From the NCBI GenBank assembly GCA_012729455.1, contig JAAYDC010000015.1, forward strand, positions 62,001 to 126,000: a stretch of DNA of 64,000 nucleotides, given 5' to 3'. The notes below the pieces were generated by a model, which was not told where the DNA came from, did not search any database, and saw only the letters and a list, made by a program, of their open reading frames with translations. The position numbers and the translations under genes are program-made. Positions 1-64,000 of the stretch are shown piece by piece. Within the stretch, counting starts at the first letter, position 1, and the number at the start of each line of letters is the position of its first letter. The DNA comes from Chloroflexota bacterium. GTDB lineage: Bacteria; Chloroflexota; Anaerolineae; UBA1429.

Positions 1-1206
1 ACCCCGCTGGGGCTGGTGGTGCATACGGGCGATTTCAAGATCGACCACACCCCCATTGATGGCAAGACCATCGACCTGGGGGCACTCTCCAAGCTCTCCA
101 ACGAGGGCGTACTGCTGCTCATGTCGGATAGCACCAACGCCGAATCGGCGGGTTATACCGCCTCTGAGAGTAAACTGATCACCTCGCTGCGTCAGGTGTT
201 TAGCCAGACGCAGGGACGCATTATCGTTGCGACCTTTGCTTCACTGATCTCGCGCATCCAACTGGTGATCCAGATCGCAGTGGAATACGGCCGCAAGGTC
301 GCTATCGCCGGGCGCAGCATGGAGGAATCGGTCTCGATCTCTGAAAAGCTGGGTTATATCCGCTTCCCGCACGATTCCAGGCTGCCGATTACCGCCATCA
401 ATGCCCTGCCGGCCAACCAGGTATGCATTCTCGCGACCGGCTCGCAGGGCGAGCCCAACGCTGCCCTGGGGCGCATGGCCAAGGGGCACTTTCGCAACCT
501 GACCATCTCAGAGGGCGACACGGTGGTGTATTCGTCCAAGGCCATCCCCGGCAACGAGACCGCCATATATCGCAACATCGATTCGCTCTTTCGCCTGGGC
601 GCGGATGTGATCTATGGCGAACAGGCAGGACTGCACGTCTCAGGGCACGCGGCTCAAGAGGAGCTGAAACTGCTCCTCAACCTGCTGCGGCCGCTCTACT
701 TTGTGCCGACGCACGGCGCCAGCCGCATGCTTTACCGCCACGCCCAGCTGGCGTATGCCATGGGGTACACCGAAAACGAGGTCTTTGTGCTCGATAATGG
801 CCAGACACTCAAATTCAGCACCGCCGGTGCAGCCTTCGGCGAGACGATCGCGCTCAATACGGTCTATGTGGATGGCTCGTTGGTGGGTGATGTCGGTAGT
901 ACTGTCCTGCATGACCGCCTGACCCTCGCACAGGACGGTTTTGTTATCGCCAAAGTGGCGATCGACAAGCGTATCGGCCGCCTGATGACCGAGCCAGAAC
1001 TGATCTCGCAGGGGTTTGTGTGGCAGCCCGCCTCGGGGCAATTGCTGCAAAAGGCGGTCGAGACGATCGGCAACATCGTGGCGGGCAGCAGCGGCGTGCT
1101 GGACGCCGACATGCTGGCGACGCGCATCAAGGGCAGCCTGGAACGGCTGTTTTACAACGAGACCAAGCGCCGTCCGCTGGTGATCCCGATGATTTTTATC
1201 TCATAG
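1..1206 (+). CDS. rnj: Ribonuclease J, 3' part (5' end outside window)
   Basis: The reading frame is open from base 1, so the start lies upstream; 401 residues are visible of a family that is usually about 555. RNase J is a cytoplasmic metallo-beta-lactamase/beta-CASP nuclease that does 5'-3' exonucleolytic and endonucleolytic RNA decay. Visible family motifs are VVHTGDFKID, the DSTNAE motif of the beta-CASP region, ATFAS, ATGSQGEP and the late histidine motif FVPTHGASRML, followed by the C-terminal domain. The N-terminal HxHxDH zinc motif must lie before the window. The gene ends tail-to-tail with the next gene, the two overlapping by six bases. Identification is firm; RNase J1 versus J2 cannot be told. 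Confidence 0.93.
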   Translation, partial: TPLGLVVHTGDFKIDHTPIDGKTIDLGALSKLSNEGVLLLMSDSTNAESAGYTASESKLITSLRQVFSQTQGRIIVATFASLISRIQLVIQIAVEYGRKVAIAGRSMEESVSISEKLGYIRFPHDSRLPITAINALPANQVCILATGSQGEPNAALGRMAKGHFRNLTISEGDTVVYSSKAIPGNETAIYRNIDSLFRLGADVIYGEQAGLHVSGHAAQEELKLLLNLLRPLYFVPTHGASRMLYRHAQLAYAMGYTENEVFVLDNGQTLKFSTAGAAFGETIALNTVYVDGSLVGDVGSTVLHDRLTLAQDGFVIAKVAIDKRIGRLMTEPELISQGFVWQPASGQLLQKAVETIGNIVAGSSGVLDADMLATRIKGSLERLFYNETKRRPLVIPMIFIS

Positions 1207-2256
1207 CGGCAACGCTACCGGCTGGTGCAGCCTGGCCGACTCATAGCTGGCCAACACAATCTCGAGCACGCGGCGCGCATCTTCTCCGGTGCAAGGCGGC
1301 GGAGTATCTTCCAGGATGGCGCGCGCAAAACCTTCTTCAATAGCTTGCCGGTCGATCATGCGGCCTGGGTTGACCAGTTCCCGCCACTGGCCTGGCTCGA
1401 AGCCTTCGCCAGGTTCGGTGCTCATCATGATAGAGTAACGCGGCGTGCCAGAGGGGTTAAGGATGATCTGACCCTTGGTACCATAAATGCGTGGGCCTGT
1501 CAGGCACTCATGTTCACCGCCTCGCATCGCTGAGCCGGCTTGGATTACCCCAATAGCGCCATTATTGTAGCGCATCACCACCCCGACGGTGTCTTCGACT
1601 TCCACGGGTGTGCTGAGAGTATCGCTTTCGGCATAGAGGCGCGTCACTTCCAGTCCCGTCACAAAGCGGATCGCGTTCAGGTCGTGAATGACATTCATGA
1701 TCAGCACACCTCCTCCGGCACGCGCCAGCTTGGTGCGCCAATCGGTGGAAACGCGCTGCGTGTAGCCGGCCTGCCAATAGTGCGCTGGTTTATCAACAAT
1801 CGCGTTCAAACGCACCGCAGTGACATCGCCAATCATTCCACCAAGAATCATGTCGCGAGCAAGCCGCTGCCCACCATCCACCTGGTTATAAAAGGAGACC
1901 CCTAGCTTGACGCCCGCCTCGCGGCAGACATTGATCAGCTTGTCAGCATCAGCGAGGGTGGTGGCGATGGGCTTTTCCATCAGCACATGCTTGCCGGCTT
2001 GTGCTGCACGGATCCCCAACGGTACGTGTGTATCGTGTGGTGTGGCGATATAGACCGCATCGACATCCGGGTTGGCAAAGACGTCTTCAGCGTCCTGGGT
2101 CGTAGGAGCGCCATAGAGCTCGTGCAAATCGTTGAGCGTCTCGGGACGCGTGTCCATCAGCATGGCGATCTTTGTGATGGGCGATGCCGCCAGCCCAACA
2201 CAGGTTGCCGCCGAAATTTCACCGCACCCGATAACCCCAAAGCGTATCACTGACAT
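1201..2256 (-). CDS. Gfo/Idh/MocA family NAD(P)-dependent oxidoreductase
   Basis: 351 residues, the usual family length. The N-terminus is a Rossmann fold with the GVIGCGEIS dinucleotide-binding loop; the EKPIA motif (about residues 93-97) supplies the family's conserved lysine; the remainder fits the C-terminal alpha/beta substrate domain. Members oxidise or reduce sugars, inositols and related polyols; the substrate cannot be read here. The start is the ATG at 2256 behind a GAGGTGAG ribosome site. A minus-strand promoter TTGAAT (2311-2306), 16-base spacer, TATAAT (2289-2284) sits just upstream. It is transcribed alone, divergent from the membrane protein. Confidence 0.88.
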   Translation of the reverse strand: MSVIRFGVIGCGEISAATCVGLAASPITKIAMLMDTRPETLNDLHELYGAPTTQDAEDVFANPDVDAVYIATPHDTHVPLGIRAAQAGKHVLMEKPIATTLADADKLINVCREAGVKLGVSFYNQVDGGQRLARDMILGGMIGDVTAVRLNAIVDKPAHYWQAGYTQRVSTDWRTKLARAGGGVLIMNVIHDLNAIRFVTGLEVTRLYAESDTLSTPVEVEDTVGVVMRYNNGAIGVIQAGSAMRGGEHECLTGPRIYGTKGQIILNPSGTPRYSIMMSTEPGEGFEPGQWRELVNPGRMIDRQAIEEGFARAILEDTPPPCTGEDARRVLEIVLASYESARLHQPVALPL

Positions 2257-2283
2257 GCACTCACCTCGCTGTAGTTTGAACCC

Positions 2284-2311
2284 ATTATAGCGACCCTGTC
2301 GGTGGATTCAA
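2284..2311 (-). promoter_or_regulatory. Promoter of the Gfo/Idh oxidoreductase
   Basis: TTGAAT and a perfect TATAAT separated by 16 bases, reading leftward; the start codon lies 27 bases beyond the -10. Confidence 0.6.
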
Positions 2312-2334
2312 GCCCTTATTACATGAAAATGGTG

Positions 2335-2340
2335 TATATT
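2335..2340 (+). promoter_or_regulatory. -10 box immediately before the membrane-protein start
   Basis: TATATT ends seven bases before ATG 2348, placing +1 at or next to the start codon. No good -35 is visible. Confidence 0.45.
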
Positions 2341-2347
2341 GAACATT

Positions 2348-4285
2348 ATGCCGGACCATGACCAACCCTCAGTAAAGTGGCGATACCGCCTACCAGCCAG
2401 TTATTCATGGATGGTGAGCGCTTTGGTGCCGTTGGCAGTAGCTGCGCTGCTGGCTTATACCCTGACGATATTGCGCTGGTCGCCATGGTTTGCTTTGCTG
2501 GTAACCCTGCCGCTCGTAATCAGGCGTCTGCGCGGCTTACCGATGCTCGTGCCGCCTCTCGACTGGCTGGTATTGCTGCCCTTTATGGCGGTGGCGGCCG
2601 CCTGGCCGGCGTTATGGCCCGGTGTTGCCGGCTGGATCCCTACCCTGCTCTTGGTGGGCGGGATAACGACCCTGGTGCTGCGCGCCTGGGCGCCGGATGC
2701 CGTCCTATCATCAAAGATCACGCTCGGTGCTCTTCTGCTGAGCGCGCTCGCCCTGATGCTCTGGGCAAGCTGGACCTACCTGCCGTTGGCAGCGCGCGGT
2801 GTGACCGGCAGCGACCCGTATGGCTATATCCAGATGGCGCTGGATTGGGCCGCCACGGGCTCCTTCCTGCACCGTTTCCCCTTGGCTGAGGTGTTTCAAC
2901 GCCTGGACCTTTACCCCGAGGCGGTCCTCTCGCTGGGGTATCGCCTGCCGTTGAATTCCCAGCTGGAAGCCGCCAGCGTGTGGCCTGCCGGACATGCCTG
3001 GCTGCTTGGGCTGCTGGTGCGCCTGGCCGGCTCTGAGGCTGTCTACCTGGGCACCCCCCTGCTGGCACTGCTCACCCTGGTGGCGGTTGGCTGGTGCAGC
3101 GCGGCGCTCTTGCCGGATACCAACCGCCTGCAGCGTATCGCTGTGTCTGTCCTCAGCATGTGGATAGTGGGCACATCGAACGAGTATGTGCGCTGGACGC
3201 TAGTGCATATGGCGGATATCCCCGCTACCGGCTTTACCATGCTGGCGATCACCGCCGCCTGGCTAGCAGCCCGGCGTGAAAAGATGGCAGCACTTGGTTG
3301 GGCAGCTGTCGCCGGTATTGCACTCGGGATGGCTTACTGGGTGCGCCATACCCAGGTGGTGATCCTGCTGCCCATGCTGGCGGTGGTACTACTAAAATGC
3401 CGCATACACTGGCGGCCAGCAGCAATCATGGCAACCACAGCTCTGGTAACCGCCCTACCCGACCTGATCTATCATCAGCAGGTGTTTGGCGGTTTTTTGA
3501 CGGTCGAGTCGCTCGAGCTGGAGCACTTTACCCTTTCTGCCGTGCCAGGTACCAGCCGGATGCTGGCAGAAAACTGGTTCTCTGCAGCCGAGTTCCTCTA
3601 CCTGCTGCCCCTGCTTGCGGCCGGCACTTGGAACCTGGCGCGCCGCCACGGGCATCTGCTCGCCTATCTGACGAGCTGTGTGGCGCTGATAGTACTTTTT
3701 CAGGCACCTTATACCCATCTAAAGGCGCGCGATCTGATGCCCATTTTACCGATCCTGGCGCTGGTGACCGCCTGCGGCGTGGTCTGGCTGGCAGGACGGT
3801 TGGCGCGTCGCAGCAAGCTGGCGACCGGGCTCATAGTGTTAGCGCTGCTCTCGATGCTGTGCCAGCGCAGTCAGCCGATCCTGATGCTGCCTGAAAGCCG
3901 CGCCTTTAATAATTATGGCTTTCTATGGGCTACGCAACGCGCCGAGTTCGAAGGACTGCGAGAGACCTTGCCGGACAGAGCCATAGTAGGCAGCTCGCAT
4001 CACAGCGGCGCCCTGGAACTCTACGCAGGCGTTGTCCCTTTCCGTGCCTCGCGCTGTGACCGCTACGAGCTCGACCGACTGATAAGCAGCTTACAATCCG
4101 AGGGCCGCCGCGTCTACCTGCTGGATGACAGCCTGTCGATGGCGAGGGTGCTGAGCGATGTTGCCGAATTTGCACAGCTGCAGCCTGCCGCATATCTGTA
4201 CAGACTGCCCTACTATACCGATGCGGGCGGCAGCGATCTGCGTGACCTCACCCTGTACGAGGTGATCCGGCAGCCCAGCGACTAG
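2348..4285 (+). CDS. Polytopic membrane protein, probable GT-C type glycosyltransferase
   Basis: 645 residues with about a dozen hydrophobic segments through residue ~500, then a soluble ~150-residue C-terminal part. The first large external loop carries an acidic GSDPYGYIQMA stretch (about residue 155), resembling the catalytic Asp loop of GT-C/PMT-like transferases that use polyprenyl-phosphate sugars. No closer family is recognised. An in-frame TTG at 2339 exists, but the ATG at 2348 is preferred: a TATATT -10 box ends seven bases before it and no Shine-Dalgarno is present, which suggests a leaderless transcript. The substrate and the GT-C assignment are inference. Confidence 0.6.
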   Translation: MPDHDQPSVKWRYRLPASYSWMVSALVPLAVAALLAYTLTILRWSPWFALLVTLPLVIRRLRGLPMLVPPLDWLVLLPFMAVAAAWPALWPGVAGWIPTLLLVGGITTLVLRAWAPDAVLSSKITLGALLLSALALMLWASWTYLPLAARGVTGSDPYGYIQMALDWAATGSFLHRFPLAEVFQRLDLYPEAVLSLGYRLPLNSQLEAASVWPAGHAWLLGLLVRLAGSEAVYLGTPLLALLTLVAVGWCSAALLPDTNRLQRIAVSVLSMWIVGTSNEYVRWTLVHMADIPATGFTMLAITAAWLAARREKMAALGWAAVAGIALGMAYWVRHTQVVILLPMLAVVLLKCRIHWRPAAIMATTALVTALPDLIYHQQVFGGFLTVESLELEHFTLSAVPGTSRMLAENWFSAAEFLYLLPLLAAGTWNLARRHGHLLAYLTSCVALIVLFQAPYTHLKARDLMPILPILALVTACGVVWLAGRLARRSKLATGLIVLALLSMLCQRSQPILMLPESRAFNNYGFLWATQRAEFEGLRETLPDRAIVGSSHHSGALELYAGVVPFRASRCDRYELDRLISSLQSEGRRVYLLDDSLSMARVLSDVAEFAQLQPAAYLYRLPYYTDAGGSDLRDLTLYEVIRQPSD

Positions 4286-4293
4286 CTGGCAGG

Positions 4294-4322
4294 TTGCCTC
4301 AGCTCGGATGCTGCGCTAGAAT
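4294..4322 (+). promoter_or_regulatory. Promoter of the URO-D-like/sugar kinase operon
   Basis: TTGCCT, 17-base spacer, TAGAAT. The expected +1 near 4329 falls just before a perfect inverted repeat (4332-4350). Confidence 0.55.
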
Positions 4323-4331
4323 GGCGCCACT

Positions 4332-4350
4332 GCTGCCAAGATCTGGCAGC
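4332..4350 (+). promoter_or_regulatory. Perfect inverted repeat at the expected 5' end of the mRNA
   Basis: GCTGCCA and TGGCAGC flank a five-base centre (AGATC). It lies directly after the predicted transcription start and before the GGAGG ribosome site, so it could be an operator or a 5' protective hairpin. Confidence 0.5.
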
Positions 4351-4375
4351 GTATCCAGCGGAGGCTACCTACCCC

Positions 4376-5347
4376 ATGCTGCCCAGAGATGTCGTTCTGA
4401 AAGCTATCGAGCGCACCAAACCGCCGCGCGTGCCCATCCACTACTGCAACCGCGACCTTGACGATTCTGACACCTATTCCACCGGCTGGCATGCCGCGGC
4501 TGACTTTGTGCCTTCCGAACCCGGGGTGAGTGAGTGGGGATTTGTGTGGCACAGTATGGACCAGACTATGGGTCAACCAAGCGGACACCCGCTGGCCGAT
4601 TGGCCGGCTTACGCCACCTACCGCCCTCCCGACCCGCATGCGCTCGGCCGTTTAGAGCACGTGAGAGCCGATTTGGCTGCCAACCAGCACCGCTTTACGC
4701 GCTTTATCATCGGCATCAGCGGGTTTAACACCGCTACCTTTATCCGCGGCTTTGAGGCCTTTATGATGGACCTCTACGAAGCCCCCGAACGCGCCAAACA
4801 GGTACTCGACCTGGTGTACGATTTCGAGAATGGCCTGATCGAACAGCTGGCCGACATCCCGGCCGACTGCGTCACCTTTGGGGACGACTGGGGCACCCAG
4901 CGTGGCCTGATGCTGCAGCCCAAGATTTTTCGCAAGGTCTTTAAGCCGCGCTACGCCGACCAGTTCGCGCGTATCCACGCGCAGGGCAAAAAGGTATGGT
5001 TTCACACCTGCGGCAACGTGTGGGATATCCTGCCCGACCTGATCGAATGCGGTGCCGACGTGATCGAGCTCCTCCAGCCCGATATTTTTGGAGTCGAACG
5101 CCTGGGCGCCACCTATGGCGGCAAGGTATGTTTTTGCTGCTCGGTCGATCACCAGAGGCGCGCCATCTCGGGCACCCGCGATGAGATATTCGCCTATACG
5201 CGCCTCCTGCGCGACCAGCTGGGCTCATTCGACGGCGGATTTATCGGTTACATCGAAGACTATGCCTCACTGGGGATGAGCGAACAAAACTACCAGTGGA
5301 TCCGGGAGGCCTTTCACAGCCTTGCACCTTACAACGAGGGTGCCTGA
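4376..5347 (+). CDS. Uroporphyrinogen-decarboxylase-family protein (methyltransferase-like)
   Basis: 323 residues of the URO-D superfamily TIM barrel. The C-terminal half has the family pattern DDWGTQ...LQPKIFRKVFKPRY, then FHTCGNV and later CFCCSVDHQ, where His and Cys residues resemble the zinc/cobamide methyltransferase branch rather than haem-forming HemE. A true HemE is unlikely because it stands beside a sugar kinase, not haem genes. The ATG at 4376 has a GGAGG about 12 bases upstream. Its TGA stop overlaps the ATG of the kinase by one base, so the two are translationally coupled. The physiological substrate is unknown. Confidence 0.72.
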   Translation: MLPRDVVLKAIERTKPPRVPIHYCNRDLDDSDTYSTGWHAAADFVPSEPGVSEWGFVWHSMDQTMGQPSGHPLADWPAYATYRPPDPHALGRLEHVRADLAANQHRFTRFIIGISGFNTATFIRGFEAFMMDLYEAPERAKQVLDLVYDFENGLIEQLADIPADCVTFGDDWGTQRGLMLQPKIFRKVFKPRYADQFARIHAQGKKVWFHTCGNVWDILPDLIECGADVIELLQPDIFGVERLGATYGGKVCFCCSVDHQRRAISGTRDEIFAYTRLLRDQLGSFDGGFIGYIEDYASLGMSEQNYQWIREAFHSLAPYNEGA

Positions 5348-6792
5348 TGGAGCGCGGAGCACTGATCGCGGGGCTGGATATCGGCACGACTCACCTGAGT
5401 GCGACCGTATACCGCCTGGATGATCGTATTGCGCCTGTGGTGAGTGTGCAATGCCCCAATTCCGCGGCAACCCACACTGGCGAGCGCGCTGAACTTGACC
5501 TCGCGGTTCTCTATGAACTGGTTACCGGGCTGCTGCGTCAACTGGCGGAAAGGCTGGGCGAGGCTGTTGGCCAGCTCGAAGCCTTGGGCGTAACTGGGCA
5601 GCAACACAGCGTGGCACTGGTCGGCTACGACGGCATCCCGCGCGGCCCGGCCATCACCTGGCAGGATCGCCGCGTCTTGGCAGTTGACGATGAGGGTGAC
5701 ACCAGCCTGGAACGCTTTATCAGCCGTGCCGGCGGTTTGGCTGCCTTTACCGCCATGGGGTGCCGACCGGCGACCGGTTATGCCGGCCCCAGTATCTATT
5801 GGCTCAAGGAGACCGGGCAGTTGCCTCGCCGGGTTTGGGCCTGCCTGATCCCGGATGCGATCGTCGCACACCTGACCGATAGCACGCCCTGCAGCGACCC
5901 CACTCTGGCCGGCTCGAGCGGCTTGTTCGACATTGTACGCAGTGAATGGGCCTGGCCGGTTATCGACCGGCTCGGGCTGGAGCGTGGTTTGTTTGTGCGC
6001 CCGGCAGCCAGCGGAGAACGCGCCGGAGCGCTGGCGCCGAATCTGGCTAACGCAACCGGACTATTACAGGGTTTGCCCATCGCCACGGCTATGGGCGATA
6101 ACCAGGCCAGCTTTCTGGGCAGCGTGCGCCAGCCGCAGGAGAGCATCCTGCTCAATGTCGGCACCGGCGCGCAATGCTCGGCGCAGATCGACGCCTTTAC
6201 GCGCATGGAGGGGCTCGATACGCGCGCCTATCTGGAAGGAGCTTTTCTGCTGGTGGGCGCGGGGCTCTTTGGCGGGCGATCGTACGCCTACCTGCAGTCT
6301 TTTTACCAGCTGGTCGGGCAGCAACTGCTGGGCCTGCAAGATTGCACCGAACTGTACGAACGCATGAATCAGCTGGCAGCCGCGGTCCCGCCTAGGTGCG
6401 ATGGCTTGCGCTGTATCCCGCTCTTTAGCGGTACGCGCAGCCATCCCGAGCTGCGAGCCAGCCTGAGCGGTATCTCGCCCGATAACCTGACCCCGGGGCA
6501 TCTGACGCGTGCGCTGCTAGAGGGTATCGCAGAGCTCTTCTATGGCATGGCCGATACCATGCAGCCCATCACCGGCGCGAGGCGTGTGTTGGTAGGCTCA
6601 GGCAATGGCATCCGCCTCAACCCGGTATTTGGTGAGATCCTCTCCAGCCGTTTTGGGCTGCCGCTTGTCTTGCCAGGATTGCGCGAAGAAGCCAGCCTGG
6701 GTGCCGCGCTATGTGCCGGCGTAAGCGCGGGGCTGATCGTCGGATGGGATGCTGCCAGCGCCCTCGTGCAGCACGACGCACCTGACCGCTGA
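5347..6792 (+). CDS. FGGY-family carbohydrate kinase, sedoheptulokinase-like
   Basis: 481 residues, normal for the family. The N-terminal ATPase fold starts with GLDIGTTHLSATVY; VTGQQHS and ITWQDRR (about residues 91-112) fit the substrate loop; GDNQASFLGSV and NVGTGAQ start the second domain; VLVGSGNGIRLNPV and ASLGAAL close the ATP site. The QQHS/WQDRR and GDNQAS pattern is closest to the sedoheptulokinase-like branch, but FGGY substrate calls from sequence are unreliable. The start is the ATG overlapping the stop of the URO-D-like gene. A longer frame opening at 5296 would run into that gene and was rejected. Confidence 0.82.
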   Translation: MERGALIAGLDIGTTHLSATVYRLDDRIAPVVSVQCPNSAATHTGERAELDLAVLYELVTGLLRQLAERLGEAVGQLEALGVTGQQHSVALVGYDGIPRGPAITWQDRRVLAVDDEGDTSLERFISRAGGLAAFTAMGCRPATGYAGPSIYWLKETGQLPRRVWACLIPDAIVAHLTDSTPCSDPTLAGSSGLFDIVRSEWAWPVIDRLGLERGLFVRPAASGERAGALAPNLANATGLLQGLPIATAMGDNQASFLGSVRQPQESILLNVGTGAQCSAQIDAFTRMEGLDTRAYLEGAFLLVGAGLFGGRSYAYLQSFYQLVGQQLLGLQDCTELYERMNQLAAAVPPRCDGLRCIPLFSGTRSHPELRASLSGISPDNLTPGHLTRALLEGIAELFYGMADTMQPITGARRVLVGSGNGIRLNPVFGEILSSRFGLPLVLPGLREEASLGAALCAGVSAGLIVGWDAASALVQHDAPDR

Positions 6793-6794
6793 CC

Positions 6795-7556
6795 TCAGTA
6801 GTGCACCCAACCACCGTCGACATTGATCACCTGGCCGGTCACAAAGGCTGAATCGTCGCTGGCCAGGTATACAAACGCGCCCGTCATATCGGCCGGCAAA
6901 CCGCGCTGCGCCAGGCATTGGCGCTGGGCCATGGCTACCGTCACCTCATCCTGGTTGGGGAAATCCAGTTCCTCCTGCTCGGTGCGGATGGCGCCCGGCA
7001 TGACGGCATTCACGCGGATACCCTCTTTGCCCACCTCGCGCGCCAGCGAACGTGTCAATCCGATCAGCCCGGCCTTGGAGGTCACATAATGCAGGAATGG
7101 CCCCCAGCCCAGCTCGACGGTCACGCTCGTCAGGTTGATGATCGAGCCCTTGCCGCGCGCGCGCATATCGGGATAGACCGCCTGGCAGCAAAAAAGCGTG
7201 CCCTTTAGGTTGACAGCCATGACGCGATCCCACACCTCTTCGGTGATCTCATACCAGGGCGAGCGCGGATAGTGCGCAGCGTTGCATACCATGATATCCA
7301 CCGGCCCAAAAGCCTCGTGCGCTGCTGCTACGATGCGATCCACATCGGCACGGTTGGAGACATCCCCCTGCACCGTGATAGCCTGTCCCGGGCCACGGTT
7401 GATCTCAGCCACGACATCTGCTGCCATCTCGGCGTTGGCCAGGTAGTTGACGACCACCCGTGCACCTTCTGCACCAAAGGCCTTGCAGACGGCTGCGCCG
7501 ATCCCGCGCGACCCGCCAGTGACGATCGCAACACGACCTTGCAGTTTTCCGCTCAT
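6795..7556 (-). CDS. Short-chain dehydrogenase/reductase (SDR)
   Basis: 253 residues, a classical SDR. TGGSRGIG (cofactor loop, about residues 12-19), NAA, the catalytic Ser region INLTSVTVE and YVTSK (Tyr/Lys) are all present, then MPGAI and the C-terminal GQVINVDGGW. The start is the ATG at 7556 with AAAGGAG just upstream; this ribosome site overlaps the end of the preceding gene, leaving ten bases between them. It is the last gene of an operon running from 9653. It probably oxidises or reduces a sugar or sugar acid; the substrate is not readable. Confidence 0.9.
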   Translation of the reverse strand: MSGKLQGRVAIVTGGSRGIGAAVCKAFGAEGARVVVNYLANAEMAADVVAEINRGPGQAITVQGDVSNRADVDRIVAAAHEAFGPVDIMVCNAAHYPRSPWYEITEEVWDRVMAVNLKGTLFCCQAVYPDMRARGKGSIINLTSVTVELGWGPFLHYVTSKAGLIGLTRSLAREVGKEGIRVNAVMPGAIRTEQEELDFPNQDEVTVAMAQRQCLAQRGLPADMTGAFVYLASDDSAFVTGQVINVDGGWVHY

Positions 7557-7566
7557 TGAGCTCCTT

Positions 7567-8466
7567 TCACTTGGGCGTGGCGTATACCCACTCTTCATAG
7601 TGGCGCCAGTCATAGGCTGGACGGAATCCCAGCATGTTCCGAGCCTTGCGCGTATCAAAGGGCGTTGCATACGGGTTGCTCACAAAGTAATCAGCATCGC
7701 GCACTTCGGGCAACTCGCCAAAGATGGCGGTGAGCACCTCGAGGGTCGGCACCGGATAAAAGGTGCTCTCAGCCGTCAGGTAAAATGCCTCAAGGCGGCC
7801 ACACCCAAGCGGGACATCACACGCCTGCCGCACTGCCTGAGCGACATCCTGCGGGGCGATGTAGGCACCAAACCAACTGCCCACTTGCCAGTTGCCGGCA
7901 CGATGGCGTTCCACCAGCGCCTGGATGCCGGCAGCGTCACGCGGCAGCCATACCCAGGCGTAGCGCAGCGCAACTGCCTCAAAGCCATAGGCCTGCGCAT
8001 ACCACACGGCGATCTCTTCGCCAAAGCGCTTGCTGAGCGAATAGGTCTCGTGCGGGCAGACTGGATGAGTCTCGTCGATCGGCAGATACTGCGGCTTTAT
8101 ATTCACATAGTGAATGCCAAAACCCGACGAAGACTCGCTGCAGCCATACACCAGACGGCGAATGCCGTTCCGGCGCACAGCCTCAGCTACATTATAGGTG
8201 CTGACCGTGTTGACGCTAAGCACACGCTCGGGAGGATCGCTATCGGGGTTGGGGATCGCCGCCAGGTGCACCACTACATCCGCATCGCGGATAACCCGCA
8301 GTGCTTCAGACTGGATGGTCAGGTCGCCCTCGATAAACTGCTCACCACTCATGCACTGCGGCGGCTCGCGCAGGTCGATGGTAGTCACACTATGCCCGGC
8401 CGACAGGAGCTCGTGCACCGCATGTCGGCCGATGGCACCCGCTCCACCTGTTACAATGATATGCAT
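7567..8466 (-). CDS. NAD-dependent epimerase/dehydratase
   Basis: 299 residues of the extended SDR family: N-terminal HIIVTGGAGAIGRH NAD loop, DLREPP after strand 2, HLAAIPNP, GCSESSSG near the catalytic Ser/Thr, and YSLSK as the Tyr-Lys pair. It acts on nucleotide sugars or free sugar acids; a uronate-dehydrogenase-like role is possible because it sits in a catabolic operon, but that is inference. The start is the ATG at 8466 with GGAGG seven bases upstream. It lies two bases after the PLP-lyase gene's stop. Confidence 0.88.
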   Translation of the reverse strand: MHIIVTGGAGAIGRHAVHELLSAGHSVTTIDLREPPQCMSGEQFIEGDLTIQSEALRVIRDADVVVHLAAIPNPDSDPPERVLSVNTVSTYNVAEAVRRNGIRRLVYGCSESSSGFGIHYVNIKPQYLPIDETHPVCPHETYSLSKRFGEEIAVWYAQAYGFEAVALRYAWVWLPRDAAGIQALVERHRAGNWQVGSWFGAYIAPQDVAQAVRQACDVPLGCGRLEAFYLTAESTFYPVPTLEVLTAIFGELPEVRDADYFVSNPYATPFDTRKARNMLGFRPAYDWRHYEEWVYATPK

Positions 8467-8468
8467 GT

Positions 8469-9653
8469 TTAACCCTCCGTATTGCATTGGTATTCGCTGC
8501 GAGGCGGCCATACAGCGGCCATGCACTCGATCGCCTGCTCGAGCAGACTGCGCGGGCAGCCAAAGTTGAGGCGTGCGTAAGCCTCCAGGCCCGGGCCAAA
8601 GTCGGTACCGGCATTCAACGCCACACGTGCCTGGCGCCGGAGATAGACCGAGGCTGGCTCTGTCAAGCGGCCGGCGCTGAAATCCAGCCATGCCAGATAG
8701 GTACCCTCGCAGGGTGCCATGCGCACACCGCTCAGGCGCTCGCGCACCGCCTGAGAGAGCAGGTCGCGGTTGGCTTGTAGATACCCCAGCAACTCGTCGA
8801 GCCAGGGCTGACTATGGCGAAAGGCAGCCACGGTGGCAGCGCGAGCGACGATATCAAGCCCTTGGACGATGCCAGCCATCTCGCGTTTTAAGCGCGCCAG
8901 CAGCTCTGGATTATGCACAATCGCCACCGAGCTGTGCAGCCCGGCGATGTTGTACGTCTTGCTGGGCGCCATCAGCGTAATGGTGCGCCGTGCCACCTCT
9001 TCACCCAGTGTGGCAATGGGGATGTGGCGGCTCTCGCCCAGCATAAAGTCGCAGTGGATCTCATCCGAGAGGATCAGCAGGTCGTGGCGCAGCGCCAACT
9101 CGGCGACGCCTTCGAGCTCTGCACGCGTAAAGACGCGCCCCAGCGGATTGTGCGGGTTACACAGGATCAGTACGCGCGAGCGCTCGGTGATGGCCACACG
9201 GATCGCGTCAGATGCCAGGTGATAGTTCCCGGTGCTGTCAGGGCTGAGCGTAACGGGCACCATCTTCATCTTGCCATAGCTCGGGGCACTGCGCAGAGGC
9301 CCATATACCGGCTCCGGCACCAGCGCCTCCAGCCCTGGTTCGCCTATCGCACGGCAGACCAGGTTGGTGCCCACTACCACGCCTGGCAGCGGAATCAGCT
9401 CCTCGACCGCAACCTGCCAGCCGTAGCGTTCGCTCAGGCGATCTTGCCAGGCTGTCAGCAGCGCCAGGTTGCCGGCCTGCGAACCATACCCCAGCACACC
9501 GTGTTCGCTGATGGCACGGATGGCGTCCAGCACTTTAGGCGGGGCTGCAAAATCCATGTCGGCCACCCACATAGGCAGCACATCAGGGCCGTAAGTGTCC
9601 CACTTGACGCAGTCGGTCCCGTGCCGGTCGATTATCCTGTCAAAATGGCTCAT
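8469..9653 (-). CDS. MalY/PatB-family PLP-dependent lyase/aminotransferase
   Basis: 394 residues of fold-type I PLP enzyme. The start MSHFDRIIDRHGTDCVKWD and the PMWVADMDF motif are typical of MalY/PatB C-S lyases (cystathionine beta-lyase activity). CNPHNPLGRVF binds the cofactor phosphate side, DEIHCD holds the pyridine-binding Asp, and K232 in SKTYN is the Schiff-base lysine. The start is ATG 9653 with GGAG upstream. First gene of an operon with the epimerase and SDR, which may mean an aminotransferase-like role on a sugar or an unrelated co-transcribed activity. Confidence 0.88.
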   Translation of the reverse strand: MSHFDRIIDRHGTDCVKWDTYGPDVLPMWVADMDFAAPPKVLDAIRAISEHGVLGYGSQAGNLALLTAWQDRLSERYGWQVAVEELIPLPGVVVGTNLVCRAIGEPGLEALVPEPVYGPLRSAPSYGKMKMVPVTLSPDSTGNYHLASDAIRVAITERSRVLILCNPHNPLGRVFTRAELEGVAELALRHDLLILSDEIHCDFMLGESRHIPIATLGEEVARRTITLMAPSKTYNIAGLHSSVAIVHNPELLARLKREMAGIVQGLDIVARAATVAAFRHSQPWLDELLGYLQANRDLLSQAVRERLSGVRMAPCEGTYLAWLDFSAGRLTEPASVYLRRQARVALNAGTDFGPGLEAYARLNFGCPRSLLEQAIECMAAVWPPRSEYQCNTEG

Positions 9654-9680
9654 GTCATCTCCACGTTGAGGTCTCGGCCG

Positions 9681-9708
9681 ATTATACGCCTCCCCGCGGT
9701 ATTGCCAA
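9681..9708 (-). promoter_or_regulatory. Promoter of the PLP lyase-epimerase-SDR operon
   Basis: TTGGCA (9708-9703), 16 bases, perfect TATAAT (9686-9681), reading leftward; the start codon is 28 bases further on. Confidence 0.65.
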
Positions 9709-9719
9709 CTGATACGAAC

Positions 9720-9751
9720 ACGCGGAGACAGCCGCGTGGCCGTCTCCGCGT
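9720..9751. terminator. Hairpin between two tandem minus-strand genes
   Basis: ACGCGGAGAC and GTCTCCGCGT form a perfect ten-pair stem with a 12-base GC-rich loop, seven bases after the stop at 9758. It has no U-run in the direction of transcription of the 9758-11548 gene, so termination there is only probable. Confidence 0.5.
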
Positions 9752-9757
9752 AAGTTT

Positions 9758-11548
9758 TTAGCGGGCGATTAGCAGCTTGACTTCGTCGGCTGCCAGCGTC
9801 ATATCGGCGCAAACTGGACGTCCATCGCCATCCAGCAGCTCGGGGCGGTCGGCGGGGGCGCGTAAATGGATGCGGCGCTCCTCGTGGGTGAGATTGACCA
9901 GCAGGATGGCGTCGTATAGGTCACGCCGATAATGCACCGGCAACACGAACGGGTCGCCTTCTACCACACAAGCACGCGTCTTACTGGCCAGTACCCGGCG
10001 GATCTCGGAAAGGAGCGCAGGCCAGGCTTCTTTCGGCACATCCTGCCATACGTACGGAATTACCGTAACTGAGCCCTTGGTCCATAACTGACCATCCGCC
10101 TGGTAGCCCTGGCCTTCAAAGGCGACCAAGCCTTCTGCACCTTTATGTGCAGCGCTGATACCGAGCTCGCGCAGGAACGGGGCATCCTCAAGCAGGGCAG
10201 CGCCATCCAGCACGATCTGCCGGCCAGCCAGGTCAGCCAGCGAGGTATCCCATACGGTACGGCCGGTGACCGCCACGATCGGCTGTGAGCCGTCATCGCG
10301 CCAGGCGCCGATGCGGGCTGAGGTGGCAAACAAACCAGCCATACTGAAGAGCGGATTTATCTGGCGGTCACGCACGCGCTTTACCGGCTCGCTGTCGCCG
10401 CGCCCAGCCGCTGCGCCGCGTAAGATCACGATCGGCTCATACTGTCGGCCGGCGTCGCCGAATACCTCTGCCCAGCGATCGATGGTGAATCTGTCATCGC
10501 GCAGAAAGTTCTGCTCAGTGACCCAGCCAGTCACGCATGGGCAATAGGCGATCACCCGCACCCCCGCCCCCAACGCCAGAGCCACCTTTTTGAGGATATC
10601 CTCTCGACGGACACCGCTGAAGTAGGTGGTTTCGCTCCATACATCGACATCCTGAGGGAACCACGAGACGTGATAGACCGTCTCGAGGTACTCGATCGCC
10701 TGCCCCTCGGGCTTGGTGTACTCGGCGACGGTAAAGTGGCCCTCACCGGCCCGCAGGAGCGGCCGCTCACCAAAGGAGGGCAGCAGCTTGGCCATATCGA
10801 TACCGTCGCGCTCTTCACCGCTCCAGCGGATCATCAACCCCATGCGCAAGTGCGGTTTGATCGCCCGCCCCTGAGCACAGATTGCCTCCCACAGCTTGGC
10901 CATCTTGGTCGTCTTGGCATCGCTCCAGGCGGCGTGCAGTTTTTCGTCGGCGAGCACCTGTTCGCGCGTGACGGTGCGTCCTAGCTGTTCGCTGAGCTCG
11001 GCCAGACACGCATCACAATAGCAGGCGGCGGTGCTGGTATGTGGCCGGCCGGCTCCCTGGTCGCCATCCAGCCGGAACTCGTCGTCATACCAGATCTCGT
11101 CAAAAATCGGGGTCAGCTCGTGCATCACCCACAGGTTGCCATCCGTGCAGGCCTTGTTAGGGCAGGCGGTGGAATAGACCGGGTTGCCAAACTCGTTGAC
11201 GGCATACTGCCAGCCGGTGGGCAACAGGCCGGTATGAGCCCCGTCTTGGATCAACGTTAAATCACCCTCCCAGAACAGCGCCGGGTCGGGCGGGGTGCCA
11301 TCGGGCAGATAATAGTTACCCATGGCCGGGTGGCCAATGCCAAAAACCTCGGCCCAGACGCTGATACCATCCTGAGCCAACTTGTCGCGGTAATACGTTA
11401 AACGTTCGGGAGTGCCGTAGAGTTTGCCAGTAACGGATGCCAGAATGCCGATGTGGGTGATACCTTGCACACGGCAGGCACTGACGATCTCTTCGTAACG
11501 CTTATCCAGGCGCCAGACAGTGGTCGAATATGCGGTACACCTAACCAT
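9758..11548 (-). CDS. Glycoside-hydrolase-like protein of unknown specificity
   Basis: 596 residues, no signal peptide. The first ~380 residues look like a TIM barrel: repeated strand-like segments, IWYDDEFRL, a cysteine-rich CYCDACL segment (about residues 175-181) and MGLMIRWSGEE, as seen in GH42-like and hypothetical glycosidase barrels. The rest resembles a flavodoxin-like/trimerisation domain with a beta-sandwich end (LLVNLTHEERRIHLR). I cannot name the family. The start is ATG 11548 with AGGAGG seven bases upstream. It is monocistronic behind its own promoter, and neighbours of carbohydrate type favour a catabolic glycosidase. Confidence 0.6.
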   Translation of the reverse strand: MVRCTAYSTTVWRLDKRYEEIVSACRVQGITHIGILASVTGKLYGTPERLTYYRDKLAQDGISVWAEVFGIGHPAMGNYYLPDGTPPDPALFWEGDLTLIQDGAHTGLLPTGWQYAVNEFGNPVYSTACPNKACTDGNLWVMHELTPIFDEIWYDDEFRLDGDQGAGRPHTSTAACYCDACLAELSEQLGRTVTREQVLADEKLHAAWSDAKTTKMAKLWEAICAQGRAIKPHLRMGLMIRWSGEERDGIDMAKLLPSFGERPLLRAGEGHFTVAEYTKPEGQAIEYLETVYHVSWFPQDVDVWSETTYFSGVRREDILKKVALALGAGVRVIAYCPCVTGWVTEQNFLRDDRFTIDRWAEVFGDAGRQYEPIVILRGAAAGRGDSEPVKRVRDRQINPLFSMAGLFATSARIGAWRDDGSQPIVAVTGRTVWDTSLADLAGRQIVLDGAALLEDAPFLRELGISAAHKGAEGLVAFEGQGYQADGQLWTKGSVTVIPYVWQDVPKEAWPALLSEIRRVLASKTRACVVEGDPFVLPVHYRRDLYDAILLVNLTHEERRIHLRAPADRPELLDGDGRPVCADMTLAADEVKLLIAR

Positions 11549-11574
11549 AGCATGCCTCCTAGAGTGATGACGCT

Positions 11575-11603
11575 ATGATAGGTCAACCGCGGGTATAACT
11601 CAA
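11575..11603 (-). promoter_or_regulatory. Promoter of the glycosidase-like gene
   Basis: TTGAGT (11603-11598), 17 bases, TATCAT (11580-11575), reading leftward. Confidence 0.5.
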
Positions 11604-11610
11604 GGTAGTT

Positions 11611-12849
11611 TCAGGAGGACTTGATCGCCTTCCAGATGACCGCCATCGACGGGCGCTTGCCGTATACCAGCAAACCCATGCGAAAGACCTTGGCACCCGC
11701 CCACAGCAACAGCGGGATCGATATCACCAATATCAAGATACTGACGATCACATCCACAACCGGCACCTTGCCCAACCCCACGCGCATCAGCATGGTGGTG
11801 GCAGAGGTGAACGGAATGAACGAGACCACCCGCACGATCGTAGCATTGGGGTTTTGCAAGATAATTCCCGCCAAAAAGTAGGGCGTCATCGCCATCATCG
11901 TAAAGATAGCGCTGATCTGGTTGGCCTCCTGGTGGCTGGTGCCGATCGCGCCGGCAACACCCATCAATACGGCATAAAAGATATAGCCCAGCAAAAAGTA
12001 CACAATGATAAGCACATACGTCTCGGGCCGGCTGATGATGGGAAGCACCGCACCGGTAAACTTTTTGGCACCCGCCGAAAGCAGCCAGATCGATACCAGC
12101 CAAATGAGGATCTGGGTCAGCCCCAGGGCGCCCATACCGATGATCTTGCCCGTCAGCAGGGTGCGCGGAGATACCGATGAGAGGATCAGCTCGATCACAC
12201 GGTTGGTCTTTTCTTCCGAGACGCTCTGCAAGAGCTCACCGCTGGAGGAAAAGACGGCCGTAACCAGAAAGATGCTAAAGATATAAGGCAGCATGAATCT
12301 GGCAACCATTTGCCCCTCGGAGCTGGGACCGCCATCCTGGTCGGGCAGGTCAACCTCGATAACTTCGGGGATAAAGGGTGATTGCACCCTTGCCAGGGTA
12401 GCCTCGTCGAGCTTGCCGTGTAAAACATGGGCAATGATAAAGGCCTTTGTGCGGTCGCTATCCAGGCGGGTCATGGCTCCCATGGTAGTGTCGCTGGCTA
12501 GTATCCTGACTCTACCGGATTGCAGATAGTCGGCGGGGAACGACATTACCGAAGCGACCTTGCCAGCCTCGATTTCCTTGATAGCGGTTTCTTCGTCGGG
12601 ATACAGGACGTAATCGGCATATTCGGGCAAGATCGGCGAAAAGGCACCAAAGCCATCCACCACGCCGATCGGTTTGTCCGAACCGCTGAACTGGCTCTCG
12701 AAATAGTTGCCGATAGCTGCTCCTCCCAGGTTTTTGATCAGCAGGAACAGGAGCACCAGGAACGGAATCAGCAACGTCATGATAATAAAACCCGTACGGC
12801 GGATATTGGTCACATACTCGGTCTTGGCGATCACCCACACTTTAGACAT
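11611..12849 (-). CDS. ABC-2 type transporter permease, NatB-like
   Basis: 412 residues: one N-terminal membrane helix (about residues 20-40), a large external region (40-185), then five to six helices to the end. This layout and the TEYVTNIRRTGF start are typical of NatB/YhaP-type permeases for ion or drug export. The start ATG at 12849 lies eight bases inside the end of the ATPase gene and uses a GGAGG within it, so the two are coupled. Substrate (sodium in NatAB) is known for the family but not demonstrable here. Confidence 0.85.
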   Translation of the reverse strand: MSKVWVIAKTEYVTNIRRTGFIIMTLLIPFLVLLFLLIKNLGGAAIGNYFESQFSGSDKPIGVVDGFGAFSPILPEYADYVLYPDEETAIKEIEAGKVASVMSFPADYLQSGRVRILASDTTMGAMTRLDSDRTKAFIIAHVLHGKLDEATLARVQSPFIPEVIEVDLPDQDGGPSSEGQMVARFMLPYIFSIFLVTAVFSSSGELLQSVSEEKTNRVIELILSSVSPRTLLTGKIIGMGALGLTQILIWLVSIWLLSAGAKKFTGAVLPIISRPETYVLIIVYFLLGYIFYAVLMGVAGAIGTSHQEANQISAIFTMMAMTPYFLAGIILQNPNATIVRVVSFIPFTSATTMLMRVGLGKVPVVDVIVSILILVISIPLLLWAGAKVFRMGLLVYGKRPSMAVIWKAIKSS

Positions 12850-13744
12850 GCTGCTGACCTCCCGTAACCACGTTGATAAAGATCTGTTCGAGTGGCGCAG
12901 ACCCGGTCTCGAAAAAGTCGATCTGCACTCCGCGACTGACCAACTGCGCCAAGATCATTTGCGGGTCGGTGTTGCCGATCTGTAAGAGATACTCCTGGTT
13001 GCGCCGCTCTACCTTGGTGACACCCTCCAGCTCGCCGAGTTCAGCTGGAGTCTGAAGACGGATGATGTTGGAGCCGTACTGCTCCTGGATCTCGCGCAGG
13101 TGGCCATAGAGGACGCGCTGACCGTGGTTGATAATGGCGATGCGGTCGCACAATTCCTCGACGCGATTCATTTCATGTGCCGAGAGCACCAGTGTCGTGC
13201 CATTCTGTCGCAGCTGTTGCATAAGGTTACGGATGACCTCGACATTGACCGGGTCGAGTCCCTGGAAGGGCTCATCCAGCACAAGCAGCTTGGGATTGTG
13301 CACACAAGAGGCAATAAACTGGATTTTTTGCTGCATACCGCGCGAAAGATCCTGCACGCGCCGTTGTGCCCATTCGGCCAGCCCGAGGGTCTTGAGCCAA
13401 CGGCCAGCACTGGCAATCGCGTCGGGCTTGGACATACCCTTGAGCCGTGCCAGATAGACCAGGCAATCCAGTACCTTGCGTTTGGTATACAGACCGCGTT
13501 CTTCAGGCAGGTAGCCGATCAGTCCGCTGGCTTTTCCGGGGTCGCGTCCAAGCACCGAGACATGCCCCTCGTCAGCCTTGAAAATATCCATGATAATGCG
13601 GATTGTAGTGGTCTTGCCGGCACCGTTAGGACCTAACAGACCAAAGATCTCCCCCTCGTTGACATCGAGCGAAAGATGATCGACCGCCACGACCTGATCG
13701 TAGCGCTTGACCAGATCACGCACTTGCAGAATCGGCTCTGGCAT
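12842..13744 (-). CDS. ABC transporter ATP-binding protein, NatA-like
   Basis: 300 residues. Walker A GPNGAGKTTTIR (about residues 38-49), Q-loop region GYLPEERGLY, signature LSRGMQQKIQF (a degenerate LSGGQ) and Walker B LLVLDEPFQGLD are present, with a C-terminal DUF4162-like tail. The EERGLY Q-loop and SRGM signature match the YhaQ/NatA branch. It energises the overlapping permease. The start is ATG 13744 with AGGAGG upstream; a TATAAT (13796-13791) reading leftward gives a probable promoter. Confidence 0.9.
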   Translation of the reverse strand: MPEPILQVRDLVKRYDQVVAVDHLSLDVNEGEIFGLLGPNGAGKTTTIRIIMDIFKADEGHVSVLGRDPGKASGLIGYLPEERGLYTKRKVLDCLVYLARLKGMSKPDAIASAGRWLKTLGLAEWAQRRVQDLSRGMQQKIQFIASCVHNPKLLVLDEPFQGLDPVNVEVIRNLMQQLRQNGTTLVLSAHEMNRVEELCDRIAIINHGQRVLYGHLREIQEQYGSNIIRLQTPAELGELEGVTKVERRNQEYLLQIGNTDPQMILAQLVSRGVQIDFFETGSAPLEQIFINVVTGGQQHV

Positions 13745-13867
13745 GTGATCAAACCTCCTGGAGAAACCTCTGTATAGCGCCCCTTGTCCAATTATATGCA
13801 GTATTACTGCGATGTGGGCTCCTCTGTGTATTCTTTACTAAATCTTTACGAAAGCATCCGGATGGTG

Positions 13868-13895
13868 TTGCGCATTAGGCCTCAAACACTATACT
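13868..13895 (+). promoter_or_regulatory. Promoter of the glycosidase-amidase gene
   Basis: TTGCGC, 16 bases, TATACT; 26 bases before the start codon with a GGGGGAG ribosome site between. Confidence 0.55.
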
Positions 13896-13921
13896 GTGGG
13901 TGACCAATAGGGGGAGCCAGC

Positions 13922-15562
13922 ATGCCGCAACTCTCAGTTCAGTTTGTCAACATCGCTACCAATACTGTCGACGCTGTCCGCGCTGCCGGCGGGCGCATCG
14001 CCACCATCAAGCTGGTACAGCCTCCTACCGAGAACCCCTTTCCTGACCGTGTCTGCACCGGACGCATCATGTTCAACAACGGTAACCCTGTCGATGACGG
14101 CAACTATATAGTCCAAGGGGCAGACGGTGCTGACCGCTGGTGGAACGAGATGGGCGGTTTTATCGCCGACAGGCCGTGGATTCGTCACTGGGAATTTGCC
14201 AACGAACCGACGACGAACTCGGCCACCGATTGCCAACTCCTGGCATCCTGCACGCTGCGCTGGATGCAGCTGGCTAAAGCCCGCGGTTATACCGGCACGG
14301 TGCTCAACTTTAGCCAGGGCACGCCCGAGCCCAATATGGCGCTGCATTTTCATGAGGTGGTGCGCTACGCCGCAGCGAATGGCTTTAACCTTGGGTTTCA
14401 CGAGTACTGGTGGGGGCGCATCCGCAATCCGCAACAAGAAAGCTGGAACTATATGCGCTTTCCGCGCTTTTTCCAGGCCCTGCGCGATGCAGGAGTTACC
14501 GAGCAACCCGCCGTCTCGATCACCGAGTGCGGTATTGATGGTGGCGTGGTGGGCACCCCTGGCGGTTGGCGCGCCGCCGGCATCAGCGAGGCTGATTATG
14601 CCGCCGACCTGAATACCTATCGCGACCTGCTGGGGCAACACAGCTATGTGACAAGCGCTTTTATCTTTTGTGCTGGCAGCTTTGGCCCTCCATGGGATAA
14701 CTTTGACATCACCCCAACAATTATGTCTACCGTAGCGGCCAGCAATCCGCCCGAACCGGTCACGCCGCCTCCGCCACCGCCATCACAGACGGTGATCAAG
14801 GAACCGCCGATTGTGATCGAAGGACGCGTGCTAACCCCGGCGCAGTTTGCGCGTTACCTGCGTAGCCTCACTTGGGCTAAAGCACCTACGGCGATATATC
14901 TGCACCACAGCTATGAGCCTTCCGCAGCCAACTGGCGCGGCAAGGATTCGCTGTATGCCCTCAAAGCCTATTACGAGACCATCCGTTGGGTAGACGAACA
15001 GGGCGTCACCCATGAGGGGTGGAAATCGGGCCCGCACCTGTTCTGCGCACCGGATGGCATCTGGCTCTTTACAAAACTGACCAGCGACGGCACGCATGTG
15101 GCAGGGCACAATGTGGGAACGATCGGCGTGGTGATGGTGGGGAACTATAACAGCGCGCCGCCGGCTGGCGCGGTTCTCGAGAACACCGTGGCATCGCTGG
15201 CCCTGTTATGCAATCGCCTTAATCTGGCACCTTCTTCGATCCGGATGCATCGCCAGGACGAACAGACCACTTGTCCGGGCAATACGGTCACCAGCACCTG
15301 GTTGGTGCCGCAGGTGCAAGCCTATGCCGATCGCCAGGCGATCCTGCTGGCGGCCGAACCCTATGCCGTAATCCTGCAGCGGCGTAATCCACTCTTCAAG
15401 TATATTACGGGCAGGAACTGGCTGCCTGTCTCGCGCGAGTTCACCATCGGCGGATGGGTCTATCAGTGGGCCTTTGACCCAGCAAGCGCGCTGCGTATCC
15501 TGTGCCGATGGCGTTCGAGCGATAACCGCGTCGAAGAGTTCGCGACCGTACCCAACAACTAG
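13922..15562 (+). CDS. Two-domain cell-wall hydrolase: glycosidase-like barrel plus PGRP/Amidase_2 domain
   Basis: 546 residues. Residues 1-~270 resemble a glycoside-hydrolase TIM barrel: HWEFANEP (an Asn-Glu pair like the acid/base of clan A enzymes) and a later SITECGIDGG with a second Glu. A proline-rich linker (~277-300) follows. Residues ~305-480 are an N-acetylmuramoyl-L-alanine amidase domain of the PGRP fold, with zinc ligand candidates H328/H329, H443 and C451 (TTCPGN). A ~60-residue C-terminal piece may be a binding module. No signal peptide or membrane anchor is visible, which fits a phage-type endolysin or export by another route. No phage neighbours are seen. The domain calls are from motifs only. 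Confidence 0.72.
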   Translation: MPQLSVQFVNIATNTVDAVRAAGGRIATIKLVQPPTENPFPDRVCTGRIMFNNGNPVDDGNYIVQGADGADRWWNEMGGFIADRPWIRHWEFANEPTTNSATDCQLLASCTLRWMQLAKARGYTGTVLNFSQGTPEPNMALHFHEVVRYAAANGFNLGFHEYWWGRIRNPQQESWNYMRFPRFFQALRDAGVTEQPAVSITECGIDGGVVGTPGGWRAAGISEADYAADLNTYRDLLGQHSYVTSAFIFCAGSFGPPWDNFDITPTIMSTVAASNPPEPVTPPPPPPSQTVIKEPPIVIEGRVLTPAQFARYLRSLTWAKAPTAIYLHHSYEPSAANWRGKDSLYALKAYYETIRWVDEQGVTHEGWKSGPHLFCAPDGIWLFTKLTSDGTHVAGHNVGTIGVVMVGNYNSAPPAGAVLENTVASLALLCNRLNLAPSSIRMHRQDEQTTCPGNTVTSTWLVPQVQAYADRQAILLAAEPYAVILQRRNPLFKYITGRNWLPVSREFTIGGWVYQWAFDPASALRILCRWRSSDNRVEEFATVPNN

Positions 15563-15587
15563 CAACACCATCATACAAGGAAAAAAC

Positions 15588-16613
15588 GTGACAAACCAGA
15601 CCGCCGAGTATCTGGCTGCCATCGAGCACAGCCTGCAGCAAGCTTTGCTCAGCCCTGACGAGCAGGTGACACCCCTTTATGAGATGATGGCCTACCATCT
15701 GGGCTGGCGCAGCGAAACATTGCAGCCTGTAAGCGCCCCGCAAGGCAAACGCCTGCGGCCACTGCTGTGCCTGCTGGCCTGCCAGGCTGCCGGCGGCGAC
15801 TGGCGCTCCGCGTTGCCAGCTGCTACAGCCCTCGAGCTGGTACATAACTTTACCCTGATCCACGACGATATAGAAGACCGCTCCGATACGCGCCGGCACC
15901 GCCCCACTGTGTGGAAGCTGTGGGGCATCCCACAGGCGATCAACACCGGCGATGCGATGTGGTCGGTCGCCAAGCTAGCATTACTCGAACCAAGTGACGT
16001 GCCGTTGAGCCCCGAACGCTTGCTTGAGATCGTGCGCACCTTTGAAAGTGCTTGTCTGGCGTTGTGTCAGGGGCAGTACCTCGACATCGCTTTTGAAGAA
16101 CGTGCCACTGTCTCATTGGACGAATACGAGCGCATGATCGCCGGCAAGACCGGTGCGCTCCTGGCAGCCTGCACCGAGAGCGGCGCCCTGGCGGCCGGGG
16201 CGAGTAAAGAGGTAGCTGAATACTATCGTGCCTTTGGCGCACAGCTGGGTCTGGCGTTTCAAATGGTCGACGATATTCTGGGGGTTTGGGGTGATCCGCA
16301 AGTGACTGGCAAGTCCGCCGCCGACGATCTGATCAACCACAAAAAGGCCTTCCCGTTGCTCTACACCCTGCACTGGGAGGCTGAACGCGGTCTGAACGAC
16401 TTGACAACGCTCATCGAACGCCCCTACCGCGAGGAGGACCTCGCCCCGATGCTCAAACTGCTTGAGCGTGCCGGAGCGCGCGCCGCTACCCAAGCGCGCG
16501 TCGACGCCAGGCTGGCTGGTACGCTGGAGGCTCTCGACCGGGCAGGTGCCGCGGAGCCAGCTTACAGCATACTGCAGGAACTAGTGCACACTCTGGCGGT
16601 GCGCAGTGCCTGA
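15588..16613 (+). CDS. Polyprenyl (geranylgeranyl/farnesyl-type) diphosphate synthase
   Basis: 341 residues of trans-isoprenyl diphosphate synthase. GKRLRP binds the IPP phosphate, the first aspartate-rich motif HDDIED (about residues 92-96) is followed by R..RPT, and the second region FQMVDDILG carries the other Mg-binding aspartates. It condenses IPP with allylic diphosphates for quinone or carrier-lipid chains; chain length cannot be assigned. The start is GTG 15588 with AAGGA seven bases upstream; a longer open frame from 15474 overlaps the previous gene. It links functionally to fni further along the window. Confidence 0.9.
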   Translation: MTNQTAEYLAAIEHSLQQALLSPDEQVTPLYEMMAYHLGWRSETLQPVSAPQGKRLRPLLCLLACQAAGGDWRSALPAATALELVHNFTLIHDDIEDRSDTRRHRPTVWKLWGIPQAINTGDAMWSVAKLALLEPSDVPLSPERLLEIVRTFESACLALCQGQYLDIAFEERATVSLDEYERMIAGKTGALLAACTESGALAAGASKEVAEYYRAFGAQLGLAFQMVDDILGVWGDPQVTGKSAADDLINHKKAFPLLYTLHWEAERGLNDLTTLIERPYREEDLAPMLKLLERAGARAATQARVDARLAGTLEALDRAGAAEPAYSILQELVHTLAVRSA

Positions 16614-16616
16614 ACG

Positions 16617-16645
16617 TTGACATTAGCGCGCATTGGCGCTATACT
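16617..16645 (+). promoter_or_regulatory. Consensus promoter giving a leaderless PHP transcript
   Basis: Perfect TTGACA, 17-base spacer, TATACT. Only eight bases separate the -10 from ATG 16654, so +1 falls at or within two bases of the start codon. Confidence 0.8.
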
Positions 16646-16653
16646 ACGCGCTT

Positions 16654-17334
16654 ATGAAACTAAAACGCATCGACTTGCATATGCATTCCCTCTTTTCGGA
16701 TGGCTGCCTGCTGCCTTCAGAACTGCTGCGTCATGCCGGCGTGCACGGCTACCGCGCGGCGGCCATCACCGACCACGCCGATTCCAGCAACCTGCCGTTT
16801 TTGCTGAGTAACCTGCATGCCTTTTTGGAGGCTCAGGGCAGCACGTTTGAAACGCAGTTGCTGATCGGTGTCGAGCTGACGCATGTGGCGCCGGTAAGCA
16901 TCGCCCCGCTGGCGCGCTGCGCCAAGGAGCTGGGGGCTGACCTGGTGGTGGTGCACGGCGAGACAATCGTCGAGCCGGTGGCACCGGGCACCAACCGGGC
17001 GGCAGTCGAGTGCGCCGATGTCGACTTACTGGCACATCCAGGCCTGCTGACCGACGAAGAAGCTGCCCTGGCAGCTGCCCGCGGCTGTCTGATCGAAGTC
17101 AGCTCGCGCAAGGGGCATTCACTCACCAATGGCCATGTTGTGCAGGTCTGCCGCCGAGCCGGGGCTTTTATGGTGATCGATACCGATACGCACCATCCCG
17201 ACGATATGATCAGCCTGGAACGCGCCAAGGTGATCGCCTTGGCCGCCGGCATGCACGAGGCCGAAATCCTCGCCGCCACCGAAACGACCCCGAGTGCTTT
17301 TCTGGAGCGCTGCCTCGCCAACCGCACGCGCTGA
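16654..17334 (+). CDS. PHP-domain phosphoesterase
   Basis: 226 residues. The N-terminus RIDLHMHSLFSDG is the first PHP metal motif (HxH...SDG), followed by ITDHAD, EL, VVVHGE, LLAHPG and DTDTHH, giving a near-complete set of PHP metal ligands. Family members include histidinol-phosphate phosphatase and the polymerase-associated PHP domain; as a stand-alone short protein a small-molecule phosphatase/phosphoesterase is likely. The start ATG 16654 lacks a Shine-Dalgarno and lies right behind a consensus promoter, so it is probably read from a leaderless mRNA. Confidence 0.82.
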   Translation: MKLKRIDLHMHSLFSDGCLLPSELLRHAGVHGYRAAAITDHADSSNLPFLLSNLHAFLEAQGSTFETQLLIGVELTHVAPVSIAPLARCAKELGADLVVVHGETIVEPVAPGTNRAAVECADVDLLAHPGLLTDEEAALAAARGCLIEVSSRKGHSLTNGHVVQVCRRAGAFMVIDTDTHHPDDMISLERAKVIALAAGMHEAEILAATETTPSAFLERCLANRTR

Positions 17335-17364
17335 GCGCGTTGATCAATCCAAGGAGCGACAACC

Positions 17365-18690
17365 ATGGCTTTTCCCGTCTTGCCCACGCGCGTCAACTGC
17401 CCGCAATGCCATCATCCCTTTAACGTCGACCTGCACACCATCATCGACGTGGGCCAGCAGCCCGAGCTAAAGGAAGCACTGCTGCGCGGCGAAATCAACG
17501 TGGCGCACTGCCCCGAATGCGGGGCTGGCGGGATGCTAAGCTCACCGATCCTATATCACGACCCGGGACATGAACTGCTGATCAGTTTTGTGCCCGCAGA
17601 GTTGGGCATGACGAACGAGGAATCGGAACGCTATATCGGAAGCCTGGTCAAGGCGGTGATGGACAGCCTGCCGCCCGAACAGCGCAAGGCCTACTTTTTC
17701 CAGCCCAAAACTGCCCTTACGATGGACGGGTTGTTTGACATGATTCTGGAGGCCGACGGGGTCAGCCCTGAGGCTCTGGCTGCACAGCGCAACCGCATGA
17801 GGCTGCTCAACCAGCTGGTACCGCTGATGGACGATGACAAAGCCTTTGCCGAAGTGGTAGACCAGCACCGCGCCGAGCTGGATTACGAGTTCCTGCTGGT
17901 GATCAGCAGCCTGATCGATGCCAGCGCCGCTGAAGGCAACACCGAGACCGTCGCGACACTCGAAACCCTGCGCGATAAAATCCTGACGCTGGTCGAAATC
18001 GCCGGCCCGCGTCAGGCACCGCCCAACGCTACTGCCGAAGAGCTGATCGAACTGTTGCTGGCGGGCAGCAAGGAAAACAACTGGCGCTCGTACATCGCCC
18101 TGAACCGCGCACGGCTTGATTATGCCTTTTTCCAGGTGCTGACAGGACAGATCGAGGCCGCCCAGGCCGCCGAAGACAGCCAGCGTGCCCAAGAGCTGAC
18201 TGAGCTGCGCGACAAGATCCTGCAGGAACTGGACGTCCAAGAGAGCATGCTGCGCAGCGTCGAAGACCAGGCTGTGCTGCGCATTATGGACCTGTTAGAC
18301 GCTCCCGATCTGGCTGCTGCTCTGCGTGAGCAGCGTCGCAACCTGGACGAGGTCATGCTCAGCACCGTAGCGCGGCTGCGCGCTGAGGCCGTGCGCAGCA
18401 AGCGCGATGAGCGCGCTGCCCAGCTGCAAGCCATCCTTGATGGAGCGCTCGAGCTGCTCGAGGCGGATCTCCCGCCGGCTGCCAGGCTGATCAACCAGCT
18501 GATGCGCGCCAGTTATCCCGACGGCACCAACCAGCTGCTTGAGGAGCATCGCGCTGGCTTGACGGATGAGCTGGTAGCTATGGTCGACCAATACATCGAC
18601 AACCTGGAGCGCGTGAACCGCGCCGAGCAGGCTGCTCACCTCAAGCAGGTGCGCGACCAGATCACCGCCAAGCGGCTGATCCTGCGCTAG
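17365..18690 (+). CDS. CpXC-domain zinc protein with helical repeats
   Basis: 441 residues. C12-P-Q-C15 and a second CPEC (about residues 49-52) form the CpXC zinc site in an N-terminal domain of ~130 residues. The remainder is strongly helical, Leu/Glu/Arg-rich, with three repeats that include LETLRDKIL, LTELRDKIL and LKQVRDQI at roughly 85-residue to 170-residue spacing, suggesting a helical-repeat scaffold. Function is unknown; such proteins are frequent in Chloroflexota. Ribosome site AAGGAG precedes ATG 17365. It ends on a CTAG shared with the convergent hemW. Confidence 0.78.
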   Translation: MAFPVLPTRVNCPQCHHPFNVDLHTIIDVGQQPELKEALLRGEINVAHCPECGAGGMLSSPILYHDPGHELLISFVPAELGMTNEESERYIGSLVKAVMDSLPPEQRKAYFFQPKTALTMDGLFDMILEADGVSPEALAAQRNRMRLLNQLVPLMDDDKAFAEVVDQHRAELDYEFLLVISSLIDASAAEGNTETVATLETLRDKILTLVEIAGPRQAPPNATAEELIELLLAGSKENNWRSYIALNRARLDYAFFQVLTGQIEAAQAAEDSQRAQELTELRDKILQELDVQESMLRSVEDQAVLRIMDLLDAPDLAAALREQRRNLDEVMLSTVARLRAEAVRSKRDERAAQLQAILDGALELLEADLPPAARLINQLMRASYPDGTNQLLEEHRAGLTDELVAMVDQYIDNLERVNRAEQAAHLKQVRDQITAKRLILR

Positions 18691-19862
18691 ACAAACTCGC
18701 GCAGCACCACATTGGCGAGGTAATAGGCACGCGGCGCGAGCCGCATGCTCTGGTCATCGGCTTCCAGCCAACCCGCTTGTGCAAGCTCCTCGATTTGTTG
18801 GGCATAGATGGCTCGCGCATCCAGCCCAAAGCGTGCTGATAAAGACTCCCAGCGCACGCCCTCGCGCACCAGGCGCAATCCCAGCATGATGGTCTCGCCA
18901 AGCGCGGCTTTGGCGTTCAGGTGCTCGCTCTCACGCGGAGGTAGCTCGCCGCGCTTGAGACTGGCGAGGTAACCAGCCAGGTCGCGTGAGTTTCCCCAGC
19001 GGTGTATGCCGTCATAGGAAAAAGCCGCCAAACCCAAACCCAGGTAGGGCTGGTTACGCCAGTAATGCAGGTTGTGGCGGCTGCGCAGGTCACCGCCACA
19101 CTCGCTGCGCGCCCAGTTCGACAGCTCATACTGGTCATATCCGGCTACCGCCAGCATCTGGCGCAAGAGGGCGTACTGATCGGCACACGCCTCATTGTCG
19201 AGCAGCACCACCTCGCCGTGTGCTACGGAACGAGCTAACTGGGTATCCTCTTCCAGCGTCAGAGTATAGGCCGATATATGCTCGGGCGAATACGCAATAC
19301 TGTGCGTCAAGGTATCCCGCCAGCTCGCCAGGCTCTGGCCCGGCAAACCCAGCATCAGGTCCAGGCTGAGATTACGGATCCCGGCAAAGCGCGCCGCCTC
19401 GATCGCCCGGCCGGCCTGTGCCGCGCTGTGGCAGCGCCCGAGGACGCCCAGCTCGCCGGCTTGCCAACTCTGTACCCCCAGGCTCAGCCGGTTGACGCCT
19501 GCATCTACCAGTGTTTGCAGCCCCGCACTGGTGACGCTATCTGGGTTAGCCTCAACGGTGACCTCGGGGTCAGGTGTAAATGTGAGTTCATCGAGTAGTT
19601 CCGCCACCAGGGCAGCCAGCTCACCGGGCGGCAGTATGGTGGGGGTGCCGCCGCCTATATAGAGCGAATCAAAGCGGTATCCCTGCCAGGCTGCGCGGCT
19701 GAGCGCCAACTCGCGGCGCAAGGCCGCCAGGTAGCGCGGGATGTAGAGGGAGGCATCCGCAAAGGTGGTAAAGTCGCAATAGGCGCAGCGCGAACGGCAA
19801 AAGGGGATGTGAACATAGAGACCGGCCTGCGGCTGCGCCGAGGTGGGGGCTATTTCGGTCAC
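18687..19862 (-). CDS. hemW: HemW-type radical SAM protein
   Basis: 391 residues. The radical SAM motif is CRSRCAYCDF (CxxxCxxC then D, as in HemW rather than the CxxxCxxCxC of coproporphyrinogen dehydrogenase HemN). GGGTPT and the HemN_C-like winged end (EGVRWESLSARFG) are present. HemW proteins act as haem chaperones; coproporphyrinogen oxidase activity should not be assumed. The start is GTG 19862, immediately after the stop of the MBL gene (stop at 19863), so it is the distal gene of the alaX-MBL-hemW run. It converges with the CpXC gene on a CTAG. Confidence 0.88.
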   Translation of the reverse strand: MTEIAPTSAQPQAGLYVHIPFCRSRCAYCDFTTFADASLYIPRYLAALRRELALSRAAWQGYRFDSLYIGGGTPTILPPGELAALVAELLDELTFTPDPEVTVEANPDSVTSAGLQTLVDAGVNRLSLGVQSWQAGELGVLGRCHSAAQAGRAIEAARFAGIRNLSLDLMLGLPGQSLASWRDTLTHSIAYSPEHISAYTLTLEEDTQLARSVAHGEVVLLDNEACADQYALLRQMLAVAGYDQYELSNWARSECGGDLRSRHNLHYWRNQPYLGLGLAAFSYDGIHRWGNSRDLAGYLASLKRGELPPRESEHLNAKAALGETIMLGLRLVREGVRWESLSARFGLDARAIYAQQIEELAQAGWLEADDQSMRLAPRAYYLANVVLREFV

Positions 19863-20711
19863 CTATTTCTGCCGCTGTTCCTGGCGCACCTCGGCATACA
19901 CTCGCTCTACCGCCTCACGCAGGCGTCGGCGGGCCCGCGAAGTGTGTTCATCGCTAAAATAACCGCTCAGCGTGACCTTTTCGACACACTCACGCCGGCT
20001 CGCTCCCGCTGCAAATAGGGCACTGACCTGTTCGCGCAGATCCGTCAGATAGCGCTCGAGGTTATCAATCGCCTCCAAATCGCACAACTCGCCAATGCCT
20101 GGCACCAACACGCGTGGCGCGAGCTCGCGAATCTTGGCCAGTGACGTTAGCCAGGCTTTTGAGTCAGCCTGCGCCATCGAGGGCGGTTCGTAGCAGACCA
20201 CGTTATCGCCGGCAAAAAAGATGCCGCTGCCCACCTCTAGCACGCCCAACGAGGCAGCCGTGTGTCCGGGTAATGCCAGCACCTGCACGATGTGCGAATC
20301 CCAGTGCAAGGTCACGCGATCAACCACGGAGACGGTAGGCGTAAGAATCTCTATCTCACCGAGGCCCTCCAGCCGGCGTGGGTCGAGGTCATGCACCATG
20401 CTGACCATCTGCTCGGAGGCAGCCATCTTGTAGCGCGCAATGTAGCGCGCAGCAGCCTCGTGGCTCCAGACCGCCTCGGGCGCCAGGTTGGCGTTGCCCA
20501 GGATGTGCTCGGGATGATAGTCGGTGTTGACGAGAATCTCGGCACGCTGCATACCCAGTTCCGCCAGGGCCTGCAGCCAGGCCTTTCTTTCGGATGGCAA
20601 TATCGGGGCATCCACCAGCAAAGTATGTTCCGATGCGATGACCGCTCCGCAGTTACCACCCTCCAGCATTCGGCAGTAGATCCCTGGTCCCAGTTCTTGC
20701 GTGCTACTCAT
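19863..20711 (-). CDS. Metallo-beta-lactamase-fold protein with altered metal motif
   Basis: 282 residues of the MBL fold. The first metal motif reads NTDYHPEHILGN instead of the usual THxHxDH: the first His is Asp and the Asp is Glu. The later ALPGHTAAS histidine and FFAGDNVV aspartate are kept. Some MBL subfamilies do carry this pattern, so it may bind one metal or use different ligands. Hydrolase activity is uncertain. The ATG start overlaps the alaX stop (ATGA), so it is translationally coupled. Confidence 0.75.
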   Translation of the reverse strand: MSSTQELGPGIYCRMLEGGNCGAVIASEHTLLVDAPILPSERKAWLQALAELGMQRAEILVNTDYHPEHILGNANLAPEAVWSHEAAARYIARYKMAASEQMVSMVHDLDPRRLEGLGEIEILTPTVSVVDRVTLHWDSHIVQVLALPGHTAASLGVLEVGSGIFFAGDNVVCYEPPSMAQADSKAWLTSLAKIRELAPRVLVPGIGELCDLEAIDNLERYLTDLREQVSALFAAGASRRECVEKVTLSGYFSDEHTSRARRRLREAVERVYAEVRQEQRQK

Positions 20712-21940
20712 CGCTCTTCTCCCGTCTCTTGCTCGCTATCCATGCTCAGATGATCGCTCAGTGACTGCTTTAGGCGTTCCAGCACCTTGGGGGTTGCTTC
20801 GGCGGCTAAACCACCGCCACGCGCCAATACAGGCGAACCGCCCCCCTTGCCGCCGAACTCGCCCAGCACCTCGCACAGCAGGTTGCCCAAGTGCATGCCA
20901 ACCGGCGCATCAGCTGCCAGAGCGATCTGCACCGCCGGCGCTCTGCTGGTTACCATCGCGACCGTCCTGGGGTGGCTTACCAGGAGCTGAATCGCCTGCG
21001 GTAACGACTCGGCCGTTATGTCGAGTTCCAGATCGACCAGTTTATAGCCGGCGATACAGTCTGCCTGCTCCCAATTGCGCTCGAGCGCGGCTTCCAGCCA
21101 GCGGCGCGTCAGCTCCTGATCGCGCTTGTGGGCCGCTTTAAGCGCCTCCTGCTGGCGGATAATCGCCTCGGGCAGCTCGTCGACATGGATACTCAGCGCG
21201 CGGGCCGCCAGGTTAGCAGCTTGAGATAACCGCCGGTGGTAGGCTAACGCGCGTCGTCCTACGACGAAGGAGACGCGCGTGCCGCCCTGATGAGCCTTGG
21301 TGGCGACAATCAGCACCATGCCCGCCTCGGCACTGGCCGCCAGATGGGTGCCGCCGCAAGCCGAATAGTCGAAATCACCCACGGCCACCACGCGGATGCG
21401 CTCATGTGTGCCGGGCAGCTTGCGCAGAAGCACATCGCCCAGGGCATCCGGCGAGTATTCGTTGACAGTGACGGGCAGGTTACGCCAGATGACCGTGTTC
21501 GCGAGATCTTCCGCGGCCTGCACCTGCACGGGCGAGGCGTTCTTCAGGGCGATATCGATGGTGCACTCGTCGGCGCCGAGGTGAAAAGAAAGGGTTTCGG
21601 CACCGGCACTCTGCAGCCAGGCCTGCGAAAGGATATGCTGTGCGGTATGCTGCTGCATGTGGTCGTGGCGGCGCGCCCAATCGATCTCACCCGCTACCAC
21701 CACCCCCTCCGGCAGGGGTTCTGACAGTACATGCAGGATGCGCTGGTCGTCCAGCTCGACTACATCCAGCACTGCCACACCACCGAGAGTACCCAGATCG
21801 TGCGGTTGCCCTCCGGCGGTAGCATAAAAGCAGGTGCGGTCAAGCATCACCGCTGGCTGGCCGTCGTGCGAACAGCGCTCAACAACACGCGCGTCAAAGC
21901 GCGTGCGATACGGGTCGCTGCGGTACAAGCGTTCGGTCAT
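20708..21940 (-). CDS. alaX: Alanyl-tRNA editing protein, AlaX-L type
   Basis: 410 residues. It resembles the editing half of alanyl-tRNA synthetase: FYATAGGQPHD, zinc ligands in HTAQHILSQA (HxxxH) and SACGGTHLA (CxxxH), and a C-terminal DHHA1 domain ending GEFGGKGGGSP. There is no aminoacylation domain. Such proteins hydrolyse mischarged Ser- or Gly-tRNA(Ala) in trans. ATG 21940 is taken as the start; GTG 21949 is an alternative three codons upstream. It follows ssb by about 17 bases and is probably co-transcribed. Confidence 0.88.
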   Translation of the reverse strand: MTERLYRSDPYRTRFDARVVERCSHDGQPAVMLDRTCFYATAGGQPHDLGTLGGVAVLDVVELDDQRILHVLSEPLPEGVVVAGEIDWARRHDHMQQHTAQHILSQAWLQSAGAETLSFHLGADECTIDIALKNASPVQVQAAEDLANTVIWRNLPVTVNEYSPDALGDVLLRKLPGTHERIRVVAVGDFDYSACGGTHLAASAEAGMVLIVATKAHQGGTRVSFVVGRRALAYHRRLSQAANLAARALSIHVDELPEAIIRQQEALKAAHKRDQELTRRWLEAALERNWEQADCIAGYKLVDLELDITAESLPQAIQLLVSHPRTVAMVTSRAPAVQIALAADAPVGMHLGNLLCEVLGEFGGKGGGSPVLARGGGLAAEATPKVLERLKQSLSDHLSMDSEQETGEER

Positions 21941-21957
21941 GCCAGGCACGCTATGAT

Positions 21958-22371
21958 CTAGAAGGGGATCTCTTCGTCCTCAAGCGTGACGCTGCCCAAG
22001 GTGGCGTCATCAGCACCGACTCCACCGCCAGAGGTGCCGTCATCGCGGCCGCCCAAGAATCGGATGACAGTAGCATTCACATCTAGCGAGGCTGCATAGG
22101 TGCCGTCGTTGCGCTGATAGGGCTTGGGTTCGCTTAACTCACCCTCCACCAGCACCATACGTCCTTTGGAAAGGTATTGATTGGCGAGCTCTGCCTGACG
22201 GCGCCAGGCTGTCACACGGAACCAGGTGGTGCGCTGCTGTTGCTGCCCGCTGGCGTCGCGCCAACGCCGGTCGGTCGCCACGCTGAACGAGGTGACCGGC
22301 GTGCCATCCTGGGTATAGCGCATCTCGGGGTCGCGCCCTAACCTGCCTACCAGCACGAGTTTCTGATACAT
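21958..22371 (-). CDS. ssb: Single-stranded DNA-binding protein
   Basis: 137 residues. The OB fold begins MYQKLVLVGRLGRDPEMRYT, followed by FSVATDRRW and WFRVTAW; a short Gly/Asp linker leads to the acidic tip LEDEEIPF, the docking peptide for SSB partner proteins. The start is ATG 22371 with GGGAG upstream. First gene of a leftward run with alaX, the MBL protein and hemW, and divergent from murF-alr. Confidence 0.93.
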   Translation of the reverse strand: MYQKLVLVGRLGRDPEMRYTQDGTPVTSFSVATDRRWRDASGQQQQRTTWFRVTAWRRQAELANQYLSKGRMVLVEGELSEPKPYQRNDGTYAASLDVNATVIRFLGGRDDGTSGGGVGADDATLGSVTLEDEEIPF

Positions 22372-22409
22372 GCGATCTCCCTTCGTACTTCTCAACCCTA
22401 TGTTCAGCC

Positions 22410-22438
22410 ATTATAAATCCTGATGAGCGCGGATGCAA
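22410..22438 (-). promoter_or_regulatory. ssb promoter
   Basis: TTGCAT (22438-22433), 17 bases, TATAAT (22415-22410), reading leftward. It lies back-to-back with a weaker rightward TTGCGG (22445-22450), 16 bases, CACAAT (22467-22472) serving murF-alr. Confidence 0.6.
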
Positions 22439-22489
22439 CCGATATTGCGGTTTGCTGGATTTATGACACAATACCCCTATGGAGGGATT

Positions 22490-25030
22490 ATGATCGCTCT
22501 TGATGACCTGATTCAAGCCACTCACGCCCAGCTTTATGGTGAGGAAGGGCCGCGCATCTATAACGGCTTTGCCTATGACTCGCGCCTTGCTCAACCCGGC
22601 GACCTGTTCTGTGCGCTGGTCACCTCGTCTGGCGATGGCCACGCCTACATCGACGAGGCGCTTCAGGCCGGTGTGCGCGGCGTGCTGTGCAGCCGGCTGC
22701 CCGATCAACGCCCGGGTGGGATCGCCTATGTGCTGGTAAGTGATACCCAACAGGCCTTGCTCGAGTATAGCGGTTACATCCTGCGTACCCGCAAGATCGA
22801 GGTCATCGCCGTGACGGGCAGCCTTGGCAAAACCAGCACCAAGGAAGCTGCTGCCGCCGTGCTCGCGCAGCGCTACCGAGTCTTCAAAAGCGTGGGCAAC
22901 TATAACGGACGCCTGGGGATGGCGATCTCGCTGGGATCGCTCGATCCGTCGCACACGCACGCGGTGCTCGAGCTGGCCAGCGACTCTATCAACGAGATTC
23001 GCGATCTAGCAGCCATCACCAGGCCGCGGGTTGGCATCGTGACCCAGATCAGTCCCAGCCACCTCGAGCTGTTTGGCTCTCTCGAGCGCATCGCCCAGGA
23101 AAAAGCGGCCCTGCTGCATGCTCTGCCGGCGGATGGTCACGCCATCCTGAACGGTGACGACGCCTATATACGGAGCATGGCTCGAGTCAGCCGCGCACCG
23201 CTGAGTTGGTATGGCCGCACCAAGGACGCCGATCTGCGCCTGGTTGATGTGCAGGTCAGTGACGCAGGCACGCTGGTAACAGTGGTAGAAGGTGATGATG
23301 AACAAGTCCTCAGCATTCCGCTGCTGGGCGCGCAGCATGCCTACACCGTACTGGCGGCCAGCCTGCTAGGACGCCTGTACGGCCTGGGATGGAAAGCAAT
23401 TCGCGCCGGCCTGGCGACGGTGGTACCGCTCCCCGGGCACACACGCCTGCTTGAAGGCCTCAACGCCAGCCGCATTCTGGATGACAGTTACAACGCCAAC
23501 CCTGTCTCGGCCGCCAGTGCCCTGCAGCTGCTGGCCAGCCTGCCAGCCAGGCGCCGCATCCTGCTCCTGGGCGATATGGCTGAGCTTGGCGCCGAGACGC
23601 TGAGCGCCCATCAGGAGGTTGGTCGCCTGGCGGGCAGTATGGTCGACCAGATGGTGACACACGGCGAATACAGCAGCCTGGCAGGCCAGGCTGCCGTTCA
23701 GAACGGCCTGCCGCCCAGCGAGCTGCACGTGACCGCCACGCGTCAGGATGCGGTGCGCTATCTGCAAGCCACCTTACAGCCTGGCGACCTGCTGCTGGTA
23801 AAGGGCAGCGCCGAGGCGCGCATGGAGACGATCACCCGCGAGCTGCTGGCAGAGCCCACCCGAGCGGACGATCTGCTGTCGCGTCAGAATCGCGGCTGGC
23901 AGGAGATCCGCTTGAGCCGGCCTGAGCGCCCTACCTGGGTCGAGATCGACCTGGAGGCGATCGCCCACAACACCAGGCTGCTCAAGCAGGCCGTGGGCAC
24001 GGATGTCGCCCTGCTGGCGGTGCTCAAGGCGGATGCCTACGGCCATGGTGCCATCAAGACCGCTCACACGGTGCTCAACAACGGCGCCAAGGCGCTGGGA
24101 GTGGCCTGTCTGGGCGAGGCGATTGTGCTGCGCCAGGCTGGCGTGCGTGCTCCGCTGCTGGTGCTGGGCTATACCCCCGCATGGCAGACCCACGACGCCG
24201 TGCTGCACGATGTGCCCCTTACCGTCTTTGACCTGGAAAGCGCGCAGGCACTCTCACGTGCGGCCCTTCGCCTAGGCCGCACCGCCAGCTGCCATGTCAA
24301 GGTCGATACCGGCATGGGCCGCCTCGGGCTTTATCCCGAGGAGGTATCTACATTTCTTGCTGCATTGGCGGACCTACCGGGCCTGCAGGTTGAAGGGATC
24401 TTTACGCACCTGGCTACCGCCGACGAATCCGATCCGACCTACGCCCTAGAACAGCTGGCGCGCTTTGACAACCTGCTGGATAACCTACGCCAAACGGGCA
24501 GGCTGCCGCGCATCGTGCATGCCGCCAACAGCGCCGCTCTGTTGCGTTTTCCGCACAGCCGCTACGACATGGTGCGGCCCGGCATCGCGCTGTATGGCAT
24601 CAACCCTTCCGCACAGGTACCCCTGCCGAGTGGATTTCGCGCCGCGCTCAGCTTTAAAAGCCAGATCGCACAGGTCAAAGACTTGCCGGTGGGTGCTTCG
24701 GTCAGCTACGGACGGCGTTTTATCGCCGAACGCCCCACCCGTGTGGCGGTTATCCCAGTCGGTTATGCAGATGGGTTTCGGCGCAGCCCCCAGAACTGGG
24801 GCTGGGTGCTGGTGCGCGGCCAGCGTGCGCCGTTGATCGGCAGTGTGTGTATGGACCAAACCATGCTGGATGTGACCGAGATTCTAGGCGTAGCTCAGGG
24901 CGATGAGGTGGTGCTGATCGGCAAGCAGGGCGATGAACAGATCACCGTAGATCAGGCTGCCCGGCAGCTGGGCACAATCAGTTATGAGCTGGTAGCCGAG
25001 ATCCTCGCACGTGTACCGCGCATGAGCTAG
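22490..25030 (+). CDS. murF-alr: Bifunctional MurF ligase-alanine racemase fusion
   Basis: 846 residues. Residues 1-~455 are UDP-MurNAc-tripeptide:D-Ala-D-Ala ligase: VTGSLGKTSTKE P-loop near residue 108, and DDSYNANPVS and LGDMAELG in the C-terminal Mur domain. After a short linker (~460-485), residues ~485-846 are alanine racemase: KADAYGHG with the PLP lysine K513, Y740 in SYGRRF as the second catalytic base, and SVCMDQ. The fusion makes L-Ala to D-Ala and adds D-Ala-D-Ala in one cytoplasmic chain; a Ddl ligase is still needed. MurF-Alr fusions are known in Bacteroidota. ATG 22490 follows GGAGGG. Confidence 0.92.
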   Translation: MIALDDLIQATHAQLYGEEGPRIYNGFAYDSRLAQPGDLFCALVTSSGDGHAYIDEALQAGVRGVLCSRLPDQRPGGIAYVLVSDTQQALLEYSGYILRTRKIEVIAVTGSLGKTSTKEAAAAVLAQRYRVFKSVGNYNGRLGMAISLGSLDPSHTHAVLELASDSINEIRDLAAITRPRVGIVTQISPSHLELFGSLERIAQEKAALLHALPADGHAILNGDDAYIRSMARVSRAPLSWYGRTKDADLRLVDVQVSDAGTLVTVVEGDDEQVLSIPLLGAQHAYTVLAASLLGRLYGLGWKAIRAGLATVVPLPGHTRLLEGLNASRILDDSYNANPVSAASALQLLASLPARRRILLLGDMAELGAETLSAHQEVGRLAGSMVDQMVTHGEYSSLAGQAAVQNGLPPSELHVTATRQDAVRYLQATLQPGDLLLVKGSAEARMETITRELLAEPTRADDLLSRQNRGWQEIRLSRPERPTWVEIDLEAIAHNTRLLKQAVGTDVALLAVLKADAYGHGAIKTAHTVLNNGAKALGVACLGEAIVLRQAGVRAPLLVLGYTPAWQTHDAVLHDVPLTVFDLESAQALSRAALRLGRTASCHVKVDTGMGRLGLYPEEVSTFLAALADLPGLQVEGIFTHLATADESDPTYALEQLARFDNLLDNLRQTGRLPRIVHAANSAALLRFPHSRYDMVRPGIALYGINPSAQVPLPSGFRAALSFKSQIAQVKDLPVGASVSYGRRFIAERPTRVAVIPVGYADGFRRSPQNWGWVLVRGQRAPLIGSVCMDQTMLDVTEILGVAQGDEVVLIGKQGDEQITVDQAARQLGTISYELVAEILARVPRMS

Positions 25031-25044
25031 ATCCAGTTTAGCTC

Positions 25045-25073
25045 TTGACAGATCAGAACATACGTTCTATTGT
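25045..25073 (+). promoter_or_regulatory. Promoter of the radical SAM repair gene
   Basis: Perfect TTGACA, 17 bases, TATTGT. The spacer contains the LexA-type box, so bound repressor would block RNA polymerase. Confidence 0.65.
25056..25067. promoter_or_regulatory. LexA (SOS) box
   Basis: GAACATACGTTC is a perfect match to the Gram-positive/cyanobacterial LexA consensus GAAC-N4-GTTC and is itself palindromic. It lies between the -35 and -10 of the promoter. Confidence 0.75.
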
Positions 25074-25102
25074 ATAGGCATGACCCTCACCTGGAGGCGC
25101 GC

Positions 25103-26242
25103 ATGTCTGCTATCAAGACCCTTGCTCAACTGGGGCTGGCTGCCCAATATGACCAATGTTCGAGCACGGACAGAGCGCCCACGCGCTCCCGTGACCCGAT
25201 TACGGGTGCGATCTATCGCGCGTTGATGCCGGACGGCAAGTGCCTGCACCAGCTCAAAGTGCTGCAGACTAATATCTGCACCCAAAGCTGCAACTACTGC
25301 CCCAACCGCAGTGCCAACGATATCCCGCGCAACCAGCTATCACCCGATGAACTGGCGCGCAACTTTGATGAGGTGGTGCGCCGCGGGCGCGCTGATAGCC
25401 TGTTCCTTTCTTCCGGGATCGCCGACAGCCCCAACCATACTGCCGAACACATGCTTGCCAGCGTTGAGCTCTTGCGCAAGTGTTACGGCTTTGGCGGATT
25501 CATCCACTTTAAGCTGATGCCCGGCGTCGAGGATGCCATCATTGAGCGCGCGCTGCAGCTGGCGCAGCGTGTGTCCGTCAACCTGGAGGCGCCCTCGGCG
25601 GCGCGTCTGCAGGTGCTCTCGGGGTCCAAGCAGCTGCCAGATCTGCTCACGCCGCTGCAGCGTGCGCGCCGCATGATCGACCGCGAACAGCTGCGTGTGA
25701 GCATGACCACCCAGCTGGTGGTGGGCGCTGCGGGCGAGAGCGACCGCGAGATCCTCTCAACGGCATCGGCGCTCTACCAGCAGCTGCGGCTCGCGCGCAC
25801 CTACTATAGCGCCTTTCGCCCGATACCCCGCACCCCGCTGGAGGGCCATGACCCCACCCCATCGTGGCGCGAGCATCGCCTTTACCAGGCTGATTTCCTG
25901 CTACGGACTTATGGCTTTGGATGGCGCGAGTTGGTGCTGGATGAACTCGGTAACCTACCGCGCACAGCCGACCCCAAAACTCTCTGGGCACTGCACCATC
26001 CCGAGTTCTATCCTGTCGAGCTCAACCTCGCAGAGTTACCGGCGCTGTTGCGCGTGCCTGGCATCGGGCCAACCTCGGCCAACCGCCTGTTGCACTGGCG
26101 GCGAGCACGCCGCCTGAACAGCTTGGAGCAGCTGACCAAAGCCGGTGCTGATGCCCGGCGCGCAGCACCCTATATCCTCCTAGCTGGCGTGCGGCCAGCA
26201 CACCAGCTAGTGCTTTGGGCTGGCAAGGAGCAACCGATCTAG
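25103..26242 (+). CDS. Radical SAM DNA-repair/modification protein with C-terminal HhH
   Basis: 379 residues. A CTQSCNYC (CxxxCxxC) iron-sulfur motif lies near residues 58-65, followed by SGIADSPN, HFKLMPG and NLEAPS of the SAM barrel; the C-terminal ~70 residues contain LLRVPGIGPTSANRLL, a helix-hairpin-helix DNA-binding motif. This matches the family annotated as putative DNA modification/repair radical SAM protein, often next to a UDG-like partner; no partner is seen here. The substrate is unknown. ATG 25103 is preferred with TGGAGG upstream over an in-frame earlier TTG. The LexA box in its promoter supports a DNA-damage role. Confidence 0.82.
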   Translation: MSAIKTLAQLGLAAQYDQCSSTDRAPTRSRDPITGAIYRALMPDGKCLHQLKVLQTNICTQSCNYCPNRSANDIPRNQLSPDELARNFDEVVRRGRADSLFLSSGIADSPNHTAEHMLASVELLRKCYGFGGFIHFKLMPGVEDAIIERALQLAQRVSVNLEAPSAARLQVLSGSKQLPDLLTPLQRARRMIDREQLRVSMTTQLVVGAAGESDREILSTASALYQQLRLARTYYSAFRPIPRTPLEGHDPTPSWREHRLYQADFLLRTYGFGWRELVLDELGNLPRTADPKTLWALHHPEFYPVELNLAELPALLRVPGIGPTSANRLLHWRRARRLNSLEQLTKAGADARRAAPYILLAGVRPAHQLVLWAGKEQPI

Positions 26243-26258
26243 CCAGGTTGCTCCTTGG

Positions 26259-26287
26259 TTGACAAGCATTTCACATTGGCTTATGAT
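26259..26287 (+). promoter_or_regulatory. Promoter of the riboswitch-ABC exporter operon
   Basis: Perfect TTGACA, 17 bases, TATGAT; expected +1 near 26294, about 20 bases before the riboswitch. Confidence 0.75.
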
Positions 26288-26311
26288 GGATGTCATTGAT
26301 GAACCGGCTAT

Positions 26312-26419
26312 AGCGCCGAATGCGACAGCAGCGGGGGAACCAGCCCGTGGGGCGAATCGGAGAACTAACCGTAGGGCGACCTTTTCCGCCCGAGCCCGGC
26401 AGCTAACCTCGTAGGCGTT
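26312..26419 (+). ncRNA. Cyclic di-AMP riboswitch (ydaO/yuaA class)
   Basis: The leader holds the hallmark conserved blocks of the ydaO motif in order: GCCGAAT, GCGGGGGAACCA, GGGGCGAATC, then TTTTCCGCCCGAGCCCGGCAG and CTAACCTCGTAGGCG. CGCC (26314-26317) pairs with GGCG (26414-26417) to close P1. An intrinsic terminator follows two bases after the domain, as expected for the class, in which c-di-AMP binding favours termination. It would lower expression of the ABC exporter and DUF1854 genes when c-di-AMP is high. Boundaries are approximate. Confidence 0.9.
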
Positions 26420-26420
26420 G

Positions 26421-26456
26421 AAAGGGCACCATTGCACCGATGGTGGCCTTTTTTTC
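26421..26456 (+). terminator. Riboswitch expression-platform terminator
   Basis: AAAGG-G-CACCAT pairs with ATGGTG-G-CCTTT (a single G/G mismatch), seven-base loop, then a run of T. The gene's ribosome site begins ~20 bases later. Confidence 0.85.
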
Positions 26457-26483
26457 GTTCGCGTGGTCACTAGGGGAGGAGAG

Positions 26484-28742
26484 ATGTCCAAACGCGAAAG
26501 AATAGCCTCAGATCGCCTGGTGCTGATGCCAGGCGACCTGCCGAGTGAAGTGATCCATCAGCTCAGAGAGCGTGGCAGCTCAAGCGAGCTGGTACGGTTG
26601 CTAGTCCAATCTGACTTGGCACCCGACGGAACGTTTGGCGAGCAATGGCTGATTATTGATCACCACGACCTGTGGGTGCTCAATCGCACACCCGAAAACG
26701 AGGTCAGAGTACGCTACCGTTTTGCCCTCGATGACATTACTGCAGCCAAGGTCGAACGCTGTGTCGGTAATGGCCTGATCGAGATCACCGTCGGTGAGCA
26801 GCCGCATGTGCTCTTGCACTATTCCAACGAGCTGACCAACCGCTTTGGCCGTGTAGCCCACTATCTGCAGACGCGCGCCGAAGATGGCCCCAACACTCCC
26901 ATACCCGACCCGGATGCCGATAGTCACCGCTGTCTGACGTGTAACCGTCTGCTGGTGGATACCTCGTCCAAGGTATGTCCCAACTGCGTGCAGCGCGGGC
27001 GCATTTTCCGGCGCCTGATGGAGATCGCACGACCTTACTGGGGCGGAATGGTGCTGGTATTTATGTTTCTGGCGGCCGGCGTGTTGCTCGATCTGATTCC
27101 CCCTTACCTCACAAGGCTTCTGATCGATGACGCCCTCGGCGGTAATGGCAACGCCCAAATGCTCTTGTATGTTGTGCTGGCCTTGTTGGGTGTGCGCATC
27201 CTGCGCGTGCTGGTCACGATCGGCTCCAGCCTTTCGACGATCAACGTCAGCTCGCGCTTTACTTCCTATATCCGTGACCAGCTCTTTAGCCATATCAAGA
27301 ACCTGCCGATCGAATATTTCGACAAAAACCAGATCGGCCGCCTGATGACGCGCATCAATACGGATACATCCGAGCTGCAGGGATTGGTCTCACAGATCAC
27401 AACCTTTATCCTCGACCTTTTGTTAGTGATTGGCATCGGTGTGGTGCTCTTTAGCATGTCGCCCTCGCTGGGCCTGTACGTGCTTATCCCGACCCCCTTT
27501 GTGATCGTGGCAGCTTACTTTTATTACCGCTACATGCGCCCCTACTTTGAGCGGGTGTGGATCGCACGCTGGCGCCTGAACGCCATGCTCAACACTTTTC
27601 TTTCGGGCGTACGCGTGGTCAAGGCCTTTGCCCAGGAGGGCCTGGAAAACGAGCGCTACCGCTCACGTAACGGCCAGGTGTTAAAGTCGCAGTTACAGGT
27701 CGACTTGGCCTGGAGCAAGTTTTTCCCGTTCCTTTCGTTTGCCTTCTCAGCCGGCGGGCTGATCATCTGGTATGCCGGCGGGCGTTCAGTCCTCGAGGGC
27801 AAGATCTCGCTGGGCATGCTGATGGCCTTTTTGAACTACCTGGGTATGTTCTATGGCCCGCTTTCGAACCTTACAAACGTCTCGCAAACCATGAACCGCT
27901 TTATGACGATTTCTCAGCGCACTTTTGAGATGCTCGATGAAGAACCGCAGCCCGAGGTCGATCACCCGGTAGCCAAGCCCTCGTTGGTTGGTCGGATTGA
28001 GTTCGACCACGTGACCTTTGGCTACGATCCCTACTATCCGGTGCTCAAGGACCTGTCGTTCAAGATCGAGCCGGGCGAAATGATCGGCGTGGTCGGGCAC
28101 AGCGGGGCGGGCAAAACCACGCTCATCAACATGCTTTGCCGCTTTTACGACGTCAACTCGGGCGCCATCCGCATCGATGGCGTTGACATCCGGCAGCTCT
28201 CGATGGACGAGATCCGCAAGCAAATCGGCCTGGTGCTGCAGCAACCCTTCCTGTTCCGCGGCACAATCGCCGAGAACATCGCTTACGGCCAGCCAGATGC
28301 CTCGCGCGAAGAGATCCTGGTGGCGGCCAAGGCAGCCAACGCACATGGGTTTATCACCATGCTGCCCGAGGGCTATGACACCATCGTGGGCGAAGGAGGC
28401 ACCGGTCTCTCGGGCGGTGAGCTGCAGCGCGTATCGATAGCGCGCGCCATCCTGCACAATCCGCGTATCCTGATCCTGGATGAGGCCACCTCCTCGGTCG
28501 ACACCGAGACCGAACGCCAGATTCAGGAAGCGCTCGATTCGCTCGTCAAAGGCCGCACCACCATCGCGATCGCCCACCGCCTCTCGACGCTCTATAACGC
28601 CGACCGTATCATGGTGTTGAGCCACGGTAAGCTCGAAGAACAGGGGAAGCCGATGGAACTGATGGAGAGCAAGGGTGCCTTTTATAACCTGGTGCAGCTG
28701 CAAACTCAGTTCGCCAGCCTGGAACGTGCGGCGGCGCTGTGA
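26484..28742 (+). CDS. ABC exporter with N-terminal zinc ribbon (DUF1854-associated type)
   Basis: 752 residues. Residues 1-~140 form a soluble PH/GRAM-like domain; a CLTC...CPNC zinc ribbon lies at about 150-173; six membrane helices of a type I exporter span ~185-480; the nucleotide-binding domain has Walker A GHSGAGKTTL (about 538), signature LSGGELQRVSIARA (about 642) and Walker B ILILDEATSSVD. A half-size exporter, so a homodimer. The DUF1854 gene directly downstream matches transporters named as cyanophycin-metabolism associated, though no cyanophycin gene is present. ATG 26484 follows GGGAGGAG. Expression is under the c-di-AMP riboswitch. Confidence 0.88.
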   Translation: MSKRERIASDRLVLMPGDLPSEVIHQLRERGSSSELVRLLVQSDLAPDGTFGEQWLIIDHHDLWVLNRTPENEVRVRYRFALDDITAAKVERCVGNGLIEITVGEQPHVLLHYSNELTNRFGRVAHYLQTRAEDGPNTPIPDPDADSHRCLTCNRLLVDTSSKVCPNCVQRGRIFRRLMEIARPYWGGMVLVFMFLAAGVLLDLIPPYLTRLLIDDALGGNGNAQMLLYVVLALLGVRILRVLVTIGSSLSTINVSSRFTSYIRDQLFSHIKNLPIEYFDKNQIGRLMTRINTDTSELQGLVSQITTFILDLLLVIGIGVVLFSMSPSLGLYVLIPTPFVIVAAYFYYRYMRPYFERVWIARWRLNAMLNTFLSGVRVVKAFAQEGLENERYRSRNGQVLKSQLQVDLAWSKFFPFLSFAFSAGGLIIWYAGGRSVLEGKISLGMLMAFLNYLGMFYGPLSNLTNVSQTMNRFMTISQRTFEMLDEEPQPEVDHPVAKPSLVGRIEFDHVTFGYDPYYPVLKDLSFKIEPGEMIGVVGHSGAGKTTLINMLCRFYDVNSGAIRIDGVDIRQLSMDEIRKQIGLVLQQPFLFRGTIAENIAYGQPDASREEILVAAKAANAHGFITMLPEGYDTIVGEGGTGLSGGELQRVSIARAILHNPRILILDEATSSVDTETERQIQEALDSLVKGRTTIAIAHRLSTLYNADRIMVLSHGKLEEQGKPMELMESKGAFYNLVQLQTQFASLERAAAL

Positions 28743-29284
28743 TGGAAGACCCTACCACCACAAAGGCAGCTCCGCGGTCGTTCGAGATCAACCACCTCGA
28801 TCCTGCTACGCTCTCTTTCAAGCGTCAGGGCGACACGTTATCGCTGGTCACCGGCGATGGCACCACCTATCAGCGAGTAGTGCTGCGCTCATGTTTTCCG
28901 GTCTCACAGGATGATCGCTACCTTTCGGTGCGCGATGCCAACATCGAGGAACAGCCTGAGATCGGCATCATCGACAACTGGCAGGAGCTACCAGAGGAAT
29001 CCAAACGGGCTGTCGCCGAAGAGCTTGAGCTGTATTACTTTGTGCCCGAGATCCAGCGCGTCGTAAAGCTGAAAAAAGAGTTTGGCTTTATCTACTGGAC
29101 GGTGGAGACCAACAAAGGCCCCAGAGAGTTCGTGATGCGCGACAGTGTGGTGCATTTTGCCCGCGAGGTTCAGCCTAACCGCTGGCTGATCATTGACGTC
29201 AACCAGGCACGTTACGAGATCAAGAATGTCATGGAACTCGACCAGCACAGCCGCAACCTGGTCAAGCGCTTCCTATACCTGTAA
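28742..29284 (+). CDS. DUF1854-family protein
   Basis: 180 residues, soluble. Two conserved halves are recognisable: the N-terminal VVLRSCFPVSQDDRYLSVRD..EIGIIDNW and the C-terminal FIYWTVETNKGPREFVMRD..LIIDVNQARYEI. The family has no known biochemical activity but regularly sits beside an exporter of this type. The ATG overlaps the exporter's TGA by one base (TGATG), so they are translationally coupled. A GTG one codon earlier is possible. The 3' end overlaps the convergent phospholipase-like gene by 23 bases. Confidence 0.85.
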   Translation: MEDPTTTKAAPRSFEINHLDPATLSFKRQGDTLSLVTGDGTTYQRVVLRSCFPVSQDDRYLSVRDANIEEQPEIGIIDNWQELPEESKRAVAEELELYYFVPEIQRVVKLKKEFGFIYWTVETNKGPREFVMRDSVVHFAREVQPNRWLIIDVNQARYEIKNVMELDQHSRNLVKRFLYL

Positions 29285-30026
29285 CGTCGCCCAGTGGCGC
29301 GTGAAAGGGCTGCAGGTCATCTGGTGTGAGCAGGCACAGCGCGCTCGGTTCGTCATCCAGTGATGCGTCCGGCAGCTGCGCGAGGATGTGCTCGATCTTG
29401 CGGCTTGATTCGGCAACACACCGATCCATCGTGGCGCGGTTTAGGTACGGGTAAGAACGCCGGGCATCTGCCACGGTGCCGTCTGTATAGTAGGCGCAGA
29501 TATACCCCAACTGATCCAGATATGCCCCCCTATCGAGCAGTTCCAGCCATGGCTGAAGCTCGGGCAAGCCCACACTCATGCGCCAGAACACACTCTCAGG
29601 ATGCTCTGCCAGGTAGAGGCGATCAAGATCGTACCAATCCTCTTTGAGCACATTCCAGGCAGCACTGCCCCTTTCAGCAAAGAGCACTTTATGTTCACTG
29701 CGGCTGGAAGATTCGATGTGCACAATCCACAGGTTGTCGGCCAACAGATGTGTAAAGTACCCCAATAAAAAAGCATATTCCGCTGTTTCCGGTTCAACCG
29801 CCTGCAGGTATGTGCGGAAATAGTCAAGGTCGGCGATGCGCGGACGCAACGGCTGAGGACGCAGAAAATGCGTCACCTCTTTAGGAGGAATAAAGGCGGT
29901 CCAGTCGGCATTTGGCCGTCCTGAATCGGGGGCCAGGTTGCCACAGGTAAAAACCAGGGCGTGCTCAGCCAGCACGTGCGCGGATAGTGCCTCAGCTACC
30001 CGCAGATGATAGATCCAACTGCCCAA
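29262..30026 (-). CDS. Zinc-dependent phospholipase C family protein
   Basis: 254 residues, no signal peptide. The start GSWIYHLRVAEAL, GNLAPDSG and LLGYFTHLLADNLW match the all-helical Zn_dep_PLPC fold, in which His and Asp residues hold three zinc ions. Usual length for cytoplasmic family members; activity on lipids is not certain, as many homologues have unknown substrates. The start is TTG 30026 (weak ribosome site). It follows the methyltransferase by nine bases on the same strand and is likely co-transcribed. Confidence 0.72.
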   Translation of the reverse strand: MGSWIYHLRVAEALSAHVLAEHALVFTCGNLAPDSGRPNADWTAFIPPKEVTHFLRPQPLRPRIADLDYFRTYLQAVEPETAEYAFLLGYFTHLLADNLWIVHIESSSRSEHKVLFAERGSAAWNVLKEDWYDLDRLYLAEHPESVFWRMSVGLPELQPWLELLDRGAYLDQLGYICAYYTDGTVADARRSYPYLNRATMDRCVAESSRKIEHILAQLPDASLDDEPSALCLLTPDDLQPFHAPLGDVTGIGSA

Positions 30027-30035
30027 GAGGCTGTC

Positions 30036-30890
30036 TCAGCCCGCTAGAGTAGCGCGCAGGCCAAACAACAACGGCAGATCCTGCGGCAAGTCCGCCGGCG
30101 GATACAGGCGCTTGTCCGGCTTGAGCTGCATACCAGGCAGCAGAAGGCAGCCATTGGTGTATGGATATTCGCGCAAGGCCGTCAGCTGTAAACCCGCCTC
30201 CAGCACGGAAGTGACAATATCGGCCAGGTTCCAGCCATATTCCCAGACACCGTGCGGGTTGGGGGGCGCGTCCACCTCAATATAACCGCTGACCGCCAGC
30301 AGCTCGCCAGACATGCCCACATAGTCACCGACGCCTTCAGGATAGAAAACCGGCGCACGCCCGGATGCTTTTCTGGCCAAACTCCAGTCATCGTCGAGAT
30401 AGTTAAAAAGCGGATGAAAATCGACGAGCACCAACGCGCCGCCCGGCGCGAGCACCGACTTTACGCCTTTAGCCCACAGTACCAGATCCGAGAGCCAGCA
30501 CAACGCCCCATAAGAAGAGAACACAATGTCGAATTGCTCGCCGCGCGCAGCCGCCTGTGGCAGCCAGTCGAAAACGTCGTCACGCACGAAATCGGCAGCA
30601 ATGCCGCTATCAGCTGCCAACTGGCGGGCAAAAGCGATCGCTTCGTCACTGATATCCACACCTGTAAGCGTGGCGCCCAGCACCGCCAGGCTGAGGGTAT
30701 CCTGGCCGCTGTTACACTGCAGATGCACGATGCGCTTGCCGGCCACATCACCGAGCAGCTCGAGCTCCTCGGGAAAGAGAGTCGAGCCCCCGCCCGCCAG
30801 GTGGGCGGCCTGATCGAGCTTGTGGGCGTTATGCACCGCGGTGATATAGTTCCACGATCTACGGTTTTGCTGATGGTGTTCGCTGTTCAT
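30036..30890 (-). CDS. Class I SAM-dependent methyltransferase
   Basis: 284 residues. Motif I is degenerate but clear: VHLQCNSGQDTLSLA, followed by GVDISDEAI (acidic loop) and FDIVFSSYGALCWL (motif III/IV), with PGGALVLVDFHP. The HLQCNSGQDT version is typical of a small-molecule methyltransferase subfamily. Substrate unknown. The start is ATG 30890 with AAGGAA upstream, driven by a leftward TTAGAA (30939-30934), 17 bases, TATAAT (30916-30911). Confidence 0.82.
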   Translation of the reverse strand: MNSEHHQQNRRSWNYITAVHNAHKLDQAAHLAGGGSTLFPEELELLGDVAGKRIVHLQCNSGQDTLSLAVLGATLTGVDISDEAIAFARQLAADSGIAADFVRDDVFDWLPQAAARGEQFDIVFSSYGALCWLSDLVLWAKGVKSVLAPGGALVLVDFHPLFNYLDDDWSLARKASGRAPVFYPEGVGDYVGMSGELLAVSGYIEVDAPPNPHGVWEYGWNLADIVTSVLEAGLQLTALREYPYTNGCLLLPGMQLKPDKRLYPPADLPQDLPLLFGLRATLAG

Positions 30891-30910
30891 ACTGGTTCCT
30901 TGTGCGGGTC

Positions 30911-30939
30911 ATTATACACCAGCCCGTCAGGTGTTCTAA
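30911..30939 (-). promoter_or_regulatory. Promoter of the methyltransferase-phospholipase pair
   Basis: TTAGAA, 17 bases, perfect TATAAT reading leftward. Confidence 0.55.
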
Positions 30940-30948
30940 ACAGATTGT

Positions 30949-30976
30949 TTGAAGATCATCACGTTTACACTATACT
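30949..30976 (+). promoter_or_regulatory. Promoter of the small protein-acyltransferase pair
   Basis: TTGAAG, 16 bases, TATACT. Only four bases separate the -10 from GTG 30981, so transcription would begin at the start codon or just inside it. Confidence 0.55.
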
Positions 30977-30980
30977 GCAT

Positions 30981-31217
30981 GTGACTCCGCAGCGTTGCGC
31001 CGTCACCCAACCTGAGAGTAAAGCAGGCAAGTTGTTCAAGATCACCGTGAATCCCGTCAAGGAGCGTGGTAACGGCGCCGCCACAATCCCTGTTATCCGC
31101 TACCGTCTGAGTGAACCGCAGTTCGGCTATGACCTCGTAGAGACGGCCGTCCCCGGCTTTGTCGGGATCCTGCCGCACATGCTCAGCATCATCTACCAAC
31201 CGCAGGCCTGTGCGTGA
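30981..31217 (+). CDS. Small uncharacterised protein (78 aa)
   Basis: A short open frame beginning with GTG and ending TGA at 31217, where the last bases overlap the GTG start of the acyltransferase (GTGA). Strong G/C preference at third codon positions supports real coding. The product is basic at first (SKAGKLFKITVNPVKERG), then neutral/hydrophobic with YDLVETAVPGFVGILPHMLS; no signal peptide, cysteine motif or domain is recognised. Coupling to the acyltransferase suggests a lipid-metabolism partner. Function unknown. Confidence 0.6.
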   Translation: MTPQRCAVTQPESKAGKLFKITVNPVKERGNGAATIPVIRYRLSEPQFGYDLVETAVPGFVGILPHMLSIIYQPQACA

Positions 31218-31894
31218 CATTTAAAAACCGCGCCGTCAATGCCATCTTGCGGGTTATCCTGCGTACCGCCTGCCGCACCGAGTTGAGCCAACTTGACAAG
31301 GTGCCACAGCAGGGGCCGATGATCATCGCCGTCAACCACATCAACTTTCTCGAAGTGCCGATGATCGCCAGCCATGTGCAGCCCAAACCGCTGACAGCCT
31401 TTATCAAGGCTGAAACCTGGCAAAACCCGCTACTGGCCTGGCTGTTTGACACCTGGGGCGGCATCCCACTGCACCGCGGTGAGGGCGATCTGACGGCCTT
31501 TCGTGTGGCCGAGCGCGCCTTGGCCGATGGGCGGTTGCTGGCGATCGCGCCTGAGGGCACGCGCAGTCCTACAGCCAGCCTGCAGCGCGCCCATCCTGGC
31601 ATTGTACTGCTGGCGCAGCGCACCGGCGCGCCGATTTTGCCGCTGGTCTATTACGGCCACGAAGACATCAAGCGCAATCTCAAGCGCTTACGGCGCACCC
31701 CTTTTTATGTGGCAGTGGGTGATCCGTTTACCCTGGTGCTGCCCGAGCGCCCCAGCGCCGACGAACGGCAGACGGTCGCCGACGAGATCATGTGTCGCCT
31801 TGCCGAGTTACTGCCGGAAAAGTACCGCGGGGTTTATGCCGACCTCTCGCAGGCCAGTTCGCACTACCTGGCGCCGCTGGATCCGCAGCTCTAG
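31214..31894 (+). CDS. PlsC-like 1-acyl-glycerol-3-phosphate acyltransferase, HX4E variant
   Basis: 226 residues. The acyltransferase fold shows NHINFLEVP where HX4D is usual (Glu in place of the catalytic-relay Asp), GGIPLHRGEGD, APEGTRSP (the EGTRS phosphate motif) and a final VGDPF. A cytoplasmic-face membrane enzyme using acyl donors to make phosphatidate or related lipids. The Asp-to-Glu change is conservative and may define a subfamily. The start is GTG 31214 overlapping the small protein's stop. Its TAG stop shares a CTAG with the convergent AEC gene. Confidence 0.85.
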   Translation: MTFKNRAVNAILRVILRTACRTELSQLDKVPQQGPMIIAVNHINFLEVPMIASHVQPKPLTAFIKAETWQNPLLAWLFDTWGGIPLHRGEGDLTAFRVAERALADGRLLAIAPEGTRSPTASLQRAHPGIVLLAQRTGAPILPLVYYGHEDIKRNLKRLRRTPFYVAVGDPFTLVLPERPSADERQTVADEIMCRLAELLPEKYRGVYADLSQASSHYLAPLDPQL

Positions 31895-32782
31895 CCGACG
31901 GGATACCAGGTGCGCAAGAGGTAGGGCAAAAAACTGATCACCACCACGCTAACCACGACCGTGAACGATATACAAGCGGCGGCCAACTCTGCATCCAGGC
32001 CTTCAGAGCTGGAATAGATCAGCGGTGTAGCGCCTACCGGCAAGCTCGCCAGAGTGGTTATCAGCACGGTTTCCATGTTGCCCAAGCCCACCAGGCGTAC
32101 TAGCGCCCAGCCCAACAGCCCGCCCAGCACCATACGGATGAATGCTACCAATAAGACCTGGCGCAACTGCGACATGCGCGGTATCAGGTAGGTGCCCACC
32201 GAGATCATCATCAGGGGGGTATTGGCGGCAGCCAGGCGGTCGGTGACATCCGCCACCACGCCCGTAATGGGAATGCGCAGGAGTGAGAGCGCCACCCCTG
32301 CTATCACCGCCCAGATCAGCGGCGTTTTGAGGATCGCCAGCAAGCTGCCGGAGAGGTTCTGCCGCCCGCGCGTGCCATACGCCTGGGCGATCCACAGCGC
32401 CGCCGTGCTGATAAAAAGCACATTACCGATATCGTACATTGCCACGCGCGCTACGCCTGCATCGCCGTATAGGATCTGCCCGAGCGGGTAACCCATCACT
32501 ACCAACCCGACCATTGAGATCAGCATTGTGCCGCGCACAGCGCGGCTGGAGACGTTGCGTGTGAGCAGCCAGACGATACACATCAGCATGATCGGCAAGC
32601 CCATCGACCGAGAGGCGCATACGCGCCAGGGAGGTAAGGATCGCCACGGGGATGGTGACATAGTAGCCCACCCGCGTGAGGGCCTGGCGTGAATCGGCGC
32701 TCACCAGGTTGGTGATGCGCAGCGCAAAGCCAATGGCGATCAGTATGGCGATCGGGGCGACGTCGAGTAGGGCTTGTCTCAT
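31891..32782 (-). pseudogene. AEC-family transporter, frameshifted
   Basis: The N-terminal part (from ATG 32782: ALLDVAPIAILIAIGFALR..VGYYVTIPVAILTSLARMRLSV) and the C-terminal part (GLPIMLMCIVWLL through 31891) together make a normal ten-helix auxin-efflux-carrier-family permease of ~295 residues, but they lie in different frames. The break is at about 32590-32610, near GATGGGCTTGCC. Either a real frameshift or a residual assembly indel. Members export small organic anions. The final TAG shares CTAG with the acyltransferase gene. Confidence 0.75.
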
Positions 32783-32792
32783 GCAGAGCGCT

Positions 32793-33611
32793 CTAGATGG
32801 ATGATATTCGAACCGCCTCGCCGGGCTCGCCGATCCAGCAGTGCCGGTCAGGGTATTTAACGGTCAGGTAATCGGCAAACAGCTGCGGATCCTCGCTGTT
32901 GTGCGCAAACATGCCATAGTGGGCCGGCACCACCAGCCGGGCCTGCAGAGCACCAGCCAGATCGACGGCTTCCTGATAGGTCATGTTGCCGATCGTGTTG
33001 CTGCTCAGGCGCACGGCATCGCGACCGTTGATCGGCACGAACATCAGGTCGAATTGCCATTGACTGAGCTTACTCTAGTAGCCCTCATAGATGCAGGTAT
33101 CGCCGCAGTGCAGGATGGTAAAGCCGCCCAGCTGGATGATATAGCTCAGGTAGGGGTAGCCGGTCGTGTCGGAATGATCGAGGAATTCGTGGGTTGCCGC
33201 TACCGCCTGAACACGCATCCCGCCAGCCTCGTCTTCATAGGTCAGGCCTTCGTCCATACCTACGAGGCGTTCGCGCGGCACCCCCAGCTTGGCAGCGTGG
33301 TCGAGAGAGCCGCGCGGCACCAGAAAGCGCGCCTGCGGCGAGGCACTGGCGATGCCCGGAAAGGCCACTGGGTCGATGTGGTCACCGTGCGGATGGGTGC
33401 CCAGCACAAGGTCGGCGTGTTTGATCTCGGCCGGATCCAGCAGCGGCGGCACCAGGCGGGTTTCGCCCGGCGCCAGATAGGCATCGATGTAGAGGATGCG
33501 ATCGGCAGCCTTGATCACATACCCGAGCTGTCCCAACCACCAGAAGGCCAGTTCATCTGGTGCGAGGCTGCACGCATCGATCTCGGCGATCAGTTCCCCA
33601 TGCGTCTTGAT
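32793..33611 (-). pseudogene. UlaG-like MBL-fold hydrolase interrupted by an in-frame amber codon
   Basis: A continuous frame encodes LAFWWLGQLGYVIK, GTHPHGDHIDP (intact HxHxDH), ATHEF, HCGDTCIYEGY, then TAG (33077-33075), and resumes without frame change as SKLSQWQFDLMFVPINGRDA to the VVPAHYG motif. Removing one stop gives a full ~270-residue metal-dependent hydrolase. No ATG/GTG exists at the expected N-terminus (KTHGELIAEIDA); an ATC occupies the start position (33611-33609) at good distance from GGAGG. Both defects suggest inactivation. It lies 17 bases after larC. Confidence 0.75.
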
Positions 33612-33628
33612 GGCAACACCTCCGCGTG

Positions 33629-34516
33629 CTAGTGGCTGTGAGGATGGTCGTGGCCATGCTTGTGGTCATGAGCATGAGTATGCGCGTGCCCGTGAGCGTG
33701 GTCGTGATCATGAGCATGGATGTGGTCTGAGCCACTGGTATGGCTGTGGGTGTGCGCGCTACTGACTGGCGTATGGCGCGCGGGAGGCAGGTCCAGCTCT
33801 TCGCCGATCCACACTCGCACCACATTAGCCCACGGCAGCTCCTTTTTACCCATGCCGTAACCCACCTTCTGGATGCGCATGGCCGGCTGGCGGAACTCGG
33901 CCAGGCTGCCAAGCAAACCCGCGCCCGTGGGGGTGACCAGCTCGATCTGCGCCGACGAGGGAATCGTAGGGGCTTGTGCACGTGCCAGCAATGCCAGGGT
34001 AGCCGCTGCTGGCAGCGGCATCATGCCGTGCGCGATGTGAATCATCCCGAGGCCCAGAGGTAGCGGAGACGCATAAACCTTCTCGATGCCCAGCGCCTCA
34101 AGGGCCAGCGCAAATCCGACGATGTCGACCAGCGAATCCACCGCCGATAGCTCGTGAAAGTGCACCTCGTCGGGGGCCAGGCCATGGATTGCGCCCTCCA
34201 CCTCGGCGATGGCAGTAAAAACCGCCAGGCTTTGGCCGGTGACACGTTCTGAAAGACCGCTGGCTGCCAGCAACCTGCGCACCGCAGGCAGAGAGCGGGC
34301 GGGCTGCGAATCGTGCGGGTCGTGCACCGTCAGGGTAGTAGCGGTAATGCCGTGCTGGATAGCACGTTCGCTCGTTACCAGATCGCTGCTCAACCCGAGA
34401 CTGCCGATGCCCTCATGCAGGGCTTTCAGCTCAAAACCAGCGTCCAGCAAGGCGCTCAGGAGCATGTCACCGCTGGCGCCCGAAAAGCAATCAAAGAAGA
34501 CAACTGTCTGACCCAT
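33629..34516 (-). CDS. larC: LarC N-terminal (LarC1) nickel-pincer cofactor protein with His-rich tail
   Basis: 295 residues. FFDCFSGASGDMLLSALLDAG, EVHFHELSAVDSLVDIVG, and ELVTPTGAGLL are signature LarC motifs. LarC uses CTP to insert nickel into the pyridinium cofactor of lactate racemase-type enzymes. Full-length LarC is ~400 residues; here the C-terminal CTP-binding half (LarC2) is missing and the chain ends in ~50 residues holding 20 histidines. ATG 34516 follows GGAGG. There is no room for a LarC2 frame because the MBL gene begins 17 bases later. No larA, larB or larE is visible. Confidence 0.82.
   Translation of the reverse strand: MGQTVVFFDCFSGASGDMLLSALLDAGFELKALHEGIGSLGLSSDLVTSERAIQHGITATTLTVHDPHDSQPARSLPAVRRLLAASGLSERVTGQSLAVFTAIAEVEGAIHGLAPDEVHFHELSAVDSLVDIVGFALALEALGIEKVYASPLPLGLGMIHIAHGMMPLPAAATLALLARAQAPTIPSSAQIELVTPTGAGLLGSLAEFRQPAMRIQKVGYGMGKKELPWANVVRVWIGEELDLPPARHTPVSSAHTHSHTSGSDHIHAHDHDHAHGHAHTHAHDHKHGHDHPHSH
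33632..33775 (-). repeat. Low-complexity His-codon tract in larC
   Basis: Alternating CAT/CAC codons with GAC, GCT and GGC give a run of xH dipeptides (20 His in about 50 residues). It encodes a metal-binding tail and is also a recombination- and error-prone tract. Confidence 0.85.
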
Positions 34517-34595
34517 CTGTTTGCAAGCCTCCAATATGTCGTCAATCACACATTATAGGGCTTGGTACCTGCTGGTCAACCTCTGCGAGAGGCGC

Positions 34596-34624
34596 TTGAC
34601 ACATCCTGATCCTCGTGATACATT
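34596..34624 (+). promoter_or_regulatory. Promoter of the DUF1015-serA operon
   Basis: Perfect TTGACA, 17 bases, TACATT; expected +1 near 34631, giving a ~95-base leader. Confidence 0.7.
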
Positions 34625-34632
34625 ATCCGCAA

Positions 34633-34708
34633 CCGAACTGGCCATGGCGTGCCATGCGCTGTCCTTGCTGGGTTCGGTAAACGGCCAGCCGGAACGGGCT
34701 GGTTTTTT
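34633..34708 (+). promoter_or_regulatory. Candidate attenuator leader with alternative pairings
   Basis: CCGAAC (34633-34638) can pair with GTTCGG (34672-34677) around a small CATGG/CCATG hairpin. Alternatively CTGGCC (34638-34643) can pair with GGCCAG (34683-34688), which would melt the terminator stem CCAGCC/GGCTGG (34685-34702). It fits no riboswitch or T-box class I know. Confidence 0.45.
34685..34708 (+). terminator. Leader terminator before the DUF1015 gene
   Basis: CCAGCC, six-base loop, GGCTGG, then six T. It sits in the untranslated leader 18 bases before the start codon and just before the ribosome site, so it can only act as an attenuator. Confidence 0.65.
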
Positions 34709-34725
34709 GTTTGGCAGGAGAGAAT

Positions 34726-35994
34726 ATGGTTGAAATGTTGCCGTTTCGCGGCGTCCATTACGCGCTCAATACTCTGGATGGCGCGGTGCTGGCACCGCCC
34801 TATGACATCATATCGGAGGCTGACCGCCTACGCCTGGTAGGGCAGCATCCTCACAACATCGCGCGCATCGATGTCACCCCGCAGGGTGCCGACCCCGCCA
34901 ACTGGTATGCGCTCGCGACCGAACGCCTGCGAGATAGCCTGTCCGAGGGCATCCTGGTGCAGGATACACAACCGGCTTACTATGCCTATGTGCAGCAGTT
35001 CGTCCTGCCGGACAGGCGCACCTTTACCAGGCGCGGCCTGTTCGCAGCTGTGCGCCTGGCTGAGTGGGGCAAGGGCATCTACCGCCACGAGTTCACGCGT
35101 ACGGCACCGCGTGCCGACCGCCTCAACCTGATGCGCGCCACCCGTGCGCAGCTTAGCCCTGTATTCGGCATGCTGTCTGATCCGGGCGCTCAGCTGCAAG
35201 CCTGGCTGCAGCCGCCAGATAAACCGTGGCTGGATTACACCGATGCCGATGGTGTACGCCAGATCTTTTGGGCCATCGATTCGGCCAACGAGCTCAAGGC
35301 GCTTCGCAGTTACCTGGCGGACAAAGAGATCGTGATCGCCGACGGCCACCATCGCTACGAGACAGCCCTGGCTTACCGCGATGAACGGCGTGCCGCCGTG
35401 GGTGCACCAGCAGATGCACAGGATTATGACTACGTGCTGATGTATGTGTGCGCGGTTGAGGATCCTGGTCTTGTGATCTTGCCCACCCATCGCGTGGTGC
35501 GGGGTTTGCCCGGCTTTGATATCGATAAGCTCTTGCGCTGTCTATCCGAGCGCTTTGTGGTGGAATCTGCTCCTGCGGACGTACCGCTGGAGGAAGCAAT
35601 TCGCCGTTCGAGCAACGACCGCGTAGCCTTTGGCGTGTATACCGGTGCCAACGGGCGATTTATCTGTCGCAGACGTACCGCCGCCGACGCAGCTGCGCGT
35701 GCTGCGGGCGCTCCGGAGACGCTGGATGTCGCCATCCTGCAGCACTCTGTGATGGAGGGGTGCCTGGGGATCGATGCGGCCGCTCTAAAGGGCGGTGAAA
35801 ACGTGTTTTACACCATCCACGAAGACGAGGCTGCCGGCATGGTGGCGCGCGGCGAGGCTCAGGCGACTTTTATCCTCAACCCGACTCTGCTTTCGCAGAT
35901 TTGGGAGAGCGCCCGCCGTCTGGAAACCATGCCGCAAAAAAGCACCTATTTCTATCCCAAACTACTGACAGGCCTGGTGCTGCGCCTGCTCTAG
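34726..35994 (+). CDS. DUF1015-family protein
   Basis: 422 residues, soluble, typical family length. Recognisable blocks are FRGVHYA, LAPPYDIIS near the start, VIADGHHRYETALAYRDE in the middle (about residues 203-220), MYVCAVEDPGLVILPTHRVV, and FYTIHEDEAAGMVARGEAQATFILNPT towards the end. The biochemical role is not established; the family often neighbours serine-biosynthesis genes, as here (serA is 45 bases downstream), so a role in serine/phosphoserine metabolism is inferred. ATG 34726 has CAGGAG upstream. Confidence 0.85.
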   Translation: MVEMLPFRGVHYALNTLDGAVLAPPYDIISEADRLRLVGQHPHNIARIDVTPQGADPANWYALATERLRDSLSEGILVQDTQPAYYAYVQQFVLPDRRTFTRRGLFAAVRLAEWGKGIYRHEFTRTAPRADRLNLMRATRAQLSPVFGMLSDPGAQLQAWLQPPDKPWLDYTDADGVRQIFWAIDSANELKALRSYLADKEIVIADGHHRYETALAYRDERRAAVGAPADAQDYDYVLMYVCAVEDPGLVILPTHRVVRGLPGFDIDKLLRCLSERFVVESAPADVPLEEAIRRSSNDRVAFGVYTGANGRFICRRRTAADAAARAAGAPETLDVAILQHSVMEGCLGIDAAALKGGENVFYTIHEDEAAGMVARGEAQATFILNPTLLSQIWESARRLETMPQKSTYFYPKLLTGLVLRLL

Positions 35995-36039
35995 GTGAGT
36001 CTGGGATTGTGGGCCTAACCTGAACCGAGGAGAAGAGAG

Positions 36040-37650
36040 ATGCGCATTCTGGTAACCGAACCGCTCGAAAAGACCGGCATGGAGATCCTGCAGCGAAACG
36101 CGCAGGTCGATGTCGTCATAAACCCCTCTTCCGAGGAGCTGCAAGGCCTCATCGGTTCGTACGATGCCCTGGTGGTGCGCTCGCGCACACAGGTCAACCG
36201 TGCGCTGATCGAACATGCAGAGAACATCAAGGTTGTAGGCCGTGCCGGCACCGGCGTGGATAACATCGATGTCGACGCTGCCACCGAGCGCGGTATCATC
36301 GTGGTGAATGCGCCCAGCGGCAACAGCAACGCGGTGGCCGAAGAGACCATCGCCATGATACTGATCCAGGCGCGCCGCCTGTATCAGGCAATCGCTACCA
36401 CCAAGGCAGGTAAGTGGGAAAAGAGCTCTTTGCAGGGCTTTGAGGTCAAGGGCAAGATGCTTGGTCTGATCGGCCTGGGACGCGTTGGCTCGCTGGTGGC
36501 ATCCAAAGCCAAAGGGCTCGAGATGCGCGTGATCGCCTTTGACCCGTATACCTCTCCCGAGCGCGCCGCCTCGAGCGGTATTGAGCTGCTTGGCTTTAAT
36601 GAGGTGCTCGCTCAGGCTGATTTTATCACCGTGCACACCCCGCTGACGGCTGAAACCAAGGGGCTGATTAACCTCAACGCGTTACGCCGGATGAAGCCGA
36701 GTGCCTTTATCATCAACTGCGCCCGCGGCGGTATCATTAACGAATCCGACCTCAAGATCGCCCTCTCCACCAACGTGATCGCCGGCGCTGCCCTGGATGT
36801 GTTCGAAGTCGAGCCGGTGCGCGATACCGAGCTGGTGGCACTGCCCAACCTGCTGCCAACCCCGCATTTGGGAGCATCTACTATCGAGGCGCAGGAATCC
36901 GTCTCACTGGACGTGGCACAGGCGGTTATCGACGCGCTGGAAGGCCGCATGCCCTCCAGCCCCGTCAACCTGCCCTACCTGCCGCCCAACGAAGCGGCCT
37001 TCCTGGCGCCCTACATTGACCTGGCCGAACGTCTGGGCAGCTTTTTCATTCAGTGGCGCGGCGAAATGGGCAGCCGCATCGAGCTGACCTATGATGGCGA
37101 GCTCTCGACGCGCGATGTGCGCGGGCTTACCTCGGCCTTTTTGGCCGGGCTGCTGGGGGCTGTCAGCGATGCGCCGATTAACCGCGTAAACGCCACCATG
37201 TATGCCCGCCAGCGCGGACTGATCGTCTCCGAGGTAAAGGCCGGCAACTCCAAGCTGCACCATACCATGATCACGGCGCACTTTCCGGATTGCGGCGCAG
37301 CCAACATATCCGGCACCATCATTCAGGGCGAACCGCACCTGGTGATACTGGATTCCTACCGCCTGGATACCGTCTTGCAGGGCAGTATGCTGGTTGACCT
37401 GCACCACGACCGGCCCGGCTTTGTGGGCGCCATCGGTCAGCTCCTGGGACAGGCCAATGTCAACATCTCGTTCGCCCAATTGGGACGCTTTAGCCAGGGC
37501 GGGCAATCGATCATGATCCTGGGATTGGACGACGAGCTGAATCACACCCTGTTGGAGGATGTGCGTCAGCTGCCGGGTATGGAGCGTGCCCGCATGGTCA
37601 AGCTGCCGGCACTCAACGAGTCGCTGGCCTACAACTGGGACGAGGAATAA
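36040..37650 (+). CDS. serA: D-3-phosphoglycerate dehydrogenase, long form with ACT domain
   Basis: 536 residues. The NAD domain has GLIGLGRVGS (about 145-153); the catalytic set is R229 in CARGGI, a Glu in VFEVEP and H276 in PHLGAS. An intervening ASB domain (~320-450) precedes a C-terminal ACT domain (DRPGFVGAIGQLLGQANVNIS) that binds serine for feedback control in this type. It oxidises 3-phosphoglycerate in the first step of serine synthesis. GGAGAAGAG precedes ATG 36040. Second gene of the attenuator-controlled operon, followed by a strong bidirectional terminator. Confidence 0.94.
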   Translation: MRILVTEPLEKTGMEILQRNAQVDVVINPSSEELQGLIGSYDALVVRSRTQVNRALIEHAENIKVVGRAGTGVDNIDVDAATERGIIVVNAPSGNSNAVAEETIAMILIQARRLYQAIATTKAGKWEKSSLQGFEVKGKMLGLIGLGRVGSLVASKAKGLEMRVIAFDPYTSPERAASSGIELLGFNEVLAQADFITVHTPLTAETKGLINLNALRRMKPSAFIINCARGGIINESDLKIALSTNVIAGAALDVFEVEPVRDTELVALPNLLPTPHLGASTIEAQESVSLDVAQAVIDALEGRMPSSPVNLPYLPPNEAAFLAPYIDLAERLGSFFIQWRGEMGSRIELTYDGELSTRDVRGLTSAFLAGLLGAVSDAPINRVNATMYARQRGLIVSEVKAGNSKLHHTMITAHFPDCGAANISGTIIQGEPHLVILDSYRLDTVLQGSMLVDLHHDRPGFVGAIGQLLGQANVNISFAQLGRFSQGGQSIMILGLDDELNHTLLEDVRQLPGMERARMVKLPALNESLAYNWDEE

Positions 37651-37677
37651 CCCGTCCGGACCAACCTGTTAACACAA

Positions 37678-37711
37678 AACGAGGCCTGGTCACTAGCAAC
37701 CAGGCCTCGTT
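37678..37711. terminator. Bidirectional terminator between serA and the acyltransferase
   Basis: AACGAGGCCTGGT and ACCAGGCCTCGTT form a perfect 13-pair stem with an eight-base loop between convergent genes. Confidence 0.85.
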
Positions 37712-37727
37712 GGTTTAGGACAGGCTT

Positions 37728-38459
37728 TTACTCGGGATTGTGGTCGTACTCGTAGACGTCCATGGCAGCGGCTTGTGCGCGCAGCGCCAGGCTGGCGGCG
37801 TAGCGTCCGCGGCGCTCTTCAGGAATTAATGTGGCAATGCCCTGCATGATCTCGTGCCCCAGGGCATCCATCTGCTCGCGCTCGGGCACATCTGGCACCA
37901 GGTTAAAGGGGCCAATAGGTGCGCCGATACGAAACTCGACCCGCGCGCGCTGGAATAACCGAAGGCGCGGAAAAATATCGCGAACGCCGGTGGTGCCGAT
38001 CGGCAGCACAGGTACACCGCTGCGCAGCGCCAGAAAGGCGGCGCCGGGCCGTGCAGAGCGCAGCACGGCAGCACTGGCAGAGGCTTCGGGATACATGCCC
38101 ACAATACCGCCCAGCTTGAGGACCTTTTGTGCAGCCATCAGCGCAGCACGTGAGTTACCCCCGCGATGCACGGCAAAGTAACCCCACAACCGCGGGAAGA
38201 GGGTCGCCCACATGGGGGCGTTGGGCATGCGAAATCCGCCCAGAAACTCCATCGGCCAGGGCAAGATGCTGATCATAATGGCCGGGTCGAGGTAACTGAA
38301 ATGGTTCGAGACCACCAGCAGAGGACCGTGTTTGGGCAGGTTTTCACGACCGATTACCGACACATCGGCGATGCTGCGAAGGGCTGCGTTCGCCAGAGTA
38401 TGCAGCAGTTTGCGGATCACCCATCTGCGCGGATACACCAGGTCAGTCGCTTCAGCCAT
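37728..38459 (-). CDS. PlsC-like lysophospholipid acyltransferase
   Basis: 243 residues. SNHFSYLDPAI is a canonical HX4D catalytic motif, GYFAVHRGG is block II, and MYPEASAS replaces the usual EGTRS in block III. The C-terminal ~40 residues are helical and end in an acidic tail. It probably acylates a glycerophospholipid precursor at the membrane; the exact acceptor cannot be assigned. ATG 38459 is chosen; GTG codons at 38465 and 38468 are alternatives. Follows the MFS gene by 22 bases and is likely in its operon. Confidence 0.83.
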   Translation of the reverse strand: MAEATDLVYPRRWVIRKLLHTLANAALRSIADVSVIGRENLPKHGPLLVVSNHFSYLDPAIMISILPWPMEFLGGFRMPNAPMWATLFPRLWGYFAVHRGGNSRAALMAAQKVLKLGGIVGMYPEASASAAVLRSARPGAAFLALRSGVPVLPIGTTGVRDIFPRLRLFQRARVEFRIGAPIGPFNLVPDVPEREQMDALGHEIMQGIATLIPEERRGRYAASLALRAQAAAMDVYEYDHNPE

Positions 38460-38481
38460 GCCCACCACCTGAGTGTCAATA

Positions 38482-39822
38482 CTATGACATCGTTATCTCG
38501 GATTCCTCGTACGCGGCCGCGATGGCCGCCTTTTCGTCCATCAATAACAAGATCAGCATGCCCACGATCATCAGGCCGGCCATCACAAAGAGACCGGCTC
38601 GCAAGCCGGCTTTATCGGCCGCTATCGGGTCCATCCCATGGGTGAGCATGTAGCGATGGGCAAAATCCGCCGCTACCCAGCCATATACCAACGGCCCCAG
38701 GAAGGAGGATGTGCGTCCGGCCACCGAGTAAAAGCCATAGAACTCGGCGCTTTTAGCCACCGGCGAAATCAACCCTACGATGGTACGGCTGACCGACTGC
38801 ACGCCCGCCATGGCAAGACCTGCCAACGATGCAACCATAAAGAACATCGTAGCGTTGGGCGTGATGTAAATCAATAAAACCGCCAGCGCCATCAGCCCGA
38901 TCGCCACCAGGAGCGACCCCTTGGCACTGGCGCGCTGCACCAGGCTGCCGAAAACCCAGGCTCCCAACACGTTTGTGACCTGTACCAGGATCACCAAAAT
39001 GATCAGCCCCTGCTGTTGGATACCAAACAGCGTGCCGCCCAGGATAGCGGCGAAATCCATGGCGGCGATGACCCCGCCGTTAAAGACGATGCTGGCAATA
39101 ACAAAACGCACTGCCTGCTTGTAGCGCGAAGCCTCGCGGATAGTTCGCCACAGGCGCTTGAACCCGACCGTGATATAGTTCTCGCCCGCCGGCAGGCTGC
39201 GATGCGGGGCGCGCTCGGGCAGCCAGATAAAGATAAAGACGGCGCTAATGCCATAAAAGACGGCCCCCAGCACCATCACAAGACGCACGGTCAGCGTGCC
39301 CGGAAACACCAGGATCAGCGGCAGTGCCAGCAGCAAGATGACGATGCCTCCGGCTGAACCGACAGCCCAGCCGATGCCGGAGATGCGCCCCATCTCGTGC
39401 GGAGCGGCAATCTCGGGCAAAAAGGCATCATAAACCACTTGGGCGCTGCGGTAACCGATCTCGGCGAGGATGAAAAAGAGCATGCCAGTGACGATGTCGC
39501 CCTTTTGGACAAAGAACAAGAGCCCCATAAAGAGCACCGCCTGCGCGGTGAACACAAACAGGAAGCGTTTCTTGGCGCCCGAATAGTCTGCGATGGCGCC
39601 TACAATCGGCGAGATGATCGCCACAACCAGCATGGCGATGCCGATGGCAGTGCCCCACAGGCGCGTGCCAAGTGCTCCGCCGACGACAGCATTTTTAAAA
39701 TAAGTGGAATAGACCGCCAACAACACGATGGCGGCATAAGCCGAGTTGCCAAAATCGTACAGGTACCACGCCAGCTGCTGACGTTTGGTCACACCGGGCA
39801 TGGATGTAGTAGTGTCCGTCAC
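38482..39822 (-). CDS. MFS transporter, UMF1/Atg22-like
   Basis: 446 residues and about 12 membrane helices. The start QQLAWYLYDFGNSAYAAIV is the signature of the UMF1/Atg22-like branch of the major facilitator superfamily, and SVSRTIVGLISP plus FYGFYSVAGRTSSFLGPL are typical of its second half. Substrate unknown; amino acids or peptides are known for Atg22. GTG 39822 overlaps the aldolase stop (GTGTGA), so the two are coupled, and the larger open frame beyond it is a shadow of the aldolase gene. Confidence 0.87.
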   Translation of the reverse strand: MTDTTTSMPGVTKRQQLAWYLYDFGNSAYAAIVLLAVYSTYFKNAVVGGALGTRLWGTAIGIAMLVVAIISPIVGAIADYSGAKKRFLFVFTAQAVLFMGLLFFVQKGDIVTGMLFFILAEIGYRSAQVVYDAFLPEIAAPHEMGRISGIGWAVGSAGGIVILLLALPLILVFPGTLTVRLVMVLGAVFYGISAVFIFIWLPERAPHRSLPAGENYITVGFKRLWRTIREASRYKQAVRFVIASIVFNGGVIAAMDFAAILGGTLFGIQQQGLIILVILVQVTNVLGAWVFGSLVQRASAKGSLLVAIGLMALAVLLIYITPNATMFFMVASLAGLAMAGVQSVSRTIVGLISPVAKSAEFYGFYSVAGRTSSFLGPLVYGWVAADFAHRYMLTHGMDPIAADKAGLRAGLFVMAGLMIVGMLILLLMDEKAAIAAAYEESEITMS

Positions 39823-40871
39823 ACTGCACCTGCTTTCCGGCCGCCCAGCACGCGCGCCATGATACACAACGCCTGCTTGATCTCTGCTTCGCCAATGCCC
39901 AAGTGTGTGACGGCACGCAGGTGGAGGGAGTCCATTGAAGATACCCGTAAACCCTCGGCGGCGAGTTCTTGCAACACCTGCTCCTGTGGCTTGTCCGAGT
40001 TGAGCGTAAACATTACCATATTGCTCTGCACCAGGTTCATATCCACATTGACCCCGCGGATATCCAGCATACCCTCGGCCAGCATGCGCGCATTCGCATG
40101 ATCCTCGGCCAGGCGGTCGACCATCTGCTCGAGCCCCACCAGGGCGGCTGCCGCTAGCACACCAGCCTGGCGCATGCCGCCGCCCACCACCTTGCGGTTG
40201 CGCAACGCCTCGTCGATAAACGCTTTCGAGCCGCACAGCGCCGAACCGACCGGCGCGGCCAGTCCCTTGGAAAAGCACAGCTGCACCGAATCACATTCTG
40301 CCACCAGATCGGCCATCTTGACACCTAGGGCGATAGCAGCGTTAAAGACGCGCGCACCATCGAGGTGGATAGCGAGGCCGTACTTTTTCGCCACCTCGAT
40401 CTGGCGGTGCATCTGCTCGTAACTGAGCACCGTGCCGCCGCAGCGGTTGTGTGTGTTTTCGAGGCACAGCAGCCTGGTGCGCGGAAAGTGCACGTTGTCG
40501 CCGCGGATGGCCCACTCGATCTGGGCAGGATCCATGCTGCCGTCGGCCAGGTTGGGGACGGTGTGCATCGAAATACCGCCCAACACCGAGGCCCCGCCGC
40601 ATTCATAGATAAAGGTGTGCGAATTATCGCCCATGATGGCCTCATCACCGCGACGGCAGTGTGTCAGGAGAGCCACGAGGTTTCCCATCGTCCCGCTCGT
40701 GACAAACAGAGCTGCCTCCTTGCCAAGTTTCTCAGCCGTCGCCTCCTGCAGGCGGCGCACAGTGGGATCTTCCTGGTAGACGTCATCGCCCACCTCGGCA
40801 TGATACATGGCCTCGCGCATGGCTGGAGTGGGGAGCGTAACGGTATCGCTGCGCAGATCTATGCTTGGCAT
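39819..40871 (-). CDS. ltaE: Low-specificity threonine aldolase
   Basis: 350 residues, fold-type I PLP enzyme. DLRSDTVTLPTPAMREAM at the N-terminus, SGTMGNLVA, LENTHN, HLDGARVFNAA and SKGLAAPVGS (Schiff-base lysine about K202) are diagnostic. It splits threonine/allo-threonine to glycine and acetaldehyde. The start is ATG 40871 behind GAGG. Coupled to the downstream MFS gene, which hints at transport of an amino acid, but this is inference. Confidence 0.92.
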   Translation of the reverse strand: MPSIDLRSDTVTLPTPAMREAMYHAEVGDDVYQEDPTVRRLQEATAEKLGKEAALFVTSGTMGNLVALLTHCRRGDEAIMGDNSHTFIYECGGASVLGGISMHTVPNLADGSMDPAQIEWAIRGDNVHFPRTRLLCLENTHNRCGGTVLSYEQMHRQIEVAKKYGLAIHLDGARVFNAAIALGVKMADLVAECDSVQLCFSKGLAAPVGSALCGSKAFIDEALRNRKVVGGGMRQAGVLAAAALVGLEQMVDRLAEDHANARMLAEGMLDIRGVNVDMNLVQSNMVMFTLNSDKPQEQVLQELAAEGLRVSSMDSLHLRAVTHLGIGEAEIKQALCIMARVLGGRKAGAV

Positions 40872-40906
40872 TGGCCTACCTCGGTAGTATATAAGCGAGC
40901 CCAAGC

Positions 40907-40935
40907 AATCTACTCTGAAAAGCTGATCGGGTCAA
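40907..40935 (-). promoter_or_regulatory. Promoter of the aldolase-MFS-acyltransferase run
   Basis: TTGACC (40935-40930), 17 bases, TAGATT (40912-40907), reading leftward. Confidence 0.5.
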
Positions 40936-41035
40936 GCCAAGGACTAACACTTGCATTCTGGCGCCAAGACATTATCGTATAGGTGTTCAACTGCCCATAT
41001 CCATCCAAATACACATAACAGACTAGGAGACCATC

Positions 41036-42115
41036 ATGGCGATCCCGGAAAAGATGCTCGCAGTACGTGTTTACAACCCCGACGATTACCGACTCGAAAC
41101 CGTGGATGTGCCGCTCATCGGAGCGGGCGAAGTATTGATCCGCGTGCTCGCTACAGGCATCTGCGCCAGTGATGTTAAAACCTGGCACGGCGCCCGGGTG
41201 TGGGGTTCGCCAGAGATCGCGCCCTACATCGAAGCGCCGGTGATCGCCGGGCACGAGTTTGTTGGCGAGGTTGTGGCGCTAGGCGAAGGCGCCGCAGAAA
41301 AGTTCGGCCTGCAATTGGGCGACTGGGCTGTCTCGGAGCAGATCGTGCCATGTTGGCAATGCCGTTTTTGCAAGCGCGGTCAATACTGGATGTGCCAGCC
41401 CCACGACATCTATGGATTTAAGAAAGACCGCGCCGAGGGGTCATGGGCCGAGTATATGCGCTTCCCGGCCAATGCGATCGTGCACAAAGTGCCCAAGACG
41501 ATCCCCTATGAACAAGCCGCCCTAATCGAACCGCTGGCCTGCGGGATCCACGCCGTCGAGCGTGGTGATATTCAACTGGGTGATACGGTGGTCATCGCCG
41601 GCATGGGGCCGATCGGCCTGTGCATGCTGCAGGTGGCGCGCCAAAAAGGGCCTGGGCTGCTGATCGCCCTCGATGCCAAGCCCAAGCGCCTCGAGCTGGC
41701 CAAAAAGTTAGGCGCCGACATGGCGATCGACGTGCGCGAGGGCGATGCTGAGCAGCGCGTGATCCATCTGACGGATGGCTACGGCTGCGATGTTTACATC
41801 GAGGCGACTGGTGCGGGGCCAGCCATCAACCAGGGGCTGCAGATGATCCGCAAGCTGGGCACCTTTGTCGAGTTCTCGGTGCACGCCGGGCCGGTGCCGA
41901 TCGACTGGTCGGTAATCGGCGATGTCAAAGAGTTAAACATCCATGGCGCACACCTGGGGCCTTATGCCTACCCCAATGCGATCCGTTACCTGCAAAATGG
42001 CGTGGTGGATGGCGCGGCGCTGGTCTCGCACACCTTGCCGCTCAGCGATTTCCATCGCGCGCTGGAGATCGCCGCCAGCGGCGACGACTCGGTCAAGATC
42101 GTGCTGATACCCTGA
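41036..42115 (+). CDS. Zinc-dependent medium-chain alcohol/polyol dehydrogenase
   Basis: 359 residues of the MDR family. GICASD starts the catalytic zinc site, AGHEFVGEV gives the His-Glu pair, and CWQCRFCKRGQYWMC (four cysteines) binds the structural zinc. AGMGPIGLCMLQVA is the cofactor loop. The closest remembered group is the erythritol/threitol or L-threonine dehydrogenase-like branch; the exact polyol cannot be set. ATG 41036 follows TAGGAGA. Divergent from the aldolase; a bidirectional terminator follows. Confidence 0.87.
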   Translation: MAIPEKMLAVRVYNPDDYRLETVDVPLIGAGEVLIRVLATGICASDVKTWHGARVWGSPEIAPYIEAPVIAGHEFVGEVVALGEGAAEKFGLQLGDWAVSEQIVPCWQCRFCKRGQYWMCQPHDIYGFKKDRAEGSWAEYMRFPANAIVHKVPKTIPYEQAALIEPLACGIHAVERGDIQLGDTVVIAGMGPIGLCMLQVARQKGPGLLIALDAKPKRLELAKKLGADMAIDVREGDAEQRVIHLTDGYGCDVYIEATGAGPAINQGLQMIRKLGTFVEFSVHAGPVPIDWSVIGDVKELNIHGAHLGPYAYPNAIRYLQNGVVDGAALVSHTLPLSDFHRALEIAASGDDSVKIVLIP

Positions 42116-42135
42116 CGAGATTTGTTATGTAAAAC

Positions 42136-42166
42136 ACAAACAGGGAGGCATGGCCTCCCTGTTTGT
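42136..42166. terminator. Bidirectional terminator between the dehydrogenase and htrA
   Basis: ACAAACAGGGAGGC and GCCTCCCTGTTTGT form a perfect 14-pair stem around a three-base loop, with A- and T-rich flanks that serve both strands. Confidence 0.9.
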
Positions 42167-42177
42167 TTGTTGGACCG

Positions 42178-43428
42178 TCAGGAACGTGCGTCCAGTACCA
42201 GCTCAACAGTGATGGTGCTGCCATTGCGTAGGATTGTCAGCTGGATGGTCTGCCCAACCTCGGTGTACCTGGTCAGGTAGCTGATCAGATCGTCGAACTT
42301 GTTCACGTCAGTGCCATCGATCTGGATAATGATGTCACCGCCAGTGGGAACGTTACCGCCCATCACCTGAGTGGTGCCCGTAGCGGCGCGCAAGCCGGCG
42401 CGCTCCGCAGGGCTGTCGGCCGCAATCTTGACCACCATCACACCGCGCTGATCGGGGCCCATGCCCAATGCCTCAGCCACTGGCTGGCTGATCGTAAAGG
42501 TGCTGATGCCCAGACGCGGATGCTGGTAGGAACCCGTCTCGATCAGCACCGGCACGACCTTTTTCACAATGTTTGAAGGGATCGCAAAGCCGATGCCGGC
42601 ATTGCTGGCTGAGGCGGATTCAATCGCCGCATTGACTCCGATGACCTCACCTTCCATATTCAAAAGCGGTCCACCCGAGTTACCGGGGTTGATGGCTGCA
42701 TCGGTCTGGATGATATCGGGGATGGTATAGACGGCACCCGACGACGTGCGCGCGCCGGCAGGGATGGTGCGACCAAGGGCCGAGATGATCCCGAGCGTCA
42801 TGGTACCCTGCAGGCCAAAGGGGTTGCCGATAGCAATGACTTCCTGGCCGACACGCACCAGGTCCGAATCGCCCAAGACGAGCGGTACGGCATGCTCGAT
42901 ATCCGTATCGACCTGAATGACTGCCAGGTCGCTATCCGGGTCAGTGCCGATCACCTTGGCGGGCAGGCTGGTATCATCCCAAAAAGTGACGTACACCATC
43001 TGCGCGCCTTCCACGACGTGGTTATTGGTGACAATGTGGCCCTGGTCATCGTACACAAAGCCAGAGCCCTCGCCCACTGCATAGCTGGGACCTTCGGAGG
43101 AATCCAGGTTCATCGCTTGCGACGCCACGCGGATGTTGACCACCGAGGGGTTGATGCGCTGGTAGAGCAGCTCGAGGTTGGTCGTATCCTCGGGCGCTAC
43201 CGTGGCGACCGGCGCACGCGTGACACGCGGACGCGGGGTGACATGGCTGGTTGCGACTGTCGGCCGCGAGGGCGTTTGGGTCACGCGCGCATTGGCCAGC
43301 GCTGTACCCTGCGCCTCGAGTTGTTTGGTCATCTTATCGAACTGAACAAGGCTCAGACAACCGGTGAACAAAGTGCTGACTATTAGAAGAACCACACCCA
43401 AATAGGCAGGACGTATTAGCTTTTTCAT
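42178..43428 (-). CDS. htrA: HtrA/DegP-like serine protease with PDZ domain
   Basis: 416 residues. A hydrophobic N-terminus ending LFTGC (residues ~20-24) suggests a lipoprotein signal or a membrane anchor; a Thr/Pro-rich linker (~45-75) follows. The trypsin fold has His in TNNHVVEG (about 135), Asp in DSDLAVIQ (about 164) and Ser in GNSGGPL (about 247). The last ~95 residues are a PDZ domain (GGDIIIQIDGTDV). An extracytoplasmic protein-quality protease. ATG 43428; no adjacent sensor kinase. Confidence 0.92.
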   Translation of the reverse strand: MKKLIRPAYLGVVLLIVSTLFTGCLSLVQFDKMTKQLEAQGTALANARVTQTPSRPTVATSHVTPRPRVTRAPVATVAPEDTTNLELLYQRINPSVVNIRVASQAMNLDSSEGPSYAVGEGSGFVYDDQGHIVTNNHVVEGAQMVYVTFWDDTSLPAKVIGTDPDSDLAVIQVDTDIEHAVPLVLGDSDLVRVGQEVIAIGNPFGLQGTMTLGIISALGRTIPAGARTSSGAVYTIPDIIQTDAAINPGNSGGPLLNMEGEVIGVNAAIESASASNAGIGFAIPSNIVKKVVPVLIETGSYQHPRLGISTFTISQPVAEALGMGPDQRGVMVVKIAADSPAERAGLRAATGTTQVMGGNVPTGGDIIIQIDGTDVNKFDDLISYLTRYTEVGQTIQLTILRNGSTITVELVLDARS

Positions 43429-43570
43429 CGTGACGCCATCCTCTCACATTGCCGTGCTTGTCGAAATGTTCCAGTTATATTTGTATGATTCCATTGTCAG
43501 CTGCTTGATGATCGAATGCAAATATCCGCGCCCGACATTTTAAATAGCACTTTTGGAGCGTGAAATCCAT

Positions 43571-43598
43571 TTACAAGCGTAAATGCATGTGTTATAAT
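43571..43598 (+). promoter_or_regulatory. Promoter of the small zinc-ribbon gene
   Basis: TTACAA, 16 bases, perfect TATAAT, with expected +1 near 43605 and a ~90-base leader. Confidence 0.65.
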
Positions 43599-43694
43599 AG
43601 CTCTGGCTTAATGTTGCTCGGTTTAATCCATTATCAGTTGGCTTGGTAGTCGAAAGCAAACCAAACGGTCTCGCTCAGGACAGGGAGGAAAGAC

Positions 43695-43883
43695 ATGGAC
43701 GTCAATGCCGAAGCACCCAAAATGCCGCAGCTCAAGGATTGCCCCAAATGTGGACGCAGCAACATGTCCGACGCGCGCTATTGTGAAGGATGCGGTGCCA
43801 GCCTCAAGGATGTAGTCCCGCAGACGGCGACCCCCGAGAAAAAGAAGGGATTACTCGCCAAATTGTTTGGCCGCGAGTCCTAA
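43695..43883 (+). CDS. Small zinc-ribbon protein
   Basis: 62 residues. DCPKCGRSN and YCEGCGAS give a CxxC...CxxC zinc ribbon over residues 16-34; a short linker leads to a basic amphipathic tail (KKKGLLAKLFGRES) that could touch membrane or nucleic acid. Function unknown. It has a good promoter, a GGGAGGAAAGA ribosome site and its own terminator, so it is a free-standing, probably well-expressed gene. Confidence 0.8.
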   Translation: MDVNAEAPKMPQLKDCPKCGRSNMSDARYCEGCGASLKDVVPQTATPEKKKGLLAKLFGRES

Positions 43884-43892
43884 TCAACCACG

Positions 43893-43939
43893 CAGACACA
43901 CGCCAGCCACGAGACTGTGGTTGGCGTGTGTCTGTTTTT
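43893..43939 (+). terminator. Terminator of the zinc-ribbon gene
   Basis: CAGACACACGCCA pairs with TGGCGTGTGTCTG, the stem continuing partly into CCAC/GTGG, followed by five T. Confidence 0.9.
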
Positions 43940-43946
43940 AGCGACC

Positions 43947-43975
43947 TTGACGCTGCCTGCGCCGCGCGCTAGTAT
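43947..43975 (+). promoter_or_regulatory. Promoter of the rhamnonate-dehydratase-like gene
   Basis: TTGACG, 17 bases, TAGTAT; 26 bases before the GTG start with GGAGG between. Confidence 0.6.
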
Positions 43976-44001
43976 GTGCCAAACTCTTTGGAGGCACAAG
44001 C

Positions 44002-45159
44002 GTGAAAATAAAATCGATTGAGTGTCTGCAGGCTCGCCCCACCCCCAAAGCGACCTCCAAAGTCCGCCGTCCGGCTTGGGTCGCAAACGCCGAAGTAGCC
44101 AACCCCATGAGCAAGTTCGAAGAGTTCAAGCGTTACCGCTCGTCGTGGTTGCCCGCCTGGCCAGGATTTTGGGTCAAGGTCACTGCCGAAGATGGCACCT
44201 TTGGCCTGGGCCCCTGCTCGTTTGGGTGCGCTACAGCGGTGATCATCCAAGATCACTTTGCAAAACTGCTGGTTGGCCAGGATGCCCTGGCGATCGAAAA
44301 GCTGTGGGACCTGATGTTTCGCATGTCCAAGCCCTATGGCACGGTCGGCTTGGCCTCGTCTGCCATCAGCGGGGTCGACCTTGCACTCTGGGACCTGGCC
44401 GGCAAGTTGCAGGGCAAGCCCGTCTGGCAGCTGCTGGGCGGCAAACTGCGCGAGAAAATCTTTACCTATGCCACCGGCAACGATGTCGACTGGTACCTCG
44501 AGTGCGGATTCAAGGCCGTCAAGCTGGCTTGCCCGTACGGTCCGGTGGATGGCGTCAGGGGTATCGACCTCAATGAGCAACTGGTGGCGCAAACGCGCGA
44601 CCAGGTGGGCGACGAGGTCGAGATCATGCTGGATTGCTATATGGCCTTTGATGTCGAATACACTGTGCGCCTGGCTGAGCGCCTGCGCCCCTACAACCTA
44701 AAGTGGATAGAAGAGTACCTCATCCCCGAGGATCTGGACGGGCATGTGGCCGTGCGTGAACGCCTGCCCTGGCAGACCCTGGCGACCGGCGAACACATGT
44801 ATACCCCCTGGCCATTTCAGTGGCTGATCAAGCGCCGCGCGCTGGATATCCTGCAGCCCGATATACACTGGGTAGGCGGCCTGACGGCCTGCCGGCGTAT
44901 CGCCGAGATGGCGGATGTGGCTGGCCTGACCGTCTGCCTGCACGGCGGCGCCATGTCACCCTATGGCACGCACCTGACGATCGCCATGCCTAACATGCCG
45001 TGGGGCGAGTACTTTGTGGGTACCGCACCGGGTGTTCCGCTGGCCGAAGGTCATTCGTATAACGGGACTTTCGCACCCGTGGATAGTTATGTCTATGTGT
45101 CAGACGAGCCTGGTTTTGGGGTGGATATCCCTGCCGACCAGCTGACGCCATTTGGATGA
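44002..45159 (+). CDS. Enolase-superfamily sugar acid dehydratase, L-rhamnonate dehydratase-like
   Basis: 385 residues of the mandelate racemase/enolase superfamily. The N-terminal capping domain contains WVANAEVANPMSKF..YRSSW, characteristic of rhamnonate dehydratase. In the barrel: KAVKLA (catalytic Lys region), MLDCYMAF (metal Asp), WIEEYL (metal Glu), TGEHMY (third metal Glu) and CLHGGA (His). It would dehydrate L-rhamnonate or a similar acid to a 2-keto-3-deoxy sugar acid. No aldolase or transporter for that pathway is adjacent. GTG 44002 with GGAGG eight bases upstream. Confidence 0.83.
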   Translation: MKIKSIECLQARPTPKATSKVRRPAWVANAEVANPMSKFEEFKRYRSSWLPAWPGFWVKVTAEDGTFGLGPCSFGCATAVIIQDHFAKLLVGQDALAIEKLWDLMFRMSKPYGTVGLASSAISGVDLALWDLAGKLQGKPVWQLLGGKLREKIFTYATGNDVDWYLECGFKAVKLACPYGPVDGVRGIDLNEQLVAQTRDQVGDEVEIMLDCYMAFDVEYTVRLAERLRPYNLKWIEEYLIPEDLDGHVAVRERLPWQTLATGEHMYTPWPFQWLIKRRALDILQPDIHWVGGLTACRRIAEMADVAGLTVCLHGGAMSPYGTHLTIAMPNMPWGEYFVGTAPGVPLAEGHSYNGTFAPVDSYVYVSDEPGFGVDIPADQLTPFG

Positions 45160-45167
45160 TACAGCGT

Positions 45168-47639
45168 TTAGCCCCATGGGTTGATGATACCGCTGCCCTG
45201 CACGGGAGTACAGGCTGAGACCATCACCGGCAGCCCGCGCGGACGGTAATAGCCGTTCTCGAGGGCGCCGGTGAGTTTTTGCAGCGCCTGGCTGCGCACC
45301 AGCACCATCATACATCCGCCCAGGCCTGCTCCAGCTAGCTGCGCACCGACCACCCCCGGCACCATCAACGCCAGATCCACCAGTTGGTCGATCTCCGGCG
45401 TGCTGCAACGATATGCCCCCGGTTGAAATGCCAGCGCACTCGCCCGCGCCAGCGGATCACGTGCTGCCGAATCGCTCAGCCGCAGCAGATAGACATCATC
45501 GGTTGGCGCAGTATAGGGCACAGCCTGACCGTCCACCCAGCTGACGACGCGGTCGCCATCGTGCGAGGCATTCATTAGCTCGCCAAAGCCCGCGCCGTTG
45601 CCATCCGCCAGCAGGTCGATGCCCAGCCTGGAGCGTTCGCACTCGGCCAGGCCATACAGCACTACCCCGCGCACCGGATAGGTCGTGTCGGGCGCCGCCT
45701 CCTGCAAACCCCACTGGTCCAGCTGTTCAAGCACTGCCAAGGGCAGGTCACGCTGGGCGACCGCCTCAGGCAGCACCAGCAGCATGCGATACAGTTCGCT
45801 CAAAGAAATGCCCAGCGTGCGGGTATTCACGTCGCGTAGATACTGCATACGCTCGGCCAGCTGCGGAAAGGCAGCACGCAGCCAGGCCAGTCCGATGCGA
45901 TAGCTGGCGATGCGCTGGTTAAAGGTAGTGCGTGCCTCGGCCGACTTGCGTGCGCTGATGCCCGAATCGCAGATCACCAGCTCGTAACCGGACGGAAAGA
46001 GTGCCATGCGAGCCAGCCGGAAGGGAAAGAACTCCGCCTGGGCGACCTGACCAGCCTGGCTAAGCTTGATGGCCGCGTGATCGGCGCTGCCCCCGCGGGT
46101 GCCCACGAACCACTCACCCTCGCCGGCCAGGTCGACAAACTGGCTGGGCTCCAGCTCGAGGGCGTTCAGACGAATGACGGCTTCGATGGCGGCCACCAGC
46201 AGTGCCGACGACGACGAGAGCCCGGCAGCCACCGGGATATCGCCCGAGACCACCAGGTCCATCCCGCACAGTGGCTGCGTCGGGAAGCGCTTCTGTAACC
46301 GCACCAGGGCGGCTTTGATGTATTTCACCCAGTCGCCCTGGGCCACATTCGACAGAGCGCGCACCTGTTCACTGTTGACGAGATTGAGCCAGTCATCCCA
46401 GGGCAGTTGTGAGATCAGTTCACGCAGCGCAAAGCTGCGCTCGCCAAATCGATCGGGCTGCAGGTTGTGCAGGGTGACGCGGTCGTCGCTGCGCGGATGT
46501 GCCAGCATCAGGATTTCGCGGTTAATCGCCAGCAGGTTGCAGACGCCGCCCTGATGGTCGATGTGGCGGCCGAGGATGTTGGCGCGCCCCGGTGAGCGAA
46601 TCAGCAGCACCTCGGCAACCGGCCCCAGCAGCGCCTCGCCATGCGCCACCAACTCCTGCATGGCGCGCCGCCGGTCGGCAACCAGCTGCTCAGATGGGCC
46701 ATACAGGCACTCAAAATTCGCCCGTGAAGCCAGATCATCGCCCGCCAACCACTCACGCCAGCGCTGCAGCGTTTGCAGGGCCTGATCAGCGGGACGCGGC
46801 AAGGCAACCGGATGCTGGGTCTGCCAGTAGGCGTCCAGAGCCGCCAATTCCGCAGGTGTGTTGTAGCCCAGCACCTGACGCGGATCCTCCGCGACCATTA
46901 AGCCTACCTGATTGCCGGCACGCACCGCCAGGTTCACGATGTCGGAGAGGTACTCTTCGCCGCGCACATTATCGGTGCCCAGCTGAGACAGGGCGGAGAC
47001 CAGCAGTGAGCGGCGCCCCAGATAGATCGAGACGTTGACCAATTCGGCAGCCATTGCTTCTTCCGGGGTAAAGGTTTGCTGATGCTCGCGAGGGCCATAA
47101 ACGAGCCGGGCATCCTTCGGGGCGGCTGCCAAGTCAGCCCATTCGGCGACAGCCAGAACCCCGCCGGCTGCATCGAGCAGCACGCGCCCCTGATGCGATC
47201 CTTCGGCCGCGCGCGCCGTCACCATGGTGAGGTCGGCGCCCTGCTGAGCGTGCTGGCGAAAGAGCCGTTCCAAAAGGACCCCGTCGATCAATCGGTCGCC
47301 CGCAACGAGCAGCACCTGCGGGTCACCTAGCGGATCCTCCTGTGCCACAGCCTGCAGGCCGACGCGTGCCGCGTCGCCCGTGCCGCGTGCCTCGGCCTGG
47401 TTTGCCCACAGAATGCCGTCATGTTCGCTGGTGACCACCGCTTGCACCTGCTCGGCCAGATGCCCTACCACCACCACGGTATTAGGGATCCCAACCTCGC
47501 GGTAAGTGGCGATGGCACGGTTGATCACCGCGCGTCCGCCGATGCGTTGGGACACCTTGTGTTCGCCGCTCAAGCCCATGCGGGCACCTTTACCAGCCGC
47601 CAAAATCACGACAAACTGCGGGACGGATGTCTGATTCAT
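45168..47639 (-). CDS. Nucleotidyltransferase-GHMP (galactokinase-like) sugar kinase fusion
   Basis: 823 residues. Residues 1-~270 form a GlmU-like sugar-1-phosphate nucleotidyltransferase: VVILAAGKGARMG (residues ~10-22), GTGDAARVGL, LLVAGDRLID. Residues ~300-823 are a galactokinase-family GHMP kinase: SPGRANILGRHIDHQGG (~347), IPVAAGLSSSSALL (ATP loop, ~466) and GAQLAGAGLGGCMMVLV (~766). The galactokinase GEHTD motif reads GRHID, so the sugar may not be galactose. Kinase then transferase would convert a free sugar to an NDP-sugar. Its ATG overlaps the HPr-EI stop by four bases; last gene of the PTS operon. Confidence 0.85.
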   Translation of the reverse strand: MNQTSVPQFVVILAAGKGARMGLSGEHKVSQRIGGRAVINRAIATYREVGIPNTVVVVGHLAEQVQAVVTSEHDGILWANQAEARGTGDAARVGLQAVAQEDPLGDPQVLLVAGDRLIDGVLLERLFRQHAQQGADLTMVTARAAEGSHQGRVLLDAAGGVLAVAEWADLAAAPKDARLVYGPREHQQTFTPEEAMAAELVNVSIYLGRRSLLVSALSQLGTDNVRGEEYLSDIVNLAVRAGNQVGLMVAEDPRQVLGYNTPAELAALDAYWQTQHPVALPRPADQALQTLQRWREWLAGDDLASRANFECLYGPSEQLVADRRRAMQELVAHGEALLGPVAEVLLIRSPGRANILGRHIDHQGGVCNLLAINREILMLAHPRSDDRVTLHNLQPDRFGERSFALRELISQLPWDDWLNLVNSEQVRALSNVAQGDWVKYIKAALVRLQKRFPTQPLCGMDLVVSGDIPVAAGLSSSSALLVAAIEAVIRLNALELEPSQFVDLAGEGEWFVGTRGGSADHAAIKLSQAGQVAQAEFFPFRLARMALFPSGYELVICDSGISARKSAEARTTFNQRIASYRIGLAWLRAAFPQLAERMQYLRDVNTRTLGISLSELYRMLLVLPEAVAQRDLPLAVLEQLDQWGLQEAAPDTTYPVRGVVLYGLAECERSRLGIDLLADGNGAGFGELMNASHDGDRVVSWVDGQAVPYTAPTDDVYLLRLSDSAARDPLARASALAFQPGAYRCSTPEIDQLVDLALMVPGVVGAQLAGAGLGGCMMVLVRSQALQKLTGALENGYYRPRGLPVMVSACTPVQGSGIINPWG

Positions 47640-49327
47640 GAGAAAACCTCTGGATGAACACGTATCCCGAGTTGCGTGAACGCGGCAGCTGTATCGTCGA
47701 ACTGGTCTGCACTCAGTATGGCTTCCACCGCCCGCATGGCCTGTGAGCGATGCTGCTCAAGCTGGCGCGCGATCGGCACCAGCCTATGCGGCGCGACGCT
47801 CAAGCGCATGCCGAGGGCATCGAACAGGAGCGCCTCAGGCCACAAGCCGGCTGCCTCTCCGCAGATGTAGAGCGGCTTGCGGTACTGCCTTGCACACTCA
47901 GCAATGCGCGCCATCAGACGCCAGAAGCCGGGCTGCAGCGTCGCGCGCGGCAGCATGTGAGCAGGATCGTCGCGGTCGAGCGCGTAATAGTGCGCTGCCA
48001 AGTCGTTGCTGCCGATCGAGACGAAATCGGCGCGAGGTGCGATGCGCTCAAGGTCATCCGCCAGAGCGGGCACCTCGATCAGCACGCCCTGCGGCGACGG
48101 GGCATCGGGCTCTGCTGCCCTTTGCCAGGCTGCCTGCCACGCCAGCCAGGCATCCGCCGTGCGCACGCCAGCCAGCGCAAAAGCCAGCCGGGTACCGCGC
48201 GCCTGCCGCGCCCAGCTGCACAGGGTCTCGACAGGCAACACCGAGGCGGACTGAACACGCCAGATGATTGGCACAGAGCGAGCGAGCTCGATTAACTCGC
48301 CCGGCAGGCTGGCGGACCCATAGACATAGTCAGCATCACCGCTGCGCCACTGTTCAGCACGCACCAGGCCGATCCCCGCCGCGCCGTCGGCCAAGGCTTG
48401 CCGAATAATCGCGGGCGAATCGCCATTTGCCCACAAGCCGCTCTTACACACCAGTTTAGGTTGCGGCGGAACCTGAACAGGCGCAGTGACGTGCGCGTTT
48501 GCCCGAGCGACGCGTACGATCCCGCGCGCGCCGTCGACGTACAGCCGGGGGTGCTGCGCCATGGCAGCCAGCTGCGCGGTGCCGAATCCGGCCACCATGG
48601 GAATGCCCAACGCACGCGCTGCAATGGCGCTGTGCGAGGTAAAGGCCCCTGTGCCGCACACCACCGCGGCGATCCTGCCCGCGCCAGCCTCCAGGAGCTC
48701 ACTAACTTGCACGCTTTCCTTGAGCAGAATGCACGGCGAACTAGATAGCGCTTCAGGTTGCGCGAGCAAGCGAGCGCGCACGCTTTCGATGAGCATCGCA
48801 GCAGCCCCAGAGGGCAACGTACCGGCCAGCATCTCGCCCAAACGCGGATGCTCCAACAGCTGGCGTTCGGCTTCAAGTAGCTCAGTCAGTTCAGCCGCAC
48901 CGGATGCCTGTGTCGAGTACAACTCGCGCGCGAGTGCCAACTGTGCGCCGTTCAGGTGCGCTATCGGGTCAACAACAGCGCCTGTTTTATCCATGGGTGG
49001 CAACCAACTCGGCGCTGCAGCCGCCTCGCCCGCCGAGAGGCCGCATCCCTGCCAGTGAGTCTGGTCATCCGGGCAGGCCTGCAGCAGCTCGAGCATCTCA
49101 GCCCAGGCAGTGTCCGGCAAGGGCATATCGGAACAAAGAGTGATGTGGCTGCCGGCTGAGATTCCCAGCAGGAGCATGTCAGTAACGCTGGCGGCCTCTG
49201 CCTGCCGGCCCTTGGCTGTTACGACCAGGTTTGCACTGCTGTACTGTGACAATGCCGCCAGACGCGCGGCAACGCGAGCGTGCAGATCCACCCCGATAAA
49301 CCATCCGCGCTGTTCGCACTCAGGCAT
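47636..49327 (-). CDS. HPr-Enzyme I fusion of the PTS, with a shortened EI barrel
   Basis: 563 residues. Residues 1-~85 are HPr-like: GVDLHARVAARL with H16 as phospho-site, then LLLLGISAGSHITL. Residues ~140-300 fit the EI phosphohistidine domain with TSHSAIAARALGIPMVAG. The PEP-binding barrel has GIGLVRAE, VLIEVPAL, FVSIGSNDLAAHYYALDRDD and ICGEAAG (catalytic Cys), but the usual DIGGDK..LPY and E.NP.LG.RG segments are absent, making it ~100 residues short of normal HPr-EI. PEP-dependent phosphorylation is therefore likely but not certain. ATG 49327 overlaps the EIICD stop by eight bases. Confidence 0.82.
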   Translation of the reverse strand: MPECEQRGWFIGVDLHARVAARLAALSQYSSANLVVTAKGRQAEAASVTDMLLLGISAGSHITLCSDMPLPDTAWAEMLELLQACPDDQTHWQGCGLSAGEAAAAPSWLPPMDKTGAVVDPIAHLNGAQLALARELYSTQASGAAELTELLEAERQLLEHPRLGEMLAGTLPSGAAAMLIESVRARLLAQPEALSSSPCILLKESVQVSELLEAGAGRIAAVVCGTGAFTSHSAIAARALGIPMVAGFGTAQLAAMAQHPRLYVDGARGIVRVARANAHVTAPVQVPPQPKLVCKSGLWANGDSPAIIRQALADGAAGIGLVRAEQWRSGDADYVYGSASLPGELIELARSVPIIWRVQSASVLPVETLCSWARQARGTRLAFALAGVRTADAWLAWQAAWQRAAEPDAPSPQGVLIEVPALADDLERIAPRADFVSIGSNDLAAHYYALDRDDPAHMLPRATLQPGFWRLMARIAECARQYRKPLYICGEAAGLWPEALLFDALGMRLSVAPHRLVPIARQLEQHRSQAMRAVEAILSADQFDDTAAAFTQLGIRVHPEVFS

Positions 49328-50990
49328 GCGCCAGCCCCCCCGTCACCCCCAGCAAAGCACCCACCAGCCATAGCGCTGTCATTACCCAGGGGAGCTTGAA
49401 TCCGCGCCGAAACAGCCAGACCAACCCTAAAACTGCCAGCAGAGAGAGTGCCTGACCGACTGGTCCGGCCAGGCCTGCCGGCCACATGTCTGGGTTCAAT
49501 TGCAGAGGTGCCAGGCGCGCCAGCACCACCCCCAGCATCAGGCTGGCAAAGCGCTCGAGGCCTGCCAGGACGCGTTGCCAGACACCGCTGGCGAGCCAGC
49601 GATCCAGCACTGCCCGGCCGCTGCGATACCCCTGCCAAAACGCACCAGCGCCTACCCCCCAGATCACCAGCGAGATGCCCACCACATAGAGAGCCGGACC
49701 CCACAACCCGTGCGACTGGGTCAAGCCTAATGCCAGCAGCAGCGCAGCGGGCACCAGCGTGCCTTGGATGAGGGTATCGCCCACCGCCGCCAGCGGTCCC
49801 ATCAGGCCGGTTTTCATCGCATGCACAGAGTCGGGTTCGACGAAGCCCGCCTGCACGCGTTCCTCCATAGCCAGTGAGGTACCGATAATAAAGGCGCCCA
49901 GGTTGGGCTCGGTGTTGAAATATGCAAGATGGCGCGCGATCGCCTGGTTGCGGTTGCTGCCAGCCGGATAAAGGGCCGCCAGCGCCGGAGACAGGGCATG
50001 TGCCACTCCCAAGCCTTGCATACGCTCATAGTTGTAACTGCCGTGTGAGAAGAATAGCCAGTTGAGCCATACCCGCCAGCGCGTGGCAAGCGGTAGCGTC
50101 GTGATGGGGGTATCTGCGGGCGCTGCCTTATCCGCCCGGGTTTGCGCCTGCCCTATGGTACGCGGCGTCAAGCGCCATGCCAGCAAGCCAGCAATCAGCG
50201 CCAGCAGCAGGATTGGCCACCCGAGGAGCGCTGCGACGGCAAAACCAGCCGCAAAGAGGACCCCTTTGTGTACATCCCACAGCTGGGCGAGCGCTAATGC
50301 CAGGCCTACTAACGGCATCAGCGCCCCTATACCGCTGAGGGCCGGCAGGATCCATCCGGGCAAAGCTGCCAGGCTGCTCGCCAGCCAACCCGGACCCCAA
50401 CGGCACGCCAATGTGATCGGCAGCCAGCTCAGCACAAAGACCAGCAGTTGCGGTGCCACCACATTACACCACAGCAACGCACGCGGCTTTCCTCGCATCA
50501 CCAGGCGCTCGGCCCAGCGCACAAAGATGACGCTCAGGCTCATGCGTAACTGATAGGTAAGATAGCCAAACATGCCCGCTGGCACCGCCAGTGCCAGCGC
50601 CGCAGAGGGGCTCAACGGGCTGGCCAGTGCCAGGGCGGTGCCAAGGTAGCCGGCCAGGGCGATATCGCTGGGCAGTGCCCCGCCCGGGGCGTAAAAGCCC
50701 AGATAAGCCAGGTTGATGAACGCCCCGATCTGTGCGCCTTCGGCGGGCTTGCCCAGGATCAGCCCTACCAGGGTGCCGGCCACCAACGGGCGGTAGAGCG
50801 TAAAGTAGCCGACACCAGCCAATAGAGCGCTTTGCGAGATAAAGTAGCATAGGCCAACCGCGGCCGCGGCGCCCCAGCTGATCAGCGCAGGAGCAGGCGG
50901 TACCGCCTGGGCTGTGGCGCTGGTAGGCAGCCACAAGGTCGCGCTTGCCAGGGCAAGCACCGCCAACGGCACGCTCAGCGCCTGCGCCAA
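49320..50990 (-). CDS. Mannose-family PTS EIIC-EIID fusion permease
   Basis: 556 residues. The first ~270 residues are EIIC-like (RPLVAGTLVGLILGKPAEGAQIGAFINLAYLGF and several helices). From ~300 the sequence is EIID: WLNWLFFSHGSYNYERMQGLGVA, YFNTEPNLGAFIIG, MKTGLMGPLAAVGDTL and a final helix pair. EIIC and EIID are normally separate (ManY, ManZ); here one chain forms the sugar channel. The first start is TTG 50990, but ~35 N-terminal residues exceed the usual EIIC start, so the real start may be later. It overlaps EIIB by 16 bases. Confidence 0.87.
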   Translation of the reverse strand: MAQALSVPLAVLALASATLWLPTSATAQAVPPAPALISWGAAAAVGLCYFISQSALLAGVGYFTLYRPLVAGTLVGLILGKPAEGAQIGAFINLAYLGFYAPGGALPSDIALAGYLGTALALASPLSPSAALALAVPAGMFGYLTYQLRMSLSVIFVRWAERLVMRGKPRALLWCNVVAPQLLVFVLSWLPITLACRWGPGWLASSLAALPGWILPALSGIGALMPLVGLALALAQLWDVHKGVLFAAGFAVAALLGWPILLLALIAGLLAWRLTPRTIGQAQTRADKAAPADTPITTLPLATRWRVWLNWLFFSHGSYNYERMQGLGVAHALSPALAALYPAGSNRNQAIARHLAYFNTEPNLGAFIIGTSLAMEERVQAGFVEPDSVHAMKTGLMGPLAAVGDTLIQGTLVPAALLLALGLTQSHGLWGPALYVVGISLVIWGVGAGAFWQGYRSGRAVLDRWLASGVWQRVLAGLERFASLMLGVVLARLAPLQLNPDMWPAGLAGPVGQALSLLAVLGLVWLFRRGFKLPWVMTALWLVGALLGVTGGLAHA

Positions 50991-51463
50991 AGAAGGCCGG
51001 AATCGTGGTAGCGCGCGCGATATATCAAGCGCACCCCGGAATCTGCGAGCGATTGCAGCACCTCCGCCTCATCGGCATCCAGATAGACACGCTCGAACAC
51101 GTACTCACGCCCCACACGCCATGCCAGCGCCCCAAGGATAACCTCGCCCGACCAGCCAGACGGCAGCAGCTCCACCAGCGCCGATACGCTATCCGTGACC
51201 ACCAACCGGTTATGCGGTACCACTTGCGTACTTAACAGTGGCCGGGCAGCCTCTGGTGTAAGCACTGCCAAGTCGTATTGCTGCGGGGTGACAACGCGCA
51301 ACAGTGCGGCGTCTGGCGGCGGGTTACTAAGGCTGACCACCATGATATCGCAGGGCGCGAGCCAGCGCAGCCAGTCGGCCACCACCTGACCATGGATCAG
51401 GCGGTCATCCAGCCGGATGACCACACGCGCGCGAGCGCTCTCAGACGTCACCATCACGCCCAT
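50975..51463 (-). CDS. Mannose-family PTS EIIB
   Basis: 162 residues. VIRLDDRLIHGQVVADWLR contains the phospho-accepting H24 in the DDRLIHGQV signature; the rest fits the EIIB alpha/beta fold (LTPEAARPLL, GALAWRVGREYVFERVYLD). It passes phosphate from EIIA to the sugar during uptake. ATG 51463 is used (a second ATG three codons later is possible). Overlaps EIIA by 23 bases and EIICD by 16. Confidence 0.9.
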   Translation of the reverse strand: MGVMVTSESARARVVIRLDDRLIHGQVVADWLRWLAPCDIMVVSLSNPPPDAALLRVVTPQQYDLAVLTPEAARPLLSTQVVPHNRLVVTDSVSALVELLPSGWSGEVILGALAWRVGREYVFERVYLDADEAEVLQSLADSGVRLIYRARYHDSGLLWRRR

Positions 51464-51869
51464 GCGGCTGTATTACGATGCTCTTGGGCGCCAGCGTTCT
51501 CAGCTGTTGGGCGATATGTTCTAGAGTGGCCCCCTGCTGAACCCCCACAGCAGCCTCCAACACCAGCGCCAGGTTGGCGCCTGCCACCAGCAGCGCGACC
51601 ACAGGCGGGGTCTGACGCATCAGGGTCACCGCCGATTGCCAGGGTGTCCCGCCATAGAGATCTGCCAGCACCACAGCAGTTGAACCGGTCGCACAGGCGG
51701 ATGCCAGACGCTCTGTATAGTGTGCCGGGGCTTCATCCAGAGCAAGGTCGAGGACTTGCAGCGCGGATGTCGTGCCCGTAATAGCCTCGGCGCCAGCCAG
51801 CATGGCCGTTGCCAGCGGTGCGTGCGCTGCAATGATCACTGTGACGGCCGGTCGCTCAGCATCCAACAA
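51441..51869 (-). CDS. Mannose-family PTS EIIA
   Basis: 142 residues. VTVIIAAHAPLATAML places the phospho-histidine H16 where the family has GTHG, followed by AVVLADLYGGTPWQSA, the conserved DlfGGSP region. It accepts phosphate from HPr and gives it to EIIB. Start TTG 51869 (or the TTG at 51866); no ATG is available. First gene of the operon, 23 bases after the -10. Confidence 0.87.
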   Translation of the reverse strand: MLDAERPAVTVIIAAHAPLATAMLAGAEAITGTTSALQVLDLALDEAPAHYTERLASACATGSTAVVLADLYGGTPWQSAVTLMRQTPPVVALLVAGANLALVLEAAVGVQQGATLEHIAQQLRTLAPKSIVIQPHGRDGDV

Positions 51870-51891
51870 TGTTATCTCTCACCATGCAGCA

Positions 51892-51920
51892 ATTATAGTA
51901 TAGGAGCATGGCGCATCCAA
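51892..51920 (-). promoter_or_regulatory. Promoter of the PTS operon
   Basis: TTGGAT (51920-51915), 17 bases, perfect TATAAT (51897-51892), reading leftward. Confidence 0.65.
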
Positions 51921-51948
51921 GGCCATAATCCAAGCAGGATCGGGATGC

Positions 51949-51977
51949 TTGCCAGATCGTTATATATCGGTTAAGAT
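51949..51977 (+). promoter_or_regulatory. Possible murA promoter
   Basis: TTGCCA, 17 bases, TAAGAT; 47 bases before ATG 52025. Confidence 0.4.
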
Positions 51978-52024
51978 AATGCCAGCCAGATACTATCGGC
52001 TAGTGACTGTTAACAGGTGAGGAT

Positions 52025-53359
52025 ATGCCCCTGATTATCGAAGGCAGACATCCCCTCAGCGGATATATTTCAGTCGAGGGCGCTAAAAACGCCGCTTTGC
52101 CGATCATCGCGGCCACCTTATTAACCGCTGATGAATGCCTGATCGAAAATGTGCCCTATATCGAAGATATTCGAACGATGCTCAAGGTGCTGCACCATCT
52201 GGGCGTGGCAGCGCGCTTTGAGGGATGCAACACCCTGCGCATCAAGGCCTCCCGCATCGGCAAGGCCTATCTGCCTCCCGATCTTGCCAAGCTGATGCGC
52301 GCCAGCTTTCTGGTGGTAGGGCCGCTCCTGAGCCGCTTTGGCCAAGCCGAAGCCCCTCATCCCGGAGGTTGTGCTATCGGCACCCGCCCGGTGAGCGTCG
52401 ACTTGAAGGGCTTTCAAATGATGGGCGCCGAAATCAACACCGCTGAGGTGAATTATGTGATCTGCGCACCCGGCTTGCACGGCGAACGCCTGATCCTGGA
52501 TTACCCCAGCCACACCGGCACCGAGAACCTTATTATGGCGGCTGTCCTGGCTAATGGCATTACCACCATCGAAAACGCCTCGATCGAGCCGGAAGTGGCC
52601 GACTTGATCGCCTTCCTGTGCGCCATGGGGGCGCGCATCTCGGGCGCTGGTACGAGCACGCTACATATCGAAGGTGTCGGCCGGCTGCACGGTGCCTGTT
52701 TCCGCGTGATGCCCGACCGCATGGTGGCCGGCACCTATGCGCTGGGCGCCCTCGTGTCTGGCGGAGAGGTCGCCATGCACGCCGCTGTGGCGCCGCATCT
52801 CGGGGCGGTGACTGCCAAACTGCAGCAAGCCGGTGCTGAAGTGCTGATAAGTCCTACGGAATTCCGCGTCCGTTATGCGCAGCCGCTGCGCGCAGTCGAC
52901 ATCCAGACCTACCCGTACCCGGGCTTCCCGACTGACCTGCAGGCGCCTTTTACTGCTGCCATGACACAGGCAGAGGGCATCAGCAACACCACTGAGTTGA
53001 TGTTTGACGGCCGGCTGCAATATGTCGAGCAGTTGCGCCTGATGGGCGCCAATATCGACATCGAGGATAACGGCCGCCGCGCGGTGGTGCACGGCCCGAC
53101 CCCGCTGGTTGGCACAGAGGTCAAGGCACTCGACATCCGGTCGGGAGCGGCTATGGTGGTGGCTGCGCTGGCTGCCGAGGGCGTCACCACAATCAGCAAT
53201 GTGATGTACATCGACCGCGGCTATCAGGATATCGACCGGCACCTGGCCGACCTGGGAGCGGTAATTAATCGCTCGTTAGAGGATGATCACGCCCTGCCCG
53301 ACCAAAAGGAAGGCGAACCAGTCGAGTGGTCAGCCGCGCAGGTGCCGCAAACCCCTTGA
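52025..53359 (+). CDS. murA: UDP-N-acetylglucosamine 1-carboxyvinyltransferase
   Basis: 444 residues. EGAKNAALPIIAA gives the Lys-Asn substrate pair at the start, and PHPGGCAIGTRPV carries C116, the phosphoenolpyruvate-binding residue hit by fosfomycin. FPTDLQAPFTA and the inverted alpha/beta repeat continue to the end. It commits UDP-GlcNAc to peptidoglycan. The tail (SLEDDHALPDQ to the stop) extends ~25 residues past the usual end. ATG 52025 follows AGGTGAGG. Followed by mreB from its own promoter. Confidence 0.94.
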   Translation: MPLIIEGRHPLSGYISVEGAKNAALPIIAATLLTADECLIENVPYIEDIRTMLKVLHHLGVAARFEGCNTLRIKASRIGKAYLPPDLAKLMRASFLVVGPLLSRFGQAEAPHPGGCAIGTRPVSVDLKGFQMMGAEINTAEVNYVICAPGLHGERLILDYPSHTGTENLIMAAVLANGITTIENASIEPEVADLIAFLCAMGARISGAGTSTLHIEGVGRLHGACFRVMPDRMVAGTYALGALVSGGEVAMHAAVAPHLGAVTAKLQQAGAEVLISPTEFRVRYAQPLRAVDIQTYPYPGFPTDLQAPFTAAMTQAEGISNTTELMFDGRLQYVEQLRLMGANIDIEDNGRRAVVHGPTPLVGTEVKALDIRSGAAMVVAALAAEGVTTISNVMYIDRGYQDIDRHLADLGAVINRSLEDDHALPDQKEGEPVEWSAAQVPQTP

Positions 53360-53402
53360 TGTGCCCTTGCGCGTACGACTGATTCACCTAAATAGCCATC
53401 TG

Positions 53403-53431
53403 TTGTACACAGGTGGCTTTTGTGTTATGAT
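53403..53431 (+). promoter_or_regulatory. mreB promoter
   Basis: TTGTAC, 17 bases, TATGAT; 30 bases before ATG 53462. Confidence 0.6.
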
Positions 53432-53461
53432 TCCCAACGAGTTCAGCCCCGTGGAGGATGT

Positions 53462-54463
53462 ATGTTCGACAAGCAGATCGGGATCGACCTCGGCACCGTT
53501 AACGTGCTGGTTTATGTACGCGGCAAAGGTGTTGTGCTCAACGAGCCCTCCGTGGTCGCTATCTCTCAGGTCGATAACCGCATCCTCGCCATCGGCAACG
53601 AAGCCCGCGCCATGTTGGGGCGCACGCCCGAGACGATCGAGGTGGCGCGTCCGATGCGTAATGGTGTGATTGCCGATTACGTCGTTACCGAGGCGATGCT
53701 GCGTTACTTTATTGGCAAGGTTTCCAGCCCGTTCGACCGCCGCCCGGAAGTAATGATCAGTGTACCAGTCGGCGTCACCAGCGTGGAGAGCCGCGCGGTG
53801 CGCGATGCCGCCATGCAAGCCGGTTCACGTATCGCACACCTGATCCCCGAGCCGTTGGCAGCCGCCCTGGGCGCCAACCTACCGATCGGCACACCAACCG
53901 GCAACATGATCGTCAATATCGGCGGCGGCGCCTCCGAGGCGGCCGTGATCTCGATGTATGGCATCGTGGTATCCAGTTCGGTGCGTGTCGCCGGCGAAAA
54001 GCTGGATGATGCCATCGCCAACTATATCCGCCGCAAGTATAACCTGATGATCGGCGAAAATACCGCCGAACAGATCAAGATCGAGATCGGCTCGGCGCTG
54101 CCGTTGGATGAAGAGCTACGCCTGGAAGTACGTGGACGCGACCAGGTAGCCGGTCTGCCGCGCACGATCACAATTACATCGACCGAGGTGACCGACGCGC
54201 TGGCCGAACCGCTGGCGATCATTGTCGGCAATGTGCGTGCGGTGCTTGAGCGCACTCCGCCCGAGCTTTCGGCGGATATCATCGATCGCGGGATGGTGAT
54301 TTCGGGCGGGGGCGCAAAACTGCGCAATATCGACCGCTTCTTTACGCGCGAGACCGGTGTGCCCTGCCATGTGGCCGAAAAGCCGATGCTGTGCACCGCG
54401 CTGGGTGCCGGCCGCGGGCTCGAATACCTGCCGTTAATCCGCCGCGCCGTCGAGACCGTCTAG
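53462..54463 (+). CDS. mreB: Rod shape-determining protein MreB
   Basis: 333 residues of actin-like ATPase. [26 protein letters not shown] is the phosphate-1 loop; [13 protein letters not shown] is phosphate-2; the adenosine region is [15 protein letters not shown]. It forms cytoplasmic filaments that guide lateral wall synthesis, so cells are probably rods or filaments. ATG 53462 with GTGGAGGA upstream. The 3' end overlaps the mobA remnant by 30 bases. Confidence 0.93.
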
Positions 54464-54898
54464 CGGCTTCAATAACGCGCAGGCAGCCTCCAGGTCAGCA
54501 GCTGAATTGATGTTGACGAACGAGCGCAGCGTGGCTTCCTCTACATAGCGCACTTTCAGGCGTTCAACAGCCCGCCCCACGCGACGTTCGCCCGCCGAAA
54601 CCGCCTGTTGCATAACAGCATGGGTCCATCGGTGGTAGAACGCGTGCAGCAGTTCCACCCCCCCCACCGCCAGACGCGGGATGACCGCCTCAGCCCCCGC
54701 ACGTGCCCGTGCCAGCAGTGCAACGACCTCTGGCTGCCAAAGGACATATCGCAAGCCAGCACCAAGTTCCACCGATGCCGTGCCGCAGGCTGCGCCCCAG
54801 CAGCGTCTCACCGTCCAGGGTAGCCTCCGCCTTGAGCTGCCACTGCCGTCTGCCAGGATCACCACACTATATGCCGAATCAGCCAATCCCTTGCCCAT
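54434..54898 (-). pseudogene. Degenerate MobA-like molybdenum-cofactor guanylyltransferase remnant
   Basis: The frame reads SVVILADGSGSSRR (altered LAGG.SxRMG) and later PEVVALLARARAGAEAVIPRL..ELLHAFYHR..AGERRVGRAVERLKVRYVEE..LRSFVNINSAADL, a clear MobA C-terminus. Between them, family-like pieces lie in the other two frames: ATLDGETLLGRSLRHG, then NLVLACDMSF. At least three frame changes, and about 50 codons missing around the usual GPLGG region, mark it as dead. One shift is in a TTT run at the CDMSF/WQPE junction. Confidence 0.72.
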
Positions 54899-54916
54899 CT
54901 CACTGGAATAAGCAAA

Positions 54917-54941
54917 GGCTGCCTGAGGTGATCAGGCAGCC
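54917..54941. terminator. acpP terminator hairpin
   Basis: GGCTGCCTGA and TCAGGCAGCC form a ten-pair stem with a five-base loop; the leftward flank is T-rich (TTTGCTTATT). Confidence 0.7.
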
Positions 54942-54962
54942 GGGTTATGTCGTGGTCAGCGT

Positions 54963-55202
54963 TCAGGCGCCGAGTTTGGATTCCACCATGGCGACAACAT
55001 CCGCCACGGTTTCTACGCCCTTGGTGTCTTCATCGGCGATAGTAAACCCGAATTCGTCTTCCAGGTCGTTAAGCAGTTCGACGAGGTAGAGCGAATCCAC
55101 CTTCAAATCCTCGCGCAGCTTGGCTTCGGGGACGACGGTTGCGGCATCGAGCGCCATACGGTCAACGATAATTCTTTGCACACGTTCCAAAGTTGAGGCC
55201 AT
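54963..55202 (-). CDS. acpP: Acyl carrier protein
   Basis: 79 residues, acidic, four-helix. S37 in KVDSLYLVELL is the phosphopantetheine site. Conserved tail TVADVVAMVESKL. It carries growing fatty acyl chains; no fatty-acid synthase genes are adjacent. ATG 55202 follows AAGGAG; its promoter and a terminator make it a single-gene unit. Confidence 0.93.
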   Translation of the reverse strand: MASTLERVQRIIVDRMALDAATVVPEAKLREDLKVDSLYLVELLNDLEDEFGFTIADEDTKGVETVADVVAMVESKLGA

Positions 55203-55241
55203 TTTCCACTCCTTGTATATGTCTTGTCCGTGCTTTCGTTT

Positions 55242-55270
55242 ATTATACTCGGCACCCGGCGATGCTCAAG
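55242..55270 (-). promoter_or_regulatory. acpP promoter
   Basis: CTTGAG (55270-55265), 17 bases, perfect TATAAT (55247-55242), reading leftward. Confidence 0.55.
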
Positions 55271-55337
55271 TTCAACGCCTGCTTGATGCATTAACACCTC
55301 GCGCTCTCAGAGGTTACGCCGTCCGGCACGGCTCGGG

Positions 55338-55366
55338 TTGACGGATGCCTCAAGCGCGCGTACAGT
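55338..55366 (+). promoter_or_regulatory. fni promoter
   Basis: TTGACG, 17 bases, TACAGT. A potential +1 coincides with ATG 55373, an in-frame upstream start. Confidence 0.45.
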
Positions 55367-55393
55367 CCAGCCATGCAAGGAGCATACCACCCG

Positions 55394-56413
55394 ATGCATG
55401 CCAAGCGTAAAAGCGAACATCTCGATATCACCCTCGGCCAGGATGTCTCGTCTGGACTGACGACCGGACTGGAATCCTACCGTTTGGTACACAATGCCCT
55501 GCCCGAGATCAACCTTTCTGATGTGGATCTCTCCACCGACCTTTTTGGCGTGCGTCTGCAGGCCCCGTTGTTGATCTCAGCCATGACGGGAGGCACCCCG
55601 CAGGCCGGCGAACTCAACCGCCGTCTGGCAGCGGCTGCCCAGCGCTTTGGTTTGGCAATGGGGGTCGGTTCGCAGCGCGCCGCCATTGTCGACCCGAACG
55701 TGGCGGATAGCTACCGGGTGCGCGAGGTGGCGCCCGATATCCTGCTGCTGGCTAACCTGGGAGCCGTACAACTGGTCAACGGCTGGGGAATTGACGAATG
55801 CCGGCGAGCGGTCGAGATGATCGAGGCGGATGCCCTGGTACTGCATCTCAACCCGCTGCAGGAGGCGCTGCAGCCGGGCGGCAACCACAACTTTCGCCAC
55901 CTGCTTGAGCATATCGAGCCGATCTGCACTGCCCTGGGCAAACCGGTGGTGATCAAAGAGGTCGGCTGGGGCTTGAGCGCTGCAGTGGGAACCCAGCTGA
56001 TCCAAGCCGGCGTGGGTGCCCTGGATGTTGCCGGTGCGGGCGGTACCAGCTGGAGCGAGGTCGAACGGCATCGCAGCGAGAGCGCCACCCAGCGCGAGGT
56101 GGCGGCTGCCTTCCGCGCCTGGGGCATCCCCACGGCCGAGAGCCTGATAGCTCTGCGCCAGGCGTTGCCCGAGGCGACCATCATCGCCAGCGGCGGCCTG
56201 CGCTCGGGCATCGACGCGGCTAAGGCCCTGGCGCTCGGCGCAGATGTGGCCGGCTATGCCCTGCCGCTCCTCAAGGCAGCGGAACAATCGGCTCAAGCAC
56301 TCGATACTCAGCTTGAGGCGTACTTGGGGCAGCTGCGGGTAGCCATGTTCTGCACCGGCTCGTGTACCCCGGCCGACCTGCGCCGCCCCGGCATCCTCGT
56401 TAAAACGATCTAG
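55394..56413 (+). CDS. fni: Type 2 isopentenyl-diphosphate isomerase
   Basis: 339 residues of FMN-dependent IDI-2. RKSEHLDI, SAMTGGTPQAGELNRRLA, GVGSQRA, HLNPLQEALQPGGN, VIKEVGWGLS, DVAGAGGTSW and ASGGLRSGIDAAKALALGAD are diagnostic. It interconverts IPP and DMAPP for the polyprenyl synthase. ATG 55394 with AAGGAG 11 bases upstream is preferred; ATG 55373 in the same frame could be used from a leaderless transcript. Shares its CTAG stop with the convergent sulfatase. Confidence 0.93.
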   Translation: MHAKRKSEHLDITLGQDVSSGLTTGLESYRLVHNALPEINLSDVDLSTDLFGVRLQAPLLISAMTGGTPQAGELNRRLAAAAQRFGLAMGVGSQRAAIVDPNVADSYRVREVAPDILLLANLGAVQLVNGWGIDECRRAVEMIEADALVLHLNPLQEALQPGGNHNFRHLLEHIEPICTALGKPVVIKEVGWGLSAAVGTQLIQAGVGALDVAGAGGTSWSEVERHRSESATQREVAAAFRAWGIPTAESLIALRQALPEATIIASGGLRSGIDAAKALALGADVAGYALPLLKAAEQSAQALDTQLEAYLGQLRVAMFCTGSCTPADLRRPGILVKTI

Positions 56414-57893
56414 CTCAAGCCCAGGCGCACGAACTGCTCGGTGGGCGCCTCGTTGCGGCGCATTTCCTGCACCAGCAGCTCGCACATCCGTGCCTCGAGT
56501 GCGGCATCCTGTAGGGGATGCTGCTGGAGCGGGTCGCTCTGCAGGTCATACAGCAGGTTGCCAAAGCGCTGATCAGCGTTCAGCGCATGGCACGTCGGGA
56601 TACGCATCAGCCGGCACCCCTTGCTGAACGCAAACGGCTCCGCGAACCCGATATCCTGCAGCTCATCGACCGCAAACGGGCTGGTCATGTGGGTGGGCAG
56701 CAAGGTGTACTCGTACAGCGGCCGGTTATCGGCTTGCTGGTTGGCGCGCATATAGACATAGCGCCCGTCCGTGACGTTTACATGCGCCCCAAAGAGCCCA
56801 TACAGGCCCGCCTCGCGCACCGGTGTATCGTGCGCTACCGTCAGCCCCAGTGGCACACCCTGCATGTCCGCCGGCAGCGGCTGGCTGAAATACTCCAGGA
56901 TGGTAGCCGGCAAGTCGATAGTCTGTACCAGCGCATTACGGCGCTCCCCGCTGACAGCACTGCGCGGATCCCAGATAAAGAGCGGCGTCTGCGCGACCTC
57001 GTTCCAGAAAGGTTGAGCGACCTTGGCCCACCAGTCGCGCTCGCCAAGCAGAAAGCCGTGATCGGTATTGACGATCAGCAGGGTATCATCCCACAGGTTG
57101 TAGCGGTCCATGGCGTCCAGCACCTGGCCGAGGTACCAGTCGCACATCGAGTGCAGTGCCGCGCTCATATAGCGCATATGCTGCACACCTGATCGTCTGT
57201 TTCGATGACCGGTGCATAGTTGGGCCAGTCGAACTGCAGACCTTCATAGACGTGTGGGTAGAGCGCGCGAAAGCGCTCCGAGCTAAAGTAGGGCTCGTGT
57301 GGGTCAAAAGTCTCGAGGTGCAGAAACCAGTTGTCGACCTCATGGTTCATTGCCAGGAACTCGAGCCCGGCTGCAAAGATGCGCGGTTGGGGCATGTCGG
57401 CCTCGTCCGCCATATGCAAGCGGTTGACGTGATCCTGGCGCAATCGGCGTACCGGACGCGGGTTGTTCAGCAATTCCGGCTCGTTGACCTCACGCAGGTC
57501 GGGTACCCACCAGTCGCCATCCTGGCCCCGAAAGCCCTCCCAGGTGCTGTAACGGGTGTGATAGGTGGCACCGCCATCCTCCCAGTAGTGGTAATGATCG
57601 CTGGCAAGGTGGCTGTGAATGCCGGCGTCACGCAGCTGACCGGGCATCGAGTCGTCGAACGGTTCGAGCGGTCCCCACGAGCGGTGTAAAAAGTTATAAC
57701 GGCCGGTATGCAGCTCAGGGCGCGCCGGCATGCAGGGCATCGAGCCGACATAGGCGTTATCAAAGGTGACCGAGTGCTCGGCCAGGCGGCTGAACTGGGA
57801 CGTTTGCACCCAGGAGTATGCCCCGGGCAGATGATGATAGGGGCTCAGCATCCGGCGGTTGAGCGAATCAAACATCAACATGATAGCGCGCAT
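56410..57893 (-). pseudogene. Sulfatase, frameshifted by a TG duplication
   Basis: The first part (ATG 57893, RAIMLMFDSLNRRMLSPY) has a sulfatase formylglycine motif C-M-P-A-R (Cys about residue 54) and runs to APVIETDDQV. Its frame then stops after five codons; the second part resumes in another frame as QHMRYMSAALHSMCDWYLGQVLDAMD..LIVNTDHGFLLGERDWWAKV to 56410. At 57176-57186 the sequence reads GTGTGCAG; removing one TG restores CAGGTGCAGCATATG and a ~490-residue alkaline-phosphatase-like sulfatase. Real mutation or read error is undecided. Confidence 0.78.
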
Positions 57894-57904
57894 TTCCAGC
57901 TCCT

Positions 57905-57933
57905 TTGACGAGCTCTCATAGCGGCATTATACT
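57905..57933 (+). promoter_or_regulatory. Promoter of the MFS-spermidine synthase gene
   Basis: TTGACG, 17 bases, TATACT; ~30 bases before ATG 57963 with AAGGAG between. Confidence 0.65.
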
Positions 57934-57962
57934 CTCCCGGACGCCCTTGTGAAGGAGCCCGA

Positions 57963-59528
57963 ATGACCACGGCCAAGCCCACCCTCCAGCAGCGCCTCTG
58001 GACCCCCTACATCATCGTGTTTATCGCCAGCGCTACCTCGATGGTGATCGAACTCGTCGCCTCGCGCATTATCGCCCCGCAGATCGGCGTCTCACTCTAC
58101 ACCTGGACCTCGGTGATCGGCGTAATCCTGGCGGGCATCGCATTTGGCAATTACATCGGCGGGCGCCTGGCAGATCGCTTTGGCTCGACCTACCTCCTGG
58201 GGATCATCTTTGCACTGGCAGCCATTGCCAGTTTGTCGATCTTTCCGCTGCGTGAGGCCGTCAACCTGATCCGCTGGAGCCCAAGCTTTCCGCTGATGCT
58301 GCGGGTGGTGATCTATATAGCGATCATCTTTCTGTTGCCCAGCCTGGTGTTGGGCTGCATTTCACCGATCGTGGTACGCATCAGCCTCACCGATCTCGCG
58401 CGCACCGGCAGCAAGGTCGGCAAGATCTATGCCTGGTCAACGGCTGGCTCGATCATCGGCACCTTTGCCACCGGTTTCTGGCTGATCTCGCTGTTTGGCA
58501 CCAAGACGATCATCGTAATTGTCTCGCTGGTCCAACTGGCGCTGGCGGTCTGGTTCCTGGCCGATCGCAGCCATCGCCGCTCACTGGCTACCCTGGCGAT
58601 CGCGGTGCTGCTTTATGGCGCCCTGTTGGGTACGCTCTATAAAACAGGCCTGCTCGACTCGGAATGCGCCATGGAGACCAACTATTTTTGCATCAACACC
58701 TACGACCGCGATCAAAACGAAGACCTCGCCACGGTTGAGGGTATCCAGGCGGAGCCCTTGATCATCCGTGAGCTGGTGCTCGATCGTCTGGTTCATAGTT
58801 ATGTCGACCTGAAGAACCCCGAGCGCCTGGTTTATGGTTACGAGCGCACCTATGCCGACGTCATTCGCCCCTTGTTGGCCGAGCGCGGCAAGCTGGACAG
58901 CTTTTTTGTGGGCGGCGGCGGATACACCTTTCCGCGCTACCTCGAGGTAGTCGCGCCTGAAAGCCGTCTGGTGGTCGCCGAGATCGACCCGGGTGTGACT
59001 GAGATTGCCCAGCAGCGCCTCAACCTACCGGCGGATACCGCTATCGAGACCGTCAACCTGGATGCACGCTATGTGATGGCTACCACCGAAGCTGCCGACA
59101 GCTATGACCTGATCTTTGGTGACGCCTTTAACGACTATTCGGTGCCCTACCACCTCACGACCCTCGAATTTGCCAGGCTGGTCGACAAGCTGCTGCGCCC
59201 CGATGGGCTCTACATGGCCAACATCATCGATGGCGGCAAACATGGCCACTTTATGCGCGCCTATGTGCGCACCCTGCGCGAGGTGTTTCCGTACGTCGAG
59301 GTGATCCCCTCAGTTGAGACGTGGCGTTCGACCTTTCGCACCACTTTTGTGGTGGTCGCCAGCCACCAGCCGATCAACCTTAGCAAGCTGGCTAACAACC
59401 TGCGCCCGCTGTCATCCAGCGAACTGCAGGAATACCTCGACCTGGAAGCACCCATGATCCTCACCGACGACTATGTGCCGGTGGATAACATACTGGCGCC
59501 AGTTTACATCGATTCTGAGACGCTCTAG
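57963..59528 (+). CDS. Membrane protein fused to a spermidine-synthase-like domain
   Basis: 521 residues. Residues 1-~225 hold six or seven helices of MFS-like type (IELVASRIIAPQIGVSLYTWT..ILAGIAFGNYIGGRLADR). From ~240 a class I methyltransferase-like fold resembles spermidine synthase: FVGGGGYTFPRYL (SAM/dcSAM loop), EIDPGVTEIA and IFGDAFNDYSVPYHLTT. These fused proteins are common but no biochemistry is established; aminopropyl transfer is not certain. ATG 57963. Followed by the AICAR transformylase 27 bases later, possibly co-transcribed. Confidence 0.85.
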   Translation: MTTAKPTLQQRLWTPYIIVFIASATSMVIELVASRIIAPQIGVSLYTWTSVIGVILAGIAFGNYIGGRLADRFGSTYLLGIIFALAAIASLSIFPLREAVNLIRWSPSFPLMLRVVIYIAIIFLLPSLVLGCISPIVVRISLTDLARTGSKVGKIYAWSTAGSIIGTFATGFWLISLFGTKTIIVIVSLVQLALAVWFLADRSHRRSLATLAIAVLLYGALLGTLYKTGLLDSECAMETNYFCINTYDRDQNEDLATVEGIQAEPLIIRELVLDRLVHSYVDLKNPERLVYGYERTYADVIRPLLAERGKLDSFFVGGGGYTFPRYLEVVAPESRLVVAEIDPGVTEIAQQRLNLPADTAIETVNLDARYVMATTEAADSYDLIFGDAFNDYSVPYHLTTLEFARLVDKLLRPDGLYMANIIDGGKHGHFMRAYVRTLREVFPYVEVIPSVETWRSTFRTTFVVVASHQPINLSKLANNLRPLSSSELQEYLDLEAPMILTDDYVPVDNILAPVYIDSETL

Positions 59529-59555
59529 ATAGCGCCTGCCCCCCAGGAGGATCGC

Positions 59556-60725
59556 ATGCACGAGCTGACTTTACGCTATGGGATGAACCCCCACCAGGTG
59601 CCCGCCAGGGTATTTACAGAGACCGGCGTGCTGCCGATCGAGGTGCTCTCGGGCAGCTCCGGCTACATCAACCTGCTGGATGGCCTGAACGGCTGGCAAC
59701 TGGTGCGTGAGCTCAAAGCCGCCACCGGTTTGCCCGCGGCGACCTCCTTCAAGCATGTCAGCCCGGCTGGCGCAGCAATCGCCATCCCCCTTTCCGGGGC
59801 GGAAGCACAAGCCTGCTTTGTGGCCGATCTGGAGCTCTCGCCGCTGGCTTGCGCCTATGCGCGTGCGCGCGGTGCCGACCGAATGTCGTCGTTCGGCGAC
59901 TTTGTGGCTCTATCGGACGAGTGCGACCTGCCCACCGCCCAGCTGATCAATCGTGAGGTCTCGGATGGCGTGATCGCCCCCGGATACACACCCGAAGCGC
60001 TGGCACTATTGCGCGCCAAGCGCGGAGGCGGCTACCGCGTGCTGCGCATCGACCCGGCCTACGAGCCGCCGGCACTCGAACAACGCCAGGTGTTTGGCAT
60101 CACCCTCGAGCAGCATCGCGACGATGCCCTGATCGGCCCGCAGCTGTACCGCAATATCGTCACACGCAGTACAGAGATCCCGCCCAACGGCATGCGCGAT
60201 TTGATCGTCGCCACCATCGCACTAAAGTACACCCAATCCAACTCTGTTACTCTGGCGCATAACGGCCAAGTGACGGGGGTGGGTGCCGGGCAGCAGTCGC
60301 GGGTGCACTGCACTCGCCTGGCGGCCGGCAAGTCGGATTTATGGTTCCTGCGTCAGCACCCGCGCGTGCTTGGGTTAAAGTTCGCCAAAGGTTTGGCGCG
60401 TGCAGAGCGCAACAACGCCATTGACCTGTACCTGGGGGGTGAGCTGACGCGTGCCGAACAGAGCGCCTGGGAGGCCTGCTTCCGCGATGTGCCGGTTCGC
60501 CTCAGCCAGGCGGATCGTGCCGATTGGCTGGCACAGATTCATGAGGTGGCGCTCAGCTCGGACGCCTTTTTCCCCTTCCGCGATTCGATCGACCGTGCAT
60601 CCACCAGCGGGGTGCGCTATGTGGCACAACCGGGCGGATCGCTGAACGACCAGGCCGTCATCGAGGCCTGCGACGAATATGGCATGGTCATGGCGCTGAC
60701 GGAGCTGCGCCTCTTTCACCACTGA
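59556..60725 (+). CDS. Stand-alone AICAR transformylase (PurH C-terminal domain only)
   Basis: 389 residues. LRYGMNPHQ, SFKHVSPAG (His/Lys of the formyl-transfer site), SDECDLPTA, KYTQSNSV, GAGQQSRVHCTRLA, SDAFFPFRD and YVAQPGGS match the transformylase of PurH. The N-terminal IMP cyclohydrolase domain of normal PurH (~200 residues) is absent, so inosinate cyclisation must come from another protein. GGAGGATC precedes ATG 59556. Confidence 0.9.
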   Translation: MHELTLRYGMNPHQVPARVFTETGVLPIEVLSGSSGYINLLDGLNGWQLVRELKAATGLPAATSFKHVSPAGAAIAIPLSGAEAQACFVADLELSPLACAYARARGADRMSSFGDFVALSDECDLPTAQLINREVSDGVIAPGYTPEALALLRAKRGGGYRVLRIDPAYEPPALEQRQVFGITLEQHRDDALIGPQLYRNIVTRSTEIPPNGMRDLIVATIALKYTQSNSVTLAHNGQVTGVGAGQQSRVHCTRLAAGKSDLWFLRQHPRVLGLKFAKGLARAERNNAIDLYLGGELTRAEQSAWEACFRDVPVRLSQADRADWLAQIHEVALSSDAFFPFRDSIDRASTSGVRYVAQPGGSLNDQAVIEACDEYGMVMALTELRLFHH

Positions 60726-60737
60726 GCGGAGAGTCTG

Positions 60738-61922
60738 TCAACGATCGCGCGGACGCTCCAGGAGCGAAGCCCGCAGGATGGCGTCGTCGCCAAAGCGTTC
60801 GCGGATCTCGTCCATCACTACATTCAGGCGCGAACGGCGCTGGTCGGTATGATCCCACAAGCTGAGCTGGTAGCCGCCCTCTTCGATCAGGTTGCTGACG
60901 CCCACACCGATCAGACGCACAGCCGCACCGACAGGCCAGGCCTGGTCTAAAAGCGCAACGACCTGCTCATAGATCACTTGATCCTGGTCGGTAGGGGTCT
61001 CGAGTGCCACCTGACGGGTGATGGTGGTGAAATCGTGATAACGCAGCTTGAGGCGTACGGTCTTGCCCACCAGATGCTGGGCGCGCAGGATGGCCGCCAT
61101 CTGTTCGCTCATCTGCAGCAAGGTGCGTGTAAGGGTGCTGCGCTCGCGCACGTCCTCCATATAGGTGCTCTCCTTGGAGACACTGCGCCGTTCGCGCCCA
61201 GGGTTCACCTGTCTCTCATCGATGCCGCGCGCGGCTTGCTGCATGCCATGCGCATGACGGCCGAGGGTGCGCTCTAGGGCTGCGGCGGGGTATTCTGCCA
61301 GATCGCCAATCGTGTTAATGCCCAGCGAGCGCAAATATCTGCTGGTGACCTGGCCCACGCCCCACAGCTTTTCGATCGCCAGCGGCGCCAGAAAGGCCGC
61401 TTCATGGCCGGACGGCACCACCACCAGACCGTGCGGTTTGCCGGATTCACAGGCCATTTTGGCGACGATCTTGGCCGTGGCAACCCCCAGTGAGACGGAG
61501 AGCCCCAGCTCATCCTGCACGCGCCGCTGGATCATACCGGCGATCCTATCAGCGCTGCCCCACAGGCGCTCGCAGCCGGTCACATCCAGAAAAGCTTCGT
61601 CGATCGAAACCTGCTCGACCAGCGGGGTGATCTCATCGAACATACTCATGATCTTGCGAGAATACTGGCCATAGACACGGTAATGCCCGCACACCACGAT
61701 CGCCTGCGGACACAGCCGCAGCGCACGCGCCATAGGCATAGCGGAGCGCACCCCAAACACCCTGGCGGGGTACGAGCAGGATGCCACTACGCCGCGCCCC
61801 TCGGGGCTGCCACCCACCAACACGGGTTTACCGCGCAGATCGGGGTTGAGCAGCTCTTCGACCGACGCGAAAAAGGCGTCATAGTCGACGTGTATTATCC
61901 AGCGCTGTGATGGGTGTGACAT
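60738..61922 (-). CDS. dinB: DNA polymerase IV
   Basis: 394 residues, Y-family. HVDYDAFFASVEELLNP holds the first catalytic Asp, YSRKIMSMF the finger region and SIDEAFLDVTG the Asp-Glu pair; a thumb helix-hairpin (LWGVGQVTSRYLRSLGI) and little-finger domain follow. The final residues lack a clear beta-clamp peptide. ATG 61922 lies six bases beyond a TATAAT (61934-61929), so the transcript is predicted to be leaderless; no LexA box is seen here. It performs translesion synthesis. Confidence 0.93.
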   Translation of the reverse strand: MSHPSQRWIIHVDYDAFFASVEELLNPDLRGKPVLVGGSPEGRGVVASCSYPARVFGVRSAMPMARALRLCPQAIVVCGHYRVYGQYSRKIMSMFDEITPLVEQVSIDEAFLDVTGCERLWGSADRIAGMIQRRVQDELGLSVSLGVATAKIVAKMACESGKPHGLVVVPSGHEAAFLAPLAIEKLWGVGQVTSRYLRSLGINTIGDLAEYPAAALERTLGRHAHGMQQAARGIDERQVNPGRERRSVSKESTYMEDVRERSTLTRTLLQMSEQMAAILRAQHLVGKTVRLKLRYHDFTTITRQVALETPTDQDQVIYEQVVALLDQAWPVGAAVRLIGVGVSNLIEEGGYQLSLWDHTDQRRSRLNVVMDEIRERFGDDAILRASLLERPRDR

Positions 61923-61928
61923 GCCCAC

Positions 61929-61934
61929 ATTATA
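61929..61934 (-). promoter_or_regulatory. -10 box of dinB giving a leaderless mRNA
   Basis: Perfect TATAAT reading leftward, six bases before the ATG. The -35 is weak. Confidence 0.55.
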
Positions 61935-62016
61935 ACATAGCAGAGCACATTATTTGCTCCCCCGCACGGCCTGCCTTACCATAAGCCCAACAACCCGAAC
62001 TACACGGAGGCCGCCG

Positions 62017-63168
<1,152 letters not shown>

Positions 63169-63990
63169 CTATTCGGCCAGCTCTGAGGTCAGTTCGAGCA
63201 GCACCCTTTGGAAATAAGTGTTGTTGGGATCCAGGCTGCTGTCGTATTCCACCGCCACCACCTGGGCTGTCACGCGCAGTGAGCGCGTCTCGAGCGTAAT
63301 GACCGCGCCCGGTTCAGCCAGCACCAGCTCGCCCTTGGCGCTCAGGCGGTTGTTGAGGGTCGGGTTCTCGTAGGTATATTCCGTCACCAGGAACTTGCTC
63401 ACCGAGCTGACATCGCCCTTGTCAAACAGCCACACCTCGAGCGCATCGACGTGCTGGGCGCCCACTGCCGGCAGCACATCACTGACACCCACTCCACAGT
63501 CGCCCATGAATACGCCGTCGGGCAGCGAGATGGTGAACGAGCAGTCGAAATCATCGATGCCAAAGGTGTACTCTGCCTCATAAGTGCCCAGGATGGTGCC
63601 CTCAGCCAGGGTATCCACCGGATAAGCCGGCGGGCTATCCTGTTCGAGCAGCTCATCCTCGTGCGCGAGGTATGGGTCGGGCGGTTCAAAGGCTGGCGAG
63701 GGCATCAGGCGCTGCGGTGCGCCGTCCAGCTCCTCAGGCACGTAATAGGAAGCGGTGACATCCTCTGGCAGGGCGTGGCTGGGTACGCCGTATTGGTCGC
63801 TTTCGGCGTATTCGGTGTCGATCGTGTCGATGCTAACATCTGGACCGGCCTCGGCGCGCTGTCGCTTGAGAGTCTGTCGCGCCATCATCCACAAGCCCAG
63901 AGCCACCAGCCCCAAAAAGGCAGTGACGGCGCCAATAAAGAGCAGGATTCGCCCGACTCTATCGCTGCGTTGCGCACCTGGCGGCTCCAC
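63169..63990 (-). CDS. Membrane-anchored protein of unknown function (possibly 5' truncated)
   Basis: At least 273 residues; GTG 63990 is the first start in view but the frame stays open to the window edge, so the N-terminus may lie outside. A single hydrophobic segment (about residues 13-36, ILLFIGAVTAFLGLVALGLW) anchors it; the remaining ~235 residues are acidic and extracytoplasmic if the basic RQTLKRQR following is cytoplasmic, or cytoplasmic otherwise. Two cysteines (FDCSF, GDCGVG) may pair. A beta-rich C-terminus (~135-273). No family recognised. Confidence 0.6.
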   Translation of the reverse strand: MEPPGAQRSDRVGRILLFIGAVTAFLGLVALGLWMMARQTLKRQRAEAGPDVSIDTIDTEYAESDQYGVPSHALPEDVTASYYVPEELDGAPQRLMPSPAFEPPDPYLAHEDELLEQDSPPAYPVDTLAEGTILGTYEAEYTFGIDDFDCSFTISLPDGVFMGDCGVGVSDVLPAVGAQHVDALEVWLFDKGDVSSVSKFLVTEYTYENPTLNNRLSAKGELVLAEPGAVITLETRSLRVTAQVVAVEYDSSLDPNNTYFQRVLLELTSELAE

Positions 63991-64000
63991 AGGGGTCGAT

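Follow-up and report, generated by a model that had tools for sequence, protein, structure and literature searches.

A gene for a radical SAM protein with a helix-hairpin-helix (HhH) domain lies behind a palindrome resembling an SOS box in the genome of a Chloroflexota bacterium of the class Anaerolineae, which raises the question of whether the gene is controlled by LexA and, if so, whether its product acts on damaged DNA. The window, by which we mean the whole stretch of 64,000 nucleotides that was analyzed, carries this gene on the plus strand at 25103–26242 (ATG at 25103, 379 amino acids), and its product is a solo relative of TIGR03916 (rSAM_link_UDG). The promoter, also on the plus strand, begins with a −35 element, TTGACA (25045–25050, read from the sequence), followed by a 17-bp spacer (25051–25067) whose 3′ end is the predicted LexA operator GAACATACGTTC (25056–25067), assigned from the sequence and from a weight matrix trained on lexA boxes. 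The palindrome takes up the 3′ portion of the spacer, directly next to the −10 element TATTGT (25068–25073); the extended operator AGAACATACGTTCT spans 25055–25068, and 35 bp separate the operator from the ATG. A preliminary description had placed a perfect LexA site between the −35 and −10 elements of a TTGACA promoter, and the coordinates agree. We dropped an alternative start at TTG 25070 (390 amino acids) because it overlaps the −10 element, whereas ATG 25103 has a well-spaced GGAGG ribosome-binding site, identified from the sequence (25093–25097, plus strand).

The same genome encodes a single LexA, which scores 179.6 bits against TIGR00498 (cut-off 110.95). Its own operator, AGAACATTTGTTCA, lies inside a TTGACA promoter, as AGAACATACGTTCT does in front of the radical SAM gene, and occupies the same spacer (TTGACA-TAGAACATTTGTTCAGC-TATACT). 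With the matrix, which was trained on 30 lexA boxes only and judged against a null of 501 windows, the radical SAM operator scores 20.6 as compared with 20.65 for the lexA box. In a scan of the whole window it ranks far ahead of any other site (20.8 versus 10.1 for the runner-up). The 30 training loci are the 29 best relatives by score plus the lexA of this genome, out of 56 genomes with a match, and all 30 upstream regions examined contain a perfect box. In five genomes (G015, G035, G038, G040, and G053), lexA-like genes occur as a tandem pair, both members scoring above the model cut-off.

Taken alone, the motif GAACN4GTTC is not beyond chance, and it is position and conservation that decide. 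We counted 2 occurrences in the window against 0.6 expected, with at least 2 in 10 of 100 shuffles, and 23 genome-wide against 19 for the reversed control. The second occurrence in the window (31113) lies within other open frames, ~100 bp upstream of a 226-amino acid ORF at 31214, and no TTGACA composite is present there. When the −35 element is required as well (TTGACN{2,6}GAACNNNNGTKC), exactly two sites are found in the 2.64-Mb genome, those of lexA and the radical SAM gene. Summed over 60 genomes of the class, this composite occurs 248 times as compared with 41 times for the reversed control, a background of about 1 in 6. The box that the preliminary description offered as evidence is therefore not significant by itself (2 versus 0.6; 23 versus 19), and what stands of that argument is the operator setting and its conservation.

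Conservation was assessed across the class, in which the radical SAM gene is present in 45 of 60 genomes, the other 15 giving no match. Two genomes with gene fragments only (G004 and G021) were left unscored, so that 44 homologue loci were drawn from 43 genomes, with G011 counted twice. Within 250 bp upstream, 38 of the 44 loci have a box with no more than one mismatch, perfect in 20, compared with no perfect site and 0.077 sites (up to one mismatch) per 250 bp in 133 kb of flanking and coding sequence from the same loci. Using the lexA-trained matrix, 38 of 44 upstream regions outscore all 501 null windows, and by family the box is found in 26 of 29. A second set of 80 named loci included 51 from Chloroflexota; after removal of 13 duplicates of the first set, 32 of the remaining 38 score above the 99th percentile of the null. 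Loss of the box in related genomes, which the preliminary description had named as grounds for abandoning its proposal, is thus not what we see. Outside the Chloroflexota, 2 of 29 loci (L221 and L225) pass the same 99% threshold, although LexA motifs there may differ.

The position of the operator is also constrained. At 31 of the 44 loci the spacing between the box and a −35-like element is nearly constant, and in these fully parsed promoters the box begins 3–5 bp past TTGACA and is separated from the −10 element by 0–2 bp, a gap that is 0 or 1 bp in all but one of them. This fixed arrangement differs from that of the lexA promoters, where in all 30 cases the box begins 1–3 bp past TTGACA and stops 2–4 bp short of the −10 element. 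Nine of 50 recA promoters could be parsed, and these mostly follow the radical SAM type. At both recA and radical SAM promoters the half-site GTGC frequently replaces GTTC, and the GTGC(TA) form may represent a compromise with the −10 element. Among the six loci of the class that have no box (L049, L051, L072, L073, L078, and L079), the gene start overlaps or immediately follows the stop codon that ends the upstream ORF in L049 and L051, comes at once behind a stop in L072, and lies ~30 bp behind one in L078 and L079; because these genes follow an upstream ORF with no gap or with one of ~30 bp at most, we infer that five of the six have probably lost their own promoter.

We also asked which other genes carry the composite site. 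Forty further sites selected from the 248 were annotated, 10 by scanning against NCBIfam and the others by judgment from the sequence. Recognizable products include several recA, uvrA, dinB, gyrB, a Hef/XPF-like nuclease, and FtsK-like and ImuA/RecA-like proteins; many sites have no clear product or lie within repeats. Given this motif class upstream of recA, uvrA, dinB, gyrB, and the Hef/XPF-like nuclease in related genomes, we take the motif to be that of the SOS response and not of another regulator. In this genome, a third site, of half-asymmetric SOS type, GAACAACTGTGCTA (C23:101961; L298:1501–1514), lies directly upstream of a large helicase gene, presumably of the Lhr kind. Two perfect boxes (C24:404 and C24:6014; L017 and L018) share one 41-kb contig, one of them ~20 bp upstream of a gene resembling a helix-turn-helix replication protein, and these perhaps mark a mobile element under SOS control. 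In another genome (G051), 9 of 11 composite sites are near-identical, TTGACAGT(C/A)GAAC(T/C)CTTGTGC, and occur on different contigs, which probably reflects a dispersed element bearing a LexA-like promoter.

We compared the retention of this operator with that at recA. The recA set covered 50 of the 60 genomes (30 loci given and 20 chosen by hand). Scored with the lexA-trained matrix, 16 of these 50 upstream regions exceed the 99% threshold within 250 bp, a number that rises to 18 when 350 bp are considered. Where both genes could be scored in one genome (37 cases), 31 radical SAM and 10 recA upstream regions score above the threshold; 21 genomes have the box in front of the radical SAM gene but not of recA, and none shows the reverse. 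In the family to which the window belongs, the contrast is 11 of 11 genomes for the radical SAM gene versus 1 of 14 for recA, and neither the sequence nor the matrix reveals a box upstream of the recA of this genome. Across the Anaerolineae, the control site is kept more faithfully at the radical SAM gene than at recA. Of the three genes that were scored, the radical SAM gene is, as a predicted LexA target, second only to lexA in conservation and ahead of recA. Such conservation appears to mark it as a core DNA-damage gene. With its operator within a lexA-like promoter, the conservation of that operator upstream of orthologues, and a LexA gene in the same genome, the predicted LexA control of the radical SAM gene is well supported, and we assign it high confidence.

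The protein itself combines two recognizable parts. A radical SAM core (residues 56–222; 25268–25768, plus strand) matches PF04055 with 42 bits (cut-off 29.5), which places the protein in the radical SAM superfamily, and the three cysteines of the 4Fe-4S cluster motif CxxxCxxC (C59-C63-C66; 25277–25300, plus strand) are invariant. The C-terminal HhH domain (residues 304–346, hairpin P319-G-I-G322; 26012–26140, plus strand) was found by both profile and fold matches. HHH_3 gives 25.5–26.4 bits on the window protein, slightly below its cut-off of 27, and HhH models match the C-terminal part of 35 of 35 members (HHH_3 E-value of 0.001 or better). The preliminary description, which had proposed this pairing of cluster and HhH, was right on both. 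Two alignments were used: one of 37 of 40 rows, with the near-copies L044, L051, and L078 removed, and one of 35 of those 37, with L075 and L082 removed.

An AlphaFold2 model built with 37 homologues has a mean pLDDT of 92.2. Residues 1–290 align with LipS2 (lipoyl synthase 2; 4u0o, Z 17.7, r.m.s.d. 3.3, 232 residues aligned) and with HydE (7o1o, Z 17.4, r.m.s.d. 2.3, 214 residues aligned), and biotin synthase and others are also among the matches. These similarities show the fold, not the reaction, and the closest folds of known structure belong to lipoyl synthase, HydE, and biotin synthase, none of them a DNA-repair enzyme, which counts against a repair reading. Spore photoproduct lyase (SplB), which to our knowledge has no HhH domain, is absent among the fold matches listed; kinship with it is possible. 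Profile matches of the C-terminal part are to ComEA (4.2e-9), a family X DNA polymerase of the polymerase β kind (1.6e-6), topoisomerase V, and RuvA. Modeled separately, the HhH domain is closest to ComEA (8dss_B, Z 7.8, r.m.s.d. 1.7, 60 residues aligned), although Foldseek with this domain alone gave weak E-values (best 0.051), so the HhH assignment rests on sequence profiles. A type II secretion pseudopilin is also among the HhH fold matches, and proteins without DNA-binding activity can likewise contain HhH domains, which counts against a DNA reading. A viral structure library returned general radical SAM matches only. Two IMG/VR viral contigs of ~12 kb (L348 and L349), the only two such matches, encode distant radical SAM relatives with 37 and 34% identity.

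As we understand the family description, TIGR03916 proteins are paired with a TIGR03915 protein; we take COG4277 to be the same HhH radical SAM family as TIGR03916, and DUF4130 to be TIGR03915. The window protein matches TIGR03916 over its full length (295.1 bits, 9.2e-88), which is below the curated cut-off of 343.5 and leaves it outside the family as defined, whereas some solo relatives exceed the cut-off (L041, 350.6; L204, 345.1). None of the 60 class genomes, this one included, contains a TIGR03915 protein in searches at an E-value of 0.001, adjacent or otherwise, with Caulobacter and Bacteroides controls positive, and none was found among five neighboring proteins scanned. The absence of a UDG-like partner claimed in the preliminary description is upheld in that TIGR03915 is missing from all 60 genomes; two proteins of the UDG superfamily are encoded elsewhere in this one. 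Among the 80 named loci, a TIGR03915 partner adjoins the gene in 4; for loci outside the class, "solo" refers to neighborhood evidence only. All four partnered radical SAM proteins exceed the TIGR03916 cut-off, and in a tree of 106 they group together in a single clade (support 99) that does not include the window protein.

Despite this separation, the window protein shares with the radical SAM protein of the TIGR03916 and TIGR03915 (SAM_7_link_chp, with or without a UDG domain) system full-length homology, the same CxxxCxxC motif, the core residues, and the HhH domain. To the rounding of our table, the residues shared without exception by the 61 solo and the 4 partnered proteins are C59, C63, C66, R125, H135, K137, R156, S158, N160, E162, K176, Q204, E212, D214, R256, R259, Y261, Q262, Y270, D290, and K292, together with the hairpin P319-G320-x-G322. 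Because these conserved residues are equal in the two groups, the radical chemistry is probably the same with or without the partner.

Upstream of the promoter, a MurF-alanine racemase (Alr) fusion (22433–25030, plus strand) ends 14 bp before the −35 element; downstream lie a c-di-AMP riboswitch (26304–26431, plus strand; RF00379, 93.4 bits) and, behind it, a pair of genes for an ABC transporter and a DUF1854 protein. The pair is similar to cyanophycin-associated families, with scores below their cut-offs. Neither flank has a link to repair. Elsewhere, dinB adjoins the radical SAM gene in 5 of 80 named loci. In L247 and L261 it immediately precedes the gene in the same orientation, and in several family members, where dinB was read from the sequence, the two genes converge. 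Loci with a dinB neighbor, named in the same way, are L030, L033, L034, L039, L247, and L261, and a neighbor in L031 begins like a formamidopyrimidine glycosylase.

The best reading of these observations, and in our judgment a probable one, is that the gene is repressed by LexA and encodes a radical SAM enzyme of DNA repair that works without a partner protein. In undamaged cells, LexA bound to an operator that fills the spacer between the −35 and −10 elements and touches the −10 element would block RNA polymerase. RecA on single-stranded DNA would trigger self-cleavage of LexA, and the radical SAM gene would then be transcribed. Its product would carry a 4Fe-4S cluster on C59, C63, and C66 and generate a SAM-derived 5′-deoxyadenosyl radical, the ComEA-type HhH domain may take the enzyme to DNA, and radical chemistry would repair or process a damaged base or nucleotide there, with no need of the TIGR03915/UDG partner that serves the sister clade. 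We have good confidence that the protein is a DNA-damage enzyme, and DNA is its likely substrate. LexA control, which the preliminary description had called direct evidence for a role in DNA damage, is strong evidence, but it is indirect.

Three other explanations were weighed against this one. Had the box been a chance or coding palindrome, or the site of another regulator, the gene would be constitutive, and the counts of GAACN4GTTC near control in both window and genome are what one would then expect; the near-fixed promoter position, the presence of the box in 26 of 29 families, the scores from a matrix trained only on lexA, and the same motif upstream of recA, uvrA, and dinB make this highly improbable, and we rejected it. 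It is also improbable that the gene is SOS-induced but that its product acts on something other than damaged DNA, such as DNA bases for modification, tRNA or rRNA, or the nucleotide pool. The fold neighbors do include RNA and nucleotide enzymes (RlmN and viperin) besides cofactor enzymes, and the NCBIfam wording is "modification/repair," yet the C-terminal HhH of the ComEA and polymerase β kind, the adjoining dinB, and the pairing of the sister clade with a family named as a putative DNA repair protein all argue for damaged DNA.

A hidden partner would change the picture in another way, in that "solo" would describe the gene arrangement only and a glycosylase or a diverged TIGR03915-like protein would act from elsewhere in the genome. 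The two UDG-superfamily proteins are candidates for this role, and the TIGR03915 model is not very tolerant, since a true partner in Geosporobacter scores 86 bits against a cut-off of 112. That same partner nevertheless gives 3.2e-24, whereas the 60 class genomes gave nothing at 0.001; the contigs bearing the UDG genes (C12 and C25) have no perfect GAACN4GTTC, and the partnered proteins are confined to their single clade. We therefore consider a hidden partner unlikely, and a partner-free enzyme the better account.

LexA control of partnered relatives has been published, and what is new here is only the partner-free, class-wide form. A COG1573-COG4277 UDG base-excision operon is under SOS control in Bacteroidetes, with Verrucomicrobia and Alphaproteobacteria (Caulobacter) cited likewise (PMC8565304). 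That operon comprises two genes, one for a UDG, and has other LexA motifs, whereas the Anaerolineae gene is single and carries GAACN4GTTC. SOS control is common to both, and with COG4277 taken as the HhH radical SAM family the two proteins would belong to one family. In Clostridium acetobutylicum, LexA control has been predicted for CAC3343-CAC3344 (PMC3828012), a prediction for one species and for a two-gene operon that includes a protein of unknown function, in contrast to the single gene described here. "A radical SAM protein" is also listed in the LexA regulons of Gram-positive bacteria and Balneolaeota (PMC7739468). SplB is likewise a radical SAM protein of DNA repair that is SOS-regulated in several groups, although it belongs to a different COG (COG1533) from the radical SAM-HhH protein (PMC8565304). 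Among the literature searched, the family names occur in PMC3765255 and PMC8565304; Chloroflexi receive passing mention only in the available text of PMC3323433, and no SOS regulon of Chloroflexi, Dehalococcoides, or Anaerolineae was found in that literature, which consisted mostly of papers accessible without subscription.

These data provide a LexA motif and a first sketch of the regulon for the Anaerolineae, and they place a widespread radical SAM family in a regulatory setting. They also indicate that the Anaerolineae enzyme is retained, and SOS-controlled, without the partner from which the family takes its name. The single-gene, partner-free versions are simpler to assay. More tentatively, and with rather more doubt than conviction, we suggest that the protein may be the founder of a partner-free, SOS-induced radical SAM class that achieves direct radical reversal of a DNA lesion, or crosslink cleavage, without a glycosylase step, and whose LexA control has been kept where recA left the regulon. 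If this is true, the loss of recA from a regulon that retains one radical repair enzyme would suggest that a particular lesion dominates in these largely anaerobic lineages.

Follow-up and report, generated by a model that had tools for sequence, protein, structure and literature searches.

A mannose-family PTS operon ending in a nucleotidyltransferase/GHMP-kinase fusion gene, shared by two sister genera of Chloroflexota

A PTS usually phosphorylates its sugar at C6, and salvage kinases act at C1; because of this difference, nucleotide-sugar salvage is normally kept apart from uptake by a PTS. In a 64,000-nucleotide stretch of DNA from a Chloroflexota bacterium (contig JAAYDC010000015.1; hereafter the window), the genes of a mannose-family PTS are followed in the same operon by the gene of an NTP-transferase/GHMP-kinase fusion, which we call NTGK. 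What would such an enzyme do behind a PTS? A lineage that keeps C6-type uptake and C1-type salvage in one tight operon would offer a testable case linking sugar import to the supply of envelope precursors. The features of the locus are listed below.

51892..51920, minus strand: putative promoter, TTGGAT-17 nt-TATAAT, upstream of EIIA, read by eye from the sequence
51441..51869, minus strand: EIIA, mannose family, TTG start; PF03610 (EIIA-man), 43 bits
50975..51463, minus strand: EIIB, sorbose/mannose family; PF03830 (PTSIIB_sorb), 72 bits
49320..50990, minus strand: EIIC-EIID fusion (EIICD), membrane permease, TTG start; PF03609 (EII-Sor), 166 bits, and PF03613 (EIID-AGA), 171 bits
47636..49327, minus strand: HPr-EI fusion; PF00381 (PTS-HPr), 32 bits, PF00391 (PEP-utilizers), 47 bits, and PF02896 (PEP-utilizers_C), 76 bits
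45168..47639, minus strand: NTGK; NTP_transf_3, 55 bits, GHMP N, 56 bits, GalKase_gal_bdg, 37 bits, and GHMP C, 35 bits
44002..45159, plus strand: rhamnonate-dehydratase-like sugar-acid dehydratase (RhamD), enolase superfamily; PF13378 and PF02746; NF011968, 283 bits, under the cut-off
52025..53359, plus strand: MurA, divergent from EIIA; TIGR01072, 490 bits

The operon consists of five minus-strand open reading frames (51869-45168) in the order EIIA, EIIB, EIICD, HPr-EI and NTGK. An earlier note on this DNA, made from the sequence alone, had described five genes with overlaps of 23, 16, 8 and 4 bp; our check of the ORF positions and the Pfam searches, in which every domain of the five proteins exceeded the curated cut-off, gave the same frames, overlaps and domains. 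The overlaps are those of the listed starts, and the long ones depend on the choice of start, since EIIA and EIICD begin with TTG and EIIB has an alternative start. The promoter proposed at 51892-51920 was also found by eye on the minus strand; it was absent from the list of a consensus scan because its -35 element matches at 3 of 6 positions. The RhamD gene lies outside the operon and converges on its end with a gap of 8 bp, and an MreB-like gene comes next after MurA. No sugar-phosphate or amino-sugar catabolic gene was found in the operon.

The histidine of EIIA aligned with His10 of E. coli ManX, and the active-site histidine of EIIB was kept in the sequence DDRLIHGQ. The PDB relatives of EIICD were mannose-PTS IID and IIC chains. 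With phospho-histidines on EIIA and EIIB and with EIIC and EIID both present, fused in one chain, the proteins were assigned to the mannose family. They resemble ManXYZ and AgaVWEF of E. coli in the EIIA-man, PTSIIB_sorb, EIIC and EIID domains, in the aligned phospho-histidines and in the presence of HPr and EI; they differ in that EIIC-EIID and HPr-EI are fused, all genes form one operon, EI is shortened and no equivalog cut-off is reached. Indeed, the best NCBIfam models for EIIA and EIIC were AgaF and AgaW of the N-acetylgalactosamine (GalNAc) PTS, and the scores with the GalNAc equivalogs remained under the cut-offs (AgaF, 56 bits against 130; AgaW, 84 against 300; AgaE, 59 against 500).

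In the alignment with the E. coli proteins, His15 of HPr and His189, R296, E431, N454, D455, R465 and C502 of EI were kept. The stretch of the window EI with R332, K340 and R358 is shortened, and there was no confident alignment there. Relative to the HPr-EI proteins of a sister genus (genome G001) and of genome G012, in both of which R332 is kept, this EI lacks about 50-110 residues. Part of its PEP-binding barrel is missing or rearranged, and Pfam detected the last 120 positions only. We consider the phosphorelay to be derived and probably functional. The genome of the window organism (G000; 2.64 Mb, 30 contigs, 99% complete) encodes one HPr, that of HPr-EI, and one PTSIIB. Besides the operon EI, a single other PEP-utilizer C domain was found in an 895-aa open frame, which is probably pyruvate phosphate dikinase. 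On these counts, the genome has no further PTS of the type encoded by the operon.

NTGK is composed of a GlmU-like nucleotidyltransferase (approximately residues 1-275) and a galactokinase-type GHMP kinase (approximately residues 320-823), so that both domains of a bifunctional sugar kinase/NDP-sugar pyrophosphorylase are joined in one chain. As the earlier note had proposed, these domains would be suited to the conversion of a free sugar to its 1-phosphate and then to an NDP-sugar. The transferase half was nearest to the GlmU uridylyltransferase (144 bits with NCBIfam; 142 bits for a GlmU chain in the PDB with a family profile), and the GlmU-type GxGxRM, Lys, Gln, GTG, Asp, Glu and Asn were kept at the aligned positions. 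An insert of about 65 residues seen in relatives is absent from the window protein. Unlike GlmU, NTGK has no left-handed beta-helix acetyltransferase part, and it scored 119 bits with TIGR01173, under the cut-off of 366.85.

The kinase half shows all the features of the galactokinase branch of the GHMP superfamily, namely the GHMP N and C domains, the galactose-binding signature domain, GLSSS(S/A), and the catalytic Arg and Asp. By sequence it was nearest to human N-acetylgalactosamine kinase (113 bits alone and 178 bits with a family profile, PDB). An AlphaFold model of NTGK was built from 46 family members (pLDDT 91.6, pTM 0.75), and Foldseek placed human GalNAc kinase (GALK2; 2A2C/2A2D) at the top, with a TM of 0.84 on the target. 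NTGK shares the fold and the catalytic motifs with GALK2 and the galactokinases, whereas it differs from them in being fused to a nucleotidyltransferase and in carrying GRH(I/V)DH in place of GEH(I/T)DY. Its score with the galactokinase equivalog TIGR00131 was 135 bits (cut-off 226.65), GRHIDH replacing the sugar-site signature GEHTDY. In the window protein, the Glu and Tyr of this signature have become Arg358 and His362. The change to GRH(I/V)DHQGG was found in 78 of 78 proteins of the NTGK tree, and the Arg, His, Asp and His of GRH(I/V)DH were invariant in the 46-row alignment; the loci were partly picked by a pattern containing GRH, which slightly biases this conservation, and the class-wide profile search is free of this bias.

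Elsewhere, G000 encodes a canonical GlmU, a galactokinase with GEHTDY and two NagA homologues above the cut-off. The separate GlmU and galactokinase suggest that NTGK probably does a different job, and we rejected the reading of NTGK as the organism's own GlmU or galactokinase. We also observed, in G000 (L191, G000:C7, near 67076) and G001 (L190, G001:C105), a 727-750-aa fusion of a GlmU-like nucleotidyltransferase, whose signature is degenerate (LAAAQRPG), with an apparent phosphohexomutase; an Lgt-like gene lies beside it in both genomes, the mutase and this gene being named by eye.

By analogy with two described enzymes, the NTGK-type architecture is already known in kind, although the domain families differ. 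FKP of Bacteroides, an L-fucokinase/GDP-fucose pyrophosphorylase, carries its pyrophosphorylase and its GHMP kinase on a single chain and activates a free sugar (PMC11982464), as predicted for NTGK; in NTGK the transferase is GlmU-like and the kinase galactokinase-like, and no fucokinase or fucose-pyrophosphorylase domain was found by Pfam at E 0.001 or among the 25 best NCBIfam matches listed. DrGKUP of zebrafish, a glucuronokinase/putative UDP-GlcA pyrophosphorylase, has an N-terminal nucleotidyltransferase and a C-terminal GHMP kinase and serves free-sugar salvage (PMC3938481), which is the role predicted for NTGK. The DrGKUP transferase was compared with the bacterial glucose-1-phosphate transferases 1H5T and 2PA4, and its bacterial and archaeal relatives were reported as unfused (PMC3938481); that of NTGK is GlmU-like. 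The DrGKUP kinase is related to plant glucuronokinase, whereas that of NTGK is of the galactokinase type. NTGK represents a broad, apparently uncharacterised bacterial family with a good structural model, and we found no assigned substrate for it; if this sugar were found, many genomes would be better annotated, and the family could serve as a one-pot enzyme in UDP-sugar synthesis.

The combination of PTS and NTGK had been noted as unfamiliar. We found no description of it in the openly licensed literature, and to our knowledge no such system has been described. The search for the same gene order, which the earlier note had recommended, succeeded in one sister genus, flanks included. In Chloroflexi bin.428 (G001; contig JAJFUJ010000162, loci L033/L083), the order HtrA, RhamD, NTGK, HPr-EI, EIICD, EIIB, EIIA, MurA and MreB matches that of the window. 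Where HPr-EI passes into NTGK, the junction reads ATGA in the window and measures about 10 bp in G001, as calculated from the coordinates. Protein identity between the two genomes was 37-54% for the operon, 82-85% for MurA and RhamD (RhamD 85%) and 66% for HtrA. In all five operon genes, identity by codon position followed the order pos2 > pos1 >> pos3, and silent-site saturation was about equal in the operon and the flanks. The five genes are under protein-coding constraint yet fast-evolving, well above MurA and RhamD. The recurrence of the order in G001 and the codon-position constraint in all five genes indicate that the operon is more than chance. In the NTGK tree, the window and G001 proteins group together as sisters (SH-aLRT 95) on long end branches of 1.19 and 0.61, respectively, against a median of 0.32. 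In all other members of the family in which both were found, RhamD and MurA sit on separate contigs.

A scan of 84,980 species (GTDB) yielded 107 NTGK loci, the best 80 of which were taken for the neighbourhood study. These 80 came from Lentisphaerota, Verrucomicrobiota, Planctomycetota, Armatimonadota, Spirochaetota, KSB1, Chloroflexota and other phyla. When the window PTS proteins were used for BLAST, PTS genes adjoined NTGK in one of the best 80 of 107 loci, that of G001, and no PTS neighbour was detectable at the other 79; at least 3 kb of flank was present on one side in 61 of the 77 loci examined. In the window's class (396 genomes), PTSIIB_sorb was present in 42 genomes, NTGK in 11 and both in 6, PTS and NTGK being adjacent on one contig in G000 and G001 only. 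The PTS family was commoner in genomes with NTGK (6 of 11 against 36 of 385; Fisher p = 3e-4, relatedness ignored). In G012 (96% complete), a closely similar PTS occurs in the absence of NTGK, and in G002 (83% complete), NTGK occurs in the absence of the PTS; hence, neither seems to need the other. The pairing is real and is confined to one small lineage. A dedicated pathway from the PTS to an activated donor, which the earlier note had raised as one possibility, is not borne out as a general system on these counts. That note had also named two observations that would speak against its idea: absence of the last gene from homologous PTS loci, which we found for 40 of the 42 PTS-bearing genomes of the class, the closest ones (G007 and G012) included, and its separate transcription, of which the junction gives no indication.

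The neighbours of NTGK were heterogeneous. No dominant partner family was found, the commonest being SDR epimerase-like at 9 of 83 loci, and conserved neighbours were for this reason rejected as a guide to the sugar. Amino-sugar genes lie by some relatives, namely a nagA-like gene (L112), a gene for a TviC-like UDP-HexNAc(A) 4-epimerase (L095) and a GH20 gene (L098), and WbpD/WecB-like genes, named by eye, lie by NTGK at L143. At three Victivallales loci (L142, L145 and L148), NTGK was found with uronate/xylose-type nucleotide-sugar genes and exopolysaccharide export-like genes. Their contents include a UDP-xylose-synthase-like SDR, an epimerase-like SDR, an NTP transferase and a galactokinase-like kinase with GAHVDHQ (L148:12746-16761), and they possibly represent a uronate nucleotide-sugar cluster. 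At L089, NTGK follows apparent pyruvate kinase, phosphoglycerate kinase and phosphoglycerate mutase genes. Several of the names given here to neighbours of NTGK were assigned by eye. In a Spirochaetales MAG (L093:2940-12706), DeoC-like and RpiB-like genes and then NTGK were seen by eye in an apparent bacterial-microcompartment shell locus.

The most economical reading of NTGK is a bifunctional sugar-1-kinase/UDP-sugar pyrophosphorylase for salvage; we infer both activities, and UTP as the nucleotide. For its sugar, an N-acetylhexosamine is the probable choice and a uronic acid the strongest alternative. Phosphorylation at C6 by the PTS and at C1 by the GHMP kinase do not chain directly. We rejected the PTS sugar 6-phosphate as the kinase substrate, which would give a 1,6-bisphosphate, since the transferase half needs a sugar-1-phosphate and the family is mostly without a PTS neighbour. 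For the locus as a whole, we tentatively favour a self-contained mannose-family PTS and NTGK acting in parallel arms on the same kind of sugar, likeliest an N-acetylhexosamine (GalNAc or GlcNAc), which would be the reason for their co-transcription. Phosphate would pass from EI/HPr to EIIA, EIIB and EIICD, and the sugar would be imported as a 6-phosphate for breakdown, the genome encoding two NagA-type deacetylases. Free sugar released in the cell by glycan or wall turnover would be converted by NTGK with ATP to the sugar-1-phosphate, and this with UTP to a UDP-sugar for envelope building; the PTS product would not be consumed directly by NTGK. The N-acetylhexosamine is suggested by the similarity of the kinase to GalNAc kinase and of the transferase to GlmU, by AgaF and AgaW as top models, by the two NagA homologues and by the amino-sugar neighbours. 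The favoured reading is also supported by the recurrence of the constrained operon in G001, by the separate GlmU and galactokinase of the genome and by the higher frequency of the PTS in genomes with NTGK, relatedness ignored. Against the favoured reading stand the mostly separate occurrence of NTGK and the PTS, the altered sugar-site motif, the partly lost EI barrel and the lack of an amino-sugar catabolic gene in the operon. Furthermore, the heterogeneous neighbours of NTGK, uronate/xylose-type ones included, imply that NTGK may act on something other than an amino sugar.

Simple co-transcription accounts for the data about as well as do two arms that serve one sugar in parallel. Under simple co-transcription, NTGK would be a stand-alone nucleotide-sugar salvage enzyme without direct coupling, last in the PTS operon of one sub-lineage. 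This is a serious contender, if not one to be called probable: the 79 of the best 80 of 107 loci without a detectable PTS (flank of at least 3 kb on one side in 61 of 77) are what it expects, and adjacency occurs in just two class genomes, sister genera with common flanks, where shared synteny could explain the conservation. However, the tight junction has persisted through a divergence of the proteins to 37-54% identity, and the PTS and NTGK are found together in the class above expectation by the test that ignores relatedness. In addition, the two NTGKs linked to a PTS show faster evolution than most of the stand-alone proteins, as if linkage had changed the constraint. It is rather unlikely that the NTGK sugar bears a negative C6 group (galacturonate or glucuronate) and yields a UDP-uronic acid, which would make NTGK a bacterial analogue of the zebrafish enzyme. 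This would agree with the Arg and His that replace Glu and Tyr in every member examined, as the Glu of GEHTDY presumably lies near O6 of galactose and a plant galacturonate kinase has the related motif HIDHQGG. The Victivallales gene sets point in the same direction, and DrGKUP offers a precedent for the architecture (PMC3938481). The nearest relatives in sequence and fold, GalNAc kinase and GlmU, are, however, both HexNAc enzymes. Moreover, the role of that Glu is our assumption, and the 80 loci were chosen in part by the GRH-containing pattern.

A phosphorelay acting mainly as a signal, its phosphorylation state reporting PEP or sugar supply to NTGK or to the envelope machinery, seems very improbable. 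The single HPr-EI of the genome, the divergence of the operon from MurA with the MreB-like gene next, and the partly lost EI barrel would be consistent with it; no PTS regulatory domain was found on NTGK, and the complete EIIC-EIID permease is present and under constraint, which argue against it. The relay might conceivably regulate NTGK. We consider doubtful the wider proposal that NTGK is an undescribed bifunctional family, with GRH[IV]DHQGG as a new signature at the sugar site, coupled in one Chloroflexota lineage to a private PTS that would supply its sugar or control the enzyme and so balance uptake and donor synthesis.

In two other genomes of the class, mannose-family PTS genes were found to adjoin a MobB gene (L050) and MobB-like and MobA-like genes (L056, named by eye).
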